A stretch of 64,000 nucleotides of DNA, taken from assembly GCA_934746015.1 (NCBI GenBank), contig CAKVEW010000004.1:62001-126000 (forward strand), read 5' to 3'. The notes under the pieces were generated by a model, which ran no database searches, had not been told where the DNA came from, and worked only from the letters and a program-made list of their open reading frames with translations. Shown one piece after another: positions 1 through 64,000 of this stretch (position 1 is the stretch's first letter; the number at the start of each line of letters is the position of its first letter). Made by a program: the position numbers and the translations under genes. The stretch is from an uncultured Clostridium sp. Lineage in GTDB: Bacteria; Bacillota; Clostridia; Clostridiales; Clostridiaceae.

Positions 1-1
1 T

Positions 2-1123
2 AGAAGAGAACATGAATATACTGTGTATTTATTACCTATAGCTGGATTAATAATTACATTTATGTATTTAAGAACTAAGAGAAATGCTTATTCAGGAGAA
101 AATTTACTTAAATCTGAAGTTCAATCAGCAGCCAAGGATATTCCTTTTTATATGATGTTTGTAGTTTTCATAGGATCTTTACTTACTACTTTTTGTGGTG
201 GCTCTGCAGGTAAAGAAGGGTCAGCAGTTGCAATGGGAGGAACTTTAGGGGATTTCATAGCTAGAAAGTTTAAGTTATCTGATGATGAACAAAGAACTTT
301 AGTAATATGTGGAGTAGGAAGTGCATTTGGAGTAATATATGATGTTCCTTTTGCAGGAGCTATATTAGGAATGGAATTGGTTTTGAAAGGAAGATTTCAT
401 TATCAAGCATTAATTCCAGCTTTTTTAACTACTGTAGTATCTAATGAAATAGCTATTTGGATTGGGAGTAAGGCTGTTGAATATCCTAGTTTAGTTTTAG
501 ATGATTTAAGTTTTATAGTAATTATGAAGTTGGTATTATTAGGAGTTATATTTGGAATTGGTGGATTTATATTTAATTTAGTTTTAGATAATAGTGGTAA
601 GGCATATGATAAGTTTACTAAAAATCCATATATTAAGGCAATTATAGGGGGAATTATTACTATAGTATTATTTTGGATAGCTGGTGATAACTACAATGGC
701 CTAGGTCAAAGCTTTATAAATGATTCCTTTAAAAATCATGTAAGCATAATGGATTATATATGGAAAATTATTTTTACTGCAGTTGCATTAGGGTCAGTAT
801 TTCAAGGAGGTAGAGGAAATCCAACATTTTTTGCAGGGGCAACATTAGGAAGTTTTGTTTCTAAATATATTAATTTACCACTTACTTCTGTTACAGCTTT
901 AGGGATGATAGGTTTATTTTGTAGCGCTACTTCTCTTCCTATAACCTCTATAGCTATGGCCTTAGAGTATTTTGGGGGTGAAGAAATGTTAGCAATAATT
1001 ATAGTTATGACAACAAGTTATATAATATCAGGTTTTTATGACATCTTAGTAAAAAAGAAACTTCCAAAAGAAAAAGGAAAAATATTTGAAGGAGTTGTTC
1101 ATAAAAACAAGCCAGATTCATAA
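2..1123 (+). CDS. ClC-family chloride channel/antiporter, 5'-truncated
   Basis: This is the C-terminal part (about 373 residues) of an integral membrane ClC protein, which moves chloride or a similar anion, often in exchange for protons. The frame is open to the window edge, so the real start lies upstream; the GTG at 23 is not a credible start. Visible family marks are the GKEGS segment, carrying the position of the gating glutamate (GKEGP in most members), and GGRGNPTFFAGATLG, the equivalent of the late GxFxP anion-binding segment. Several hydrophobic helices follow. No CBS domains are present at the C terminus. The first selectivity segment (GSGIP) is outside the window, so anion specificity cannot be judged. 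Confidence 0.85.
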   Translation, partial: RREHEYTVYLLPIAGLIITFMYLRTKRNAYSGENLLKSEVQSAAKDIPFYMMFVVFIGSLLTTFCGGSAGKEGSAVAMGGTLGDFIARKFKLSDDEQRTLVICGVGSAFGVIYDVPFAGAILGMELVLKGRFHYQALIPAFLTTVVSNEIAIWIGSKAVEYPSLVLDDLSFIVIMKLVLLGVIFGIGGFIFNLVLDNSGKAYDKFTKNPYIKAIIGGIITIVLFWIAGDNYNGLGQSFINDSFKNHVSIMDYIWKIIFTAVALGSVFQGGRGNPTFFAGATLGSFVSKYINLPLTSVTALGMIGLFCSATSLPITSIAMALEYFGGEEMLAIIIVMTTSYIISGFYDILVKKKLPKEKGKIFEGVVHKNKPDS

Positions 1124-1175
1124 GAAAGTTTAATAGTTAACATAATGAAAAACAGAATGTAAGGAGGAAAATAAC

Positions 1176-2768
1176 TTGATTAAAAGAAATAATAAATGGT
1201 TTATATTTGCCTTTGTGGCTATGGTTATTTCAATAGCTTCATTAGTATCAACAAAAAATAAAAATGACTTTGAGGTAAGTGGAGAGGCAAAGAGTGTTAA
1301 TAATAGCATTATCCCTAAGCCACTAAGTTATAAAGGAAATGAAGGGAAATTTATAATTAATAAAGATACTACTATTTTTGTAAAGGGAAAAGATGAGGAA
1401 GAAACAGCAGAAATAGCTAATATTGCAGAATATTTAAAGGGAAAATTAATGCCAGCCACAGGATATAATTTTAATATAAATAAGAATGAAATTGCAAAAC
1501 AAAATTATATTTATTTGATAACATTAAATAGTGAAAGTACATTGGGGGATGAAGGATATAATATTACAACTACTTCTGATGGAGTAAAAATAGTAGCTAA
1601 TAAACCAGAAGGATTATTTAGAGGAATTCAAACTATTAGACAACTATTACCTGCAGAAATAGCAAAGGCTTCCGTGGTAAATAATATAGAGTGGAGTATT
1701 CCAGTATCAAATATTTATGATAAACCAGAGTATAGTTATAGAGGGTTAATGATAGATGTTGCAAGACATTTTTTCACAGAAGAAGAGATAAAAAATCAAA
1801 TAGACAATGCTGCGCAATATAAAATAAATAGGGTACATTTACATCTTACTGATGATCAAGGTTGGCGGATTGAAATTAAAAAATATCCTGATTTAACTCT
1901 TATTGGAGGAAGTACTCAAGTAGGTGGAGGCCCAGGAGGATATTACACCCAAGAGCAATTTAAAAGTATAGTACAATATGCTGCTGATAGATATATTGAA
2001 ATTATTCCTGAAGTAGATATGCCAGGACATACAAATGCTGCCTTGGCTTCTTTAGGATTTTTAAATCCAGATGGAAAGAGAAGACCTTTGTATACTGGTA
2101 CCAGTGTAGGATTTAGTACACTTATGACAGATAGTGAAGAGACTTATGAATTTATTGAGAATGTAGTTAGAGAAATTTCTGAAATATCACCTTCAAAATA
2201 TTTTCACATGGGTGGAGATGAAGCAGAAAGTACTAAAAAAGAAGATTATGATTACTTTGTAGGAAGGGTTTCAAAAATAGTTCAGAAATTTGGTAAGACG
2301 CCAATAGGCTGGGATCCAATAGACACAGCACCACAAATTAATTCAAGTGTTATACTTCAAAATTGGAAGGATTCAAATGAAGCTGCTAGAAAGAAAAATA
2401 TGAATATGATAATTTCAATTGCTAGTAAGGCTTATTTAGATATGAAGTATAATGAAAATACACCATATGGTCAAAATTGGGCTGGTTATATACCTATAGA
2501 AACAGCTTACAATTGGGACCCAACGGATTTTGCACCAAAGAATTTAGTTTTAGGAATAGAGGCACCTTTATGGACTGAAACTATAGCTAATGTTGAAGCC
2601 ATGGAGTTTATGATTTATCCTAGATTATTAGGATATGCTGAAATTGGATGGACACCCAAGAATGAAAGAGATTGGGGAGAATATAAGATAAGACTTGAGA
2701 AACAAGGCCCTAGATTAGAATATGAAGGAATAAATTATTATAAAGATAATAGCATATTTAAAAGCTAA
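1176..2768 (+). CDS. GH20 beta-N-acetylhexosaminidase, membrane-anchored or secreted
   Basis: A 530-residue family 20 glycoside hydrolase that removes terminal beta-linked GlcNAc/GalNAc by substrate-assisted catalysis. Translation starts at TTG 1176 behind AAGGAGG. Residues about 9-26 form a single hydrophobic segment with no lipobox, so it acts as a signal peptide or uncleaved anchor and places the enzyme outside the cell. An N-terminal GH20b-like domain (about 45-185) precedes the TIM barrel, which opens with YRGLMIDVARHF. The HxGGDE motif lies at H344-E349, with the catalytic Asp348-Glu349 pair. Mucin, host glycans or chitobiose are plausible substrates; specificity is not visible. It stands alone between a channel gene and a small HMA-like gene. 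Confidence 0.92.
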   Translation: MIKRNNKWFIFAFVAMVISIASLVSTKNKNDFEVSGEAKSVNNSIIPKPLSYKGNEGKFIINKDTTIFVKGKDEEETAEIANIAEYLKGKLMPATGYNFNINKNEIAKQNYIYLITLNSESTLGDEGYNITTTSDGVKIVANKPEGLFRGIQTIRQLLPAEIAKASVVNNIEWSIPVSNIYDKPEYSYRGLMIDVARHFFTEEEIKNQIDNAAQYKINRVHLHLTDDQGWRIEIKKYPDLTLIGGSTQVGGGPGGYYTQEQFKSIVQYAADRYIEIIPEVDMPGHTNAALASLGFLNPDGKRRPLYTGTSVGFSTLMTDSEETYEFIENVVREISEISPSKYFHMGGDEAESTKKEDYDYFVGRVSKIVQKFGKTPIGWDPIDTAPQINSSVILQNWKDSNEAARKKNMNMIISIASKAYLDMKYNENTPYGQNWAGYIPIETAYNWDPTDFAPKNLVLGIEAPLWTETIANVEAMEFMIYPRLLGYAEIGWTPKNERDWGEYKIRLEKQGPRLEYEGINYYKDNSIFKS

Positions 2769-2832
2769 TAAAAATTTTTTAAGAAAAAATGAGCATAATA
2801 TATTTGTACAAGAAAATGAAAGGAGACTTATT

Positions 2833-3036
2833 ATGGATAGAATACATTACAAAATAAATGGAATAGAAAATGAGAATATGAAAACCCAAGTAAAAAATTC
2901 ATTAGAGAAAGTAGAAGGGGTTAATGATGTTTGCGTGGATGTAGCAAGAGGTACAATTGAGATAATCTACAATAAACCAGCAACTGAAGCTCAAATTAAA
3001 TCTTGTTTAGAAAATTCAGGTCATGTAATCGTATAA
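2833..3036 (+). CDS. Small HMA-like domain protein lacking the CxxC metal site
   Basis: A 67-residue protein with the beta-alpha-beta-beta-alpha-beta spacing of the heavy-metal-associated (HMA/CopZ) fold: IHYKINGIE, KNSLEKVEGVNDVCVDVARGTIEI, then a second helix and GHVIV. The loop that normally carries GMxCxxC reads GIENENMK instead, so the copper-binding cysteine pair is absent; the two cysteines present are elsewhere. A strong ribosome site (AAAGGAG) precedes the ATG, and an intrinsic terminator follows 9 bases after the stop. The fold assignment is by pattern; function is unknown, and classical metal transfer is unlikely. Confidence 0.7.
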   Translation: MDRIHYKINGIENENMKTQVKNSLEKVEGVNDVCVDVARGTIEIIYNKPATEAQIKSCLENSGHVIV

Positions 3037-3044
3037 ATTAATGG

Positions 3045-3080
3045 AATAGTCTATGTTAAAAAAAACATAGGCTATTTTTA
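3045..3080 (+). terminator. Intrinsic terminator after the HMA-like gene
   Basis: A 13-base arm (3045-3057) pairs with 3064-3076 around a short A-rich loop and runs into a T-rich tract (ATTTTTA). It separates the upstream genes from the phosphate transporter. Confidence 0.8.
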
Positions 3081-3175
3081 TACAAAATAATTGAAAAATT
3101 ATGAAAAAAGAGATATTGTTAAATTATAGTACAAAAGAATATAATAAATGTACTTATACTGAAAGGAGATAATTA

Positions 3176-4228
3176 ATGACAATTTCTTTTTTTGAATTTA
3201 TAAGTCAATTAGTGGACAACACTCCTCTTTTAATTACAGTTATTTTAACTTTAGGAGTGATTTTAGTAAATGGTTGGACAGATGCACCTAATGCAATTGC
3301 TACATGTGTATCAACTAGGGCTATTGGACCACGTGCTGCTATATTTATGGCTACAATATTCAACTTCCTAGGTGTTTTTTTTATGACAATGATAAATGCC
3401 AATGTAGCACAAACAATATATAATATGGTTGATTTTGGAGGAGATCCACACTATTCGCTAATAGCATTATGTGCAGCCTTGTTTGCTATAGTTGTTTGGG
3501 CAACAGCAGCTTGGTATTTTGGAATTCCTACAAGTGAGAGTCATGCTTTAATAGCTGGAATTTCAGGAGCCGCAATTGCACTACAAGGTGGAATGAGTGG
3601 AATAAATGGAAGCGAGTGGATGAAAGTAATATATGGCCTTATATTATCTACATTCTTAGGATTTGGAATGGGATGGATAACCGTAAAAATTATTGGGTTT
3701 ATATTTAGGGGAGTTGATCGTAGAAAATCTAGAAGCTTTTTTAAATATTCTCAAATAGGTGGTGGAGCTGCTATGGCATTTATGCATGGGGCTCAAGATG
3801 GACAAAAATTTATGGGAGTATTTATGCTTGGGATTTTCTTAGCAAATGGAAGAGGGGATGTTCAAAACTTTGTTATACCAGTATGGTTAATGATATTATG
3901 TTCGTTAGTTATGGCATTAGGAACCTCTATTGGAGGTTATAAGATAATAAAAGCAGTTGGAATGGACATGGTTAAGCTAGAGCAATATCAAGGCTTTTCA
4001 GCAGATTTAGCAGGTGCTGGATGTCTTTTACTTTCTTCAGTAACAGGAATTCCTGTAAGTACTACACATACAAAAACTACTGCTATAATGGGAGTTGGAG
4101 CTGCAAAGAGACTTAGTTCAGTTAATTGGGGCGTGGTTAAGGAAATGGTTTGGACATGGGTTCTGACTTTTCCTGGTTGTGGTTTAATAGGATTTTTAAT
4201 GGCGGAATTATTTATTTGGATATTTTAA
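3176..4228 (+). CDS. PiT-family inorganic phosphate transporter
   Basis: A 350-residue membrane protein of the PiT family, which imports inorganic phosphate coupled to protons or sodium. Both halves of the internally repeated signature are visible: GWTDAPNAIATCVSTRA near the N terminus (family GxNDxANA, here with TDAPNA) and PVSTTHTKTTAIMGVG near the C terminus, plus PTSESHALIAG in the middle. About ten hydrophobic segments are spread over the length, which is at the short end for the family. GAAAGGAG precedes the start. The DUF47/PhoU-like gene follows 27 bases downstream, the usual partner arrangement. Confidence 0.93.
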   Translation: MTISFFEFISQLVDNTPLLITVILTLGVILVNGWTDAPNAIATCVSTRAIGPRAAIFMATIFNFLGVFFMTMINANVAQTIYNMVDFGGDPHYSLIALCAALFAIVVWATAAWYFGIPTSESHALIAGISGAAIALQGGMSGINGSEWMKVIYGLILSTFLGFGMGWITVKIIGFIFRGVDRRKSRSFFKYSQIGGGAAMAFMHGAQDGQKFMGVFMLGIFLANGRGDVQNFVIPVWLMILCSLVMALGTSIGGYKIIKAVGMDMVKLEQYQGFSADLAGAGCLLLSSVTGIPVSTTHTKTTAIMGVGAAKRLSSVNWGVVKEMVWTWVLTFPGCGLIGFLMAELFIWIF

Positions 4229-4255
4229 AATATAACTGTAGAGGAGTAATAATTA

Positions 4256-4879
4256 ATGTTAGGAAAGAAAGAAAATAATTATTTTGAAATGTTAGCTGAA
4301 TTAGTAGACTATTCATGTGATGCAGCCAATTTACTTCATAGCACATTACTAAATTTTGATGTAAATTCAATAGAAGATAAGATAAACGAAATGCATACTA
4401 TAGAGCATACAGCTGATATTAAGAAACATGATATGATGAATAAATTGTCTAAGGAATTTATAACACCAATTGAAAGAGGGGATATTATTGAAATGGCCCA
4501 CTTTATTGATAATGTTACTGATGCTTTAGAGGATATTTTAACAAGAATTTATATGTTTAATATTATTGATATAAGAAAAGAAGCTTTAGATTTTGCAAAT
4601 GTAATTATTAAGAATTGTAAGGAATTAAAAAAGATAATGAAGGAGTTCCATAATTTCAAAAAATCATCAGAAATTCATAAGTTAATTATAAGTATAAATG
4701 ATTTAGAAGAAGATGGTGATAGATTATATGTTAGTAGTATAAGAAATCTATATACAACATCGAAGGATCCTATAGAACTTATGACATGGACTGATACTTT
4801 TAAGTATTTTGAAAGATGTTGTGATGCTTGTGAAAGTGTAGCAAACTTGGTTGAAAGTGTAATGATGAAAAATTCATAA
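4256..4879 (+). CDS. DUF47 (PhoU-like) protein, partner of the PiT transporter
   Basis: A 207-residue all-helical cytoplasmic protein of the DUF47/TIGR00153 family, distantly related to PhoU. Typical segments are ELVDYSCDAANLLH near the start, IEHTADIKKHDMMNKLSKEFITPIERGDIIEMAHFIDNVTDALED in the first half (acidic EH/ED clusters that bind metals in PhoU-like proteins) and DLEEDGDRLY in the second half. It shares a transcript with the PiT gene (27-base gap, GAGGAG ribosome site). In other bacteria such partners modulate low-affinity phosphate uptake; that role is inferred from context. Confidence 0.9.
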   Translation: MLGKKENNYFEMLAELVDYSCDAANLLHSTLLNFDVNSIEDKINEMHTIEHTADIKKHDMMNKLSKEFITPIERGDIIEMAHFIDNVTDALEDILTRIYMFNIIDIRKEALDFANVIIKNCKELKKIMKEFHNFKKSSEIHKLIISINDLEEDGDRLYVSSIRNLYTTSKDPIELMTWTDTFKYFERCCDACESVANLVESVMMKNS

Positions 4880-4900
4880 TTAATAAAGGAAGTAAGAAAA

Positions 4901-5605
4901 ATGAAAGTGGAAATTTGGTCAGATATTTTTTGCCCATTCTGTTATATAGGAAAACGTAGATTTGAAAATGCTTTAAGCAAGTTTAAAGATAAAGAAAAAG
5001 TCGAAATTGTATTTAGGAGTTTTGAACTAAACAAAGAGGCTCCAAAGATTAATAATAAAAACATTCATGAAGTAATTGCTGGGAAATATGGAATTACTAT
5101 TGATGAAGCAAGAAATAATAATTATAAGATTATAAACCAAGCTAAGACCCTAGGGTTAGATTATAATTTTGATGATTTAGTGTTAACAAATTCTTTTGAT
5201 GCACATCGAATGATTCATTATGCAAAAGATTTTGGTAAGAATGAAGAGATGACAGAGGCTTTATTTAAAGCCTACTTTACAGATTCAAAAAACATTAGTG
5301 ATTTTAATACTTTAGGAGATTTAGCAAATAGTATTGGCTTAAATAAAGAAGAAGCTATTAATTTCTTAAATAGTGATAAATATAAAGATGAAGTTAGGGA
5401 AGATGAAGCATTAGCAAGAAATTATGGGATTTCTTCTGTACCAACATTTATATTTAATAATAAGTTTAAGGTTACAGGAGCTCAACCTGAAGATGTCTTT
5501 TTAATGGCACTAAATAAGGTTGTTGAAGAAGAAAAGTCTTCTTTAAATCTAGATGATAATAACCAAAGGGAAAATGTATGTATAGATGGAAAATGTAGTC
5601 TTTAA
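4901..5605 (+). CDS. DsbA-family (FrnE-like) thiol oxidoreductase
   Basis: A 234-residue cytoplasmic protein with a thioredoxin fold carrying a helical insertion. The active site is C11-P-F-C14 within DIFCPFCYIG, followed by the FrnE-like MIHYAKDFGK region and the cis-Pro segment SSVPTFIF. It has no signal peptide, so it acts in the cytosol, unlike periplasmic DsbA. Length and motifs match the DsbA family oxidoreductases related to FrnE and polyketide-type isomerases. The last residues (CIDGKCSL) add a second Cys pair that could bind metal or act in redox; this tail is outside the core fold. It lies 21 bases after the DUF47 gene, probably on the same transcript, and ends at a terminator. Confidence 0.88.
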   Translation: MKVEIWSDIFCPFCYIGKRRFENALSKFKDKEKVEIVFRSFELNKEAPKINNKNIHEVIAGKYGITIDEARNNNYKIINQAKTLGLDYNFDDLVLTNSFDAHRMIHYAKDFGKNEEMTEALFKAYFTDSKNISDFNTLGDLANSIGLNKEEAINFLNSDKYKDEVREDEALARNYGISSVPTFIFNNKFKVTGAQPEDVFLMALNKVVEEEKSSLNLDDNNQRENVCIDGKCSL

Positions 5606-5622
5606 TAAATAATATAATATAT

Positions 5623-5665
5623 AATCTGTGACTATAAATTAATATAATCACAGATTTTTATTTTA
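5623..5665 (+). terminator. Intrinsic terminator after the DsbA-family gene
   Basis: A perfect 9-bp stem (AATCTGTGA at 5623-5631 with TCACAGATT at 5648-5656) is followed by TTTATTTT. Confidence 0.85.
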
Positions 5666-5724
5666 TGTTACTAAGATAAGTAATAAAAATGTAGAAATAT
5701 TGTAAAATTTTTATTAGAAAAAAG

Positions 5725-5753
5725 TTGACAATGTTTACATAGTATATTAAAAT
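5725..5753 (+). promoter_or_regulatory. Sigma-A promoter of the beta-glucoside operon
   Basis: TTGACA at 5725-5730 and TAAAAT at 5748-5753 are separated by 17 bases, an almost ideal sigma-A promoter. It sits about 30 bases upstream of the first RAT, as expected for an antitermination-controlled leader. A weak CcpA-like stretch overlaps the -35 and spacer but is not called. Confidence 0.8.
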
Positions 5754-5780
5754 AATGATATGTTAATGAGGATCCATTTA

Positions 5781-5811
5781 CGGATTGTTACTGGAAAGCA
5801 GGCAAAACCTA
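5781..5811 (+). promoter_or_regulatory. RAT 1, LicT/BglG antiterminator-binding RNA
   Basis: The ribonucleic antiterminator pattern GGATTGTTACT...GCAGGCAAAACCT is present at 5782-5810, matching the LicT/SacY family consensus. Its 3' arm (AAAACCT) is shared with the left arm of the terminator that follows, so the two structures exclude each other. Confidence 0.92.
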
Positions 5812-5877
5812 AATTGATACCAAATTAGTTTTAGTAGGGGTACTATAACTATTTGATATTGATTTGGGTTTTTTTCT
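5805..5877 (+). terminator. RAT 1-controlled leader terminator before licT
   Basis: The left arm (about 5805-5819, starting in the RAT) pairs over about 15-16 bp, with three G-U pairs, with the right arm ending in GATTTGGGTTTTTTT (5861-5875). The T-run gives an intrinsic terminator about 65 bases before the antiterminator gene. Confidence 0.85.
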
Positions 5878-5941
5878 ATAATTCAGTTATATAATATATT
5901 CTATATTTCTAATAGAAAATTAAACAGAAGGAGTTAGAGAT

Positions 5942-6778
5942 ATGCTTATAAATAAAGTGTTAAATAACAATGTCATTACAATTATTAATGAAAATGATGA
6001 AGAAGCAGTAGTTATGGGGAGAGGGATAGCCTTTCAAAAGAAAAAGGGTGATGAGGTTGATAAGGAAAAGATAGATAAGATATTTGTTTTAAAAAATAAA
6101 AGTATCAATGAGAAGTTAATTGAATTAGTTAAAGATATTCCTGTAGAAAACTTGGAAATTGCTGAAGAAGTAATAAAGTATGCTGAAGAAAAGTTAGATA
6201 CAAAATTAAATGAAAATATTTATTTAACACTTACTGATCATATAAGCTTTTCCTTAAACAGGTATGAAAATAATTTAGAAATGAAAAATGTTATGCTTTG
6301 GGATATAAAAAGATTACATAAAACAGAATTTTCTATAGGGATTAAAGCATTAGAAATAATTAAAAATAGATTTGGTATAGAGCTTCCTGAAGATGAAGCT
6401 GCAACTATAGCTATGCATATCTTAAATGGAGAGTTAAGCCAAGATATGCCACAAATAGTTGATATAATAAATTTGATTAATGAAGTTCTTAAGATAGTAA
6501 AATATCATTTCAATATAGATTTTGATGAAGAATCAATTAATTATTATAGGTTTGTCACTCATTTAAAATTCTTTGCTCAAAGATTAGTAAATGGGAAATA
6601 CTATGAGGACAATGATAATGAACTTTTTGAAATGATTAAAGATAAATATCCTAAATCCTATGAATGCACTAAAAAGATTGATGGATTTATAAAAAAGAAG
6701 TTTGATAATGAACTAACAAAAGAGGAAAAATTATATCTTATAGTTCATACAGCGAGAGTTGTAAAGGAAAATTATTAG
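5942..6778 (+). CDS. licT: LicT/BglG-family transcriptional antiterminator
   Basis: A 278-residue RNA-binding antiterminator that controls the beta-glucoside operon. The first 55 residues are the CAT RNA-binding domain (KVLNNNVITIINENDEEAVVMGRGIAFQ). Two PTS-regulation domains follow, with conserved phosphorylatable histidines in LTDHISFSL and MHILN (PRD1) and in RFVTHLKFFAQRL and IVHTARV (PRD2). By family knowledge, the cognate IIBCA permease phosphorylates and inactivates PRD1 when no substrate is present, and HPr activates PRD2. Its own leader carries RAT 1, giving autoregulation, and RATs 2 and 3 lie between it and the permease. GAAGGAG precedes the ATG. Confidence 0.93.
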   Translation: MLINKVLNNNVITIINENDEEAVVMGRGIAFQKKKGDEVDKEKIDKIFVLKNKSINEKLIELVKDIPVENLEIAEEVIKYAEEKLDTKLNENIYLTLTDHISFSLNRYENNLEMKNVMLWDIKRLHKTEFSIGIKALEIIKNRFGIELPEDEAATIAMHILNGELSQDMPQIVDIINLINEVLKIVKYHFNIDFDEESINYYRFVTHLKFFAQRLVNGKYYEDNDNELFEMIKDKYPKSYECTKKIDGFIKKKFDNELTKEEKLYLIVHTARVVKENY

Positions 6779-6797
6779 AATTAAATTTTACTTTATA

Positions 6798-6829
6798 AGG
6801 ATTGTAACTGAGGCTATCAGGCAAAATCT
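6798..6829 (+). promoter_or_regulatory. RAT 2, LicT-binding RNA between licT and bglP
   Basis: AAGGATTGTAACTG...CAGGCAAAATCT matches the RAT pattern, with AATCT in place of AACCT at the 3' end, which leaves a G-U pair in the basal stem. It overlaps the left arm of the next terminator. Confidence 0.88.
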
Positions 6830-6926
6830 AAGTTAGAAAATATTTAACTAATAGGAATACATTCTACATTTAAATATTATTATGCATTTATAAATGTTAA
6901 GTATTATGATAATTTAGGTTTTTTAT
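6823..6926 (+). terminator. RAT 2-controlled terminator between licT and bglP
   Basis: Left arm AAAATCTAAGTT (6823-6834) pairs over 12 bp, with two G-U pairs, with AATTTAGGTTTT (6911-6922), followed by TTATTATA. The loop is about 76 bases and contains smaller hairpins (for example around CATTTATAAATG at 6885-6896). Transcription into the permease gene should stop here unless RAT 2 is bound. Confidence 0.75.
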
Positions 6927-6996
6927 TATATACTGATAAATAATTTATGTTTGGAGGAGATAGCAGGAAATTAATTTTATAACTGGAAGTTTCATA

Positions 6997-7027
6997 GGAT
7001 TGTAACTGATTCGATCAGGCAAAACCT
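6997..7027 (+). promoter_or_regulatory. RAT 3, immediately upstream of bglP
   Basis: GGATTGTAACTG at 6997-7008 and CAGGCAAAACCT at 7016-7027 form a third clear RAT. Unlike the other two it is not followed by a terminator. Its 3' end (7026-7027) runs into a hairpin that contains the bglP ribosome site. Confidence 0.88.
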
Positions 7028-7076
7028 TAATTCTTCAAAACTTAAATAATTTAAATTTTGAAAGTGAGGAATTAAG
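7026..7076 (+). promoter_or_regulatory. Hairpin sequestering the bglP Shine-Dalgarno, next to RAT 3
   Basis: CTTAATTC (7026-7033) pairs perfectly with GAATTAAG (7069-7076), and UUCA (7034-7037) can continue with UGAG (7065-7068). The bglP ribosome site GAGGA (7066-7070) is therefore inside the stem. An inner TTCAAAA/TTTTGAA pairing (7034-7040 with 7056-7062) is an alternative extension. No T-run follows, so this is not an intrinsic terminator. It overlaps RAT 3 by only two bases. Confidence 0.6.
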
Positions 7077-7078
7077 CT

Positions 7079-8938
7079 ATGAATTTTGAAAATTTAGCTA
7101 AATCAATTTTAGAAAAAATAGGCGGAAAAGAAAATGTATCAAATTTAACACACTGTGCAACAAGACTAAGATTTAATCTGAAGGATAAGTCAAAGGCAAA
7201 TACATCAGCAATAAAAAATATTAATGGTGTTATGGGTGTAGTTGACAAAGGAGGTCAATACCAAGTAATAATAGGTAATGATGTAAACCATGTTTATAAA
7301 GAAATAACTAAAATTGCAAAATTAGATAACACGACTTCTAATACTGAAGAAGTAGATGATCGTAAACCAGTAGCAAAAGTTATTGATACAATAACAGGTA
7401 TATTTACACCTATATTACCTGCTATTACAGCAGCAGGTATGATGAAAGCAGTTCTTTCATTATTAACTGCCTTTAAATTAATAACTACAACTTCACAAAG
7501 CTATCAAGTTATAAACTTTATGGCTGATGCTGCATTCTATTTCTTACCAATATTACTTGCAAACTCAGCTGCTAAGAAATTTAAATGTAATCAATACCTA
7601 GCAATGATGCTTGGAGGAATGTTATTACATCCAACATTTGTGACAATGGTTAATACAGCTAAGGAAGCTGGAACATCTGTATCAGTATTTGGATTACCAA
7701 TTTCTTTAGCATCATATAGCTCAAGTGTATTACCTATAATACTTGGTGTTTGGTTTATGTCATATGTTGAACCAATTGCCGATAAAGTATCACCAAAGGC
7801 TATTAAATTCTTTACAAAACCATTAATTACAGCAGTTGTTACAGGAATAGTTTTATTAGTAGTAATTGGACCTTTAGGATATATAATAAGTGATAAAGTA
7901 GGATTAGGAATTAAAACTTTAGAAACTTATGCTAGTTGGTTAGTTCCAACATTATTAGGAGGATTAACACCATTATTAGTAATGACAGGTACTCACTATG
8001 GACTTATACCAATAGGTATAAATAATCGTATGACTATGGGATATGATACTATTATTTATCCAGGAATGTTAGCATCAAATGTATCTCAAGGTGGAGCTGC
8101 TTTAGCAGTAGCATTAAAAACTAAGGATTCAGAAATAAAGCAATTAGCATCTTCAGCAGGTATAACAGCAGTTTGTGGTATTACAGAACCAGCTTTATAT
8201 GGAGTAAACTTAAGATTTAAAACTCCTTTATATTCATCTATGATAGGTGGAGCAGTTGGTGGATTATTTTTAGGATTATTCCGTGTATGCAACTACTCAG
8301 GAGGTTCTCCAGGATTTTTAACTTTACCAAGTTATATTGGTGGAGATACAATGATGAATTTTGTATATGCTTGTATAGGAGCAGTTATTAGTGTTGTTGT
8401 TTCATTTGCAACTTGTTTAGTTTTATATAAAGATAAAGAAGAAGTTCCAGTTAAGGAAGAGGAAAAGATACAAAGATCATTAGGAAATGAAATTATTATA
8501 GCTAGTCCTATGAAGGGTGAAATATTACCTTTAAATGAAGTTAAAGATGAAACTTTTGCATCAGAAATGATGGGAAAAGGTGTAGCTATTAAACCAGTAG
8601 ATGGAAAAGTTGTATCTCCAATAAATGGAACTGTTGAAACAATATTTAAAACAAAACATGCTATAGGATTAAAATCTGAAGATGGTACTGAAATTCTTAT
8701 TCATATTGGAATGGACACAGTTCAATTAGAAGGTAAACACTTTAAAGCTTATGTTAAAGATGGAGACAAAGTAAAGATAGGGGATACATTAATAGAATTT
8801 GATAAAGAAGCTATTAAAAAAGAAGGTTATGAATTAATAACACCTGTTATAGTTACTAATACAAATGATTATTTAGAAGTATTGGCTAGAGGAGTAAAGA
8901 AAGTTAATACTGGTGATGCAATTATAAGCATTATATAA
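7079..8938 (+). CDS. bglP: Beta-glucoside PTS permease, IIBCA fusion
   Basis: A 619-residue PTS permease that imports and phosphorylates beta-glucosides such as salicin, arbutin or cellobiose-type sugars. Domain order is IIB (1-90, phosphocysteine C26 in LTHCATRLRF), IIC (about 105-455, ten or so membrane segments, with the GITEPALYGV substrate-site signature) and IIA (about 480-619, phosphohistidine H542 in LIHIGMDTVQLEG). It also serves as the sensor that phosphorylates the antiterminator encoded upstream. Expression is gated by RAT 2 and its terminator and probably by the RAT 3 hairpin at its ribosome site. The GH1 gene follows after a small hairpin. Confidence 0.95.
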   Translation: MNFENLAKSILEKIGGKENVSNLTHCATRLRFNLKDKSKANTSAIKNINGVMGVVDKGGQYQVIIGNDVNHVYKEITKIAKLDNTTSNTEEVDDRKPVAKVIDTITGIFTPILPAITAAGMMKAVLSLLTAFKLITTTSQSYQVINFMADAAFYFLPILLANSAAKKFKCNQYLAMMLGGMLLHPTFVTMVNTAKEAGTSVSVFGLPISLASYSSSVLPIILGVWFMSYVEPIADKVSPKAIKFFTKPLITAVVTGIVLLVVIGPLGYIISDKVGLGIKTLETYASWLVPTLLGGLTPLLVMTGTHYGLIPIGINNRMTMGYDTIIYPGMLASNVSQGGAALAVALKTKDSEIKQLASSAGITAVCGITEPALYGVNLRFKTPLYSSMIGGAVGGLFLGLFRVCNYSGGSPGFLTLPSYIGGDTMMNFVYACIGAVISVVVSFATCLVLYKDKEEVPVKEEEKIQRSLGNEIIIASPMKGEILPLNEVKDETFASEMMGKGVAIKPVDGKVVSPINGTVETIFKTKHAIGLKSEDGTEILIHIGMDTVQLEGKHFKAYVKDGDKVKIGDTLIEFDKEAIKKEGYELITPVIVTNTNDYLEVLARGVKKVNTGDAIISII

Positions 8939-8945
8939 AAATTAA

Positions 8946-8967
8946 TAGAGCTGTTTCCACAGCTCTA
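8946..8967 (+). other. Intercistronic hairpin between bglP and the GH1 gene
   Basis: A perfect 9-bp stem (TAGAGCTGT with ACAGCTCTA, loop TTCC) lies just after bglP. The following tract (ATAATTTAC) is poor in T, so it is more likely an mRNA-stabilising or processing hairpin, or a leaky terminator that lowers expression of the enzyme gene, than a full stop. Confidence 0.55.
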
Positions 8968-9021
8968 TAATTTACAATGAAATTATGAATTTTACTAATG
9001 AGCCTGAAAATATGGAGGTAA

Positions 9022-10464
<1,443 letters not shown>

Positions 10465-10486
10465 GATATTATAATTACATTTAATT

Positions 10487-10522
10487 AAAAGAGTTTAAAT
10501 TTTAATTTAAGCTCTTTTTTTT
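10487..10522 (+). terminator. Terminator of the beta-glucoside operon
   Basis: AAAGAGTTTAAAT (10488-10500) pairs with ATTTAAGCTCTTT (about 10504-10517) and is followed by a run of T. Confidence 0.85.
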
Positions 10523-10617
10523 AATACATATAAAATAAAAACTGTAGAAATACTATAAATTAATTAGAAAAATTAAGAATTAAGAATATATTTTAATTAA
10601 ATGGGTATAAATAATAA

Positions 10618-10632
10618 TGATAATCATTTTCA
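10618..10632 (+). promoter_or_regulatory. Fur-like operator upstream of the S4 paralogue
   Basis: TGATAATCATTTTCA differs at one position from the 7-1-7 Fur consensus TGATAATNATTATCA. It lies about 60-75 bases before the S4 start and just upstream of possible promoter hexamers (TTGAAA 10639-10644 with CATAAT 10662-10667 at 17-base spacing, or TATAAT 10654-10659). Zur and PerR boxes of related shape differ at the outer bases; the match here is closest to Fur. No biochemical support can be seen. Confidence 0.5.
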
Positions 10633-10691
10633 ACTGAATTGAAATTGTGATATTATAATAACATAATTTAATTTAAATGAGGAGGAAAGCA

Positions 10692-11285
10692 ATGGCTAGA
10701 AAGAGAAGTCCAAGATTCAAGGAATGTAGAAGACTTGGATTAAATGTTTCAGGACACCCTAAAGCTATGGACAGAGCTACAAGGGGAACAAGTAGAGCAG
10801 ATAAAAAATTATCTGAATATGGAATAAGACTTTTAGAAAAACAAAGATTAAGAGCTTATTATGGAGTTCTAGAAAAACAATTTAGAAAATATGTTGAAGA
10901 TGCTTTTAAAGTTAAAGAAGGAACAACAGGTGAAGCATTATTAATTAGATTAGAATCAAGATTAGATAATCTAGTTTATAGAATGGGTTTTGCAAACTCA
11001 ATAAGAGCAGCAAGACAAATGGTTAACCATGGTCATATTTTAGTAAATGGAAAGAAAATAGATATTCCATCCTATAAAGTAGAACCAGGTTCAGAAATTT
11101 CTTTAAAAGAATCATCTAGAAAATCAGTGAATTATACTGAAAATATAAGTAACCACACAAATGTTTTACCATATATTCAGTCTAATTTAGATGAATATAA
11201 GGCTATATATTTAAGATATCCATTAAGAGAAGAACTACCTATACAAATAAATGAAAATCTAATAGTGGAATTCTATTCAAGATAG
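10692..11285 (+). CDS. rpsD: 30S ribosomal protein S4, zinc-ligand-free form
   Basis: A 197-residue small-subunit protein S4, which nucleates 16S rRNA folding. The N-terminal S4 domain has only C12 where zinc-binding S4 proteins carry four cysteines, so this is a C-minus version. The S4 RNA-binding domain follows ([42 protein letters not shown]) and the protein ends with the usual LIVEFYSR. An in-frame ATG at 10677 exists, but the AGGAGG at 10680-10685 fixes the start at 10692. It is a lone gene, away from any alpha operon, so it is probably a second, regulated copy; that depends on the rest of the genome. Confidence 0.9.
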
Positions 11286-11377
11286 CTTTTTCTAGTATAA
11301 ATCTTATATCTTCTTTAAATTAAAGTATATTTTGCCAATACTATGTAGTGCAGTATGTAGTAAACCCGTTTAATTAC

Positions 11378-11411
11378 AAAAAGGATGATTCTAAAATAGA
11401 ATCATCCTTTT
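11378..11411. terminator. Bidirectional terminator between S4 and L25/Ctc genes
   Basis: AAAAAGGATGATTCT pairs with AGAATCATCCTTTT around a 5-base loop, with A-runs on the left and T-runs on the right. It can stop transcription from both convergent genes. Confidence 0.85.
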
Positions 11412-11428
11412 AAATTTATATAAATAAT

Positions 11429-11980
11429 TTAACTAAAATATTGACTACTTACTACAGCTAATAAAGTTTCTGGATCATTTGATACAGTTACATCCTCTGG
11501 AATATCAATATCCTTAATAAAAATTTTATCATCTAGTTGTAAATCAGAAGCATCTAATTCAATAAATTCTGGGATTTTTTCTACATTACCTTGTAAATCT
11601 ATATACAAAGCATGTGTTTCTAAAGTAAGACGTTTTCCTTCTAAAATATCTTGTCCGATAAATTTGATAGGAATCCTCATTTTAATTATTTCATTAGGTT
11701 TAACATATTGAAAATCTACATGAAGAACCTCATTTTTTTCATTTTTTTGTACTTCTTTAACAACACAATTTATTTTTTTATTTTCAAGTGAAATCTCTAT
11801 TATAGAACCACTATTATTTAGTTTAAACATTCTTGTAAGTTCTGCATCAGAGATTTTTATTGGAATATTTTTATTAAGAAATTCACCATAAATAATACCA
11901 GGTATTTCACCAGCTTTTCTTAATCTATTTTTGTTTTCTTTTACATTTCTATCATATACCTTAAAGGTTAAGTCTGACAT
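11429..11980 (-). CDS. ctc: 50S ribosomal protein L25/general stress protein Ctc
   Basis: A 183-residue L25/TL5/Ctc protein that binds 5S rRNA in the large subunit. The N-terminal L25 beta-barrel covers about residues 5-90 (RLRKAGEIPGIIYGE is the family signature) and the C-terminal TL5/Ctc domain runs to the end (PEFIELDASDLQLDDKIFIKDIDIPEDV). AAGGAGG lies 9 bases before the ATG. In Bacillus, Ctc is a stress-induced form. The upstream region on this strand has a recognisable promoter, a tiny ORF and a 13-bp inverted repeat, which suggests leader control. Confidence 0.93.
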   Translation of the reverse strand: MSDLTFKVYDRNVKENKNRLRKAGEIPGIIYGEFLNKNIPIKISDAELTRMFKLNNSGSIIEISLENKKINCVVKEVQKNEKNEVLHVDFQYVKPNEIIKMRIPIKFIGQDILEGKRLTLETHALYIDLQGNVEKIPEFIELDASDLQLDDKIFIKDIDIPEDVTVSNDPETLLAVVSSQYFS

Positions 11981-12016
11981 TTTAATATACCTCCTTAAAT
12001 AACTTTATTATTAATG

Positions 12017-12070
12017 ATTAAGCTCTATAAAGTTAAGATAAGTGTAATAATAAAGTCTATAGAGCTTAAT
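12017..12070 (-). promoter_or_regulatory. Hairpin in the ctc leader
   Basis: A perfect 13-bp inverted repeat (ATTAAGCTCTATA at 12017-12029, its complement at 12058-12070) with a 28-base loop lies directly between a tiny ORF and the ctc ribosome site (about 11988-11994). No T-run follows on the minus strand, so it is not a simple terminator. Confidence 0.6.
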
Positions 12071-12085
12071 TTAAAAGCCCCACAT
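12071..12085 (-). CDS. Possible leader micro-ORF (Met-Trp-Gly-Phe) before ctc
   Basis: On the minus strand AAGGAAGGTGAT, close to the full anti-16S match, is followed at 8-base spacing by ATG TGG GGC TTT TAA. A second ATG in frame lies two codons upstream (12091), too close to the ribosome site. The ORF is too short to be a functional protein and would act, if at all, by ribosome position ahead of the hairpin at 12017-12070. The call rests on the ribosome site alone. Confidence 0.35.
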   Translation of the reverse strand: MWGF

Positions 12086-12130
12086 ATGCATCACCTTCCT
12101 TTATATTAATGTATTGTATTATATTAATAT

Positions 12131-12159
12131 ATTGTATATTAAATACACTTAAAAAGCAA
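12131..12159 (-). promoter_or_regulatory. Candidate promoter of ctc
   Basis: On the minus strand, TTGCTT (12159-12154) and TACAAT (12136-12131) are 17 bases apart. It would give a leader of roughly 140 bases containing the micro-ORF and hairpin. The remaining stretch 12160-12460 is very AT-rich; no gene or clear motif was seen in it. Confidence 0.45.
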
Positions 12160-12460
12160 ATCGTGGAAATTACAATACGTTAAATTAGATTAGTAAATAT
12201 TAAGAAATATAGTATAAGTTTAAAATAAACATATAAAAAGCTATATTTATTATTAAAATGAGAAAGATAAGTAAAAAAAGAAAATCTAATAAATAAATAG
12301 ATTTATTGTCAAATTAGGAAAAAATATAGATATTTTGTTAAAAAATGATAAAGTTTAAAATTTTGACGAAAAAATTGGAAGATACTTTAAAATTGTTAAA
12401 GAAAAGTTTAATATATAAATATATATTTGTTAATATTATGTAATGAAAGTGGGGAGTATT

Positions 12461-13582
12461 ATGAGGACTATAATTATTGACGACGATAATTTAACCTTAG
12501 AAGCAACTAAAATAATTGTTGGAAAAAATAAATACTTAAATATTATAGGAAGCTTTAATAATGCCAATGAAGCTTTAGAAAAATTGGATGAGCTATCCCC
12601 TGAAGTAGTGTTTTTAGATGTTGAAATGCCTAATATAAGTGGTATTGAAGTAGCTAAAAAACTAGAGGAATTTAACAACAACATACAAATTATATTTGTA
12701 ACTGCTTATGAGAAGTACGCATTAGATGCCTTTAAGGTTAGTGCAACAGATTATATAGTGAAGCCAATAACAGAAGCAGCAATAAATAAAACAGTAAAAA
12801 AATTAATAAAATATAAAGAGGGAATAAGATTTTTTGAAAAGAAAACAAATAGAAATAAAATTTATACATTAGGAAATTTTAAGGTTTATGGGAATAAGGA
12901 AAATGAATTAATAAAATGGCCAACTGCAAAGGTTGAAGAATTATTCGCATATTTTACTGTTGGTAGAGGTAATGCGATAGATAGATGGTGCCTTTGTGAA
13001 CTTCTTTGGCCAAAAGCATCTCCTGAAAAGGCATTACATAGTCTACATAATAGTATATATAGATTAAAACAAGCATTAAAAAACAATGGAATAGAAAATA
13101 TTATTTCTTATGAAAATGGTTGTTATAGCATTGATATAAGTAATATGTACTGTGATCTTTGGGAATGCGAAGACTTTATGATGTTAAATTTAAACTTAGA
13201 TAATGAAAATGAAGATAAATATGAAAAAATAATTAAGAGTTATAATGGTAACTTATTTCAAAATAGAGATTATATATGGGCTACTGATTTAAAAGAAGCC
13301 TTAGATAGATTCTTCTTAAAAACAGGAAAAACTTTAAGTGAATATTACTATACTAGGGAGAGTTATTATAAATCAGAAGAGGTTTTAAGAAAAATTATAA
13401 ATGAAAACCCATTTGATGAAGATTTAGTAGATTTAACTATGAAAAATGATTTTCAATTTAAAAATAAAATGGGTATAATAAATACTTTTAAAAAATTAAA
13501 GAATTCTTTGAGGGAAGAATTAGATGTTTCTCCAAGGAATTCAACGGAGAAACTTTATCTTGAGTTAATAAATACATTATAA
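12461..13582 (+). CDS. Response regulator with SARP-like DNA-binding and BTAD domains
   Basis: A 373-residue regulator. Residues 1-120 are a receiver domain with acidic DDD near the start, the phospho-acceptor Asp in VVFLDVEMP, Thr in FVTAYE and Lys in YIVKPI. About 130-240 is a winged-helix domain of the SARP/OmpR kind (YTLGNFKVYG...RWCLCELLWP...LHNSIYRLKQAL), and the rest is a helical BTAD-type domain. An upstream ATG at 12443 lacks a ribosome site; GGGGA before 12461 supports the start used. No histidine kinase gene is adjacent, so the input is unknown. It lies 93 bases before the adhesin gene and may control it. Confidence 0.85.
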   Translation: MRTIIIDDDNLTLEATKIIVGKNKYLNIIGSFNNANEALEKLDELSPEVVFLDVEMPNISGIEVAKKLEEFNNNIQIIFVTAYEKYALDAFKVSATDYIVKPITEAAINKTVKKLIKYKEGIRFFEKKTNRNKIYTLGNFKVYGNKENELIKWPTAKVEELFAYFTVGRGNAIDRWCLCELLWPKASPEKALHSLHNSIYRLKQALKNNGIENIISYENGCYSIDISNMYCDLWECEDFMMLNLNLDNENEDKYEKIIKSYNGNLFQNRDYIWATDLKEALDRFFLKTGKTLSEYYYTRESYYKSEEVLRKIINENPFDEDLVDLTMKNDFQFKNKMGIINTFKKLKNSLREELDVSPRNSTEKLYLELINTL

Positions 13583-13625
13583 AAAAATTATATTTTTATT
13601 TATGAGTTTTCTTGTGAGAATTATT

Positions 13626-13634
13626 TGCTATAAT
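13626..13634 (+). promoter_or_regulatory. Extended -10 promoter element of the adhesin gene
   Basis: TGCTATAAT is an extended -10 element with no convincing -35, about 40 bases before the adhesin ATG. AATTAATA/TATTAATT (13632-13639 with 13655-13662) forms a small inverted repeat just downstream that could be an operator. The weak -35 fits an activator-dependent promoter, perhaps driven by the adjacent response regulator. Confidence 0.45.
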
Positions 13635-13675
13635 TAATATTATATAATAACAATTATTAATTATAGGGGGATAAT

Positions 13676-16600
13676 ATGAAAAATATTAAAAAGCCAGCTC
13701 TTTTTATATTGATAACATTAATATTACAATTATTTTCAGGAATTAATTTTACCAATATAGTAAAAGCTGAAGAAAACAAAGATTTTAAATTTATTACATC
13801 AATTGAATTAACTGATTTTGATAATAAACCTTTAAAAGATGATATTGATAAATCATCAGATGTACGTGTTAACTTTAATTTTGAAATTCCAAATATGAAA
13901 GATGTAAAAAAAGGAGAAATTTTCACTGTCAATATACCAAATCAAATTCAACTAATAAGCAATTTTGATAAGGAATTACTTGATGAAGATGGTGAAGTAG
14001 TTGCTATAGCTCACTTTGATAAAAGTGGAAAAATAGCTATAGAATTTACTGATTATACAGGAGGTTATTCTGATGTAAAGGGTAATTTCTATTTAGACAC
14101 AAAGTTTGATAAAAATAATATTGGAAATGAACCAATTGAAAAAATAGAATTTAATTTATCAGGACAAGCAGAACCAGTTGTTGTTGAAATCAAATTTAAA
14201 CAAGATCCGATTCCTGAAGTTTCTATATCAAAATGGAGTGATGGATATGATGGAATAAAAAATGAAATTACTTGGAAGATAGAGTTCAATAAGGAAAATG
14301 TCAATGTTAAAAATCCTATAATAATAGATAATATTCCTTTAGGTCAAGAGTATATAGAAGGATCAGCTACAATAGATAATGGAGCTGATAAAAATGGGTT
14401 TTCTTATGTACCTGTAGCAAATGATGGCACTAAGTCTGGAACAGTGACTTATAACTTCCAAGGAGAAGTTAATAAAAAATATATAATTTCTTTTAAAACT
14501 AAAATAAGTGATGCAAGTATTTTACCAGAGGAACAAGGGAAAAGTGTAAAATTAACTAATAAGGCAATAGTTAATTATAATAATATTAATAAGGAATCTA
14601 ACGAAGCTTCTGTTGATGTTAAGACAAATTATATTGAGAAGTCTGGTAAGTATGATGCTAATGGGAAAAAGATAGATTGGACTATTAAGGTAAATAACAA
14701 TTCTTTAGAACTTAATAATTTAAAGGTGGAAGATGTTATACCAAAAGGATTAGAGCTTATTAAAGGCTCATTTGAAGTTAATAATACAGCAAATAATACT
14801 TATCAATATGATGAAGCAAATAAAAAACTTGATTATACATTTAACGGAACAATTAATACTCAACAAATAATTAAATTCTCTACTAAAGTTGTAGACGAAA
14901 AGGTTTATCAATCAAATGAAACTACTAACTTCACAAATACTGCAACTATATTGGAAGGATTATCAGGTAAACCGTATTCAAGTGCTAATGTAGGAGTAGG
15001 TAGTAATATTTTGAAAAAAAGTGCTGAAGGTACTTATAATACAGTTAATAATTACTTAAAATGGAAGATAGAAGTTAATAGTAATGAAGTAAAGCTTGAA
15101 AATCCAATAGTAACAGATAATATTCCTATAGGTCAAAAGTATGTAGATGGAAGTTTAAAAATAGACGGATTAAAGCCTGATACTAACAAATTTACTTATA
15201 AAGTTGCGGATAGTGGAGATACAAAAAAAACAGGAACTATTACTTATAGCTTTAATGAAACTATTAACAAAAAGTATGTCATTACATTTGAAACTGAAGT
15301 TTCTGAAAGTAGTATTTATGCAGGAAATATTAATAATAAACAATATAGCAATATTGCATATATGAAGGCTCATAATATATCAGAAGAAGTTAATAGTAAA
15401 GCCGATCAAAATGTTAATAGTAATGTTATTGATAAAAAATCAGTAAATTATGATGCTATAAAAAAAGAAATTACTTGGAAGATATTTGTTAATAATAATA
15501 AAACTAAATTAGGACAGGTAGTAGTTACATATAATATCCCTTTAGGACAAGAATATGTTGAAAACTCTGCATCTATAAACAATAAGGATGGTTTATTTGA
15601 TTATAAAAAGGCAGATGAAAATGATACAGAAAAAACAGGAACGTTAACTTATAGATTTAATAATGAAATAAATGATACCTATGAAATTACTTTTAAAACT
15701 AAAATTATAGATGATTCTATTTTTTATACAAATGGGGAGAAGAAAGTCGAAAATACTGCTAAGATAAGTGGAGATGTTATACCACCAAATGTCATTACTA
15801 AAGCAGAACAAATAATTAAGAACTCAGTAATTAGTAAATCTGCAAATTATCAATGGGGGAATGACTATATTGATTGGAATGTAGTTATTAATTCTAATTC
15901 AATCCCCATGGGAAAAGTAATTGTTGAAGATAATTTGCAAGAGGGATTAGAATTAGATACAGCAACTGTAGAATTATGTAAACAAACTTTAAATTCTGAT
16001 GGATTATTAGTGAAGGGTGATGCTGTTATTTTAAATAAGAATAGTGTACAATATGATGTTAATAAAAGGAACTTTATATTTGATTTTTCAGATGAAGTAG
16101 ATACACCATATTTATTAACATTTAGAACAAATATTGTAGATAAAAATAAACAACCATTCTCTAATACAATACAGTTTAAAGGTGGAAAAACAAATGCAGA
16201 AAGTACTGTCAATAATGTTAGAGTAGAATTTCAATCTGGTGGTGGTAGTGAAATAGGTACAAGAGGATCAATTACCATATTAAAATTAGATAAGGATAAT
16301 AAAAATGCAAAGCTTAAGGGAGCAAAATTCAATTTAATAGATAGATACGATAATGTAATAGCAACAGGTGAAACTAATGAAAATGGTGAATTGAAATTCA
16401 ATAAAATCAAATTTGATATACCATATACTGTAGAAGAGATAGTAGCACCAGAAGGATACACTTTAGGCGAAAAGAATTTTTATGAGTTTACTATAAATAG
16501 TACAGATGATAACAAAAATATTTCGTACTCTTTTTACAATAAAGCTATTAAAGGATCAATAGAATTAAATAAAGTTGATGAAGATAAAAATCCACTAAAG

Positions 16601-18607
16601 GGAGTAGAATTTACTTTATATAATTCACTAGGTGAAAAAGTGGTATCTTCAGAATCAAATGATAAGGGGATTGTAACATTTATTGATGTTCCTTATGGGA
16701 ATTATACTGTTAAAGAAACTAAGCCATTAGAGGGTTATTTAAAGAATGATACTATTTATTCCTTTGAGATTAAAGAGGATGGAAAGACAGTAAAAGCAGA
16801 AAACTCAGTAGAAAATAAAATAATAAGAGGAAATATTAAAGTAGTAAAAGTAGATGAAGATAATAAGCTTTTATCAAATGCATATATAACTTTAGTAGAT
16901 TTAGATGGAAATGTAGTACAAACAGCAATAACAGATGCAAATGGAGAAGTTACATTTACGAATGTTCCTTATGGAAAATATAAAGTGAGAGAAACTAAGG
17001 CTCCAGAAGGATATAACCTTTCAGAAGAGATATTAGATGTAAACATAGATAAAGAAGAAACTAACGAACTTTATGAAGCAGGAACAATTACTAATACTAA
17101 AATTAAAGCTAACATAAAAATTAATAAGTTAGATCAAGATAAGAATAAAGTGATTGGAGCAGAATTTACACTTTATAATAATGAAGATAAGATTATTGCA
17201 ACTGCAGTAACAAATACTGACGGAATAGCATTATTTGAAGATGTAGTATATGGAGATTATTATATTAAAGAAAGTAAGACTCCCAAAGGTTATATTGGAA
17301 CCGATAAAAATGTAGAAGTAAGAGTTGAAAATAATAATAAAGAATATTTCTATGAAGTTGAGAATACTAGAATAAAAGGTGTATTAGAAATTTCTAAGAC
17401 TGATAAAAATGATAATCCATTGAAAGGTGCAGAATTTACTGTTTATGATTCATATGACAAAGAGATTCAAAAAGCTGTAACAGATGAAAATGGCTTAGCT
17501 AAATTTGAAAATTTAGTTTACGGAAGTTACTATTATGTAGAAACTAAGGCACCAGAAGGGTATGTATTAGATAGTAATATACATGCTTTCGAAATAAAAG
17601 ATAATGGAGTTGTTTTAAAAGAAACAGTAAATAATGAGCAAATTGTAGGAAATATTAAAGTAGTAAAAGTAGATGAAAATAATAATCTTCTAGCAAATGC
17701 TGAAATCACTTTATATGATTTAGAAGGTAATATAGTTGAAAATGCTATAACAGATGAAAATGGACTAGTTGTATTTGCAAATGTGCCTTATGGAGAATAT
17801 GAAGTAACAGAAACTAAAGCTCCAGAAGGATACAACCTTTCAGAAGAAGTATTAAAGGTTAGTGTAAATAGTAAAGAAACTGGATTAGTTTATGAAGCTG
17901 GAACAATTACTAATACTAAAATTAAAGCTGATATAAAGATTAATAAATTAGATCAAGATAAAAACAAGGTAATTGGAGCAGAATTTACTCTTTACAATAG
18001 TGATGATGTAGTTATATCAACAGCATTAACTAAGGAGGATGGAACAGCAGTATTCGAAGATGTAGTATATGGAGATTATTATATTAAAGAAACTAAAACT
18101 CCAGAAGGATATATTGGTACTGATGAAAAAATTGAGGTAAGTGTTAAAGAGAATAATTCAGTATATTCATATGAAATTGAAAATACTAGAATAAAAGGAA
18201 ATTTAGAAATTAAAAAAGTTGATGAAGATGGGAATCCACTAAAGGGAGCAGAATTTACTCTATACAACAAAGATGGTAAGGAAATATCAAAATCAATTAG
18301 TGGCGAAAATGGAATAGCTAGATTTGAAGCTGTTGATTATGGTAATTATGTAATAAAAGAAACTAAGGCTCCAGAAGGATATTTAAAGGAAGAAACTGAA
18401 GTAGAAGTTGTTGTAGATTCACAAAAAACTCAGGTATTTACTTTTAAAAATAATAAGATTCAAGATGGTACTGATAACTTAGGTAAGGGAGGGCTTCCTT
18501 CAACAGGATCTGCTTTCGATTCAAAGTTATTATTAATAGTTGGATTAGTACTAGTTTTAGCTGGTAGTGGATTTATGTTAAAGAGAAAGGTAAAAGTAAA
18601 TAAATAA
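13676..18607 (+). CDS. LPXTG-anchored surface adhesin with CnaB repeats
   Basis: A 1643-residue cell-wall protein. Residues 1-33 are a signal peptide. About 35-175 is an N-terminal beta-sandwich like those of MSCRAMM adhesins (VRVNFNFEIPNMKDVKKGEIFTVNIP). Five repeats of about 130 residues follow (about 183-850), each with a WKI/VxxN...PLGQEYVEGSxxI core. Eight CnaB (SpaA-like) repeats run from 863 to about 1597; each has the Lys near its start and the Glu of ETKxPEGY that form an intramolecular isopeptide bond in this family. The sortase signal LPSTG is at 1607-1611, then a membrane helix and KRKVKVNK. It probably mediates binding to host or community surfaces; the ligand is unknown. Confidence 0.92.
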   Translation: MKNIKKPALFILITLILQLFSGINFTNIVKAEENKDFKFITSIELTDFDNKPLKDDIDKSSDVRVNFNFEIPNMKDVKKGEIFTVNIPNQIQLISNFDKELLDEDGEVVAIAHFDKSGKIAIEFTDYTGGYSDVKGNFYLDTKFDKNNIGNEPIEKIEFNLSGQAEPVVVEIKFKQDPIPEVSISKWSDGYDGIKNEITWKIEFNKENVNVKNPIIIDNIPLGQEYIEGSATIDNGADKNGFSYVPVANDGTKSGTVTYNFQGEVNKKYIISFKTKISDASILPEEQGKSVKLTNKAIVNYNNINKESNEASVDVKTNYIEKSGKYDANGKKIDWTIKVNNNSLELNNLKVEDVIPKGLELIKGSFEVNNTANNTYQYDEANKKLDYTFNGTINTQQIIKFSTKVVDEKVYQSNETTNFTNTATILEGLSGKPYSSANVGVGSNILKKSAEGTYNTVNNYLKWKIEVNSNEVKLENPIVTDNIPIGQKYVDGSLKIDGLKPDTNKFTYKVADSGDTKKTGTITYSFNETINKKYVITFETEVSESSIYAGNINNKQYSNIAYMKAHNISEEVNSKADQNVNSNVIDKKSVNYDAIKKEITWKIFVNNNKTKLGQVVVTYNIPLGQEYVENSASINNKDGLFDYKKADENDTEKTGTLTYRFNNEINDTYEITFKTKIIDDSIFYTNGEKKVENTAKISGDVIPPNVITKAEQIIKNSVISKSANYQWGNDYIDWNVVINSNSIPMGKVIVEDNLQEGLELDTATVELCKQTLNSDGLLVKGDAVILNKNSVQYDVNKRNFIFDFSDEVDTPYLLTFRTNIVDKNKQPFSNTIQFKGGKTNAESTVNNVRVEFQSGGGSEIGTRGSITILKLDKDNKNAKLKGAKFNLIDRYDNVIATGETNENGELKFNKIKFDIPYTVEEIVAPEGYTLGEKNFYEFTINSTDDNKNISYSFYNKAIKGSIELNKVDEDKNPLKGVEFTLYNSLGEKVVSSESNDKGIVTFIDVPYGNYTVKETKPLEGYLKNDTIYSFEIKEDGKTVKAENSVENKIIRGNIKVVKVDEDNKLLSNAYITLVDLDGNVVQTAITDANGEVTFTNVPYGKYKVRETKAPEGYNLSEEILDVNIDKEETNELYEAGTITNTKIKANIKINKLDQDKNKVIGAEFTLYNNEDKIIATAVTNTDGIALFEDVVYGDYYIKESKTPKGYIGTDKNVEVRVENNNKEYFYEVENTRIKGVLEISKTDKNDNPLKGAEFTVYDSYDKEIQKAVTDENGLAKFENLVYGSYYYVETKAPEGYVLDSNIHAFEIKDNGVVLKETVNNEQIVGNIKVVKVDENNNLLANAEITLYDLEGNIVENAITDENGLVVFANVPYGEYEVTETKAPEGYNLSEEVLKVSVNSKETGLVYEAGTITNTKIKADIKINKLDQDKNKVIGAEFTLYNSDDVVISTALTKEDGTAVFEDVVYGDYYIKETKTPEGYIGTDEKIEVSVKENNSVYSYEIENTRIKGNLEIKKVDEDGNPLKGAEFTLYNKDGKEISKSISGENGIARFEAVDYGNYVIKETKAPEGYLKEETEVEVVVDSQKTQVFTFKNNKIQDGTDNLGKGGLPSTGSAFDSKLLLIVGLVLVLAGSGFMLKRKVKVNK
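16829..18466 (+). repeat. Tandem 819-bp duplication of three CnaB repeats in the adhesin
   Basis: CnaB repeats 3-4-5 (16829-17647) and 6-7-8 (17648-18466) are two copies of a 273-residue three-domain unit: repeat 3 resembles 6, 4 resembles 7, and 5 resembles 8 more than neighbours resemble each other. Many nucleotide stretches are identical, such as the GGAAATATTAAAGTAGTAAA openings. Such in-frame tandem copies can expand or contract by recombination. Confidence 0.85.
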
Positions 18608-18614
18608 TAAATTT

Positions 18615-18656
18615 AGACTTTTGCAGAACATGTTTTTGCAAAGGTCTTTATTTTTT
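18615..18656 (+). terminator. Terminator of the adhesin gene
   Basis: AGACTTTTGCA (18615-18625) pairs with TGCAAAGGTCT (18637-18647, one G-U), followed by TTATTTTTTG. Confidence 0.85.
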
Positions 18657-18744
18657 GAACTAATTAGCAATATATATGATTTTTTAGAAATTTTCATAGT
18701 TTAAGCATAGTATAATTTGTAATTGATTTTATAGAGGGGACAAT

Positions 18745-19215
18745 ATGAAAATTATTAATAAGTTTATTTCATTATTTAGAGGTGAAGGAGGATATATTGA
18801 AAATTCAACTAAATTTGTAAATACAAGTGGACTTTCAAGTAATACTAAGTATTTTATTTGGGTTGATTTAAAAAATTTTAAGGTTAACATTTTTACAGGA
18901 TCCAAAGATAATTGGAGACTTCTTCATAGTTATCTTTGTACAATAGGTAAAAAATCCACTCCAACTCCAAAGGGAAATTTTACAGTAGGTATAAAAGGAT
19001 TATATTTTGGAGTGGAAAAGGGATATAAGTGCTGGTATTATACACAATTTAAAGGGAATTATTTATTTCATTCTATACTGTATAATTTAGATGGAAGCAT
19101 AAGAGATGGTAGGCTAGGAATGGCTTTATCAGATGGGTGTATAAGATTGGAAAAAGTAAATGCAAAGTGGATTTACGATAATATACCAGAAGGAACAAAA
19201 GTATATATTACCTAA
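18745..19215 (+). CDS. L,D-transpeptidase (YkuD domain), minimal
   Basis: A 156-residue single-domain YkuD L,D-transpeptidase, which makes 3-3 crosslinks or attaches proteins to peptidoglycan. The catalytic set is visible: H109 in LFHSIL and SDGCIRL with nucleophile C132 and R134. The core starts at about residue 31 (KYFIWVDLKNFKVNIFTGS). No signal peptide or membrane segment is evident in the first 30 residues, which is unusual for an enzyme that works outside the membrane. GAGGGG precedes the ATG at 18745. It follows the adhesin terminator and appears to be transcribed alone. Confidence 0.87.
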   Translation: MKIINKFISLFRGEGGYIENSTKFVNTSGLSSNTKYFIWVDLKNFKVNIFTGSKDNWRLLHSYLCTIGKKSTPTPKGNFTVGIKGLYFGVEKGYKCWYYTQFKGNYLFHSILYNLDGSIRDGRLGMALSDGCIRLEKVNAKWIYDNIPEGTKVYIT

Positions 19216-19260
19216 AACTCCTTTTTACTACAATTTATTTCAAATGTTTACAAAATTTTA

Positions 19261-19289
19261 TTGACACTAATATATTGTCATGATACTCT
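19261..19289 (+). promoter_or_regulatory. Promoter of the degV-family gene
   Basis: TTGACA (19261-19266) and TACTCT (19284-19289) are 17 bases apart, about 55 bases before the start codon. Confidence 0.55.
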
Positions 19290-19346
19290 GAAGGTGTAGA
19301 AAAAAGTATATTTTTAATATATTAAATATGAAATTGGAGACAAAAG

Positions 19347-20198
19347 ATGATTAGAATTTTATCAGACTCTTCCACACTTTATTCAATTAATGAAGGACAA
19401 GCAAAGAATATAGGAATTTCACCATTAGTTGTTACAATCAATAATAAATCTTATCTGGAGAATGAAGAAATTAATTCAAAAGAATTTGTAAAGCTAATTA
19501 ATGAAGGACATATTCCTAAATCTTCACAACCTCCTATTGGCTATGTTTTAGATTTATATAACAAGTATCCAGAAGATGAAATAATTAATATTTCAATGGC
19601 TGATGGATTATCTGGAACATATAATTCAGCATGTATGGCTAAAGAAATGGCAATTAATCCAAGTAAAATAGATGTAATTAATTCTAAAACCTTATGTGGT
19701 CCTCAAAGATATCTAGTAGATCTAGCTGTTAGACTTGTAGATAAAGGATATAATAAGGAAAGCATAATAAATGAGATTAATAAGGCTATTGAAACATCAA
19801 AATCATTTTTAATACCTCATGATTTTGATTTTTTAGTAAGAGGTGGAAGAATATCTTCTATAGTAGGTAAAATTGGAAGTGCAATAAAGCTAGTTCCTAT
19901 TATGGCTCTTTCTGAAGATTCAAAGTCTCTTGTTAAATTTTCTGCTAAACGTTCTTTTAAGAAGGCAGTAAAAAAAATAATGGAATATTTAGTTGAAAAT
20001 AATGTAGATTCTGATTACAAATTTTATATATCACATGCAGAAAATTTAGGGTTAGCAATAGAAGGCAAAGATATAGTTTCTGAGGCTATAAAAGATGCTG
20101 ACATAGAAATAAAAGAATTAGGACCTGCTTTTATTACTCAAGGTGGTCCAAGCTGTATTGCAATACAGGTAATAAAAAAACATGAAGAATTAAAATAA
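19347..20198 (+). CDS. DegV-family fatty-acid-binding protein
   Basis: A 283-residue DegV protein. Family members bind a fatty acid and, in Gram-positives with FakA, present it for phosphorylation (FakB role). Typical segments are ILSDSS at the start, SSQPPIGYVLDLY, the ISMADGLSGTYNSA loop that contacts the lipid carboxylate, and VRGGRIS in the second domain. No fakA gene is nearby, so the FakB role is by family only. It stands alone between its own promoter and terminator. Confidence 0.9.
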   Translation: MIRILSDSSTLYSINEGQAKNIGISPLVVTINNKSYLENEEINSKEFVKLINEGHIPKSSQPPIGYVLDLYNKYPEDEIINISMADGLSGTYNSACMAKEMAINPSKIDVINSKTLCGPQRYLVDLAVRLVDKGYNKESIINEINKAIETSKSFLIPHDFDFLVRGGRISSIVGKIGSAIKLVPIMALSEDSKSLVKFSAKRSFKKAVKKIMEYLVENNVDSDYKFYISHAENLGLAIEGKDIVSEAIKDADIEIKELGPAFITQGGPSCIAIQVIKKHEELK

Positions 20199-20212
20199 AT
20201 ATTAGTAAACTC

Positions 20213-20247
20213 AAGCACAGTATTTAATTAAAATACTGTGCTTTTTT
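20213..20247 (+). terminator. Terminator of the degV-family gene
   Basis: AAGCACAGTATTT pairs with AAATACTGTGCTT around a short AATTA loop, followed by TTTTT. Confidence 0.88.
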
Positions 20248-20369
20248 ATAAAAAATTAGGTGCTATATATGTAAAATTAACTAAATAAATAAGAAATTAA
20301 TGAAAACCTTTAAGTTTTAATTTTTATAATTGTATAATTAAAAGATAATTTAGAGTTGGAGGTATAGAA

Positions 20370-22559
20370 ATGGGAATTAAATATATTGAGAAAAATAGAA
20401 GCTTTAAATTAGATTCTAAAGGTACATCATATGTTATTTCAATAATAGATAATGAGAATTTCTTAGGGCATGTATATTTTGGGGAAAAATTATTAGATGA
20501 AGATTTAAATTATTTAATGAGGACGGAAGAATCTCCTTTTGTTCCATCTAAAAATAATAGGGATAGAGTTGTTTTTTATGATAGCTTTCCATTTGAATAT
20601 CCAAGCCATGGAATAGGTGACTTTAGAGAATCTGCAATAAGGGTTTTAGATAAAGATGGACATTCATATATTAATCTTGAATATCAGTCCTATAACATTT
20701 ATAAGGGTAAAAAAGAACTACATAACCTTCCTAGTACCTTTGGTAATGATAATGAATGTACTAGCCTTGAAATTACTTGCATAGATAAAGTTCTAAATAT
20801 AGAAGTTAAGTTAATCTATTCTGTTTTTGAAGAATTAGATGTAATTACTAGAGCTGTAAAAGTTAAAAATTTAAGTGAAGAAGGAATTTTATTAGATAAA
20901 GTGCTATCTACTTGTGTTACTCTTGATGGAGTAAATTATGACATGATTACTTTAAATGGGGCATGGGCTAGAGAGAGGCATATAGAAAGAAAAGCAATAG
21001 GTTATGGAAAACAAGGAATATGTAGTATAAGAGGAGAGTCAAGTCATCAACATAATCCATTTATAGCAGTAGTAGATAAAAAGGCTACAGATGATTATGG
21101 AAATGTGTATGGATTTAACTTTGTATATTCAGGAAATTTTATAGCTCAAGCAGAAGGAAATCAATTTGATACTACTAGAATTATAATGGGAATAAATCCA
21201 GAGGATTTTAGATGGGTACTTAATAAAAATGATGAATTTACAGCTCCTGAAGTAGTTATGGTATATTCTAATGAAGGAATAGGTAAGATGACGAGAACTT
21301 ACCATGACTTTTATAGAAATCATTTAATAAGAGGTAAATTTAAGGATAAAAAGAGACCTATATTAATTAATAATTGGGAAGCAACTTATTTTGATTTTAA
21401 TACTGAAAAGTTACTTAATATAGCAAAAGAAGCTTCAATTCTAGGAATTGAAATGTTAGTTATGGATGATGGATGGTTTGGAAAGCGTAATGGCGATAAT
21501 TCATCCTTAGGAGATTGGTTTGTAAACGAGGATAAAATAAATGGTGGCCTTAAATATCTTGTAGATGAAGTTAATAAATTTGGAATGGAATTTGGAATAT
21601 GGATTGAACCAGAAATGATATCTGAGAATTCAAATTTATTTAAAGAATATCCAGATTGGTACATTCAGATTCCAGGAATAAGGGCAGCACTTTGTAGAGA
21701 GCAATATGTATTAGATTTTTCTAGAAAAGAAATAGTTGATTATATTTATAATAAGATAAAGGAAGTTATATCTAGTGCAAATATAAGATATGTTAAATGG
21801 GATATGAATAGGCAATTATCTGATTTAGGAAGTTATAAGTTAGATAAAGAACATCAAGGAGAACTATTCCATAGATATGTTTTAGGTGTATATGATATGA
21901 TGGATAGATTTACTAAGGATTTCCCAGATATATTGCTTGAAAATTGTTCTGGTGGTGGTGCAAGATTTGATCCTGGAATGTTATATTATAGTCCTCAAAT
22001 TTGGTGTTCAGACGATACAGATGCAATTGAAAGATTAAAGATACAAGAAGGAACATCAATGGTTTATCCATTGTCTACAATAGGAGCTCATGTAAGTGAT
22101 TGTCCAAATCATACTGTTGGAAGAAGTACACCTTTTGAAACTAGGGGATATGTAGCACTTGCAGGAACCTTTGGATATGAATTAGATGTAACTAAAATAC
22201 CTGAAGAAGATAGGAATATGATTCCTAAACAAGTAGAGTTGTATCATAAATATAATGACTTAGTTAGAAGCGGAGATTATTATAGATTAGAAAATTATTC
22301 TGATAATCATGAATTTGATGCATGGGAAGTAGTTTCTAAGGGAAAAGATGAAGTTTTAGTTACTTGCATTCAAGTTTTAGGAAGACCTAATTACCACAGT
22401 AGAAGGATAAAATTAAAAGGATTAGATAATAATAAATTATATGAGAATAAAGAAACAGGTGAAGTATTATCAGGGGCTGCTTTAATGAATGCAGGTGTAA
22501 ATCTAACAGGACTTTATGGAGATTTTAAGGGAAAGTTAATATATTATAAAGAAATATAA
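20370..22559 (+). CDS. GH36 alpha-galactosidase
   Basis: A 729-residue cytoplasmic family 36 alpha-galactosidase that releases galactose from raffinose-type or melibiose-type sugars. An N-terminal beta-supersandwich (about 1-330) precedes the TIM barrel (about 335-640) and a C-terminal beta domain. The nucleophile is D478 in YVKWDMNR and the likely acid/base is D548 in WCSDDTDAIER; ENCSGGGARFDPGMLYY is the family hallmark. No signal peptide is present, so the substrate must be imported by a transporter encoded elsewhere. GTTGGAGG precedes the ATG. It is not in an operon. Confidence 0.94.
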   Translation: MGIKYIEKNRSFKLDSKGTSYVISIIDNENFLGHVYFGEKLLDEDLNYLMRTEESPFVPSKNNRDRVVFYDSFPFEYPSHGIGDFRESAIRVLDKDGHSYINLEYQSYNIYKGKKELHNLPSTFGNDNECTSLEITCIDKVLNIEVKLIYSVFEELDVITRAVKVKNLSEEGILLDKVLSTCVTLDGVNYDMITLNGAWARERHIERKAIGYGKQGICSIRGESSHQHNPFIAVVDKKATDDYGNVYGFNFVYSGNFIAQAEGNQFDTTRIIMGINPEDFRWVLNKNDEFTAPEVVMVYSNEGIGKMTRTYHDFYRNHLIRGKFKDKKRPILINNWEATYFDFNTEKLLNIAKEASILGIEMLVMDDGWFGKRNGDNSSLGDWFVNEDKINGGLKYLVDEVNKFGMEFGIWIEPEMISENSNLFKEYPDWYIQIPGIRAALCREQYVLDFSRKEIVDYIYNKIKEVISSANIRYVKWDMNRQLSDLGSYKLDKEHQGELFHRYVLGVYDMMDRFTKDFPDILLENCSGGGARFDPGMLYYSPQIWCSDDTDAIERLKIQEGTSMVYPLSTIGAHVSDCPNHTVGRSTPFETRGYVALAGTFGYELDVTKIPEEDRNMIPKQVELYHKYNDLVRSGDYYRLENYSDNHEFDAWEVVSKGKDEVLVTCIQVLGRPNYHSRRIKLKGLDNNKLYENKETGEVLSGAALMNAGVNLTGLYGDFKGKLIYYKEI

Positions 22560-22599
22560 AAAAGATAGTCTAACATTATTAATTATAGTGTTAGACTAT
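22557..22599 (-). terminator. Terminator of the 22596-23054 gene
   Basis: ATAGTCTAACATT (22565-22577) pairs with AGTGTTAGACTAT (22587-22599). The minus strand continues into CTTTTTT, so it terminates the minus-strand gene; the hairpin overlaps its stop codon. It may also stop the convergent alpha-galactosidase transcript, though the plus-strand T-run is poor. Confidence 0.75.
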
Positions 22600-23054
22600 T
22601 CATCATTATCTTCTGTGTTTACTTCACGATTTATTAGAATTTCGTAAAAAGCTTCTAGTCTTAATAAGTTTGCAAATACACTTAGAATATAAGCTGATTC
22701 CAGTTTTTTATAGGAGGGAATAAAATTATTTTCATCTAAAAATTCATTTCGAAGTTCTCTGGCATATACTCTTCTAATAGAAACTACCCATAGAATTGAG
22801 TAACCTATTACTATTATAAGTTGACCAAATACAGTAACTTCAGCAGAAGTTATATCTACTTCATTATTAGTAATGATGTCATAAATATCAATTTTGGCAC
22901 CATAGCAAATTATTAAGTATCCAAGTGCATTAAAAGAAGCACCTAAAATTTCTAGCTTTTCAGTTTCAAAATCTAATTTTCGTATATACTCTTCTATATA
23001 TTTTGTAAAGTCTTCATTATTCAAGGTAGCATAACACTCCTTAAAATATTTCAT
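22596..23054 (-). CDS. Hypothetical protein with two membrane segments
   Basis: Not recognised. The 152-residue frame has a charged helical start, two hydrophobic segments (about 36-56 and 70-92) and a charged C-terminal half ending NTEDNDE. The ATG at 23054 has no ribosome site. An AAGGAG lies within the frame 12 bases before the TTG codon 11 (23024), so the protein may start there. It is divergent from the C26 peptidase gene and convergent with the alpha-galactosidase gene. Codon use matches its neighbours. Confidence 0.6.
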   Translation of the reverse strand: MKYFKECYATLNNEDFTKYIEEYIRKLDFETEKLEILGASFNALGYLIICYGAKIDIYDIITNNEVDITSAEVTVFGQLIIVIGYSILWVVSIRRVYARELRNEFLDENNFIPSYKKLESAYILSVFANLLRLEAFYEILINREVNTEDNDE

Positions 23055-23190
23055 GTTAATATATGATAAAAGTACTTATATTGTTAAAAATAATAAAATA
23101 TGATAGTTTATACTTTTTAATTGAAATTTAAGTATAGGTAGTTCATACTAATATATTAAATAAACATTTTATGAAGGAGAGAAGTACTAA

Positions 23191-23901
23191 ATGAAGAAGC
23201 CAATTATAGCAGTTACTGCATTATTTGATGATGAAAAGAATAGTATTTGGATGTTGCCAGCATATTTAAATGTCATTTTAGAAACTGGTGGAATACCTAT
23301 TATTTTGCCATTAATTGATAACAAGGAAGATATAAAAAGTTTAGTAAATAGATTTGATGGATTTTTATTAACTGGAGGGCAAGATATAAATCCTAAAATA
23401 TATAATGAAAGGAAATTAAGTCATTGTGGAACAATAAGTGAAGATAGAGACACAATGGAAGAACTATTACTTCAAGAAATTTTGGATTTAGATAAGCCTA
23501 TCTTAGCAATTTGCAGAGGATTTCAATTATTAAACTCATGTTTAGGTGGTAAGCTTTATCAAGATATAAGTATTGAAAAAAATAATGGTACAGTAAGTAA
23601 CCATAGACAAGATAAGCCATACAATAAACCTGTTCATAAAATTAAAGTAAAAGAAGATTCTTTATTATTTGAAATTATAAATGAAAGAGAGATAATGGTT
23701 AATAGCCTACATCATCAAGGAATAAAAGATTTATCACCATATGTAGAAGTGGGGGCTATAACTGATGATGGACTTATAGAATGTATTTATTTAAAAAATA
23801 AAAAATTTGTATTAGGGGTTCAGTGGCACCCAGAACTATTATATAAGGATTTTAAAAATCAATTCTCTATATTTAAAGCTTTTATAGATAGCTGCATATA
23901 A
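23191..23901 (+). CDS. Class I glutamine amidotransferase-like gamma-glutamyl hydrolase (peptidase C26)
   Basis: A 236-residue cytoplasmic enzyme of the PuuD/C26 type that hydrolyses gamma-glutamyl bonds, for example in gamma-glutamyl-GABA. The nucleophile is C108 in LAICRGFQLLN, and the His-Glu pair is in VQWHPELL. The LLTGGQDINP segment upstream is typical. Length fits the family. GAAGGAGAG precedes the start. No polyamine genes are adjacent, so the substrate is open. The 213 bases after it hold no clear terminator; a nine-codon ORF with a weak ribosome site at 23988-24017 is not called. Confidence 0.87.
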   Translation: MKKPIIAVTALFDDEKNSIWMLPAYLNVILETGGIPIILPLIDNKEDIKSLVNRFDGFLLTGGQDINPKIYNERKLSHCGTISEDRDTMEELLLQEILDLDKPILAICRGFQLLNSCLGGKLYQDISIEKNNGTVSNHRQDKPYNKPVHKIKVKEDSLLFEIINEREIMVNSLHHQGIKDLSPYVEVGAITDDGLIECIYLKNKKFVLGVQWHPELLYKDFKNQFSIFKAFIDSCI

Positions 23902-24114
23902 TTTACAGAAAAATACTTTTAATAACTTTAAATGGAAATAAAATGTTATAAATGGAAAATATAAACAGAATGTAAAAAGGGTGGTAAATGAAGAGAAAGT
24001 TAAGAAAGGCAAGTTAAACTTTCACAACAAAGAATACTGATTTTTACTTATATCGGTAATGAGGGTAATATATGATTATTGAATATAAGAATATATGTCT
24101 AAGGAGTGTTCTTT

Positions 24115-24621
24115 GTGGAAATTAGTAATGTTGTCCTGAGTCAGGAAGTATATAGGTCTGATGCTGAAAAAATATGTAACTGGCTTAATGACAAGGAAAT
24201 AATAAGCTTTTTAAATGAAGATGTAAATGTTCAAAAAAATCTAATGAATACTATAAACAGATTAAATATGCCTATATTGACTCATCTTTTTAATAATAAT
24301 TGTAGATTTTTTATAATTAAAAATTTATATGGAAGTATTGGCTTTTTAAGACTAGTACCCAAAAAAAATTATGTTGAAATAGTTGTTGCTATAGGTGAGA
24401 AGGAATTATGGGGCATGGGGATTGGCCATAATGCAGTTGTTGAAGCTTTGAATGTAGCTTTTTTTGAGATGAGAGCTAACCATGTTGTGGCTAAAATCAA
24501 AAAGGTGAATGAAAGATCACAAAATTTATTTAGGGGGATTGGATTTATGGAAGTCAGGGAGCTTCCAATGGAAATAGAATATAAAATTACTATGGAAGCC
24601 TTTATTAAAATAGCAGCATAA
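24115..24621 (+). CDS. GNAT-family N-acetyltransferase
   Basis: A 168-residue GNAT acetyltransferase of the RimJ/RimL-like kind that transfers acetyl from acetyl-CoA to an amine, often a protein N terminus or small molecule. The acetyl-CoA loop lies in AIGEKELWGMGIGHNAVVEA, followed by NHVVAKIKKVNERSQNLFRGIGF. A longer frame opens at GTG 24106, but AAGGAG at 24101-24106 overlaps it and is 8 bases before GTG 24115, so 24115 is used. The substrate is not predictable. Confidence 0.82.
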   Translation: MEISNVVLSQEVYRSDAEKICNWLNDKEIISFLNEDVNVQKNLMNTINRLNMPILTHLFNNNCRFFIIKNLYGSIGFLRLVPKKNYVEIVVAIGEKELWGMGIGHNAVVEALNVAFFEMRANHVVAKIKKVNERSQNLFRGIGFMEVRELPMEIEYKITMEAFIKIAA

Positions 24622-24653
24622 TTAGAAAATATAAAAAGTATTGGTTTTATTAA

Positions 24654-25463
24654 TCAATACTTTTTGTTGTTTTCTATCAAATCATCTAATATCATATTGC
24701 CACCTAGTCTATAGTCATAATCTGTAGAATTATTTAAGGATTTTATAAAGCTCCAAGTAGCATTCCAAAGTTTTACTACAAATAAATACTCTGTAAGCTT
24801 TTTCTTAAGAGTTACATTAAAGTAGCCAAAGTAACTCTTTATTAGCTCATCTTTTAATTTATCTTCTAAAAACCATGATATTGTGGCTAAATCAAAGAAA
24901 ATATCTCCCATTCCTGCAAATTCAAAGTCTATAAGATAAACAAATCCATTAGAATATAAAATATTAGAAGTGTTTAAGTCATTATGACATAACCCATAAT
25001 GAATATCCTTAGACAAATCTTTTTCTAATTCCTCTAGCTTTACAAGTAATAAATTTATATCATGATTAAATTTATAGTCTAAATTATTCAAAAAGTCTAT
25101 ATTATCATATATATTTTTAAATGGATTAAAAGAATTAGTACATTTTAATTTATGTAGATCCTTTAATTTAGTCGTTAATTTATTTATAAAAAATCTTGAA
25201 TTATAAACATCAATACTAAATTTTTCACTTTCAATATATTTACTTATCAAAATTCCATTATCTTTATTATGGTAGACTATTTCAGGAGAAATATTAAAGG
25301 GCTTAATAATATTTAATATTTTATTCTCATGATAAAAATTATTTTTATTATCTTTACTAGGAAGTCTTAATACATATTTTAAATCTTGTATATTAATTAA
25401 ATAGTTAGAATTATTTAAACCACCAAGTTTTATAATGGAATTATTATTAGTTATTGTCTTCAT
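24654..25463 (-). CDS. LicA-like choline/aminoglycoside kinase-fold phosphotransferase
   Basis: A 269-residue cytoplasmic kinase of the APH/choline kinase fold. The catalytic Brenner motif is HNDLNTSNIL and the metal site is LIDFEFAGMGD, as in LicA and other choline/ethanolamine kinases. The N-terminal lobe (RLPSKDNKNNFYHENKIL) carries the nucleotide-binding lysine and glutamate region. It could phosphorylate choline, a sugar or an antibiotic; LicA-like is the closest reading. Fragments of a second, decayed copy of this gene and its downstream flank lie at 32920-33048. Confidence 0.8.
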   Translation of the reverse strand: MKTITNNNSIIKLGGLNNSNYLINIQDLKYVLRLPSKDNKNNFYHENKILNIIKPFNISPEIVYHNKDNGILISKYIESEKFSIDVYNSRFFINKLTTKLKDLHKLKCTNSFNPFKNIYDNIDFLNNLDYKFNHDINLLLVKLEELEKDLSKDIHYGLCHNDLNTSNILYSNGFVYLIDFEFAGMGDIFFDLATISWFLEDKLKDELIKSYFGYFNVTLKKKLTEYLFVVKLWNATWSFIKSLNNSTDYDYRLGGNMILDDLIENNKKY

Positions 25464-25646
25464 ATAGTCTCCTATAAAAATATTTATTAATTATTATATC
25501 AAAAAAATAAATTTATTTTATATATTTCTTAATAAATATTATAATTTGGAAAATAATATTTATAGAATAATCCATAGTAGATACTGTGAATTTTGTTAAT
25601 ATAGAATATGATGATTATTGAATTCAGTATATATTATAAATACTTC

Positions 25647-25660
25647 AAGTTTATAAACTT
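25647..25660. promoter_or_regulatory. Palindrome upstream of the LevR-type regulator
   Basis: AAGTTTATAAACTT is a perfect 14-base palindrome in the 283-base divergent gap, about 45 bases before a TATAAT at 25705-25710 that probably serves the + strand regulator. It could be an operator for either divergent gene. No -35 of good quality was found. The rest of the gap is AT-rich without other structure. Confidence 0.35.
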
Positions 25661-25746
25661 TGAGTGAATAATTATAAATACAAAATGATATGTAAATAGT
25701 GTATTATAATAGCATATTTAAAACATAAAGAAGGAGATATATTAGT

Positions 25747-28650
25747 ATGAATATAGAAAAAATGATAGAAGAGGTTTTAAAGGAAGAAAATAGTAAAAAT
25801 CCTTTAACTGATGAAGAAATAGCAAGAAAATTAAATATATTAAGAGAAATAGTAACTGAACATAGAAAGAAAAATAATATAGCTAATTCAAGAAATAGAC
25901 GATTAGAATATGTAAAAAAGGATGCCTTAGAAATTTTAAAGAAGGATAAAAAAATATCAGACAGATCTCTAGCTGAAGCTTTAAAGGAAAAGGGATATAA
26001 AGTTGAAAGATATGCAGCCTCTAATATAAAGAAAGAGTTGATTTCTAATATAAAAGAAGATGATTATATAAATGAAATAAAAGTTAAAAATACAGAGGAT
26101 ATTAAGGCTTCTCATGAACAAAAAGACCTTTTCAAAGAAGTAGTTGGATATAATGGTAGTTTAAGAGTTCAAGTTGAGCAAGCAAAAGCAGCTGTTAGCT
26201 ATCCGCCTCATGGATTACATGTATTAATTCTAGGACCATCAGGAGTTGGTAAAAGTTATTTAGCTGATGCAATGTATGAATTTGCAAAGAGTACAAGTAA
26301 TTTTTCTGAAGATGCAAAATATATAATATTTAACTGCACAGATTATGCAGATAATCCACAACTTTTATTATCACAATTATTTGGTAGTGTTAAAGGTGCC
26401 TACACAGGAGCTACTGAGAATAAGATGGGAATTGTTGAGGCTTGTGATGGAGGTATTCTATTTCTAGATGAGATTCATAGGTTACCTTCAGAGGGACAAG
26501 AAATACTATTTAGTATATTAGATAAGGGAATATTTAGAAGACTTGGAGAAAGTGAAACTGTAAGAAAAAGTAATGTAATGATAATTGCAGCAACGACTGA
26601 AAATGTAGAGAGTTCTCTTTTGTTAACTTTCAGAAGAAGAATACCAATGGTAATAGAAATACCTGCAATTAAGGATAGACCTTTTGAGGAAAGATTTGAG
26701 TTAATAAATAAAGCCTTTTTTGAAGAAAGTCATAGAATAAAAAAGGACATGCTAATATCCAAAAATGTAATAAGAGAGCTTATGAAATACGAATGTCAAG
26801 GAAATATAGGTCAGCTTAAAAGTGATATTCAAGTAGCATGTGCAATAAGTTATTTAGAATATAAGCTCAAAGAAGATAAAAGATTATATATAGATGAAAG
26901 ACACTTACCTGATTATGTAAAAGAACAAAGTAGAAGGATTAATATTGATGATGCTGATATAGAAAAGTTTATTATAGAAGATATTTATATATCTCATAAA
27001 GGTGAGAAAAGAATAGAAGAAGATACAAGATATAATAAGAAAAATACCAATATATATAAATTTATAGAAAAAAGACAGTCAGAACTTAAATTTGTTGGGT
27101 GCAGCGATGAGGAAATATCAAAAATATTAAGTCAACAAGTTGAGCTTGAGTTAATTAGAGGGGCTAAGGCTATTAATTATAATGTTGTAAATACAGATGA
27201 GCTTATGAACCTAGTTGGAGTTAAAAGTCTTGAAACAGTAAAAATGATGATAAAGCTTGCCAAAAAAGAACTAACAGGATTACAGTCAGACATAATTTAT
27301 CCTTTGGCTGTTCATTTGAATTCAACATATGAAAGAATACGTAACGGGAAGGAAATAATTAATCCAAAGTTAAGTATTATAAAGACAAGGTATGAGAAGG
27401 AATATAATGTTGCTAAAAAAATGTGTGAAATTGTAAGAGAAAGGTTAAATATAGATGTTCCTGAAGATGAAATAGGATTTATTACAATGTATCTTAAAAA
27501 TTATACAAGATACTTAAAGAATGAAGAAGGAAAAGTTGCTGTTATTGTAATGACTCATGGAAGGGTAGCATCGGCAATGTCAGAAGTCGCTAATAAGTTT
27601 TTAGGAGTTGAGCATGCAGTAGGACTTGATATGGATTTTAGAGATTCTCCTGATATAATGCTTGAAAAAGCTATAAGGCTAGTACAGGAAAATGATCAAG
27701 GTAAAGGCTGCATTATTTTAGTTGACATGGGGTCACTAGTTACATTTGGAGATATAATAACTGCTAAAACTGGAATTGAAACTAGAGTGATTGGAAGAGT
27801 TGATACTTTAATGGTATTAGAAGCTGTAAGAAAGTCAGCATTAACAGATCAATCATTAGAAGAAATAATGCATGATCTTGAAAATGATTCTAAAGGATTT
27901 GGTTCAAGTCAATATAATAATGAAAGTAATAATTTATCAAAAGTTATAGTTACATTATGTATTACAGGAAAAGGTTCTGCTTTAAAAATAAAAGAGTATG
28001 TAGAAAGCAAAATTGATTTAAAAGGAAAAGACATTGAAATTATGTCTATAGGCTTTATGGATGAAGATATAAATGTAGCTTTATCTAGAATAGCTAAAAG
28101 TAAAAATATAAAAGCCATAGTAGGAACAATAAATCCTGAATTTAGAAATATACCTTTTATATCATTAGAGGAATTAATGAAGGGGTCAGGAGTAAAAAAG
28201 CTTAATAATACAATTGATAACAAAGAAGAAAATAAATTATCTGAAATTATTAAGAAGGATGTTGTATTTGTTAATGAAAATTATAAATATAAGGATGAAG
28301 CTTTAGATGATATGGTTAGAAAGCTTATTGATGGTGGATATGTAAAAGAAGAATTCTTATTAAGTGTATTTAAAAGAGAAATGCTTGGGGATACATATTT
28401 AAAAGGTGGAATAGCAATTCCACATGGGGCTTCAGAGTTTGTTACAAAACCAACCATACTTATTACTAAGCTAGCCAATAAAATAGTGTGGAGTGAAAAT
28501 TATGAAGTAGACTTAATTTTTCTTATAGCTTTAAAAGATGATTCAAAAAAATATTTTGAACAACTTTATAAGATAATTATGGAAGACGATGTTCTAAATA
28601 AGATAAAATCAAGTACTAGCAAAGAAGAAATACTAGAGATTTTATTATAA
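25747..28650 (+). CDS. LevR/DgaR-type sigma-54 activator with PTS regulation domains
   Basis: A 967-residue bacterial enhancer-binding protein. After an N-terminal helical/HTH region (1-120) comes the AAA+ sigma-54 interaction domain (about 125-370) with Walker A GPSGVGKS (163-170), the sigma-54 loop GAYTGA (217-222) and Walker B ILFLDEIH. A PRD (about 470-575), an EIIA-Man domain (H604 in MTHGRVASA), an EIIB-like segment with Cys in TLCITGKGSA, and a C-terminal EIIA-Fru/Mtl domain (H893 in IAIPHGASE) follow. PTS phosphorylation of these sites would report substrate and energy state. The sigma-54 promoter 31 bases downstream marks the target operon. Confidence 0.92.
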   Translation: MNIEKMIEEVLKEENSKNPLTDEEIARKLNILREIVTEHRKKNNIANSRNRRLEYVKKDALEILKKDKKISDRSLAEALKEKGYKVERYAASNIKKELISNIKEDDYINEIKVKNTEDIKASHEQKDLFKEVVGYNGSLRVQVEQAKAAVSYPPHGLHVLILGPSGVGKSYLADAMYEFAKSTSNFSEDAKYIIFNCTDYADNPQLLLSQLFGSVKGAYTGATENKMGIVEACDGGILFLDEIHRLPSEGQEILFSILDKGIFRRLGESETVRKSNVMIIAATTENVESSLLLTFRRRIPMVIEIPAIKDRPFEERFELINKAFFEESHRIKKDMLISKNVIRELMKYECQGNIGQLKSDIQVACAISYLEYKLKEDKRLYIDERHLPDYVKEQSRRINIDDADIEKFIIEDIYISHKGEKRIEEDTRYNKKNTNIYKFIEKRQSELKFVGCSDEEISKILSQQVELELIRGAKAINYNVVNTDELMNLVGVKSLETVKMMIKLAKKELTGLQSDIIYPLAVHLNSTYERIRNGKEIINPKLSIIKTRYEKEYNVAKKMCEIVRERLNIDVPEDEIGFITMYLKNYTRYLKNEEGKVAVIVMTHGRVASAMSEVANKFLGVEHAVGLDMDFRDSPDIMLEKAIRLVQENDQGKGCIILVDMGSLVTFGDIITAKTGIETRVIGRVDTLMVLEAVRKSALTDQSLEEIMHDLENDSKGFGSSQYNNESNNLSKVIVTLCITGKGSALKIKEYVESKIDLKGKDIEIMSIGFMDEDINVALSRIAKSKNIKAIVGTINPEFRNIPFISLEELMKGSGVKKLNNTIDNKEENKLSEIIKKDVVFVNENYKYKDEALDDMVRKLIDGGYVKEEFLLSVFKREMLGDTYLKGGIAIPHGASEFVTKPTILITKLANKIVWSENYEVDLIFLIALKDDSKKYFEQLYKIIMEDDVLNKIKSSTSKEEILEILL

Positions 28651-28680
28651 AAGAAAAAATACAAAACTAGCCATAATAAT

Positions 28681-28697
28681 TTGGCATGACTATTGCT
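28681..28697 (+). promoter_or_regulatory. Sigma-54 (-24/-12) promoter of the PTS/dehydratase operon
   Basis: TTGGCATGACTATTGCT matches the sigma-54 consensus TGGCAC-N5-TTGC, with the invariant GG (28683-28684) and GC (28695-28696) ten bases apart. Transcription should begin near 28707, which excludes any start codon for the aldolase upstream of that point. The activator is encoded immediately upstream. Confidence 0.92.
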
Positions 28698-28733
28698 CTA
28701 ATATATTGCAAGAAAACTAAAGGGGGGAAAAAG

Positions 28734-29345
28734 GTGAAGGATTTTTCTAAAGTGACTGTTATCTTAAGAGGTTACAGCTATGAACAAACAAAAACCGTTA
28801 TGGAGGCTTTAGTTCAATCAAGTATTAGAGCAGTAGAAATAACATTAAACACTGAGGGCGCACTTGAAACTATTAACAAGATATCAAAAGAATATGGAGA
28901 TAGAGTTAGTATAGGTGCAGGTACAGTAAAAAATAGAGAAGATGCAAAAAATGCCATAAAGGCAGGAGCAAAATTTATATTAACACCAATAGTAGTTGGA
29001 AAAGAAGTTATTGATGAATGTAAAAAGAACAATGTTAAATCAATAATTGGAGCAATGACCCCAACAGAAATTTGGTGGTGTTATGAAAATGGAGCAGATA
29101 TAGTAAAAGTATTTCCAGCAAAGGCATGTGGAAGTAGCTATATAAAAGATATCAAGGCTCCTTTAGGAAACATAAAAGTAATGGCTGTTGGTGGAGTTTC
29201 TGCAGATAATGCTAAAGATTTTTTAGAAAATGGGGCTGACTACTTAGGTATAGGATCAAGTCTTTTTAATAAAGAAGATGTGAACTCAAAAAATATTAAA
29301 GAATTAGTAAATACATTAAAAAAACTAGAGAAAGTGATACAGTAG
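28734..29345 (+). CDS. KDPG/KDPGal aldolase
   Basis: A 203-residue class I aldolase of the Eda/DgoA family that cleaves 2-keto-3-deoxy-6-phosphogluconate or -galactonate to pyruvate and glyceraldehyde 3-phosphate. The Schiff-base lysine is K125 in IVKVFPA; GAGTV, GAMTPTEIW and the phosphate-binding AVGGV and GIGSSLF segments are present. A frame opens at 28686, but that lies inside the sigma-54 promoter. GTG 28734, 8 bases or so after AAGGGGGGAA, is the real start. It is the first gene of the operon, 11 bases from the EIIA gene. Confidence 0.92.
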   Translation: MKDFSKVTVILRGYSYEQTKTVMEALVQSSIRAVEITLNTEGALETINKISKEYGDRVSIGAGTVKNREDAKNAIKAGAKFILTPIVVGKEVIDECKKNNVKSIIGAMTPTEIWWCYENGADIVKVFPAKACGSSYIKDIKAPLGNIKVMAVGGVSADNAKDFLENGADYLGIGSSLFNKEDVNSKNIKELVNTLKKLEKVIQ

Positions 29346-29356
29346 GGGGAAGAATT

Positions 29357-29803
29357 ATGAGTCACAGCACTTTAATTTACAGAAATTTAGACTTTAAAAA
29401 TAGTAGTGAAATTTTAAGCTTCTTAGCAGATAAATTAAAAGAAGAGGGATTTGCTAAAGAAGGATATAAGGAAGCTATACTAAAGCGTGAGGTAGAATAT
29501 CCAACGGGGTTACCAGCTACAATAAAAATAGCGATACCACATTGTGATCATACTTTAGTAAATGAATCTGCCATAGCAATGGGAGTATTGAATAGTCCAG
29601 TAGATTTTCAAGCAATGGATGATCCAAGTGTAACTTTGGATGTTCAAATAGTAATTATGTTAGCGTTAAATGAACCTCATGGACATATTGAAATGCTACA
29701 AAAAATAATTAGCTTAATTCAAAATTCAGAAGATCTAAAGAAAATTATAGAAGCTAGCAGTGATGATACTGCAATAGAAGTAATTAAAAAATATTTAGAC
29801 TAG
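29357..29803 (+). CDS. PTS EIIA, galactitol/fructose type
   Basis: A 148-residue EIIA of the Fru/Mtl/Gat superfamily that accepts phosphate from HPr and passes it to the EIIB encoded next. The phosphohistidine is H62 in IAIPHCDHTLV; ALNEPHGHIEMLQKI is the second conserved segment. Size and motif match GatA. Start codon ATG follows GGGGGAAGA. The substrate is set by the EIIC component. Confidence 0.92.
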   Translation: MSHSTLIYRNLDFKNSSEILSFLADKLKEEGFAKEGYKEAILKREVEYPTGLPATIKIAIPHCDHTLVNESAIAMGVLNSPVDFQAMDDPSVTLDVQIVIMLALNEPHGHIEMLQKIISLIQNSEDLKKIIEASSDDTAIEVIKKYLD

Positions 29804-29856
29804 ATAATTAAAATAATTAAATGAAAAAATTTATAGTAAAATTGGAGGAATTATAA

Positions 29857-30138
29857 ATGAAAAGAATATTAGTAGCTTGTGGAAATGGAATTGCAACATC
29901 AACAGTAGTAGCAACAAAAATTAGGGAAGTATGTGAAGAAAATGGAGTTTCAGTATCAGTAACTCAATGTAAATTATTAGAAATCGATAGCAAGGTAGAG
30001 GATTTTGATATATTAGTTACAACAGGAAAATATGGTGGAGATGGTGCAAAAATACCAGTAGTATCAGCAATGTCTTTATTAACAGGAATTGGTGAAGAAG
30101 AAACTTTAGAAGAAATAGTAAACTATGTTAGAAAATAA
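29857..30138 (+). CDS. PTS EIIB, galactitol type
   Basis: A 93-residue EIIB of the Lac/Gat type. The phosphocysteine is C8 in VACGNGIATST and the protein ends shortly after the single Rossmann-like domain. It relays phosphate from EIIA to the substrate on EIIC. TTGGAGG precedes the ATG. Confidence 0.92.
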   Translation: MKRILVACGNGIATSTVVATKIREVCEENGVSVSVTQCKLLEIDSKVEDFDILVTTGKYGGDGAKIPVVSAMSLLTGIGEEETLEEIVNYVRK

Positions 30139-30178
30139 ATAATTAGTAGTAGTGATTTATAATTGAGGAGGATTAACC

Positions 30179-31567
30179 ATGGAATTTATTTACAACTTAT
30201 TCCAGACATTTTTAAATGCAGGTCCAACGGTACTTTTACCAGTAATAATATTAGCAGTGGGACTTGTTTTCGGTGTTAAGCCAGCTAAGGCATTTAGATC
30301 AGGTTTAACAGTTGGTATTGGATTTGCAGGTATTAAACTTGTAATTAACCTTTTATCTGGAAGTCTTGGACCAGCAGCTAAAGCAATGGTTGAAAGATGG
30401 GGCTTTAGCTTAGATGTATTAGATGTGGGCTGGGGAACAATAGCAGCAGTGACTTGGGCATCACCTATTATACCTATTTTAATATTCGCAATTTTAGCTA
30501 TAAATATTATAATGTTAATTCTTAAGAAAACGAATACTTTAGATGTTGATATATGGAACTATCACCACATGGCTATAGTTGGAGTTATGACTTATTTTGT
30601 AACTGGAAACATATTACTTGGGGTTGGAGCAAGTATAGCAATGGCAATAGTAACATTTAAGTTGTCTGACTGGTCAGCAGGTATGGTTGAAGATTACTTT
30701 GAGCTACCAGGCGTATCACTACCAACAGTTTCAGCATTATCTTCATTAATAGTTGCAGTACCACTTAACTGGTTATTAGATAAGGTGCCAGGAGTAAATA
30801 AAATAAATTTCTCATTAAAAGATGCTAAAAAATATTTAGGATTCTTTGGTGAACCAATGATAATGGGCCTAATTCTAGGGGGAGTTATTGGTGCATTAGC
30901 TGGATATGATTTTACTAACATAGCAAATGTTGCAGTAAATATGGCAGCTGTTTTAGTTCTTATACCTAAGATGACAGCACTATTTATGGAAGGTTTAATG
31001 CCAATATCAGAAGGAGCAAAGAAATTTGCAAAGAAAAAATTCAAAGGTAGAGATTTATTTATTGGATTAGATGCAGCAGTAGTTTCAGGTAATCCAGATG
31101 TTATAACAACTTCATTAATAGTAATACCATTAACAATATTATTAGCTGTAGTACTTCCAGGTAATAGAATGTTACCTTTTGCAGACTTAGCAGTTGTACC
31201 ATTTAGAGTTGCACTTGTAGTTGCATTAACTAGAGGGAATCTATTTAAAAATATAGTAATTGGATTATGTACTACAGCAGCTATCTTACTAGCAGGTACA
31301 CATACAGCTCCAGTTTTAACAAGTTTAGCTTCAAGCGTTGGAATTGATTTAAGCTTAGCAGCTGGTGCATTAATATCATCATTTGCAGCAACGAGCTTAA
31401 CTCAAAGCTTTATAATCTTTATGGTATTTACTGCAGGTAATCCAATAATAAACATTCCACTATTAATAATAGGATTTGCAGTAATTTGGTACTACATTGA
31501 GGTTATAAGGCCTAAGAAAGAGGCTAAGAAGAGTCTAGAAAATAATGAAGTAGAGCAAAGTGCTTAA
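30179..31567 (+). CDS. PTS EIIC, galactitol type
   Basis: A 462-residue polytopic EIIC of the GatC family that moves the substrate across the membrane during phosphorylation. It has about ten hydrophobic segments, starting with the FLNAGPTVLLPVIILAVGLVFGVKP stretch, and conserved FGEPMIMGLILGG and GLDAAVVSGNPDVI segments. The charged C-terminal tail (RPKKEAKKSLENNEVEQSA) is cytoplasmic. GatC-type permeases take polyols and, in some bacteria, sugar acids; the dehydratase next door suggests an aldonate here. Confidence 0.9.
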   Translation: MEFIYNLFQTFLNAGPTVLLPVIILAVGLVFGVKPAKAFRSGLTVGIGFAGIKLVINLLSGSLGPAAKAMVERWGFSLDVLDVGWGTIAAVTWASPIIPILIFAILAINIIMLILKKTNTLDVDIWNYHHMAIVGVMTYFVTGNILLGVGASIAMAIVTFKLSDWSAGMVEDYFELPGVSLPTVSALSSLIVAVPLNWLLDKVPGVNKINFSLKDAKKYLGFFGEPMIMGLILGGVIGALAGYDFTNIANVAVNMAAVLVLIPKMTALFMEGLMPISEGAKKFAKKKFKGRDLFIGLDAAVVSGNPDVITTSLIVIPLTILLAVVLPGNRMLPFADLAVVPFRVALVVALTRGNLFKNIVIGLCTTAAILLAGTHTAPVLTSLASSVGIDLSLAAGALISSFAATSLTQSFIIFMVFTAGNPIINIPLLIIGFAVIWYYIEVIRPKKEAKKSLENNEVEQSA

Positions 31568-31598
31568 TTAAAATACAGTAGTAGAAGGAGACTTTGTA

Positions 31599-32744
31599 AT
31601 GAAAATAACAGAAATTAAAGTGTACACTGTAAAACCAAGATGGATATTTATAAAAATTTCAACTGATGAAGGAATCGAAGGCTGGGGTGAAATGATATCT
31701 GGAACTAAAACAGATACAGTAGTAGCAGGTGCATATGAATTAGGAAAAAGAATAATAGGAAGAAATCCATTTGAAATAGAAAGGATTTGGCAAGAACTTC
31801 ACAGATCATTCTTTAGGGGTGGGCCAATTAATGGAACGATAATTTCAGGAATAGAAATGGCTTTATGGGATATTAAAGGTAAAGCTTTAAATGTTCCAAT
31901 ATATGAATTACTAGGCGGAGCTGCAAGAGACAGAATAATGGTATATTCTTGGATTGGTGGAGATAGACCTCAAGATGTTGTAAAGGAAGCAATTGATAGA
32001 AGAGATAGAGGGTTTAAGGCAATAAAAATGAATGCTACAGAAGAACTTCACTATATAGATTCATTTGAAAAAGTTCAAGCTGTAGTTGATAGAGTTAAAT
32101 CTATAAGAGAGGCTGTTGGATTTGATCTAAGTATAGGAGTTGACTTCCATGGACGTGTTCATAAGGGAATGGCTAAAGTTTTAGCAAAGGAATTAGAACC
32201 TTATAAATTAATGTTCTTAGAGGAAGTAGTACTTCCAGAAAATGAAGAAGCATTTAGAGAAATTGCTAACCATACATCTACACCTCTTGCAACAGGTGAA
32301 AGATTATACAGTAGATGGGATTTTAAAAACATATTAAAAGAAGGTGCTATTGATATAATCCAACCAGATATAGCACTTTGTGGTGGAATATTAGAAACTA
32401 GAAAAATTGCAGCTATGGCAGAAGCTTTTGATGTTGCAGTTGCACCTCATGCACCGTATGGACCTATAGCATTAGCAGCAACATTGCAATTGGATGTTTG
32501 TACACCAAACGTATTTATACAAGAACAAAGTTTAGGAATTCACTATAATAAAGGATTTGATTTACTTGATTTTGTTAAGAATAAAGAAATATTCCAATAT
32601 AAAGATGGATATTTAGAAATACCAACAAAACCTGGTTTAGGTATAGAAATAGACGAAGAACTTGTGGAAAAAGTTTCGGCAGAAGGTTTATATTGGACAA
32701 ATCCTAGTTGGAAAAACTATGATGGAACAATAGCTGAATGGTAA
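31599..32744 (+). CDS. DgoD-like sugar acid dehydratase, enolase superfamily
   Basis: A 381-residue mandelate-racemase-group dehydratase that closely resembles E. coli D-galactonate dehydratase throughout. Metal ligands D182, E208 and E234 and the catalytic histidines H184 (VDFHGR) and H284 (APHAPYGP) are all present. Substitutions near the active site compared with E. coli DgoD, as recalled, include MNATEE for LNGCEE, LEEVVLPEN for IEEPVLAE and APHAPY for APHCPL, so the substrate may differ, for instance a 6-phosphoaldonate. It is the last gene of the sigma-54 operon. No 2-keto-3-deoxy sugar acid kinase accompanies it. Confidence 0.88.
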   Translation: MKITEIKVYTVKPRWIFIKISTDEGIEGWGEMISGTKTDTVVAGAYELGKRIIGRNPFEIERIWQELHRSFFRGGPINGTIISGIEMALWDIKGKALNVPIYELLGGAARDRIMVYSWIGGDRPQDVVKEAIDRRDRGFKAIKMNATEELHYIDSFEKVQAVVDRVKSIREAVGFDLSIGVDFHGRVHKGMAKVLAKELEPYKLMFLEEVVLPENEEAFREIANHTSTPLATGERLYSRWDFKNILKEGAIDIIQPDIALCGGILETRKIAAMAEAFDVAVAPHAPYGPIALAATLQLDVCTPNVFIQEQSLGIHYNKGFDLLDFVKNKEIFQYKDGYLEIPTKPGLGIEIDEELVEKVSAEGLYWTNPSWKNYDGTIAEW

Positions 32745-32753
32745 AATAAGAAT

Positions 32754-32798
32754 AAATGGTCTGTATGAAAATATTAAGTCATACAGGCCATTTTATTT
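32754..32798 (+). terminator. Terminator of the PTS/dehydratase operon
   Basis: AAATGGTCTGTATGA (32754-32768) pairs with TCATACAGGCCATTT (32779-32793, one G-U), followed by TATTTAT. Confidence 0.87.
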
Positions 32799-32822
32799 AT
32801 ATAAAACTGAGGGAGGATAACA

Positions 32823-32939
32823 ATGAAGAAAAATAATTATAAATTGGCATGTATAGCTTTATATGGAACTCTTTTAACAGATGATAAGAAAGTTACAAGT
32901 AAGAATATAGAAACTATAAAAAAGTACTGGTTTTATTAA
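32823..32939 (+). pseudogene. Truncated Cof-type HAD hydrolase relic
   Basis: Behind a good GGGAGGA ribosome site, a 38-codon ORF reads like the first 36 residues of a Cof-type (HAD-IIB) sugar phosphatase: YKLACIALYGTLLTDDKKVTSKNIETIKK. The catalytic DxDGT motif has become ALYGT, losing both aspartates, each by a change explainable as a single base. The frame then runs into the relic of another gene (from about 32920) and stops. It is a decayed gene, although it may still be translated. Confidence 0.65.
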
Positions 32940-33048
32940 TCAATATTTTCTGTTGTTCAGTAGAAATATTAAAGGGCTTAATAATTTTTAATATTTTTTT
33001 TCTTTACTAGGAAGTGTTAATATATATTTTAAATCTCATATATTAATT
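32920..33048 (-). pseudogene. Internally deleted relic of a LicA-like kinase gene
   Basis: 32920-32957 matches the 3' end and downstream flank of the kinase gene (24634-24671). About 32965-32996 matches 25288-25319 (AATATTAAAGGGCTTAATAAT is almost unbroken) and about 32999-33047 matches 25351-25399 (CTTTACTAGGAAG then a near-identical run). The pieces are in the same order and orientation as in the intact gene, so this copy lost about 620 bp and 30-odd bp internally as well as its start. Confidence 0.75.
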
Positions 33049-33116
33049 TATTTTACTTGTAGTTATAATAGATATTAATATTATAATTGATAACATAATA
33101 AATATAGGAGATAAAT

Positions 33117-33173
33117 ATGAAAAAATACAATTTTGAAGCTATTAAAAATTTAGAAGAAAACATAAAGTTATAG
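33117..33173 (+). pseudogene. 18-codon fragment with a ribosome site, probable gene start relic
   Basis: AGGAGA precedes an ATG that opens an 18-codon frame (MKKYNFEAIKNLEENIKL) ending in TAG. A further frame-shifted stretch follows (RTAYNLKYIIL in another frame). No family was recognised. It sits with two other gene fragments, so it is read as another truncated start rather than a functional small protein. Confidence 0.35.
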
Positions 33174-33220
33174 ATGTTATGTAGAGAACAGCTTATAATT
33201 TAAAATATATTATTTTAAAA

Positions 33221-33249
33221 AATTCATAGAGAAACTATGGATTTTTTTA
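33221..33249 (+). terminator. Terminator before the acetyltransferase gene
   Basis: AATTCATAG (33221-33229) pairs with CTATGGATT (33235-33243), followed by a run of T. Confidence 0.7.
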
Positions 33250-33301
33250 TTAAGTATTTGTTGTATAATGAAAAATAAAGAAATTAAAAGGGGCAAACAA
33301 A

Positions 33302-33805
33302 ATGATTTTAAGATTATCAAATGAAAAAGATTTAATAAGTATAATGGAAATAATTAATGAAGGAAAAGAATTTTTAAAGAGTAATAATATAAATCAATGG
33401 CAAAATGGATATCCAAATGAAGATGTTATATTAAATGATATTAATAATAATGAAAGTTATATAATAGAAAATAATGGAGAAGTTTTAGGTACAACAGCTC
33501 TTTCTTTTAGAGGGGAAAGAACCTATGATAAAATTTATGAAGGAAAATGGATATCAACTGGTGATTATGCTGTTATCCATAGAATAGCTGTATCTAGAGT
33601 AAAAGGAAGAAAAAATATTGGAACTGAAATACTTAAAAAGTCAGAAGAAATATGTTTATCTAAAGGTATAAATAATATAAAAATAGATACTCATGAAAAT
33701 AATAAAGCAATGCAAAGACTATTATTGAAAAATAATTATAAATATTGTGGAATTATCTATTTAGTTGATGGGAGCAAAAGAATAGCTTTTGAAAAGGAAT
33801 TTTAA
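33302..33805 (+). CDS. GNAT-family N-acetyltransferase
   Basis: A 167-residue GNAT protein. Core strand and acetyl-CoA loop lie in YAVIHRIAVSRVKGRKNIGTEILKKSEEIC, then NIKIDTHENNKAMQRLLLKNNYKYCGIIYLVDG, which is typical of bacterial amine acetyltransferases. AAAGGGG precedes the ATG. It lies 55 bases before the CdaR-type regulator, but a functional link is not apparent. Substrate unknown. Confidence 0.85.
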   Translation: MILRLSNEKDLISIMEIINEGKEFLKSNNINQWQNGYPNEDVILNDINNNESYIIENNGEVLGTTALSFRGERTYDKIYEGKWISTGDYAVIHRIAVSRVKGRKNIGTEILKKSEEICLSKGINNIKIDTHENNKAMQRLLLKNNYKYCGIIYLVDGSKRIAFEKEF

Positions 33806-33860
33806 TAAAAAGCAATAGAGAATTGATATGTTGATACATATCATAGGAGAGGGTGAGGAA

Positions 33861-34934
33861 ATGCTAAATAGAAAATTAGCACAAAAAATAGTTGATAAAA
33901 TGATGGACATAATCCCTTACAATGTTAATATAATGGAGAAAAATGGTGTAATAATTGGAAGTGGAGATAATTCTCGAATAGGGCAAATTCATTTAGGGGC
34001 AATAGAAGCTTTAAGATTAAAAAAAGGTACAGAAGTAACAAAAGAAAGTGAAGGAGTTAAGCCAGGTGTAAATATTCCAATTACTTTTAATAATAGAATA
34101 ATTGGTGTTATAGGAATTACGGGGGATCCTAGAAAAGTAAGACCTTTTGGAGAAATTGTAAGAGTTACAGCTGAACTACTAATAAATCAAGAATATAGCA
34201 TTCAAAAATATATAGTAAAAAATAAAATTAGAGAAGAATATCTATATGAATGGCTCCATAGAAAAGAAGAGTATGATAAGGAATTTATTGAAAGAGGAAT
34301 GGAAGTAGAAATAGATGTTAAATTGAATAGAACACTTGTATTGATAGAATATAGAAAAAATAGTGATGAGGTATTAAGACGAAATATAAATTCTTTTATT
34401 AAAAAGGGTGAATACATTATTTATGCTAATTTTAACAGATTAGTTTTAATACTTAATACTAAAATAGATTTAATAGAAAAGCGTATAGAAGCAATAATTA
34501 GTCAATATACAGACGAGATATCCAGAGTAATATATAATCAAATAGATGGAGTATTAGCAGAGGATTTTTATAAACTTTTAAATTCCTTAAATATAGCCAA
34601 TAAATTGAATTTAGAAGAAAATATTATTCCAATAAAAGATATTAGATTTTTATCAGAAGTTGATAAGAAAATCCAAAATGTAGAGAATAAAGAAATTATT
34701 GAAAAAATAATAAAATATGGTGGAGATCTTTTAGAAACATTTATTATTTTTATTGAGTCTAATAATGAAAAACAAATTACCTCTAATAAATTACACATAC
34801 ATAGAAATACCTTAGCTTATAGAATATCAAAGATAGAGGAGTTAACTGAATTAAATTTTACTAAGGCCATAGATTGTTATAGACTTACTAGTGCATATAT
34901 TTACTATAAAGTTATTTATTCAAATGCACAATAA
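33861..34934 (+). CDS. CdaR-family sugar diacid/glycerate regulator
   Basis: A 357-residue transcriptional activator. The N-terminal sugar diacid recognition domain spans about 1-130 (GDNSRIGQIHLGAIEALRLKKG and GVIGITGDPRKVRPFGEIV are family marks), followed by a middle region and a C-terminal PucR-type HTH (LHIHRNTLAYRISKIEELT). A frame opens at 33828, but GGAGAGG followed by ATG 33861 at 8-base spacing is better. In enterobacteria CdaR responds to glycerate, glucarate or galactarate; the permease and glycerate kinase downstream fit glycerate as the inducer. Confidence 0.9.
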   Translation: MLNRKLAQKIVDKMMDIIPYNVNIMEKNGVIIGSGDNSRIGQIHLGAIEALRLKKGTEVTKESEGVKPGVNIPITFNNRIIGVIGITGDPRKVRPFGEIVRVTAELLINQEYSIQKYIVKNKIREEYLYEWLHRKEEYDKEFIERGMEVEIDVKLNRTLVLIEYRKNSDEVLRRNINSFIKKGEYIIYANFNRLVLILNTKIDLIEKRIEAIISQYTDEISRVIYNQIDGVLAEDFYKLLNSLNIANKLNLEENIIPIKDIRFLSEVDKKIQNVENKEIIEKIIKYGGDLLETFIIFIESNNEKQITSNKLHIHRNTLAYRISKIEELTELNFTKAIDCYRLTSAYIYYKVIYSNAQ

Positions 34935-34992
34935 AAAAAGTAGAAGTTTGTGTGAATGAACTATGTAATCATTTACTGATGAGGAGTATTAT

Positions 34993-35013
34993 ATGCATGT
35001 ATTAAGAATATGA
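34993..35013 (+). CDS. Possible leader micro-ORF before the GntP-type permease
   Basis: GAGGAG is followed at 6 bases by a six-codon ORF (MHVLRI) whose TGA overlaps the start of the permease ribosome site GAGGGGAG. It may couple translation to the permease. Support is only the ribosome site and position. Confidence 0.3.
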   Translation: MHVLRI

Positions 35014-35027
35014 GAGGGGAGATAGTA

Positions 35028-36284
35028 ATGGATATAACAGTTACTGCCTTAGGGGCAATAGTTGCTTTAATTATAGCAATTACATTAATAATCAAAAAAG
35101 TTCATCCTGCATACAGTTTAATAATTGGAGCAGTAATAGGAGGAATAGTTGGAGGGGCATCTCTTGTTGATACAGTAACATTAATGATTACTGGAGCTAA
35201 AGGAATGATGCCAGCAATTTTAAGAATTTTAACAGCAGGAGTTTTAGCAGGAGTACTAATTCAATCAGGGGCGGCTGCTAAAATTGCTGAAACAATTGTG
35301 GACAAGATAGGAGAGTCAAAAGCATTAATAGCATTAGCTATTGCAACAATGGTACTAACAATGGTTGGAGTATTTATAGATGTTGCTGTAATTACAGTTT
35401 CACCTATAGCATTAGCAATAGCAAAAAGAATTAAGTTAAGTAGAACAGCAATATTATTAGCAATGATTGGTGGAGGTAAGGCAGGAAATATTATGTCACC
35501 TAACCCTAATGCAATAGCAGCTGCTGATAATATGGGAGTTTCGCTAACAAGTGTTATGATAGCAGGAATAATACCTGCAATATTTGGACTAATAGTAACT
35601 TGTATAATTGCACAAAAAATTAAAAATAAAGGAACACCTGTAGAAGTAGAAGAAAATTTAGAAAAGATAGAAGAAATGCCTGGATTTTTAACTTCAATAG
35701 TTGGACCATTAGTTGCTATATTATTATTAATGTTAAGACCAATTGCAAAGATAGAAATTGACCCATTAATAGCACTTCCAGTAGGTGGATTAGTAGGAGC
35801 ATTAGCAATGGGAAAAATAAAAAAAGTAAACGAATATGCAACTTTAGGAATAGGAAAAATGGGTGGAGTAGCAATATTATTAATAGGAACTGGAACTCTA
35901 GCAGGAATTATATCTAATTCAGGATTAAAGGATTTAATTATTCAAGGAATAAATGTATTAGGGTTACCTAGCTTTGCATTAGCACCATTATCAGGAATAC
36001 TAATGTCAGGTGCAACAGCATCAACAACATCAGGAACAGCTGTTGCAACATCAGTTTTTGGAAGTACAATATTAGAATTAGGAATACCGGCTTTAGGAAC
36101 AGCTGCTATGATTCATGCAGGAGCAACAGTTCTAGATCACTTACCACATGGGAGTTTTTTCCATGCAACTGGAGGAAGTGTAAATATGAGTATGGGAGAA
36201 AGATTGAAACTTATACCTTACGAATCAATAATTGGATTAACAATGGCTATTGTTTCTTCTATAATATTTGGTATTATATTATAA
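35028..36284 (+). CDS. GntP-family gluconate/glycerate permease
   Basis: A 418-residue membrane transporter of the GntP family (gluconate:H+ symporters and glycerate permeases) with about twelve hydrophobic segments. The conserved GGGKAGNIMSPNPNAIAAADNMGV and SGATASTTSGTAVATSVFG segments are present. A frame opens at 35010, but GAGGGGA inside it places the start at ATG 35028. Next to glycerate kinase and a CdaR regulator it most likely imports glycerate. Confidence 0.88.
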   Translation: MDITVTALGAIVALIIAITLIIKKVHPAYSLIIGAVIGGIVGGASLVDTVTLMITGAKGMMPAILRILTAGVLAGVLIQSGAAAKIAETIVDKIGESKALIALAIATMVLTMVGVFIDVAVITVSPIALAIAKRIKLSRTAILLAMIGGGKAGNIMSPNPNAIAAADNMGVSLTSVMIAGIIPAIFGLIVTCIIAQKIKNKGTPVEVEENLEKIEEMPGFLTSIVGPLVAILLLMLRPIAKIEIDPLIALPVGGLVGALAMGKIKKVNEYATLGIGKMGGVAILLIGTGTLAGIISNSGLKDLIIQGINVLGLPSFALAPLSGILMSGATASTTSGTAVATSVFGSTILELGIPALGTAAMIHAGATVLDHLPHGSFFHATGGSVNMSMGERLKLIPYESIIGLTMAIVSSIIFGIIL

Positions 36285-36320
36285 TTATATTATAACTATA
36301 TTGGGATGGAGATGAATTAT

Positions 36321-37451
36321 ATGAAGTTTATATTAGCACCAGATTCATTTAAAGAAAGTATGACATCAAAAGATGCTTGTAATGCAATGGAAAGAGGAAT
36401 AAAAAAAGTACTTAAAGATGCTATATGTATAAAAGTACCAATGGCTGATGGTGGAGAAGGAACTGTAGAAGCCTTAGTTGAATCTACTGGAGGAAGAATT
36501 GTAAATGCATTAGTGACACATCCTCTTGGAAGTAAAAAAATAAAAGCTGATTATGGAATACTAGGGAATGGAAAAAAAGCAATAATTGAAATGGCAAGTG
36601 CAAGTGGAATCCATCTAGTTGAAAGAGAGAAGAGAAATCCATTAATTACTACTACATATGGTACAGGAGAATTAATTTTAGATGCCATTAATAGAGGTAT
36701 AAAGCATATAATTATTGGAATTGGCGGAAGTGCAACTAATGATGGTGGAGCTGGTATGCTTCAAGCCTTAGGATGCCATCTATTAGACAAAGAAGGTAAT
36801 GAACTTCCATTTGGTGGTGCAGCCTTAATAAATTTAAATACTATAGATTTAACTAATTTTGATAGTAGATTAAAAGAAGTAACATTTGAAGTTGCTTGTG
36901 ATGTAACAAATCCACTTATTGGTGAGCAAGGTGCTTCAAGAATATTTGGACCTCAAAAAGGAGCTACAGAAGAAATGATTATTGAGTTAGATAAAGCTCT
37001 AACTAACTATGCAGAAGTCATTAAAAAGGATTTTAAAATAGATGTAGCAAATGTTGAAGGCGCTGGAGCAGCAGGAGGACTTGGAGCAGCTTTACTTATC
37101 TTTCTTAATGGAGAATTAAAAAGAGGTATAGATTTAATAATGAAACATACTGATTTAGAAAATAAAATCAAAGGGGCTGACTTCGTATTTACTGGTGAAG
37201 GTGCAATAGATGGTCAAACTATATTCGGAAAAACACCTATGGGAGTAGCTAATATAGCTAAAAAAAATGGAGTGAAAACAATAGCCTTTGCAGGTAAGAT
37301 TGATGAAGGAGCAGAAAATCTATACGATGTAGGAATTAATTCAATTTTTGGTATTATGAGAGGAGTATGTTCTTTAGATGAAGCACTCAAAGATGGGAAG
37401 ATTAACCTAGAAAAAACTGTGGAAAATGTAGTTAGAACTTTGATTCTATAA
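36321..37451 (+). CDS. Glycerate kinase (GlxK/GarK type)
   Basis: A 376-residue type I glycerate kinase that makes 2- or 3-phosphoglycerate from glycerate and ATP. APDSFKESMTS opens the protein; MADGGEGT, GIGGSATNDGGAGM and GAGAAGGLGAAL are the family active-site loops, and FTGEGAIDGQT is near the C terminus. Frames opening at 36306 are excluded because the GGAG ribosome site lies there. It ends the three-gene glycerate cluster and is followed by a terminator. Confidence 0.93.
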   Translation: MKFILAPDSFKESMTSKDACNAMERGIKKVLKDAICIKVPMADGGEGTVEALVESTGGRIVNALVTHPLGSKKIKADYGILGNGKKAIIEMASASGIHLVEREKRNPLITTTYGTGELILDAINRGIKHIIIGIGGSATNDGGAGMLQALGCHLLDKEGNELPFGGAALINLNTIDLTNFDSRLKEVTFEVACDVTNPLIGEQGASRIFGPQKGATEEMIIELDKALTNYAEVIKKDFKIDVANVEGAGAAGGLGAALLIFLNGELKRGIDLIMKHTDLENKIKGADFVFTGEGAIDGQTIFGKTPMGVANIAKKNGVKTIAFAGKIDEGAENLYDVGINSIFGIMRGVCSLDEALKDGKINLEKTVENVVRTLIL

Positions 37452-37458
37452 TTATAAG

Positions 37459-37500
37459 AAAAGTACAATGTTTATTATTAATGTTGTACTTTTTCTTTTT
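37459..37500 (+). terminator. Terminator after glycerate kinase
   Basis: AAAAGTACAA (37459-37468) pairs with TTGTACTTTT (37484-37493), then TTCTTTTT. Confidence 0.85.
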
Positions 37501-37577
37501 GCAATAAGGAGCCTTTAGGTTTAAAAATATAAAAAATTAATTTTATGGTAAATATTGTAGATTTTTATATGGATTTA

Positions 37578-37586
37578 TGCTAAAAT
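37578..37586 (+). promoter_or_regulatory. Extended -10 element upstream of the ABC exporter
   Basis: TGCTAAAAT is an extended -10 with no good -35 at standard spacing (TTGTAG at 37555 is 20 bases away). Transcription from here would run through the leader terminator at 37619-37656. Confidence 0.4.
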
Positions 37587-37614
37587 ATTGTGATAATTAG
37601 AATGGATATTTCCC

Positions 37615-37658
37615 AAAGATGAAATACTAATATTTAATGAGTGTTTCATTTTTATTTA
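37615..37658 (+). terminator. Leader terminator (attenuator) of the ABC exporter operon
   Basis: ATGAAATACT (37619-37628) pairs with AGTGTTTCAT (37640-37649, one G-U), extendable by AAAG with TTTT, and runs into TTTTATTT. It lies inside the 5' leader, about 40 bases before the first gene and downstream of the likely promoter, so it should attenuate the operon. A six-codon ORF (37602-37622) just before it has no ribosome site. Confidence 0.6.
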
Positions 37659-37697
37659 TATCTAAGAGTTTTGAGAAAGGAAGTGTAAATAGCAGCA

Positions 37698-39425
37698 ATG
37701 AAATTAATACTAAAATATATGAAAAATTATAAACTAATACTTGCTTTGAATATTATATCAATATTTGGTTTTGCTTTAGTAGAGCTTGGAATACCTACTA
37801 TTATGGCAAAAGTAATTGATACTGGAATTATTAATAACGATATTGATTATATTAAAAAGATGGGACTCATAATAGTAATTATTTCAATAATAGGAGTCCT
37901 TGGAACTATACTTCTTGGTTATTGTTCTTCAAGAATATCCACAGGAATTACTAGAGATATGAGAAATGATATTTTTAAAAAAGCACAAGAATTTTCTCAT
38001 ACAGAGTATGATAAGTTTGGAGTATCTTCAATGATAACAAGAACTACAAATGATGCTTTTGTACTATTACAATTTACAAATACATTATTAAGAACAGCTT
38101 TACTTACACCTGTAATGTTTACAGTTAGTTTAGTAATGATTTTAAAAACTAGTCCATCATTGTCATTAGTGTTGGCAGCAGTAATACCACTTATAATATT
38201 AGGTGTAATAATAATAGCAAAAACATCTGAACCTTTGTCTGAAACATTACAAAAGAGGTTAGATAAACTAAATAGAATATCAAGAGAAAATTTAACTGGT
38301 ATAAGAGTAATTAGAGCTTTTGGCAATGATAAGCATGAAGAAGAAAGATTTGGAGAAACCAATGAACTTTATGCAGATGTATCAAAAAAGTTAAACAAGC
38401 TTATGGCAATTTCTCAGCCCATGTTTTTCTTCTTACTTAATATGGCTATTATAGTTATATTCTGGGTATCAAGTAAAATGATAAATGTAGGATCACTTCA
38501 AGTTGGGCAATTAGTTGCATTTATTGAATATCTTTTCCATGCAATGTTTTCAATAATGTTATTCTCTATGGTATTTGTAATGTATCCAAGAGCACAAGTT
38601 TCAGCTAATAGAATTATGGAGATTCTAAATGAAGATCCAATAATAAAAAGTCCTGAAAATGGAGTTAAAGAAACAGAAGTAAAAGGAATAATTGAATTTG
38701 ATAATGTATCCTTTACTTATCCTAATGGAGAAGAAGCTGTCCTTAAGAATATTTCTTTTAAAGGTAAAAAGGGTGAAACTATTGCTTTTATTGGAAGTAC
38801 TGGTAGTGGAAAAAGCACATTAATAAATTTAATACCAAGATTTTATGATGTTACAGAAGGTAGTATAAAAATAGATGGCGTGGATGTTAGAAATTATGAT
38901 TTAGGAGCATTGCGTAAAAAAATAGGATTCATTCCTCAAAAGACACTTTTATTTACAGGAAGCATAGCAAGTAATATAAGATTTGGTAAGAAAAATGCAG
39001 AAACTGGTGAAGTAGAATACTCAGCTAAGGTTGCTCAAGCTTATGACTTTATTTCTCGTAAGCCAAGAAAGTTTGAAGAGCAAATTAGTGAAGGTGGCTC
39101 TAATGTATCTGGAGGACAAAAACAAAGATTATCTATTGCTAGAGCAATTGTTAGAAAACCAGAAATATATATATTTGATGATAGTTTTTCAGCTCTTGAT
39201 TTTAAAACTGATGCTATTTTAAGAAAAAGACTTAAGTCTGAAACAAAGGATTCAATTGTATTAATAGTTGCACAAAGAATAGGTTCAATTATGGATGCAG
39301 ATAAAATTATAGTATTAAATGAAGGTGAAGTAGTTGGTATTGGAAAGCATAAGGAGCTTTTAAAGACTTGTGAAATATACCATGAAATAGCTGCATCACA
39401 ACTTACAGAGGAGGAGTTAGCATAA
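37698..39425 (+). CDS. ABC exporter half-transporter A (degenerate ATPase site)
   Basis: A 575-residue fused membrane-ATPase subunit of a heterodimeric exporter of the BmrCD/LmrCD/TM287-288 kind. Six membrane helices (about 1-310) precede the ATPase with Walker A GSTGSGKST, signature SGGQKQR and Walker B YIFDDSFSALD, in which the catalytic Glu is replaced by Asp. Such a non-canonical site in one subunit is usual for heterodimeric exporters. The stop codon overlaps the start of the partner gene by one base. Substrates are probably drugs, peptides or lipids. Confidence 0.92.
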   Translation: MKLILKYMKNYKLILALNIISIFGFALVELGIPTIMAKVIDTGIINNDIDYIKKMGLIIVIISIIGVLGTILLGYCSSRISTGITRDMRNDIFKKAQEFSHTEYDKFGVSSMITRTTNDAFVLLQFTNTLLRTALLTPVMFTVSLVMILKTSPSLSLVLAAVIPLIILGVIIIAKTSEPLSETLQKRLDKLNRISRENLTGIRVIRAFGNDKHEEERFGETNELYADVSKKLNKLMAISQPMFFFLLNMAIIVIFWVSSKMINVGSLQVGQLVAFIEYLFHAMFSIMLFSMVFVMYPRAQVSANRIMEILNEDPIIKSPENGVKETEVKGIIEFDNVSFTYPNGEEAVLKNISFKGKKGETIAFIGSTGSGKSTLINLIPRFYDVTEGSIKIDGVDVRNYDLGALRKKIGFIPQKTLLFTGSIASNIRFGKKNAETGEVEYSAKVAQAYDFISRKPRKFEEQISEGGSNVSGGQKQRLSIARAIVRKPEIYIFDDSFSALDFKTDAILRKRLKSETKDSIVLIVAQRIGSIMDADKIIVLNEGEVVGIGKHKELLKTCEIYHEIAASQLTEEELA

Positions 39426-41209
39426 TGAATAAATTTAAAGTAGTTGTAAAAAAGATTTCTCCTTTTGTTAGTAAGTATAAATGGTCTTTCTTTGGAGCAA
39501 TATTATTTATAATTTCAGCCGCAGTTTTTACTGCAATTGCACCAAGGACAGAAGGATTAATAATTACAAGATTAACTGAAGATTTTGCAGCAATTATAAA
39601 GGGAGTTACAGGAGCTTCTGTTAATTTTAATTATATTATAAAAGTTCTAATTCTATTATTCTTCGTATATTTAAGTAGCGCTGCTTCTACTTTTATAGCA
39701 AGTTTTTTATTAACTAATGCTATTCAAAATACTATGAGGGATATTAGAAAGGAAGTTAAAAATAAAATAAGTAAGCTTCCTATAAGATATTTTGATTCGC
39801 ATAGTTATGGAGATGTACTAAGCAGGATTACTAATGATGTTGATACAATATCAAATGCATTGCAACAAAGCTTTGTTCAAGTAATAAATGCTATTTTATC
39901 AGTAGGTTTAGCACTTATAATGATGTATTCAATTAATGTAAAGTTAGCACTTTTAGCTACTTTGATAATTCCTTTAAGTTTAATTATAACAAAAATAATT
40001 GTTAATAGATCACAAAAATTATTTAATAAGCAACAAGAGGCTTTAGGTAAGCTTAATGGAAGAGTTCAAGAATTGTACACAGGTTTTAATGAGATAAAGC
40101 TTTATGGTAAAGAAAAAGATGCTTTGAATGATTTTATGGAAGCTAATGAAGAACTACGTGCAATGGGATTTAAGGCTCAGTTTATATCAAGTATAATGTC
40201 ACCTTTAGTAAGTCTTGTTAGTTATTTAGGGATAGCAGTTGTAGGTGTTACAGGAGCTATTATATCTATTGCAGGAGGAATTACTGTAGGTAATTTACAA
40301 GCGTTTATACGTTATATATGGCAGATAAATCAACCATTATCTCAAGTAACTCAATTATCATCTGCAATACAATCAGCCTTTGCATCAGCACATAGAGTTT
40401 TTGAATTCTTAGATGAAGAAGAAGATATTCTAGATTCGGAAAATGCTATAAAAATTAATAATCCTAAGGGAAATGTAAGCTTTGAACATGTAAAGTTTGG
40501 ATATAGTGATGATAAGATACTTATAAAAGATTTAAGTGCAGAAGTGAAAAGTGGTCAGATGGTTGCTATTGTTGGACCAACTGGAGCTGGAAAAACAACT
40601 TTAATTAATCTTTTAATGCGATTTTATGAGATTAAAGGTGGAGCTATTAAGATTGATGGTGTTGATATAAGAGATATGAAGCGTGAAGATTTAAGAGCCA
40701 TGTTTGGTATGGTACTTCAAGATACTTGGTTATTCAATGGAACTATTTATGATAACATTGAGTATGGTAGATTTGGAGCAACTAAGGAAGAGATAATTGA
40801 AGCTGCAAAAATTGCAAATGTGCATCATTTTATAAAAACCCTGCCAGATGGATATAATATGTTCTTAAATGAAGAAGCTTCTAATATATCTCAAGGTGAA
40901 AAGCAACTTTTAACAATTGCTAGAGCTATCCTTAAAGATCCAGCAATATTAATTTTAGACGAAGCTACAAGTTCAGTAGATACTAGATTAGAATTATTAC
41001 TTCAAAAAGCAATGAGAAATATAATGAAAGGTAGAACAAGTTTTGTTATTGCCCATAGGCTTTCAACTATAAGAAGTGCAGATTTAATCTTAGTAATTAA
41101 TGATGGAAATATAATAGAGCAAGGAACTCACGAGGAATTAATGAAGCAAGGTGGTTTTTATGAAAATCTTTATAATAGCCAATTTGCAGATAAGACAGAA
41201 GTAAATTAA
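39425..41209 (+). CDS. ABC exporter half-transporter B (canonical Walker B)
   Basis: A 594-residue partner of the preceding subunit. It has six membrane helices (about 15-330), Walker A GPTGAGKTT, Walker B ILILDEATSSVD with the catalytic Glu present, and a divergent signature motif, ISQGEKQ. The pairing of this signature with the degenerate Walker B of subunit A defines the asymmetric sites of this exporter class. Start overlaps the previous stop (TAATG). Confidence 0.92.
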   Translation: MNKFKVVVKKISPFVSKYKWSFFGAILFIISAAVFTAIAPRTEGLIITRLTEDFAAIIKGVTGASVNFNYIIKVLILLFFVYLSSAASTFIASFLLTNAIQNTMRDIRKEVKNKISKLPIRYFDSHSYGDVLSRITNDVDTISNALQQSFVQVINAILSVGLALIMMYSINVKLALLATLIIPLSLIITKIIVNRSQKLFNKQQEALGKLNGRVQELYTGFNEIKLYGKEKDALNDFMEANEELRAMGFKAQFISSIMSPLVSLVSYLGIAVVGVTGAIISIAGGITVGNLQAFIRYIWQINQPLSQVTQLSSAIQSAFASAHRVFEFLDEEEDILDSENAIKINNPKGNVSFEHVKFGYSDDKILIKDLSAEVKSGQMVAIVGPTGAGKTTLINLLMRFYEIKGGAIKIDGVDIRDMKREDLRAMFGMVLQDTWLFNGTIYDNIEYGRFGATKEEIIEAAKIANVHHFIKTLPDGYNMFLNEEASNISQGEKQLLTIARAILKDPAILILDEATSSVDTRLELLLQKAMRNIMKGRTSFVIAHRLSTIRSADLILVINDGNIIEQGTHEELMKQGGFYENLYNSQFADKTEVN

Positions 41210-41222
41210 ATATTTTTAATAG

Positions 41223-41286
41223 TACCCCACTAATAATAAGTGCATAGCTTATATTATAGTTATGTCTTTAAGGTGGGGTATTTTTT
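41223..41286 (+). terminator. Terminator of the ABC exporter operon, overlapping the next ribosome site
   Basis: TACCCCAC (41223-41230) pairs with GTGGGGTA (41273-41280), followed by TTTTTTG. The 42-base loop contains ATAAG...CTTAT (41236-41252). The right arm AAGGTGGGG doubles as the ribosome site of the next gene's TTG start at 41285. Confidence 0.65.
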
Positions 41287-41812
41287 GTCTAAGAAAAAAC
41301 ATAGAAGAAAAAGAGGTAGAGCAGCAACGAATCCTTTTGGTGGCAAAAGAGTAGGAAGAAGAGCATCAACTACTGCAGAGGAGAAAAGAGAAACTATAAT
41401 AGAAGAGGTAGAAGAAGGTGCTACTACTGAAACACCTAACAGGCATGAATTATTTGAAGAGTTAGGTACTATTAATTTAAGTATAGATCTGGTTACAATA
41501 ATAGTTTTTGCTACGCTTTTAAATTTATATTATCTCCATAGCTTAAAAGCAGGAACTTTAGATGAATTATTTAATACAAAGTTTAAGGAGAATTATATAG
41601 ACACAACTTATTTTCCTAGATTAATTAATACTATTTTTTTATTTACAACAGGGATGTTTTTAATTTTAAATTACACCTTATTACAAGAAGATAGGTGGCA
41701 ACATAAAGATGATTGTAATAATAAAGAAGTAGTATCAAGCTATAAAGCATTTTTAGCTAGCTTATTTACATTCTTAGCTGTGATAATAAGCCGAGATAAT
41801 TTAGAGATTTAA
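41285..41812 (+). CDS. Hypothetical membrane protein with a basic N terminus
   Basis: Not recognised. A 175-residue protein: a very basic, proline-poor N-terminal 30 residues (SKKKHRRKRGRAATNPFGGKR), an acidic EEVEEG stretch, then three hydrophobic segments (about 64-82, 112-132 and 155-170). The TTG at 41285 sits 6 bases after AGGTGGGG. A GTG start at 41240 would add 15 residues but has no ribosome site and lies in the terminator. The basic tail could bind nucleic acid or phospholipid heads. Confidence 0.6.
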   Translation: MSKKKHRRKRGRAATNPFGGKRVGRRASTTAEEKRETIIEEVEEGATTETPNRHELFEELGTINLSIDLVTIIVFATLLNLYYLHSLKAGTLDELFNTKFKENYIDTTYFPRLINTIFLFTTGMFLILNYTLLQEDRWQHKDDCNNKEVVSSYKAFLASLFTFLAVIISRDNLEI

Positions 41813-41850
41813 AAGAGTCATAAATAATATAGTATTTATGATTCTTTTTA
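41811..41850. terminator. Terminator between convergent genes at 41812 and 41917
   Basis: AAAAGAGTCATAAAT pairs with ATTTATGATTCTTTT (one wobble pair) and continues into TT on the plus strand, and into TTTTAAA on the minus strand. Confidence 0.75.
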
Positions 41851-41855
41851 GTCTT

Positions 41856-41905
41856 AAGTAATTTATAAAAAGATCACCATATAAATAACTTTTTATAAAT
41901 TACTT
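41856..41905. repeat. 17-bp perfect inverted repeat
   Basis: The 17 bases at 41856-41872 (AAGTAATTTATAAAAAG) are repeated in inverted form at 41889-41905 around a 16-base loop. No T-run follows on either strand, so it is not an ordinary terminator. It lies 11 bases after the minus-strand DUF2179 gene and may protect its mRNA 3' end. Confidence 0.6.
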
Positions 41906-41916
41906 TCTTCAGCTTT

Positions 41917-42435
41917 TTAAAGTTTTTTTAGTTGTTTTGTAATATATCCCCCTTTAAATTGAGTAGGTTCATAAGAAACTATAAAAGCGTTTTTTTCAAG
42001 GGATTGAATTAATGAAATAACTTCATTTTCTCTATTTCTATGAGAAACTATTTCAAGTTTATATCTTTTTTCTTTGTTCATACCTTCACCTTCATAAGTT
42101 GTTACACCAAATTTTAACTCTCTTAGCTTATTAACTAATTCTTCATTATATTTTGTTAAATTTACATGAATTGATCTATATCCAATTGCTAATTTTTCTT
42201 CAATTATTCCACCAATATATATTCCAATTCCATACCCAATAATATAAGCACCTATATTTAAAAAATTCTTTAAATCAGAAAATACTATTCCTAAGCTTAC
42301 TATATAAATTACAGCTTCTAAAAAAGCAAACATTGACGCTTGAAGTTTTTTCCCCTTAACAACAAAGGTTGTCCTTAAAGTTAAAAGTGGAACATAAATT
42401 AATTGCAAAACAAATATGGCTAATGCATTTATCAA
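41917..42435 (-). CDS. UPF0316 membrane protein (DUF5698 + DUF2179)
   Basis: A 172-residue protein of the UPF0316/YebE family. Three membrane helices (about 3-20, 33-50, 57-78) form the DUF5698 part, including the conserved TLRTTFVVKGKK segment and GYGIGIYIGGIIEEKLAIG. The C-terminal DUF2179 domain (about 88-165) is cytoplasmic and of ferredoxin-like or nucleotide-binding character. Function unknown. GGAGGGG lies before the ATG on this strand. Confidence 0.88.
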   Translation of the reverse strand: MINALAIFVLQLIYVPLLTLRTTFVVKGKKLQASMFAFLEAVIYIVSLGIVFSDLKNFLNIGAYIIGYGIGIYIGGIIEEKLAIGYRSIHVNLTKYNEELVNKLRELKFGVTTYEGEGMNKEKRYKLEIVSHRNRENEVISLIQSLEKNAFIVSYEPTQFKGGYITKQLKKL

Positions 42436-42595
42436 AATAACCCCTCCTTTTTTAAAGTTAATTATAGATTAATTAGTTTAAACTTTCATATTAGGAAAAC
42501 TTAACTATAGAAAGTAAGACATAGAATTTAGAGGAATAAGATACATAATATATAATTTTGGACAATTTATTATCATAATTTCATTTGATTAACAT

Positions 42596-42633
42596 AAAAA
42601 AAGCATAGCAATATTAATTTGCTACACTTTTTT
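42596..42633 (-). terminator. Terminator of the His-rich gene
   Basis: On the minus strand AAGTGTAGCAA pairs with TTGCTATGCTT and continues into a run of T (the A-run at 42596-42602). Confidence 0.75.
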
Positions 42634-42653
42634 AGCTTAGATATCAATTTGAA

Positions 42654-42968
42654 TTATGAGTTAATCCAATCAACAACTCCTGGAGTCAATGATGCCACAT
42701 CGTCCTTAGCAACCTTAGTTACAAAAAGTAAATCACCAGCTTCTAAGAAAGCTTGTATCTTTTCAGCAATTTCATTTGCTGAAGAGGTAGTTTTAACTAA
42801 ATAACTATCAGGCATAAAGTTAGCCCATGCTCCAAGAGATTTTATAGTTGCTACTATATCATAATCATCACGATGATGGTGATGATGTTCATGATCATGA
42901 TCATGTCCTTCACAGCCACAAGTATGACTATCTTCATTTAAATAAAAAGTTATAGCATAAGTTTCCAT
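42654..42968 (-). CDS. SinR/Cas2-like small protein with a His/Cys-rich insertion
   Basis: A 104-residue protein. METYAITFYLN at the start and IVATIKSLGAWANFMPDSYLVKTTSSANEIAEKIQAFLEAGDLLFVTKVAKDDVASLTPGVVDWINS after residue 37 follow the layout of the SinR-like/Cas2-like (VapD-related) ferredoxin-fold proteins: beta1, helix with SLGxW, strand with xxSxxVKT, helix, strand LFVxxV, and a C-terminal VxDWI. Between beta1 and the first helix is an insertion, residues 17-35, with two Cys and nine His (CGCEGHDHDHEHHHHHRDD), a likely Zn, Ni or Cu site. The family assignment is from memory of the pattern. Monocistronic, with its own ribosome site (TAGGAGG) and terminator. Confidence 0.65.
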   Translation of the reverse strand: METYAITFYLNEDSHTCGCEGHDHDHEHHHHHRDDYDIVATIKSLGAWANFMPDSYLVKTTSSANEIAEKIQAFLEAGDLLFVTKVAKDDVASLTPGVVDWINS

Positions 42969-43134
42969 AATTACCTCCTAAAAATATATTTTTACTTATT
43001 ATAATATATTTTAAAAATAAAAGATATGAATTTATTATGTAAAACCACAATTATACAATATATCTACATAAATAATATATGAAAACATAATATAAAGGTA
43101 TAAAATTAAACAATAACAAAAAATGGAGGATATT

Positions 43135-43695
43135 ATGAGTAAATTAGAAGAAATATTAGAGTTTAATAAAAAGTTTGTAGAAAATAAAGAATATGATATA
43201 TATAGAACATCAAAGGAACCAGATAAAAAAATTCTTATTTTATCCTGTATGGATACAAGACTAACAGATTTATTGGCTAGAGCCTTAAACATAAAAAATG
43301 GAGATGTAAAAATAGTAAAAAATGCAGGGGCATCAATTATGCATCCTTTTGGAAGTGTAGTTAGGAGTATTGTAGTAGCAGTATATGAATTTAATGTTGA
43401 TGAGATATTTGTTATCGGGCATTATGGTTGTGGAATGTGCAATTTAAATACCAATGATTTACTAAAGAAGATTATAGATAGAGGCATTTCTATTGATACT
43501 ATAGAAACTCTTGAAAATGGAGGAATAGATATTAATAAATGGCTTCATGGCTTTGATTCAGTAGAAAAGTCAATTGAGGATAGTGTCAGTTTAATAAAAA
43601 AACATCCATTAATTCCACAGGATATAGTAGTTCATGGATTAGTTATTGATCCTGAAACAGGAAAATTAGATTTAGTAATTAATGGGTATGAATAA
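43135..43695 (+). CDS. Beta-class carbonic anhydrase
   Basis: A 186-residue beta-carbonic anhydrase (CO2 + H2O to bicarbonate and H+). Zinc ligands are C38 (SCMDTR), H96 and C99 (GHYGCGM), with the D40-R42 dyad. KNAGASIMHPFGSVVRSI is the conserved middle segment. The frame opens at 43123, but TGGAGGA before ATG 43135 sets the start. It belongs to the short, clostridial-type branch. A weak hairpin (AAATTGC/GCAATTT) follows directly after the stop. Confidence 0.92.
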   Translation: MSKLEEILEFNKKFVENKEYDIYRTSKEPDKKILILSCMDTRLTDLLARALNIKNGDVKIVKNAGASIMHPFGSVVRSIVVAVYEFNVDEIFVIGHYGCGMCNLNTNDLLKKIIDRGISIDTIETLENGGIDINKWLHGFDSVEKSIEDSVSLIKKHPLIPQDIVVHGLVIDPETGKLDLVINGYE

Positions 43696-43713
43696 ATTGC
43701 AAAGCAATTTATT

Positions 43714-43862
43714 TAATGAAAGAATGAAAAAATGAAAGAATTAATGAGGTTTTGCTACGCAAAATTAAAAATATAGTTATGTGAAGTATAGTCTATTTAA
43801 AATCCAAAAAAGAATTTTTTCTATAATTTTTTCACTCCTTCATTCCTTCATTTTTTCATTAG
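43714..43862. repeat. Imperfect inverted repeat of AATGAAAG-type units
   Basis: A 30-35 base stretch of AATGAAAG/AATGAAAA units (43715-43747) recurs inverted at 43831-43862, matching at most positions, around about 85 bases that include TTTTGC-TAC-GCAAAA (43750-43764). The right arm overlaps the stop codon of the convergent hydrolase gene. It could be a large convergent-gene terminator structure or a small mobile-element remnant; no target-site duplication was recognised. Confidence 0.5.
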
Positions 43863-44809
43863 TTGATGTATTTATTTATAAAGTTTTCTATTGTTGACCA
43901 GTATAATTCTGGATTTACTTTTGAAGATTTGGCATGACCTGCGCCTTTTATTGTTAATTTTTCTTTACTGCAGGTAGCTGCATTATAGAGTTCATCCATC
44001 ATTCTATAAGGGACAAAGTCATCTTTATCTCCATGAATAAATAGCATAGGAGTATTAGATTTTCTAACTTGTTTTAAAGCAGAAGCTTGTTTTAGACCAT
44101 ATCCAGCCTTAAATCTTGCAACTAAGGAAGAAGCATTCATAACAGGGAAGTTAGGCAATGAATATATAGTCTTTAGTTGATGAGAAAATTGTTCCCAAAC
44201 AGATGTATAGGCACAATCAGAAATTATAGCTTTTACATTATTAGGCAGGATTTCACCAGAAACCATAGACACTGTTGCAGCACCCATGGAAATACCATGA
44301 AGTATTATCTTAGAATTTTCATTTTCTTCAACAATTAAATTTATCCACTTTAAAATATCAAGTCTATCATACCAACCCATACCAATATAACTTCCTTCAC
44401 TGTTACCATGACCTCTTAAATCTGGAATTAGGATGTTATATCCCATATCATAAAATCTTTTAGCATAACTACTCATCTTGATACCATTACCAGTGTAGCC
44501 ATGAACTGTAATTACCCAGTTGTCAGTTGAAATTTCATTTAATATTTTATAACCATGAAGTTTTAAGTTATCAAAAGATTCAATATAAACATCAGAGTAA
44601 TTTGAGATATTCAACAACCATTGTATTGTTTCATTAACTACTTCTCTACTAGTTGAATTTGCTTCTTCTGGAGTACCAAAAATTGCTTCTTTTGAACTTT
44701 TAGGATTTAATGCTAAATTATAGAAGTAATTACCTACTAGGCTTAATGCACCAACAGATAGAACTCCTAAAACTCCTGTAGAAATTAATGCAACCTTTTT
44801 TTTATTCAT
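43859..44809 (-). CDS. Membrane-anchored alpha/beta hydrolase
   Basis: A 316-residue alpha/beta hydrolase (YqkD/S9-like group). A membrane helix at about 5-27 anchors it with the catalytic domain outside the cell. The nucleophile elbow is GISMGAATV, preceded by NILIPDLRGHGNSEG, with the acid in HGDKDDFVP and the His in GAGHAKSS near the end. Substrate unknown; esterase or peptidase activity is possible. A GTG at 44818 overlaps the GAGGTGG ribosome site, so ATG 44809 is used. Confidence 0.87.
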   Translation of the reverse strand: MNKKKVALISTGVLGVLSVGALSLVGNYFYNLALNPKSSKEAIFGTPEEANSTSREVVNETIQWLLNISNYSDVYIESFDNLKLHGYKILNEISTDNWVITVHGYTGNGIKMSSYAKRFYDMGYNILIPDLRGHGNSEGSYIGMGWYDRLDILKWINLIVEENENSKIILHGISMGAATVSMVSGEILPNNVKAIISDCAYTSVWEQFSHQLKTIYSLPNFPVMNASSLVARFKAGYGLKQASALKQVRKSNTPMLFIHGDKDDFVPYRMMDELYNAATCSKEKLTIKGAGHAKSSKVNPELYWSTIENFINKYIN

Positions 44810-44919
44810 ATCTACCACCTCAAATTAACATAATATAGTATAAATAAAATTAATCATTAAGGATTATTTTAACATTTTTAAGTCATTATAACAATATTAT
44901 AGCAAGATTTACAAAAGTA

Positions 44920-44948
44920 TTGACATTTTTAAGAATAACGAATAATAT
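44920..44948 (+). promoter_or_regulatory. Promoter of the M-box/mgtA transcript
   Basis: TTGACA (44920-44925) and TAATAT (44943-44948) are 17 bases apart, about 20-25 bases before the riboswitch. Confidence 0.8.
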
Positions 44949-44969
44949 GTAAGTGTAATAAGAAATAAA

Positions 44970-45116
44970 AATTCGGTAGGTGAGGTTACCACAAGGATAC
45001 GGGTTGCTGCCGCAAAATAGTGGAGACACTATGAGAAGGTTAGCAGTCGATGTCGAAACCAAGGCATAGACTAATGCAATTTCATCGCCTTGTGATACTG
45101 AAGCTTGAACGAGAAT
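44970..45116 (+). ncRNA. M-box (ykoK) Mg2+ riboswitch
   Basis: The core pieces of the M-box are present in order: GGTAGGTGAGG near 44975, ACAAGGATAC-GGGTTGCTGCCGC (44990-45013), the GAAGGTTAGCAGTCGA region, GTCGAAACCAAGGCATAGACTAATGC and the closing CGCCTTGTGATACTGAAGCTTGAACG. It sits in the leader of a magnesium P-type ATPase, the expected context. By family knowledge, Mg2+ binding favours termination downstream. Confidence 0.9.
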
Positions 45117-45141
45117 AAAGTAAATTAATTTACTTTATTAT
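45113..45141 (+). terminator. Hairpin directly after the M-box
   Basis: AATAAAGTAAATT (45114-45126) pairs with AATTTACTTTATT (45127-45139). It is AT-only and lacks a proper T-run, so it may be an alternative or antiterminator pairing rather than the terminator itself. Confidence 0.45.
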
Positions 45142-45197
45142 TTGCATAAGCTTTTTTATTTATATTATTTTTTATAATATATTTATAAGTTTACTCA

Positions 45198-45230
45198 CCT
45201 TACCATATATGTGTGGTAAGGTTTTTTTAT
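45198..45230 (+). terminator. Riboswitch-controlled terminator of mgtA
   Basis: CCTTACCA (45198-45205) pairs with TGGTAAGG (45214-45221), followed by seven T. It is a strong intrinsic terminator between the M-box and the coding region. Confidence 0.85.
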
Positions 45231-45274
45231 TATAAGCATCCATTTAAAAATTTGATTTTAGGAGGTGATGAGGA

Positions 45275-45364
45275 ATGGATGAGGTCAGTAGTAAGATTAT
45301 AGATCCTTTAGGGAAAATTATAAGATTGTTTATTAGGGAGGATTCTATTCCTCTCACAAGTTAA
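45275..45364 (+). CDS. 29-residue ORF between the M-box and mgtA
   Basis: A nearly perfect ribosome site (AGGAGGTGATGAGGA) precedes ATG 45275, which opens a 29-codon frame containing DPLGKIIRLFIREDSIPLTS. It ends 77 bases before mgtA. No family was recognised. It could be a small regulatory or accessory peptide of the transporter, a leader peptide, or the remains of a longer gene. It would be made only when the riboswitch allows read-through. Confidence 0.5.
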   Translation: MDEVSSKIIDPLGKIIRLFIREDSIPLTS

Positions 45365-45441
45365 AATTAAATATTTGTTATAATAATTCTTTTGGATCTA
45401 TGTCTTACATCTAGATTTATTAAAAAGTAGGAGGTAAGACT

Positions 45442-48132
45442 ATGAAAAAAAGATTATTTAAAAGAGTAATTACAGATGAAGTAAGAAAGAATGAAGCAAC
45501 TAATAACTTAATAGTAGCTTCAAAATTAGAAGAAAAAGATATTTTAAAGGAGTATAATACAAGCTATAAAGGCTATGAGGAAAGTAAAGTAGATTTAATG
45601 AGGGAAGAACATGGAAAAAATGAAATTACTCATCAAAAAGGTGATTCTATAATAAAGAGATTAGTAGAAGCCTTTATAAATCCCTTTACAATAATTTTAT
45701 TAATATTAGCTATAATATCTTTTGTAACAGATATTATAATGGCAGAACCAAGTAAAAAAGATGGAACTTCAGTTATTATAGTTACTTCAATGGTTTTAGT
45801 TAGTGGAATTTTACGTTTTGTGCAAGAAACAAAATCAAATAAAGCTGCTGAAAAACTAGGGGAAATGGTGGAAACTACAATTAGTGTAGCTAGAAAGATT
45901 GAAGGTGTAAAAGAAATTCCAATTAATGAGATAGTAGTTGGAGATATAATTCATCTTGCAGCAGGAGACATGATACCAGCTGATGTTAGAATATTAAAGG
46001 CTAGAGACTTATTTATAAGTCAATCATCACTTACAGGTGAAAGTGAACCTGTAGAAAAAATTTCAGATTCATTATTAACTGATTGTAAGAACCCACTAGA
46101 TTTAGAAAATCTAGCATTTATGGGAAGCAATGTTATTAGCGGTTCAGCAATAGCAATAGCAATTAATGTTGGTGATGATACAATATTTGGTTCTATAGCA
46201 AAGGATTTGTCAGGTAAAAAAGAAGATACTAGCTTTGAAAAAGGGGTAAATTCAGTATCTTTGGTATTAATTAGACTTATGTTAGTTATGGTTCCAATAG
46301 TACTATTTATGAATGGATTTACTAAGGGAGATTGGATGGAAGCATTTCTATTTGCAGTATCAGTAGCAGTAGGACTAACCCCAGAAATGTTACCTATGAT
46401 AGTATCAGCTAACCTTGCTAAAGGTGCAGTTTCTATGTCTAAGAAAAAAGTAATAGTTAAAGATTTAAGTGCAATACAAAACTTTGGAGCTATGGATGTT
46501 CTTTGCACAGATAAAACTGGAACTATTACTCAAGATAAAGTAGTTTTAGAATATTCATTAAATGTTCATGGAAAAGAAGATAATAGAGTTTTACGTCATG
46601 CTTTCCTAAACAGTTATCATCAAACTGGACTTAAAAACTTAATGGATATTGCAATAATTAATCATGCTAATGAAAGTAATATGATAGAACTTTGGAGGGA
46701 TTATAAGAAAGTAGATGAAATTCCTTTCGATTTTAGTCGCCGTCGTATGAGTGTTGTAGTTGAAAATAAAGAAGGGAAGACTCAACTTATTACAAAAGGT
46801 GCAATTGAAGAAATGTTAGAAGTATCTACTCATGTAGAATATTATGGGGAAATAACACCTATTACAGAAGAAATTAGAAAAGAAATTTTAAGTAGGGTTT
46901 CAGAGTATAATGGACAAGGCATGAGGATCTTAGGAATATCACAAAAAAATAATCCACCAAGGGCTAAAGAACTATCTATTAATGATGAAAAGGATATGGT
47001 GTTAATTGGACTATTAGCATTCTTAGATCCACCAAAGGAAAGTACTGCTAGTGCAATTAGTGCATTAAAGGATTATGGTGTTAATGTAAAAATTTTAACT
47101 GGAGATAATGATAAGGTTACAGCAGCTGTGTGCAAACAAGTTGGAATAAAAGTAAATAATTTATTATTAGGTTCAGATATAGAAGAAATGGATGATGAAT
47201 TATTAAGAGAAGCTGTTGAAGAAACTAATGTATTTGCTAAGCTTTCACCTAGCCAAAAGACTAGAGTGGTTTCAGCTCTTAAAGCTAATAGACATACTGT
47301 AGGCTTTATGGGAGACGGAATAAATGATGCAGCAGCAATGAGTGAAGCAGATGTTGGAATATCAGTAGATACTGCAGTAGATATTGCTAAGGAATCAGCC
47401 AATATAATATTATTACAAAAAGATTTAATGGTATTAGAAGATGGGGTAATCGAAGGAAGAAAGATTTATGCTAATATAATAAAATATATTAAAATGACAG
47501 CTAGCTCAAATTTTGGGAATATATTATCTATATTAGTAGCAAGTATATTCCTACCATTCATACCAATGCTTCCTATTCAATTGTTGATGTTAAATTTAAT
47601 TTATGATATTTCATGTATTACAATTCCATGGGATAATGTTGATGAAGAATATTTAAAAGAACCACGTACTTGGGATGCAAGTTCTATTAGTAAATTTATG
47701 TTTTGGATGGGGCCTGCTAGTTCTTTATTTGATATTGCAACATTTATATTAATGTATTTCTTTATTTGCCCATTTATATTTGGAGGACAATATAATAGTT
47801 TAAATGAACTACAACAACTTGGATTTATAGGACTATTCCATGCAGGATGGTTTGTTGAATCATTATGGTCTCAAACTCTTATAATTCATATGATTAGGAC
47901 TAAAGAAATTCCATTTATTAAGAGTAGAGCATCATGGCAACTAACTTCATTAACAACATTAGGAATAATATTAGGAACAGTTATACCTTATACTGTCTTT
48001 GGAGAAACATTAGAAATGGTAGCTATGCCTTTAATATATTTTATATGTTTAAGCATAATTATAATTTTATATATGACTTTAATAGCAGTTTTAAAGAAAA
48101 AATTTATCAATAGATATGGTGAATTACTATAA
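45442..48132 (+). CDS. mgtA: Mg2+-importing P-type ATPase
   Basis: An 896-residue P3B-type ATPase that imports Mg2+. The phosphorylated aspartate is D357 in [12 protein letters not shown]; the TGES actuator motif ([11 protein letters not shown]), the nucleotide-domain KGAIEEM and the hinge [20 protein letters not shown] are present, with ten membrane helices. The N-terminal 50 residues are basic and cytoplasmic. Length is typical of MgtA/MgtB. The M-box leader makes it magnesium-repressed. A terminator follows. Confidence 0.95.
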
Positions 48133-48140
48133 GCTTTTAG

Positions 48141-48175
48141 AAAAGTCCTAGCTTAATTAGCTAGGACTTTTTATT
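48141..48175 (+). terminator. Terminator of mgtA
   Basis: AAAAGTCCTAGCT pairs with AGCTAGGACTTTT around a five-base loop, then TATT. Confidence 0.88.
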
Positions 48176-48277
48176 AATATAGTATAGGTTATTTCGTATT
48201 GAATAAAATTCTTATATATGGTAAAATACTTTTGAAATAAACTTTCAAAAGTATTTTAAAAGGTGTGGAAATAAGTC

Positions 48278-48907
48278 GTGAGAAAGTACAAATGTATAAT
48301 TTTTGATTTAGATGGTACAGTACTAGATACTGAAAGAATGAATTTTGTTCCTTTACAAAGGCTAATAAAAGAGGAACTTGGAATAGAAATAAGATATGAA
48401 GATTTACTTAAATTCAAACCATATGCTGGAAGAAAGACCCTTGAAGAATTAGGATTTAAAGATATTGAAAAATCATATAGTAAATGGGTTAAATATGTAA
48501 ATGAATTTGAAGAGGGAGCAGTTTTATATGATGGGTTTGAGGAAGTATTTAAATCTTTAAATGATAATAATATAATTTGTGGAATTGTAAGTTCAAAAAC
48601 TAGAGAGCAGTATGAAATAGATTTTGTAAGCAAAGGTTTAGATAAATATATAGAATGTGAAGTATTAGCAGATGATACAAAAAGACATAAGCCTTATCCT
48701 GATCCATTATTAAAATTCACTGAAATAGTAGGAGTTGATTCAAAGGATTGCATGTATATAGGAGATACAATATTTGATTTTAAAGCTACTAAAGCAGCAG
48801 GAATGGATTTTGGAATAGCACTGTGGGGAGCCGATAACTTAGATGGAATAAAGGCAGATTATGAATTTGTTAAGCCAATAGATATTTTAAAGGAGATAGA
48901 TATCTAA
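48278..48907 (+). CDS. HAD-superfamily phosphatase (phosphoglycolate phosphatase-like)
   Basis: A 209-residue subfamily IA HAD hydrolase. Motif I is FDLDGTVLDT, motif II VSSKT, motif III lysine in KPYPDP and motif IV YIGDTIFDFKATKAAG. The alpha-helical cap (about 15-85) fits PGP, beta-phosphoglucomutase or PpaX-like enzymes; the substrate cannot be fixed. It starts with GTG behind a distant AAGGTG, and is separated by only two bases from the ROK regulator, so they form an operon and may deal with the same sugar phosphate. Confidence 0.87.
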   Translation: MRKYKCIIFDLDGTVLDTERMNFVPLQRLIKEELGIEIRYEDLLKFKPYAGRKTLEELGFKDIEKSYSKWVKYVNEFEEGAVLYDGFEEVFKSLNDNNIICGIVSSKTREQYEIDFVSKGLDKYIECEVLADDTKRHKPYPDPLLKFTEIVGVDSKDCMYIGDTIFDFKATKAAGMDFGIALWGADNLDGIKADYEFVKPIDILKEIDI

Positions 48908-48909
48908 TA

Positions 48910-49932
48910 ATGAAAAAAATTATAGGAAAACCAACAGAACTTAAAAATGTAAATACCTCACTAATAATAAGCTCAATAAGGAGCAGAGGGAATGCAACTA
49001 GAGGAGAAATTTCTAGTGATACAGGATTAAGTCATACAACTGTTAGAGCTATACTTAATGAGTTAATAGATATGGATGAAATAGTATCTTTGGGTCTTGA
49101 TGAATCCACTGGTGGAAGAAGAGCAAGTAGATATGAAATAAATTTAAATAAGAGATATTTACTAGTTATGGCTATAGAAAAATATAAAGTAAATTATAGA
49201 ATTGTAAATACTTTAGGGAACATAATTGAGGAAAATAGTAGAAGGATTAATTCATTAGATGATGTTAATGGAGTTATAGAATTAATTGAATCATTAGAGG
49301 ATATTTATAAAAATATTGAAGGCATTGGAATTAGCGTTCCAGGAGTTGTAACTGATGATGGATTTTTATCTGGAATTAGAATGGAAGATTGGAAGGAAAT
49401 AAAGATAAAAAAACAAATTGAAGAAAAATTTAATATTCCTATATTATTAGAGAATGATATAAACTCCTCTGCAATAGCTTTTTATAATGATTATGTTGAA
49501 AAGAATAATAATAGAAAAATGAGCTTAGTATATATAAGCTTCACTTCATTGGGTGTAGGATCTGGAATAGTAGTAAATGGAGAAGTTATTAAAGGTGATA
49601 AGGGGTATGCAGGAGAAATTGGATTTATGCCTATGGGAGATTCTTTTTTTAACACAAAGATTTCTAGCGAATTAGATAATCTGGAATATTGTCGTGTAGT
49701 TATAGATGCTATTAAAGTAATATCAGCAATACTTAATCCTAGTATAGTAGTTTTAGGTGGAAATAGTTTTAGATATGATATGAAATATAAAATAATAGAA
49801 GATTATAATAAGGAATTTAGTATTAAAACTAAGATATTGGTTGAAGAGAAGAATAATAATTATGATATAGAAGGTATAACAGAAAAGGCTTTATGCCTTA
49901 TAAATAAAGAATTTAAATTAATTAGGAGTTAA
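48910..49932 (+). CDS. ROK-family transcriptional regulator
   Basis: A 340-residue NagC/XylR-type regulator: an N-terminal winged HTH (about 10-65, ATRGEISSDTGLSHTTVRAILNEL) fused to a ROK sugar-kinase-like domain (ISVPGVV, ENDINSSAIAFY, GVGSGIVVNGEVIKGDKGYAGEIGFMPMG). The zinc-binding CxCGxxGC cluster and the preceding His normal for ROK proteins (GEIGH, here GEIGF) are missing, so this is likely a sugar sensor without kinase activity. Its target is probably its own operon with the HAD phosphatase. Confidence 0.87.
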   Translation: MKKIIGKPTELKNVNTSLIISSIRSRGNATRGEISSDTGLSHTTVRAILNELIDMDEIVSLGLDESTGGRRASRYEINLNKRYLLVMAIEKYKVNYRIVNTLGNIIEENSRRINSLDDVNGVIELIESLEDIYKNIEGIGISVPGVVTDDGFLSGIRMEDWKEIKIKKQIEEKFNIPILLENDINSSAIAFYNDYVEKNNNRKMSLVYISFTSLGVGSGIVVNGEVIKGDKGYAGEIGFMPMGDSFFNTKISSELDNLEYCRVVIDAIKVISAILNPSIVVLGGNSFRYDMKYKIIEDYNKEFSIKTKILVEEKNNNYDIEGITEKALCLINKEFKLIRS

Positions 49933-50006
49933 ATATTTTGTTATTATTAGTATTGAGGGCGTAATAGTTTCTACTAGCGTAACCAAAGTACTATTTAATA
50001 AATTTT

Positions 50007-50040
50007 AAGAGTTTTGGTTTTAACTAAAACTCTTTTTTTT
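50007..50040 (+). terminator. Terminator after the ROK regulator
   Basis: AAGAGTTTTGGTT pairs with AACTAAAACTCTT (one G-U), followed by a run of T. Confidence 0.85.
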
Positions 50041-50156
50041 ATATATATGCTAAGAAAGTTTTTTTCTTATAAAATAAATACATGAAATTAAATTTTACAA
50101 GTGAAGGCTTCATTGATATAATTAAAGTAAGAATAATTCTAAGGAGAATAACATTA

Positions 50157-51011
50157 ATGGAAAAAAGTAAATCTTTAATAGACAGTATATTTGCTGAATA
50201 CAATAGCTTCTTTGATGCTGAAAAGAAAATTGCTAGTTATATTTTAAGTAATCCTAAGAAAGTAGTAGATATGACAATTTCTGAATTAGCAGGAGAAGCA
50301 GGGACAAGTGAAGCAACTATTTCAAGGTTTTGCAAAAGGTGTAATATGAAAGGATTTCATCACTTAAAAATTACTTTAGCAAAAGAATTAGTAGAATCAA
50401 CAAAAGAAGAGTTAACTGTTTCAGGCGATGTAAATCAAAATAATATATACCAATCTCTGAAAAATATTCTATCAAATAAAATTGATGAACTAAGGCAAAC
50501 TATCTCAAGTATTAATGAAAATGAATTAAAAGAAATTTTAAATTTATTAAGTAATGCTAGAACTGTACAATTTGCAGCAGTGGGTAATACAATACCTGTT
50601 GCTATGGATGGGGCCTATAAATTCAATCAAATAGGTATTCCATCTATTGCTAACACAATCTGGGAAATACAAATTGCATTTACATATAATCTCTCAAAAG
50701 ATGATGTAATTATATTAATATCAAATTCTGGAGCATCTAAAAGGCTTCTAACAGTTGCAGAAGCTGCTAAAGAAAAAAATATAAAAACTATAGCAATAAC
50801 AAATAGTGATACTTCACCTTTAGCAAAGACTTGTAAATATCATATTAAAACTGCTACTAGGGAAAAACTTTTTCTTGAAGAGTATTATTTTTCAAGAATA
50901 TCAGCTATGACTATTATAGAAATACTATATCTTTTTTTAACTGTTGGAAAAGAAGATGTATATAAAAATTTAAGCAGACATGAGCAAGCTATTGCTGATG
51001 ATAAGATATAA
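50157..51011 (+). CDS. RpiR/MurR-family regulator
   Basis: A 284-residue regulator with an N-terminal RpiR HTH (about 5-80, MTISELAGEAGTSEATISRFCKRCNMKGFHHLK) and a C-terminal SIS sugar-isomerase fold (about 125-255, ISNSGASKRLLTVAEAA) that binds a sugar phosphate. A longer frame opens at 50082; AAGGAG before ATG 50157 and the usual family N terminus support the start used. It precedes rpiA by 14 bases, so ribose 5-phosphate or a related pentose or hexose phosphate is the probable effector. Confidence 0.87.
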   Translation: MEKSKSLIDSIFAEYNSFFDAEKKIASYILSNPKKVVDMTISELAGEAGTSEATISRFCKRCNMKGFHHLKITLAKELVESTKEELTVSGDVNQNNIYQSLKNILSNKIDELRQTISSINENELKEILNLLSNARTVQFAAVGNTIPVAMDGAYKFNQIGIPSIANTIWEIQIAFTYNLSKDDVIILISNSGASKRLLTVAEAAKEKNIKTIAITNSDTSPLAKTCKYHIKTATREKLFLEEYYFSRISAMTIIEILYLFLTVGKEDVYKNLSRHEQAIADDKI

Positions 51012-51025
51012 AAACGGAGGGTATT

Positions 51026-51728
<703 letters not shown>

Positions 51729-51745
51729 TGTAAGGATGTGTTAGA

Positions 51746-52573
51746 ATGAAAGAAAATTATAAAGAATTATCTAATGGATTAAAAATACCTTCTATAGGAT
51801 TTGGAACCTATAAATTAGGAGATGATGAACAAGTTATTAATGCTGTAGATTATGCATTGAAAGTAGGATATAGACATATTGATACAGCAGCTTTTTATGG
51901 GAATGAAGAAGCTATAGGAAAAGCTCTAAAAGAAAGTGATGTAAAAAGAGAAGATATTTTCTTAGCAACTAAGTTATGGAATAATTGTCATGGATATGAA
52001 AAGGCAATGAAAGCTTTTAATGATTCTATTAAAAAGTTAGGTGTAGATTATTTAGATTTATATTATATCCATTGGCCTAATGAATTAAACTCTGAGACTT
52101 GGAGAGCTTTAGAGGATCTTTATAATGAAGGAAAAGTTAAGGCTATAGGGGTATGTAACTTTAAAATAGGGCATTTAGAAGACTTAAAGAAAACTGCTAA
52201 AATAATGCCAATGGTTAATCAAATTGAAATACATCCAGGATTTACTCAAAAAGAAATGGTTAAGTATTGCCAAGGAAATAATATTCAAGTGATAGCTTGG
52301 AGTCCAATAATGAGGGGAAGATTGTTTACTGAACCTTTAATGATTGAGTTGTCAGAAAAATATAATAGGACTATTACACAAATAATTTTAAGATGGCATA
52401 TACAAAATGATATTATTCCAATACCAAAGTCATCTAATAAGGATAGAATTAAAGAAAATCTTGATATCTTTGATTTTGAAATAGAAAAAGAAGATATGTT
52501 GAAAATAGATTCCTTAAATAGGGATGAAAATGTATCAGGAGTACCAGATGACTCAAATTATCTAAAATACTAA
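51746..52573 (+). CDS. Aldo/keto reductase (2,5-diketogluconate reductase group)
   Basis: A 275-residue NAD(P)H-dependent (alpha/beta)8 oxidoreductase. The catalytic tetrad is Asp in HIDTAAFYG, Tyr in the same segment, Lys in LATKLWN and His in LYYIHWP; the cofactor-binding segment PKSSNKDRIKENL is near the end. AAGGATG precedes the ATG. It is probably co-transcribed with rpiA. Carbonyl substrates of such enzymes are broad. Confidence 0.92.
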   Translation: MKENYKELSNGLKIPSIGFGTYKLGDDEQVINAVDYALKVGYRHIDTAAFYGNEEAIGKALKESDVKREDIFLATKLWNNCHGYEKAMKAFNDSIKKLGVDYLDLYYIHWPNELNSETWRALEDLYNEGKVKAIGVCNFKIGHLEDLKKTAKIMPMVNQIEIHPGFTQKEMVKYCQGNNIQVIAWSPIMRGRLFTEPLMIELSEKYNRTITQIILRWHIQNDIIPIPKSSNKDRIKENLDIFDFEIEKEDMLKIDSLNRDENVSGVPDDSNYLKY

Positions 52574-52591
52574 ATAATATAAGAAGTTGTT

Positions 52592-52630
52592 AATAAGGCC
52601 TATCAGTTTATGATAGGCTTATTTGTTTTG
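52592..52630 (+). terminator. Terminator after the aldo/keto reductase
   Basis: AATAAGGCCTATCA pairs with TGATAGGCTTATT, with one bulged base, followed by TGTTTTG. Confidence 0.75.
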
Positions 52631-52671
52631 AAATGTTATAATTTAGTAAAAAAGTGTAAAGAGGTAATAAA

Positions 52672-53346
52672 ATGAAAAAGATATTATTAATAGAAGATGA
52701 TATTGATTTATCTAATCAACTTTCTTTATCTTTAAATAAATGGGGATTTAGTGTTGAGTTAATAGAGGATTTTAGTAATATACTAAAAGAGTTTACTGAA
52801 AAAAAACCAAGTTTAATAATAATGGATGTTAATTTACCTTATTATGATGGGTTTTATTGGTGTTCAAAAATTAGAGAAATATCTAAGGTGCCAATAATAT
52901 TTTTATCTTCTAGAGATTCTAATATGGATTTAATTATGGGAATAAATAATGGCGGGGACGATTATATAACTAAGCCTTTTTCTATAGAAGTTTTAATAAC
53001 TAAGATAAATGCAGTACTAAGAAGAAGTTATGATTATACTTTTTCAGATTCTGTTATTTATTATAAGGATACTATATTGGATATGGAGAAATGTACATTT
53101 AAGTATGAAGATAATGTTATTGATTTAACTAAAAATGAAATGAAAATATTATCGATACTTATAAAAAATAAAGGAAAAGTAGTATCAAGAGATAAAATTA
53201 TGATGAGCTTATGGAATGATGATGAATTTGTAAGTGATAACACATTAACTGTTAATATAACTAGATTAAGAGCAAGACTAAAAGATGAATTGGGATTAAG
53301 GAATTTTATAAAGACAAAGAAAGGTATAGGGTATATGGTTCAATGA
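52672..53346 (+). CDS. OmpR-family response regulator (BceR-like)
   Basis: A 224-residue response regulator: receiver domain (1-115; acidic EDD, phospho-acceptor in LIIMDVNLP, KPF switch lysine) and a winged-helix DNA-binding domain (about 130-224, LTKNEMKILSILIKNKGKVVSRDKIM). Its stop overlaps the kinase start by an ATGA, and ABC transporter genes follow, the layout of bacitracin/peptide-sensing Bce modules. Its own promoter lies in 52631-52671 (a TATAAT-like TTATAATTT). Confidence 0.92.
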   Translation: MKKILLIEDDIDLSNQLSLSLNKWGFSVELIEDFSNILKEFTEKKPSLIIMDVNLPYYDGFYWCSKIREISKVPIIFLSSRDSNMDLIMGINNGGDDYITKPFSIEVLITKINAVLRRSYDYTFSDSVIYYKDTILDMEKCTFKYEDNVIDLTKNEMKILSILIKNKGKVVSRDKIMMSLWNDDEFVSDNTLTVNITRLRARLKDELGLRNFIKTKKGIGYMVQ

Positions 53347-54368
53347 ATTTAATAAGATTTATAAAAGAAAAGGGTATAAATATTATATTTTCAATTACTT
53401 TATTATTAGTAATAAACATATATTTACTTACAATAAATTCATTTAACGGTAGAACTAGTGATTTAATTTACCTGGACTTTATTTTAATTACTATATATTT
53501 AGGCTGGATATGCATTGCTTTTTTTTATTGGAAGAAGAAATACTATGATATATATAAATCTATTTTAAATAAGAATGATATTTCAATAGAAGATATTAAA
53601 GGACGTTATTTAGAAGAAGAAATAATTTTTAAGATTATAGAAAATAAGGATAAGAAGTATGATTTTAAAATGAAAGAATATGAAGAAAAATTAAGAGATA
53701 TGGAAGAATATATTTCTAAATGGGTTCATGAAATTAAATTACCAATAACAGCATTAAATATAATTTCAGAGGGCATAGATGATTATTCTTTAGAAAGCAG
53801 CGTAAAAAATGAAATTGAAAAAATTAATTTTTTAGTTAATTCAATGCTTTATGGAAGTAGAGCTACAGTAGCTTCAGAGGATATATTTATTAAAGAAGAG
53901 AATTTAGGAGATATAGTAAAGAAGTCCATAAAAAACAATTCATTTTTCTTAATAAAAAATAAGATAGAAGTTGTTACCAGTAATTTAAACTATCACATTT
54001 ATAGTGATGGAAAATGGATTAACTATGTTATAGATCAATTAATTAATAATGCTATAAAATATTCAAAAGAAAATGGTAAGATAGAATTTTATGCAGAAGA
54101 TAATAAGGATTATATAAAGCTATGCATTAAGGATAATGGCATAGGAATAGCAAAAGAAGATATAGATAGGATATTTAACAAAGGTTTTACAGGAAGTAAT
54201 GGTAGAAATAAAGTATATAAATCTACTGGAATGGGGCTTTATTTTACTAAGAAGGTTTTAAATAAATTGGAACATGAAATCACTGTTGAATCAATAAAGG
54301 GTGAATATACCTTATTTAACATATACTTTTATAAAATATCTGATTACTTAAAGGTTACTAAAATGTAA
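53343..54368 (+). CDS. Intramembrane-sensing histidine kinase (BceS-like)
   Basis: A 341-residue kinase with two membrane helices (about 12-32 and 40-62) joined by a very short extracellular loop, the hallmark of kinases that sense through a partner ABC transporter. The phospho-acceptor is in WVHEIKLPITAL; N box NNAIKYS, G1 DNGIGIAKED and G2 STGMGLYF follow. It overlaps the response regulator gene by four bases. Confidence 0.92.
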   Translation: MNLIRFIKEKGINIIFSITLLLVINIYLLTINSFNGRTSDLIYLDFILITIYLGWICIAFFYWKKKYYDIYKSILNKNDISIEDIKGRYLEEEIIFKIIENKDKKYDFKMKEYEEKLRDMEEYISKWVHEIKLPITALNIISEGIDDYSLESSVKNEIEKINFLVNSMLYGSRATVASEDIFIKEENLGDIVKKSIKNNSFFLIKNKIEVVTSNLNYHIYSDGKWINYVIDQLINNAIKYSKENGKIEFYAEDNKDYIKLCIKDNGIGIAKEDIDRIFNKGFTGSNGRNKVYKSTGMGLYFTKKVLNKLEHEITVESIKGEYTLFNIYFYKISDYLKVTKM

Positions 54369-54464
54369 CATTAGAATAAAAAAGGTAAGGTTAAGTGAAG
54401 GAATCCAAATTAAAAAACTATTAAAATATAATTAAGGTTAAAGTTAATTTGGGAGGAATGAATT

Positions 54465-55217
54465 ATGAAGGAAATTTTAAAACTAAAGGATGTATCTAAG
54501 GAATATGGACTTAGGGGATTTAGAACAAGGGTTTTAAATAATATAAATCTTGCTGTAAATGAAGGCGATTTTATTTCTATAATGGGACCATCAGGAGCAG
54601 GAAAAACTACCTTGCTTAATTTAATTTCAACTTTAGACAAACCAACAAAGGGTGAAATAATCTTAGATGGAAAGGATATAACAAAGATTAAAAATAAAGA
54701 ATTATCCAATTTAAGAAGAGATAAAATAGGGTTTATATTTCAAGATTATAACTTATTAGATAATATGAATTTAATGGATAATATAGCATTGCCATTAGCT
54801 TTAGGTAAAAAGAGAACAAAAGTTATAGAAGATAAGGTTATGGAGATTTCAGAAATATTTGGACTAAAGGAGCATTTAAAGAAGTATCCCTATGAACTAT
54901 CTGGAGGACAAAAGCAAAGGGGGGCAGCAGCTAGAGCTTTAATAACTAATCCAAAAGTAATCTTTGCTGATGAACCTACTGGAGCCTTAGATTCAAGATC
55001 ATCATCAGATTTATTGGAATCATTAAGTAGAGCAAATAAAGAAGAAAAGGCTACTATTGTTATGGTTACTCATGATGCTATTACTGCAAGTTATTCTAAT
55101 AAAGTATACATATTAAGTGATGGAGAAATAAAGTGTCAATTAAATAAAGGAGAAAGTAGAAAAGAGTTTTATGGTAAGATAATCGATATGTTAGCATCTT
55201 TAGGAGGTGCTAAATAA
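54465..55217 (+). CDS. Bce-type ABC transporter ATPase
   Basis: A 250-residue MacB-family ATPase: Walker A GPSGAGKTT, Q-loop FQDYNLLDNM, signature LSGGQKQR, Walker B VIFADEPTGALD. It energises the large permease encoded next, with which it overlaps by one base (TAATG). A 96-base gap with its own ribosome site (GGGAGG) separates it from the kinase; a response-regulator-controlled promoter probably lies there, with GGTTAAGT and GGTTAAAGTTAA as possible repeated binding elements. Confidence 0.93.
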   Translation: MKEILKLKDVSKEYGLRGFRTRVLNNINLAVNEGDFISIMGPSGAGKTTLLNLISTLDKPTKGEIILDGKDITKIKNKELSNLRRDKIGFIFQDYNLLDNMNLMDNIALPLALGKKRTKVIEDKVMEISEIFGLKEHLKKYPYELSGGQKQRGAAARALITNPKVIFADEPTGALDSRSSSDLLESLSRANKEEKATIVMVTHDAITASYSNKVYILSDGEIKCQLNKGESRKEFYGKIIDMLASLGGAK

Positions 55218-57115
55218 TGAGCATATTTAGTATAGCCTATAATAATTTTAAAAATAATATAAAGATATATACTATGTTTTTTATATCAATGATTTTTTCA
55301 GTAGTTGTTTTAAGTAATTTCCGAATTATGCTAGATGGAGATGCAATGAAGGTCCTTGGTGAAATGAATGAAAGATATAGTAAGCTTATTTTACAACTTA
55401 TAACTATTATTTTAGTTATTTTTATGTTTTTCTTTATTTGGTATGCATCTAATATCTTCTTAAAAAATAGAAAAAAAGAAATTGGTATTTATGCATTTAT
55501 GGGTCTTGATTCCGTTGTAATAGGAAAGATATATTTTATTGAAATGATGTTAATTGGAATAAGTGCATTAATAATTGGAACAACTATTGGAGTTGTTTTA
55601 TCAAAGTTTTTCCAAATAATAGTCTTTAAAATTGCAGATTTTAATATAGATGTAACTTTTGCTGTAAAATTAAGCTCAATAATTTATACTATAGTAACTT
55701 TTATGTGTATATTTCTATTTATGAGTATAAAAGGTTTCATAAGTATAGTTAGAAGTAAAATTGTAGATCTTTTAAATGCAAGTAAAAAACAAGAAAAGAT
55801 GCCTAAGGTTAATTTTCTAATATATACAATTGCTATAATTTCCTTGATTTTAATAGGATATGGATATTATTTAATAAGTAAACAAGCTTTAAATGCTCTT
55901 ATAACTTTAATAATAGTATGCATAGGAACCTATGGACTATTTGGAGCTGTTTTTCCAATTGTATTTAATTTCTTAATTAATAAAAAATCCATACTATATA
56001 ATGGATCAAATATTATTACTATAAATAATTTAGCCTATAGATTTAAGAAAAATTATACAGTTTATGCCACTATAGCTATATTAACAGCAACAACCACTAC
56101 AGTTCTTGGAACGGCTTTTTCAATGAAGACAAGATATGAAAATATTCAAAGAAATATTCAGGTATATTCCTTAGCAATTTCCTCTACAGATGATTTTAAT
56201 ACAGAAGAAATAGAAGAGGACTTAAAAAATGTAGGGAAAGAAAAATATTCTTTAGAAACTAAAATTTTAAAGGTTAATAATACATTAAAAGATGTAGAAG
56301 GTAACCAAAAAGAAGAGTATATAGTAATATCATATGAAAACTTATTCAATATATTAAAAACTAATGGTGATGAAAAAGAATTAGATAAGTTTAATGAGGA
56401 AATGGTAAAGGATAATAATGTTATTTACATTGAAAGACCAGGTACTCTTATAAGCTTTTTAACTAATAAAAAAGATATTAAATTAAATGATATTAATTTT
56501 AATGTAAGTAAGAGCACTAGGACTAGAGTTTTTGGTGAAGCATTAAATTATGCCACAATAGTTGTAAATAATGATGAATATGAAAGACTTAAAGGAACAG
56601 GAACTGAAATAAAGTTTTATGGAATTAAAATAGAAAATGAAGAAGATATAATTAATGTAATAGATAAAGTAGGAGAAAATATTAATCCAGAAACTACAAA
56701 GGGATACTATGGACAATATGAACTAAAAAAAGTAGAATGGGTAAAGTTTATTTATGCAATTGGAGGATTCTTATTCTTAGTAATGGCATTAGCAGAAGCT
56801 AGTATTATTTATATAAAAGTTTATAGTGATGCAAATGAAGATAAGCAAAAATATCAAACACTTTTAAAAATAGGAGCATCTAAGAAGGATATAAGTAAAT
56901 CTATAAGAAGAGAAGTAGAATTATTTTATTTTATTCCATTAGCAGTTGGAGCTGTTCATAGTTATTTTGCCATTAGTGCTTTAGGTGATTTTTTAAGTGA
57001 AAATCTAAATAATGTATATTTATTAAGTATAATAATATGTACAGTTATATTTATAGTTAACTGCATTATATCAATTATTGGATTTAAAAATATAATAGGA
57101 ATAAAGGAAAGTTAA
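55217..57115 (+). CDS. Bce-type ABC transporter permease
   Basis: A 632-residue FtsX/MacB-type permease with the BceB plan: ten membrane helices and a large extracellular domain (about 310-500) between helices 7 and 8 that contacts peptide antibiotics or lipid II-cycle intermediates in characterised systems. It both gives resistance and acts as the sensor for the kinase. Length fits BceB-like proteins. Confidence 0.9.
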   Translation: MSIFSIAYNNFKNNIKIYTMFFISMIFSVVVLSNFRIMLDGDAMKVLGEMNERYSKLILQLITIILVIFMFFFIWYASNIFLKNRKKEIGIYAFMGLDSVVIGKIYFIEMMLIGISALIIGTTIGVVLSKFFQIIVFKIADFNIDVTFAVKLSSIIYTIVTFMCIFLFMSIKGFISIVRSKIVDLLNASKKQEKMPKVNFLIYTIAIISLILIGYGYYLISKQALNALITLIIVCIGTYGLFGAVFPIVFNFLINKKSILYNGSNIITINNLAYRFKKNYTVYATIAILTATTTTVLGTAFSMKTRYENIQRNIQVYSLAISSTDDFNTEEIEEDLKNVGKEKYSLETKILKVNNTLKDVEGNQKEEYIVISYENLFNILKTNGDEKELDKFNEEMVKDNNVIYIERPGTLISFLTNKKDIKLNDINFNVSKSTRTRVFGEALNYATIVVNNDEYERLKGTGTEIKFYGIKIENEEDIINVIDKVGENINPETTKGYYGQYELKKVEWVKFIYAIGGFLFLVMALAEASIIYIKVYSDANEDKQKYQTLLKIGASKKDISKSIRREVELFYFIPLAVGAVHSYFAISALGDFLSENLNNVYLLSIIICTVIFIVNCIISIIGFKNIIGIKES

Positions 57116-57120
57116 TCATA

Positions 57121-57159
57121 AAAAATTCACCATTGTTTTAGGCAATGGTGAATTTTTTT
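57121..57159 (+). terminator. Terminator of the Bce-type operon
   Basis: AAATTCACCATTG pairs with CAATGGTGAATTT, followed by TTTTG. Confidence 0.9.
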
Positions 57160-57240
57160 GCTTTTTAGAAAGTATATTATATATGTATAAAAAGGATTTA
57201 TTTAACTGATAATAAATTTATAAAGAAAGGAGAGAGTAAT

Positions 57241-58893
57241 ATGGATAATTCAATGTTTTGCTATCAATGTGAACAAACTATGGGGGGAAAGGGGTGTACT
57301 AAGCTGGGGGTTTGTGGAAAGACACCAGAAGTTGCAAATCTTCAAGACTTATTAATTTATCAGTTAAAGGGGATATCATGCTATGCTAAACCATTAATTG
57401 ATAAGGGAGAAATTATTGATAAAGATGCAGTTAAAATAGTGGAAAATGGACTTTTTACAACATTAACTAATGTTAACTTTGATGTAGAAGTGCATATACA
57501 ACTTCTAAAGGATGCTCAAAAAATAAAGGAATCATTGCGTAAAAAGGCACCAAAAGGAGATTATCCTGATCAAGCTAAATATAACTTAAGTGAAACTAAA
57601 CAAGAAATGCTTAAGGATGCTGTTAAAGCAGGTATAATGTATGATCAAGATTTAGATGCAGATGTAAGATCATTAAGATCAACAATTCTTTATGGATTAA
57701 AAGGTATATCTGCTTATGGACATCAAGCTAGGGTTATGGGCTTTTATAGTGATCAAGTTGATCAGTTTTATTTTAGAGCATTAGAGATTATAACAAATGA
57801 TAATGTTGAAATAGAAGAATTAATACGCTGGGTAATGAGAACAGGAGAAATATCTATAGAAGTTATGAGAGTATTAGATGATGCTCATACAACTAGATAT
57901 AAGAATCCAACACCTCATAGAGTTAATGTTAATACAAGAAAAGGTCCGTTTATAATTGTCTCTGGTCATAATTTGAAGGATTTAGAAATGTTATTAGAGC
58001 AAACAGAAGGTAAAGGAATAAATATATATACTCATGGAGAAATGTTACCAAGTCATGGATATGATGGACTTAGAAAATATAAACATTTAGTTGGAAACTT
58101 TGGATCTGCATGGCAAAATCAACAAAAAGAATTTGATAATATACCAGGATGTATTCTTATGACAACTAATTGTCTAATGAGGCCAAGAGAAAGTTATAAA
58201 GATAGAATTTATAGTACTAGTGTAGTTGGCTGGGACGGAATTGCTCACATAGGAGAAGATCCAGATGGATATAAGGATTTTTCAGAAATAATTAATAAGG
58301 CTCTTGAATTAGGTGGATTTGAAGAAGATGAGGAAGAACAGGAAATACTAGTAGGTTTTGCTCATAAGACAACTTTAAGTTATGCAGACAAGATAGTGGA
58401 TTCAGTTAAAGAAGGAAAGCTAAGACATTTCTTTGTAATTGGAGGCTGTGATGGTGCAAGACCAGGAAGAAATTATTATACAAAATTTGCTGAACAAGTT
58501 CCAAATGATTGTATAATTTTAACTCTTGCCTGTGGAAAATACAGATTCAATAAGTTGGAATTTGGAGAAGTAAATGGATTACCTAGACTTTTAGATGTAG
58601 GTCAATGTAATGATGTTTATTCTGCTGTAAAGATTGCTACATCTTTAGCTGATGTTTTTGGAACAGATGTAAATGGATTACCATTATCTATAGTTTTATC
58701 ATGGTATGAGCAAAAAGCTGTTGCAGATTTATTAGCACTTTTATCTCTTGGAGTAAAGGGGATTTTCTTAGGACCATCATTGCCAGCATTTATATCACCA
58801 AATGTTTTACAATACTTAATAGATACATTTAATTTGAGACCTATTAGCATGCCAGAAGATGATTTGAAAACTTGCCTTCAACAATTAGTTTAA
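57241..58893 (+). CDS. hcp: Hybrid cluster protein/hydroxylamine reductase, class I
   Basis: A 550-residue cytoplasmic iron-sulfur protein that reduces hydroxylamine and, in several bacteria, nitric oxide. The N-terminal cysteines C7-x2-C10-x8-C19-x5-C25 bind the cubane cluster in the class I spacing; later Cys, His and Glu ligands of the hybrid cluster fall in SGHNLKD, TNCLM, GGCDGARPG, LACGKYRFN and DVGQCNDVYSA. AAAGGAGAG precedes the ATG. It opens a run of nitrosative stress genes and is followed by a small hairpin. Confidence 0.95.
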   Translation: MDNSMFCYQCEQTMGGKGCTKLGVCGKTPEVANLQDLLIYQLKGISCYAKPLIDKGEIIDKDAVKIVENGLFTTLTNVNFDVEVHIQLLKDAQKIKESLRKKAPKGDYPDQAKYNLSETKQEMLKDAVKAGIMYDQDLDADVRSLRSTILYGLKGISAYGHQARVMGFYSDQVDQFYFRALEIITNDNVEIEELIRWVMRTGEISIEVMRVLDDAHTTRYKNPTPHRVNVNTRKGPFIIVSGHNLKDLEMLLEQTEGKGINIYTHGEMLPSHGYDGLRKYKHLVGNFGSAWQNQQKEFDNIPGCILMTTNCLMRPRESYKDRIYSTSVVGWDGIAHIGEDPDGYKDFSEIINKALELGGFEEDEEEQEILVGFAHKTTLSYADKIVDSVKEGKLRHFFVIGGCDGARPGRNYYTKFAEQVPNDCIILTLACGKYRFNKLEFGEVNGLPRLLDVGQCNDVYSAVKIATSLADVFGTDVNGLPLSIVLSWYEQKAVADLLALLSLGVKGIFLGPSLPAFISPNVLQYLIDTFNLRPISMPEDDLKTCLQQLV

Positions 58894-58906
58894 TATAAGT
58901 TTTTCT

Positions 58907-58947
58907 AAGGAGGTGTAGTAATTTACATCTCCTTAATATTTTATTTA
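58907..58947 (+). terminator. Terminator-like hairpin after hcp
   Basis: AAGGAGGTGTA (58907-58917) pairs with TACATCTCCTT (58924-58934, one G-U), followed by AATATTTTATTTA, a moderate T-run. Confidence 0.6.
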
Positions 58948-59065
58948 TATAAAAATATAAGGTTTTAGAAAGATAATTATATAATGCACTTAGTATTTCA
59001 ATAATTAAAAATAGAGTAATTTACATATGCCCTTTACTTAAACTTTAAAATAAAAATTATAAAAT

Positions 59066-59079
59066 TTGATTCAAATCAC
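59066..59079 (+). promoter_or_regulatory. FNR/CRP-type operator before the RIC gene
   Basis: TTGATTCAAATCAC matches the FNR consensus TTGAT-N4-ATCAA at nine of ten defined positions. With TATAAT at 59102-59107 as the -10, its centre (59072.5) falls 41.5 bases before the predicted start at 59114, the classical position for activation by CRP/FNR proteins. No good -35 is present, as expected for an activated promoter. Confidence 0.7.
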
Positions 59080-59148
59080 ATTTTTATTTTGTAAGTTTTC
59101 TTATAATTTACTCATAGATAAGAAAACACATTATTGGAGGGATTGGTT

Positions 59149-59847
59149 ATGAAAAATAATATAAATAAAAATTTAAGTTTAGGTGAATGCGTTATTATTT
59201 ATCCTGCAATTGTAGAAAAGTTTAATGACATGCAATTAGATTATTGTTGTGGTGGAAATAAAAATTTAGAAGTTGCATTAAAAGAAAAAGATATTGATGT
59301 AGATAAATTTATTGAAGATATAAATAAGGAGCTTGAAAAATTCGTATTTGATAATTCATCATATATAAATTGGAATGAAAAGAATTCAGAAGAATTAATT
59401 AATCATATAGTAAATACTCATCATGCTAAAACATTTGAATTACTAAAGGCAATAGATCCATTACTAGTTAAGGTGTTTAAAGTTCATTATAATCATTTAC
59501 CAGAAGTTTTAACACAAGTTCACAAACTTTTTGGGAAATTAAAATCTGAATTAGAAGAGCATTTAATAAAAGAGGAAAAAATATTATTTCCAAAGATAAT
59601 TGAATTTGAAAATACTAATAACATAGAAAAGAAGGATAAGTTAAAAGTAGAAATTCAAAGCTTTATAGCAGAACATGAAGCAGCGGGAGATATACTTAAA
59701 GAATTAGCAGATATTACTGATGATTATACTGTTCCATCATGGGCATGTACAAGCTTTAAACTATTATATATGAAGATGCATGATCTTGAAAAAGACTTAT
59801 TTGTTCATATTCATAAAGAAAACAATATTTTATTTAAAAGATATTAA
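59149..59847 (+). CDS. RIC/ScdA/YtfE-type di-iron Fe-S cluster repair protein
   Basis: A 232-residue protein that repairs iron-sulfur clusters damaged by nitric oxide or peroxide. The N-terminal ScdA_N domain carries the DYCCGG motif (31-36); the hemerythrin-like four-helix domain (about 80-230) supplies His and Glu ligands in IVNTHHAKT, HYNHLPEV, LEEHLIKEEKILFP, FIAEHEAAGD and VHIHKENNILF. A frame opens at TTG 59134, but that lies at the GGAGG ribosome site; ATG 59149 is used. It is controlled by the FNR-type box upstream. Confidence 0.93.
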   Translation: MKNNINKNLSLGECVIIYPAIVEKFNDMQLDYCCGGNKNLEVALKEKDIDVDKFIEDINKELEKFVFDNSSYINWNEKNSEELINHIVNTHHAKTFELLKAIDPLLVKVFKVHYNHLPEVLTQVHKLFGKLKSELEEHLIKEEKILFPKIIEFENTNNIEKKDKLKVEIQSFIAEHEAAGDILKELADITDDYTVPSWACTSFKLLYMKMHDLEKDLFVHIHKENNILFKRY

Positions 59848-59876
59848 TAAAAGGATTAAGTATAGAGGTGATTAAT

Positions 59877-60683
59877 TTGGAAAAGAAAAGATTTATTTTA
59901 GATAATGGTGAAAATAGAGCAGTTAATGAAGGGAAAATAAAGGAGTTAACAGTACTTTTAAAGAATTTAAATGAAAATGGACTAACAGAAGATTTAAAGG
60001 AAAAAGGACTAAAGTTAGTTAAATCAATAAGCCCACTAGAACTTTCTATGGCAGAGCAAAGCTTAGTAGAAGAAGGAATGAATCCAAGTGAACTAAGACA
60101 TTTATGTGAAATTCATATGATGCTTTTAAAAGGTGAACTTGAAAAATTACAAAGTAATATTTCTAAAGGACACGTTTTATATACACTAATAGAAGAACAT
60201 GAATTGATTTTAAGCTTTTTAAAGGAACTAGAAGAAGTAACTAATGTAATATTAGAAATGGAAAGCTATGATGAAAATAGAAGAGAGTTTACAAGAGTAA
60301 CTGAATTAATTATAAGTATATTAGATGCTGAACCACATTATAAAAGAGAAGAAGATGTTTTATTCCCAGAACTTGAAGGAAGGGGGATAACAGGACCAAC
60401 TAGAATAATGAGACTTGAGCATGAAGACTTAAGAAAAAAGAAAAAAGACCTAAAGGAATTAAGTGAATCTGTTGCAGAATTAGATTTTAATGAATATAAA
60501 AGTGAATTAAAAAGGCTTTCAAATGCTATATGTTTTGAATTAAAAGATCATATATTTAAGGAAAACTATATATTATATCCTACAGCCTTAGAAAGTATAA
60601 ATGAAGATGCTAAGTGGGATAATATGAAAACAGAATGTGATAATATAGGATATTGTACATTTACACCTGAAGAGTGTAAGTAA
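59877..60683 (+). CDS. DUF438/hemerythrin domain protein
   Basis: A 268-residue protein with an N-terminal DUF438 domain (about 10-85, LLKNLNENG...SLVEEGMNPSELRHLCEIH) and a hemerythrin HHE domain (about 98-250) with di-iron ligands in IEEHELIL, EPHYKREEDVLFPELE, RLEHEDLR and LKDHIFKENYILYP. Such proteins are linked to NO or oxygen sensing and iron handling in anaerobes. It lies 29 bases after the RIC gene on the same transcript. GTG 59868 is inside the ribosome site AGAGGTGAT, so TTG 59877 is preferred. The C-terminal tail adds three Cys. Confidence 0.88.
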   Translation: MEKKRFILDNGENRAVNEGKIKELTVLLKNLNENGLTEDLKEKGLKLVKSISPLELSMAEQSLVEEGMNPSELRHLCEIHMMLLKGELEKLQSNISKGHVLYTLIEEHELILSFLKELEEVTNVILEMESYDENRREFTRVTELIISILDAEPHYKREEDVLFPELEGRGITGPTRIMRLEHEDLRKKKKDLKELSESVAELDFNEYKSELKRLSNAICFELKDHIFKENYILYPTALESINEDAKWDNMKTECDNIGYCTFTPEECK

Positions 60684-60702
60684 TAATTAGATAAAATGCA
60701 AT

Positions 60703-60797
60703 AAAATACCTCCTTTTAAATCATATAATTTAATTATAAATACGCATATTATAGTATAATTAAATTAATTTATATGATTTAAGCTAGGAGGTATTTT
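60703..60797 (+). repeat. Long inverted repeat enclosing the ribosome site of the Crp/Fnr gene
   Basis: Three blocks pair in register: AAAATACCTCC (60703-60713) with GGAGGTATTTT (60787-60797), AAATCATATA (60718-60727) with TATATGATTT (60771-60780), and ATTTAATTATA (60728-60738) with TATAATTAAAT (60755-60765), around a 16-base loop. That is about 32 bp in all, with two small internal mismatched segments. The ribosome site AGGAGG (60786-60791) of the next gene is in the outer block. No T-run follows. Confidence 0.8.
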
Positions 60798-60800
60798 GCT

Positions 60801-61514
60801 TTGAATTGTGATAAGTGTTGTGAAAAATGTGCAAGTAGATTATATGCGCAAGAGGTACCTATATTTGAATCACTTTCTGAAGAGGAGTTAGAGAGGATAA
60901 TATCTGTAAGAAAGCACATGGATTTAAAAAAAGGAGAGAGTCTATTTTTAGAAGGTGAGAAGGTTTCTAAGCTTTTTATAATAAGTGATGGAATGATAAA
61001 AATAAGTAAGACTACTACCACTGGAAAAGAGCAAATTATAAATATATTAACTGTTGGAGATTTTCTCGGAGAAAGTAATATACTAGGAGATACTATTGAA
61101 AGTAATGTATCTGCAGTAGCAGTTAAGAATACTGAATTATGTACTATTTCCAGGGAGGATTTGAAGGGAATATTGTATGCTAATCCTTCAATTGCACTTA
61201 AATTTCTATCGGAATTAAATAAGAAACTAGTAGAAGTAGAGAATTTAACTAAGAATTTATCAAGTAATAATCCTGAATCAAGAATATGTTATATGCTAAT
61301 AGAATTTTCGGAGAAGTATGGTAAAAAGGTAAATGAAGGAATAGAAATAGAATTACCTTTAAATAGAGAAGGAATGGCAAATTATTGTGGCTTAGCAAGG
61401 GAAACATTAAGCAGAAAACTAACTTATTTAGAAAATAGAAATATAATAGAGATTATAGGAACAAAGAAAATAAGGATAAGAAATTTAGAATTATTAGAGA
61501 AAGAAATTTTTTGA
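60801..61514 (+). CDS. Crp/Fnr-family regulator with an N-terminal Cys cluster
   Basis: A 237-residue regulator. Four cysteines at C3, C6, C7 and C10 (NCDKCCEKC) could bind an Fe-S cluster for oxygen or NO sensing. The cNMP-binding-like barrel spans about 18-140 (GEKVSKLFIISDGMIKISKTT...GDFLGESNILGD) and the C-terminal HTH_Crp about 150-230 (NREGMANYCGLARETLSRKLTYLE). TTG 60801 follows AGGAGG at 9 bases. Neighbours (Hcp, RIC, hemerythrin, nitroreductase) and the FNR-type box at 59066 suggest it activates the nitrosative stress genes, a role like that of HcpR. Confidence 0.88.
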   Translation: MNCDKCCEKCASRLYAQEVPIFESLSEEELERIISVRKHMDLKKGESLFLEGEKVSKLFIISDGMIKISKTTTTGKEQIINILTVGDFLGESNILGDTIESNVSAVAVKNTELCTISREDLKGILYANPSIALKFLSELNKKLVEVENLTKNLSSNNPESRICYMLIEFSEKYGKKVNEGIEIELPLNREGMANYCGLARETLSRKLTYLENRNIIEIIGTKKIRIRNLELLEKEIF

Positions 61515-61526
61515 ATATATATAATG

Positions 61527-61540
61527 CACAATATATTGTG
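61527..61540. promoter_or_regulatory. Palindrome upstream of the nitroreductase gene
   Basis: CACAATATATTGTG is a perfect 14-base palindrome (GCACAATATATTGTGTG in context) in the gap between the Crp/Fnr gene and the nitroreductase gene. It is an operator candidate; it differs from the FNR-type box at 59066. Confidence 0.4.
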
Positions 61541-61638
61541 TGAATTTTAATGTCTATATACAATAGATATTAAAGGAATAAAATGATAAAATAAGATGAG
61601 AATATTTGGGACTTTTAATTTATAGGAGGATATATAGG

Positions 61639-62445
61639 GTGAATAATTTATGCATAAGGTCAATAGAAGAATCTATAAAAAATAGATATTCTGTAAGAAG
61701 CTATAGTGGGGAACAGCTATCAGAAGAAATTATTGAAGAAATAGAGGAATATGTTAATACTTTGGATAATCCTTTTGATATTAAGGTAAGAATACGATTA
61801 GTAAAAAAAGAAAAATATGATGGAGTAGTTAGACTAGGGACTTATGGAGTAATTAGTGGTGCAAATTATTATTTGGTGGCAGTATGTGAAAAGGTTGACT
61901 TTGCTTTAGAAGCATTAGGATATACTTTTGAAAAAGCTATCTTATATTGCACTTCTTTAGGACTTGATTCTGTATGGCTTGGAGCTAGTTTTAGTAGAAG
62001 TGCTTTTGAAAAAACAATTAACTTAAAAGAAAATGAGATATTACCAGTAATATCTCCAATTGGTTATAAAGGTGGAAAAAAATCCTTTATTTCATCTTTT
62101 ATGAAAGATCATAGAAATAATAGAATAGATTTTTCAGAGTTGTTTTTTGATAAGGATTTCAATAAAAAGCTTACTAAAAAGGATGATGTAAATAGTATGG
62201 CCTTAGAAATGGTTAGATTAGCCCCTTCATCTTTAAATACTCAGCCTTGGAGAATAATAATTAATGAGGATAATTTCCATATATATAATATAGGAAAAAC
62301 AAAAATGAATAGAATAGACATAGGAATAGCACTGTGCCATCTTGATTTATTTTTAAAGGAAAAGGGAATAGAGGGAGGATTTAGATTTACTAATCCTAAC
62401 ATAAATACTAAATATAAATATGTAGTTAGTTGGATTAAAAAATAG
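61639..62445 (+). CDS. Nitroreductase-family protein (TM1586-like)
   Basis: A 268-residue flavin-dependent nitroreductase of the putative TM1586 type, formed by two half-domains. NRYSVRSYSGEQLSEEIIEEI is the FMN-binding start; LGLDSVWLGASFSRSAFEK and LAPSSLNTQPWRIII follow. A frame opens at TTG 61606, but AGGAGGA at 61624-61630 sets the start at GTG 61639. It follows the Crp/Fnr gene and is stopped by a terminator. The substrate is unknown; a role in reducing nitro or quinone compounds during nitrosative stress is plausible. Confidence 0.85.
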   Translation: MNNLCIRSIEESIKNRYSVRSYSGEQLSEEIIEEIEEYVNTLDNPFDIKVRIRLVKKEKYDGVVRLGTYGVISGANYYLVAVCEKVDFALEALGYTFEKAILYCTSLGLDSVWLGASFSRSAFEKTINLKENEILPVISPIGYKGGKKSFISSFMKDHRNNRIDFSELFFDKDFNKKLTKKDDVNSMALEMVRLAPSSLNTQPWRIIINEDNFHIYNIGKTKMNRIDIGIALCHLDLFLKEKGIEGGFRFTNPNINTKYKYVVSWIKK

Positions 62446-62514
62446 TAAAGTCTATATAATAAGTTAATAACATAATAATTTACATAATTTATAAGTATGA
62501 AGAATTATTAGTTT

Positions 62515-62568
62515 TAAAAAATATATTGTCTTATAGTCACTTTGAAAAATAAGATAATATATTTTTTG
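62515..62568 (+). terminator. Terminator of the nitroreductase gene
   Basis: AAAAAATATATTGTCTTA pairs with TAAGATAATATATTTTTT (one G-U) around a 16-base loop and ends in a T-run. The rest of the gap to 62733 holds a possible promoter (TTGTGT 62614-62619, TATAGT 62636-62641) and nothing else recognised. Confidence 0.85.
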
Positions 62569-62733
62569 CAATTTTATATAAAGAATATACAAATAAAATA
62601 ATTAATATACAAATTGTGTTGTGAATTATTGATATTATAGTACTTGTAACTGGTTTGATAAATCTAGTAACTAATAGGATTATTAAAAAATAGTATTATA
62701 AATAAAGGAATTAATAAAAGGGTGGGATACAAG

Positions 62734-64000
62734 ATGGTACAAGAAAATTTATCAAAAGTTCTAAATGAGAGATTTAAAAAGACAATAAAAGAAGCAAGTA
62801 ATGAAGAAATTTATTTAGCTTTATTGGAATTAACAAAAGACACAATAAAGACACAAGGAAGTAATAAAAGTGAAAAAAAATTATATTATATTTCTGCAGA
62901 ATTTTTAATTGGAAAGCTTTTATCTAATAACTTAATTAATTTAGGTTTATATGAAGAAGTTAAAAAAGTTTTACATGATAATGGTAAAGATCTTACTGAA
63001 ATTGAGGAAGTAGAATTAGAGCCTTCATTAGGTAATGGTGGACTTGGAAGACTTGCAGCCTGTTTCCTAGATTCAATTGCCACATTAGGCCTTAATGGAG
63101 ATGGAATAGGATTAAACTATCATTTTGGTTTATTTAAACAAGTTTTTGAAAATAATAAGCAAAAAGCTGTTAAGAATCCATGGATAACTAGTGAAAGCTG
63201 GTTAAATAAAACAGATATAAAATTTGAAGTTCCATTTGGTGGATTTAAAGTTACATCAACTCTTTATGATATAGATGTTACTGGATATAATAAACCTTGT
63301 AATAAGCTTCATTTATTTGATATAGATACTATAGATGAATCCTTAGTAAAGGATGGCATTGATTTTAATAAGGAAGAAATAAAGAAAAACTTGACTTTAT
63401 TCTTATATCCAGATGATAGTGATAAGGCTGGAAATTTATTAAGAGTTTATCAACAATACTTTATGGTAAGCAATGCAGCACAATTTATATTAATGGAGTT
63501 TGAAGAAAATGGATATGATATTCATAAGCTAAATGACCATGTTGTAATACAAATAAATGATACACATCCATCAATGATTATTCCTGAATTAATTAGACTT
63601 TTAGGAAATAAAGGAATAGGCGTTGATGAAGCAATAGAAATAGTTTCTAAGACATGTGCATACACAAATCATACTATTTTAGCAGAAGCTTTAGAAAAAT
63701 GGCCAATAGAATACCTAGATAGGGTTGCACCTCAAATAGTGCCAATAATAAGAGAGTTAGATAATAGAGTAAAAGCTAAATATTCTGATGAAAGAGTACA
63801 CATAATTGATAAAGAAAATAGAGTTCATATGGCTAACATGGATATTCATTATGGATTTAGTGTAAATGGAGTTGCTGCCATTCATACAGAAATTTTAGAA
63901 CATGAAGAGCTTAAGCCATTTTACGATATATATCCTGAAAAGTTTAATAATAAAACAAATGGTATAACATTTAGAAGATGGTTAATTCATTGCAATAATG
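62734..64000 (+). CDS. glgP: Glycogen/starch phosphorylase, 3'-truncated by window
   Basis: The first 422 residues of a glycogen phosphorylase (alpha-1,4-glucan + phosphate to glucose 1-phosphate). [72 protein letters not shown] and [11 protein letters not shown] are family segments. GGGTGGGA precedes ATG 62734 by 6 bases. The pyridoxal phosphate lysine is beyond the window. It is preceded by its own promoter region, so it appears unrelated to the stress block. Confidence 0.93.

What the first reader, a model, noticed from the sequence alone, without database searches (positions are those of the whole stretch)
6997..7081. RAT next to a ribosome-site hairpin: possible LicT-controlled translation
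RAT 3 is as good as the other two but no terminator follows. Instead its last two bases begin an 8-12 bp stem (7026-7037 with 7065-7076) that contains the bglP Shine-Dalgarno. If LicT binding to the RAT blocks this stem, the same protein would relieve a terminator (RAT 2) and open a ribosome site (RAT 3) for one gene. RAT proteins are known as transcription antiterminators; I know of no established case of translational control by one. The overlap of only two bases is the weak point.
Basis: partly seen in the sequence, partly recalled or inferred. Interest (0 to 1): 0.75.

Follow-up and report, generated by a model that had tools for sequence, protein, structure and literature searches.

The report
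Sugar-sensing RNA switch hiding ribosome site
In a few Clostridium species, the RNA hairpin through which a sugar-sensing protein normally keeps gene transcription from stopping early sits instead next to the ribosome landing site of a sugar-uptake gene, where it probably lets the same protein switch on that gene's translation.

Summary
RAT3 (6997-7026) has no terminator; it abuts a 12-bp stem (7026-7037/7065-7076) hiding the bglP Shine-Dalgarno (SD), and another helix (6991-6997/7077-7083) pairs the start codon. Both use RAT's closing bases. Eleven leaders (window plus ten relatives) keep these arms nearly unchanged while loops and upstream sequence drift, so the SD stem shows no covariation; the RAT stem does covary. 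Of 120 RATs classified in relatives, 107 share their 3' end with a terminator; 11 of the other 13 lie 31-60 nt before a start codon with an SD-hiding stem. A second design (5 loci, 4 genomes) is cleaner: RAT's terminal CC is itself the anti-SD (CCUUC/GGAGG). SD-type leaders form three BglP clades. Forcing the RAT fold cuts the SD-opening cost by 3-5 kcal/mol in four of five direct leaders (1.5 in the fifth), 0.4-2.3 in nine window-type leaders, and 0.05 on average in 22 terminator-type controls. Best reading: LicT activates bglP translation besides antitermination. LicT dependence was not tested; the window's own equilibrium effect is modest, so capture of RAT by LicT during transcription is inferred. 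New variant of a known kind.

The parts
5725..5753 (+). promoter-like TTGACA-17-TAAAAT upstream of RAT1
   Evidence: consensus match, 11 of 12
5782..5809 (+). RAT1 upstream of licT
5804..5876 (+). intrinsic terminator sharing AAAACC with RAT1
   Evidence: fold and T-run
5942..6778 (+). licT: CAT_RBD plus two PRD stretches, antiterminator of the BglG/SacY family
6799..6828 (+). RAT2
6823..6922 (+). intrinsic terminator sharing the 3' end of RAT2
6986..6989 (+). GAAG clamp: pairs anti-SD CUUC 7033-7036 in the transcription intermediate; invariant in 11 leaders
6991..6997 (+). P1 5' arm UUCAUAG, pairs CUAUGAA 7077-7083 (start codon); invariant in 11
6997..7026 (+). RAT3; apical stem covaries between relatives (CUGAU/AUCAG versus CUAG/CUAG)
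7026..7037 (+). P3 5' arm CUUAAUUCUUCA (anti-SD)
7065..7076 (+). P3 3' arm UGAGGAAUUAAG, holds the SD (GAGG 7066-7069)
7077..7083 (+). P1 3' arm CUAUGAA, includes the start codon 7079-7081
7079..8938 (+). bglP: beta-glucoside-type PTS enzyme IIBCA, the controlled gene
9025..10464 (+). glycosyl hydrolase family 1 (6-phospho-beta-glucosidase by context)

Best explanation
RAT3 is a RAT with a translational output. Without active LicT the leader folds into a three-way junction: P3 hides the bglP SD, P1 hides the start codon, and both pull apart RAT's closing pair G6997-C7026, so translation is off. While the leader is being made, RAT closes first, clamped by GAAG/CUUC, before the SD arm exists. 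Active LicT (not phosphorylated at PRD1 when beta-glucoside is present; established for B. subtilis LicT) binds and holds the closed RAT, disfavouring P1 and P3, and the ribosome reaches the SD. LicT would thus read one signal twice for bglP: at RAT2 as antitermination and at RAT3 as activation of translation. Shown here: anatomy, conservation, folding energetics, a second design in which RAT's CC is the anti-SD, three clades. Inferred: LicT binding to RAT3, the direction of control, capture during transcription.
For: RAT3 matches the RAT consensus with no terminator. GAAG, P1 and the P3 5' arm are invariant in 11 of 11 leaders and the P3 3' arm in 11 of 12 columns; flanking spacers have 0.69-0.72 pairwise identity and 16 of 28 third codon positions are invariant. 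RAT apical stem covaries (by eye). In relatives, 107 of 120 RATs share a terminator; of the 13 others 11 are SD-type at 31-60 nt. Direct type: CCUUC/GGAGG in 5 loci of 4 genomes, one pair changed on both sides. RAT closure probability 0.73-0.93 with RNA made up to CUUCAAA, 0.01-0.06 in the full leader, in 11 of 11; direct type 0.000-0.002 in full leaders with CC/GG paired at 0.90 or more, 5 of 5. Forcing RAT lowers SD opening by 2.2 (window) and 3.0-5.2 (four direct) against a mean of 0.05 in 22 of 27 terminator-type leaders. The SD label needs at least 3 changes on the BglP tree.
Against: No LicT binding or expression data. P1 and P3 do not covary. With RAT forced, the window SD stays mostly paired (opening 3.5), and 22 of 150 spacer shuffles reach the window's drop. 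L003-L005 drop only 0.4-0.6 in long context but 1.9-2.0 in short context, so numbers depend on the piece folded; 11 of 150 shuffles reach the opening cost of L004 and of L005. L258 opens at only 2.3 to 0.8, and RAT closure before the SD is low in L240 (0.07) and L258 (0.01). The type is rare: apart from two window-type genomes none matched in 391 Clostridia, and none was recognised in 299 Bacilli; that pattern demands a strict RAT and would miss variants such as L258.
Confidence: 0.66

Rival explanations
1. P1/P3 only sets a low constitutive translation rate, and RAT3 is a left-over or duplicate RAT whose terminator was lost.
For: Static coupling in the window is modest; tandem RATs exist; decayed RAT remnants are seen upstream in L052, L239, L237 and L258 (by eye).
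Against: RAT3 is kept as a full RAT with a covarying stem in 11 leaders. In L052, L239 and L237 the upstream intergenic RAT looks decayed while the SD-type RAT stays intact (by eye). SD-type leaders occur in three clades, with RAT's own CC as anti-SD in two of them.
Confidence: 0.18
2. LicT bound to RAT3 mainly protects or steers processing of the bglP mRNA (for example an RNase site), with no direct effect on initiation.
For: NagY and RNase III act together at a RAT in Enterococcus faecalis (PMC12502629, passages). An SD-like box without start codon lies upstream of RAT3.
Against: Does not explain why the stem at the RAT's 3' end contains the SD in the 11 terminator-less close RATs, or why RAT's CC pairs SD GG in the direct type.
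Confidence: 0.1
3. LicT at RAT3 lowers translation (feedback), by locking the junction or blocking ribosomes.
For: The apical RAT stem can coexist with P1 and P3 in the minimum-energy fold.
Against: The closed RAT is predicted at only 0.01-0.06 in the full leader, and forcing RAT lowers the SD-opening cost in all 13 leaders. The LicT-induced operon would then oppose itself.
Confidence: 0.06

Closest known systems
BglG/SacY/LicT-RAT transcription antitermination (bgl/lic operons)
   Same: Same protein family (CAT_RBD plus PRDs), same RAT, same operon logic; RAT1 and RAT2 of this operon are this system. C. acetobutylicum bglGTH has a two-RAT-terminator layout (PMC12628678, passages).
   Different: RAT3 shares its 3' end with an SD-hiding stem, not a terminator. 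Reports of RATs without terminators exist (discussion passage of PMC12502629, citing E. coli and B. subtilis work); no mechanism is given in the passages seen.
TRAP control of trpE in Bacillus subtilis
   Same: One RNA-binding protein acts on transcription attenuation and on translation (PMC7430163, passages; the SD-hiding hairpin of trpE is recalled).
   Different: TRAP lowers expression and binds triplet repeats; here binding is predicted to raise it, through a RAT hairpin.
ANTAR antiterminators near ribosome sites
   Same: Antiterminator RNA elements without terminators lying at a ribosome binding site were noted and translational control proposed (PMC3369931, passages; PMC8164766, abstract start in a listing).
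   Different: Unrelated RNA-binding domain and RNA target (recalled).
Translational riboswitches
   Same: Mutually exclusive sensor fold and SD-hiding stem.
   Different: The ligand is a protein, LicT.

Membership tests
BglG/SacY RAT antitermination element | RAT consensus hairpin with two internal loops | tested here: met
   the consensus and pairing scheme are recalled, the sequence consensus also in PMC12628678
BglG/SacY RAT antitermination element | cognate CAT/PRD regulator in the operon | tested here: met
BglG/SacY RAT antitermination element | intrinsic terminator sharing RAT's 3' end | tested here: not met
   RAT3 of the window has no run of five T before the start; the eight window-type relatives likewise have no terminator. 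Met for RAT1 and RAT2
BglG/SacY RAT antitermination element | LicT binds this RAT | not testable with these tools
   no binding data
SD-sequestering translational switch | SD in a stable stem in the off state | tested here: met
SD-sequestering translational switch | sensor fold and SD stem mutually exclusive | tested here: inconclusive
   strong in the direct type; in the window RAT closure falls to 0.05 in the full leader but forcing RAT leaves the SD largely paired
SD-sequestering translational switch | translation changes with the ligand | not testable with these tools
   needs reporter or toeprint
Rfam-described leader RNA | match to a curated family | tested here: not met
   at gathering scores only an M-box riboswitch elsewhere in the window

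The most novel reading that the evidence does not exclude
RATs are protein-sensing modules with interchangeable outputs: in three BglP lineages of Clostridium the terminator was exchanged for, or supplemented by, an SD-hiding stem, so that BglG/SacY-family PTS regulators act directly as translational activators, in one design with RAT's own closing CC as the anti-SD.
Probability: 0.6. Interest if true: 0.8.

Novelty: new variant of a known kind. Interest (0 to 1): 0.68.

Why it matters
The BglG/SacY/LicT family is a textbook case of transcription antitermination. RATs without terminators have been noted before, with roles other than antitermination only suggested (PMC12502629, passage). These leaders offer a mechanism that can be tested with a single reporter, show one PTS signal read at two levels for the same gene, and give a natural protein-controlled translational on-switch with a known, small RNA-binding domain.

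Tried and rejected
Terminator after RAT3: rejected; no run of five T. The generic terminator scan is uninformative here, since it also misses the long terminators of RAT1 and RAT2. Leader peptide between RAT2 and RAT3: no start codon and frame conserved across the leaders (read by eye). A promoter just before RAT3: 13 promoter-like matches in 5600-7200 on both strands, mean 14.1 in shuffles; the only one between RAT2's terminator and RAT3 on the + strand scores 9 of 12. L190's terminator-less flag is a long hairpin with a T-poor tail, and L059's RAT2 has its T-runs 152 nt or more downstream; neither is SD-type. L043's RAT is a match with up to three mismatches and was recoded as no RAT before the tree. 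In one search, 10 places in 8 of 225 genomes matched; five are direct-type leaders, the other five are not (three lie in an open frame across the match and L257 shows no RAT before it; the second G150 place, not read, has the same matched letters as L255); the reversed control pattern hit twice. The 8 Bacilli hits and three of the four hits were judged terminator-like from the printed match only; the fourth, G215, was read in full. A covariance model was used only on 20 held sources and added no new type: beyond the five window-type leaders its better hits were other RATs already known. Rows dropped: identical flanks (which removed the SD-type RATs of L170 and L188 as duplicates; the window itself was not among the 120); truncated proteins and L035 before the tree; 5 of 27 terminator-type leaders, whose RAT or SD did not fit the script's strict patterns. 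Folding with RAT forced was run on 9 of the 11 window-type leaders (not L170, L188). L258 was found after the tree and is not in it.

Full report
What is there. The window holds a beta-glucoside PTS operon of a Clostridium whose species is not told; its BglP is 91% identical to that of Clostridium sp. MAG28 and 83-84% to those of C. sartagoforme AAU1, C. gallinarum and C. nigeriense. The genes are licT (CAT_RBD and two PRD stretches), bglP (EIIB, EIIC, EIIA) and a family 1 glycosyl hydrolase. RAT1 and RAT2 share their 3' ends with terminators. RAT3 at 6997-7026 does not. Its last C starts a 12-bp stem, P3 (7026-7037/7065-7076), holding the bglP SD, and the minimum-energy fold adds P1 (6991-6997/7077-7083), which pairs the start codon and uses RAT's first G. 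The two outer helices meet exactly at the RAT closing pair G6997-C7026, so hiding the SD and AUG costs RAT its closing pair.

Conservation. Of 79 loci found with BglP in one genome collection (the best 80 of 121 matches were kept), eight have the same leader; two more came from genome searches (L170, L188). In these 11 leaders GAAG (4 of 4), P1 (8 of 8 columns 6990-6997, 7 of 7 columns 7077-7083) and the P3 5' arm (12 of 12) are invariant, and the P3 3' arm in 11 of 12; the spacers upstream have pairwise identity 0.69-0.72, the RAT loop 0.69, the P3 loop 0.82, and 16 of 28 third codon positions are invariant. There is therefore no covariation in P1 or P3 to count; one pair (7037/7065) is A-C in 5 of 11. 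RAT3's own apical stem has changed on both sides between two groups (CUGAU/AUCAG, CUAG/CUAG; read by eye), so it is kept as a RAT hairpin.

How unusual is a RAT without a terminator? A RAT pattern was found in 38 of 68 genomes of the genus; the reversed control pattern had no hit. From the fetched loci, 120 distinct RATs were classified (the window not among them): 107 share their 3' end with a hairpin followed by T's. Of the 13 others, 8 are window-type RAT3, 3 are a second SD type, one (L059 RAT2) has its T-runs far downstream, and one (L190) is a long hairpin with a T-poor tail. All 11 RATs of this set lying under 62 nt from a start codon are terminator-less and SD-type.

A second, more direct design. 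In L052, L182/L239, L146/L240, L237 and L258 (5 loci in 4 genomes: G008, G020, G025 twice, G170) RAT ends ...CC-UUC and CCUUC pairs SD GGAGG, 31-40 nt before the start in the four whose distance was computed. Read by eye, pair 6 is G-U in two and A-U in three, pair 7 is A-U in three and U-A in two (a two-sided change), pair 8 is U-A in four and U-G in one. Here RAT's closing CC is itself the anti-SD: in the full leader RAT closure is 0.000-0.002 and the CC/GG pairs are at 0.90 or more in 5 of 5.

Energetics. Cost of opening GAGG, free versus RAT forced (kcal/mol): window 5.8 to 3.5; L001 5.8 to 4.4; L002 7.4 to 5.0; L003 2.9 to 2.3; L004 2.6 to 2.1; L005 2.5 to 2.0; L006 7.2 to 5.2; L051 4.8 to 3.2; L059 5.8 to 4.1; direct type L052 4.8 to 1.8, L146 6.5 to 1.3, L182 5.9 to 1.1, G170 5.3 to 1.2 (5.0 to 0.7 with more context). 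L258: 2.3 to 0.8. SD through AUG in the window: 7.1 to 4.1. In 22 of 27 terminator-type leaders, those that fitted the script, the mean drop is 0.05, largest 1.7. Against spacer shuffles (150 each, trimmed context, 13 leaders), the SD-opening cost is reached 0-11 times (window 1; L004 and L005 11 each; L003 and L051 6 each); the drop is reached 0-4 times in L001, L003-L005 and the four direct leaders tested, but 15-22 times in the window, L002, L006, L051 and L059. So an SD-hiding stem beyond chance is supported in most leaders, weakly in L004 and L005 taken alone; a strong static switch is supported only in the direct type.

Order of folding. With RNA made up to CUUCAAA, GAAG/CUUC is at 0.77-0.99 and RAT closure at 0.73-0.93 in 11 of 11 leaders; in the full leader both are nearly gone (0.00 and 0.01-0.06). 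Just before the SD arm is made the clamp has fallen to 0.02-0.56 and RAT closure to 0.11-0.81, probably because the inner hairpin of the loop competes (prefix folds of the window). RAT thus has a time during transcription in which it is whole and the anti-SD is occupied, which is when LicT would act. This also gives a reason why GAAG, outside P1, is invariant. In L240 and L258 the predicted RAT closure before the SD is low (0.07, 0.01), against a simple version of this for the direct type.

Evolution. On a BglP tree of 75 rows (quick method, SH-aLRT), SD-type leaders form three clades (window clade of 9; L237/L240; L052/L239), with at least 3 changes of label forced by supported branches; these may be gains or losses, and transfer was not examined. 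The sister rows of the window clade (L007, L009, L046) are terminator-type. In L052, L239 and L237 the intergenic RAT-terminator ahead of the SD-type RAT looks decayed (by eye), which suggests the SD-type element can serve alone. Distribution is narrow: with a strict RAT pattern, 2 of 391 evenly drawn Clostridia, both window-type, and none recognised among hits in 8 of 299 Bacilli. In the order search direct-type leaders were in 4 of 225 genomes.

Literature. In the listings (titles and abstract starts, listings capped) and in the passages read, I saw no paper describing translational control by a BglG/SacY-family protein; the library lacks most subscription papers. PMC12502629 (passages) says that RATs without terminators are known in E. 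coli and B. subtilis and suggest other roles. PMC12628678 (passages) shows the two-terminator layout in C. acetobutylicum. PMC1489936 (passages) maps the S. mutans bglP terminator. PMC3369931 (passages) proposes translational control for some ANTAR elements. PMC7430163 (passages) covers LicT and TRAP; PMC4347634 (passages) is a review. The PRD phosphorylation logic is from PMC7430163; RAT's pairing scheme is recalled.

Verdict. LicT activation of bglP translation is the best-supported reading (0.66), untested by experiment, and strongest for the CCUUC/GGAGG relatives.

Noticed in passing
window 6953-6961: SD-like GGAGGAGAT box with no start codon behind it, between the RAT2 terminator and RAT3; GAGG is invariant in 11 leaders. 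Similar boxes (AAGGAGGTGAT, AAGGTGGTGAT, AAGGGGTGAT) precede the SD-type RATs of L005, L052 and L239. Could be a ribosome standby or mRNA-stabilising site.
   Followed up: partly
L052, L239, L258 upstream of the SD-type RAT: After the SD-like box a small hairpin with changed but still pairing arms (GTATCAG...CTGATAC, GTATCAG...CTGGTAC, TTATTG...CAATAA), preceded by a RAT-like half AGGATTRTTATYA just behind licT (by eye).
   Followed up: no
window 44965-45122: M-box (magnesium) riboswitch, 106.5 bits.
   Followed up: no
window 13676-18607: 1643-aa surface-protein-like ORF with repeated similar segments and an LPSTG motif near its end (by eye).
   Followed up: no
L190, reverse strand, about 101-360 counted from its end: Tandem RATs in G026 with unusual apical stems; the second is followed by a long hairpin that pairs the 3' half of RAT but has a T-poor tail.
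   Followed up: no
L241: Tandem RAT-terminators ahead of an ORF that does not look like a PTS gene, followed by a glycosidase-like ORF (by eye).
   Followed up: no
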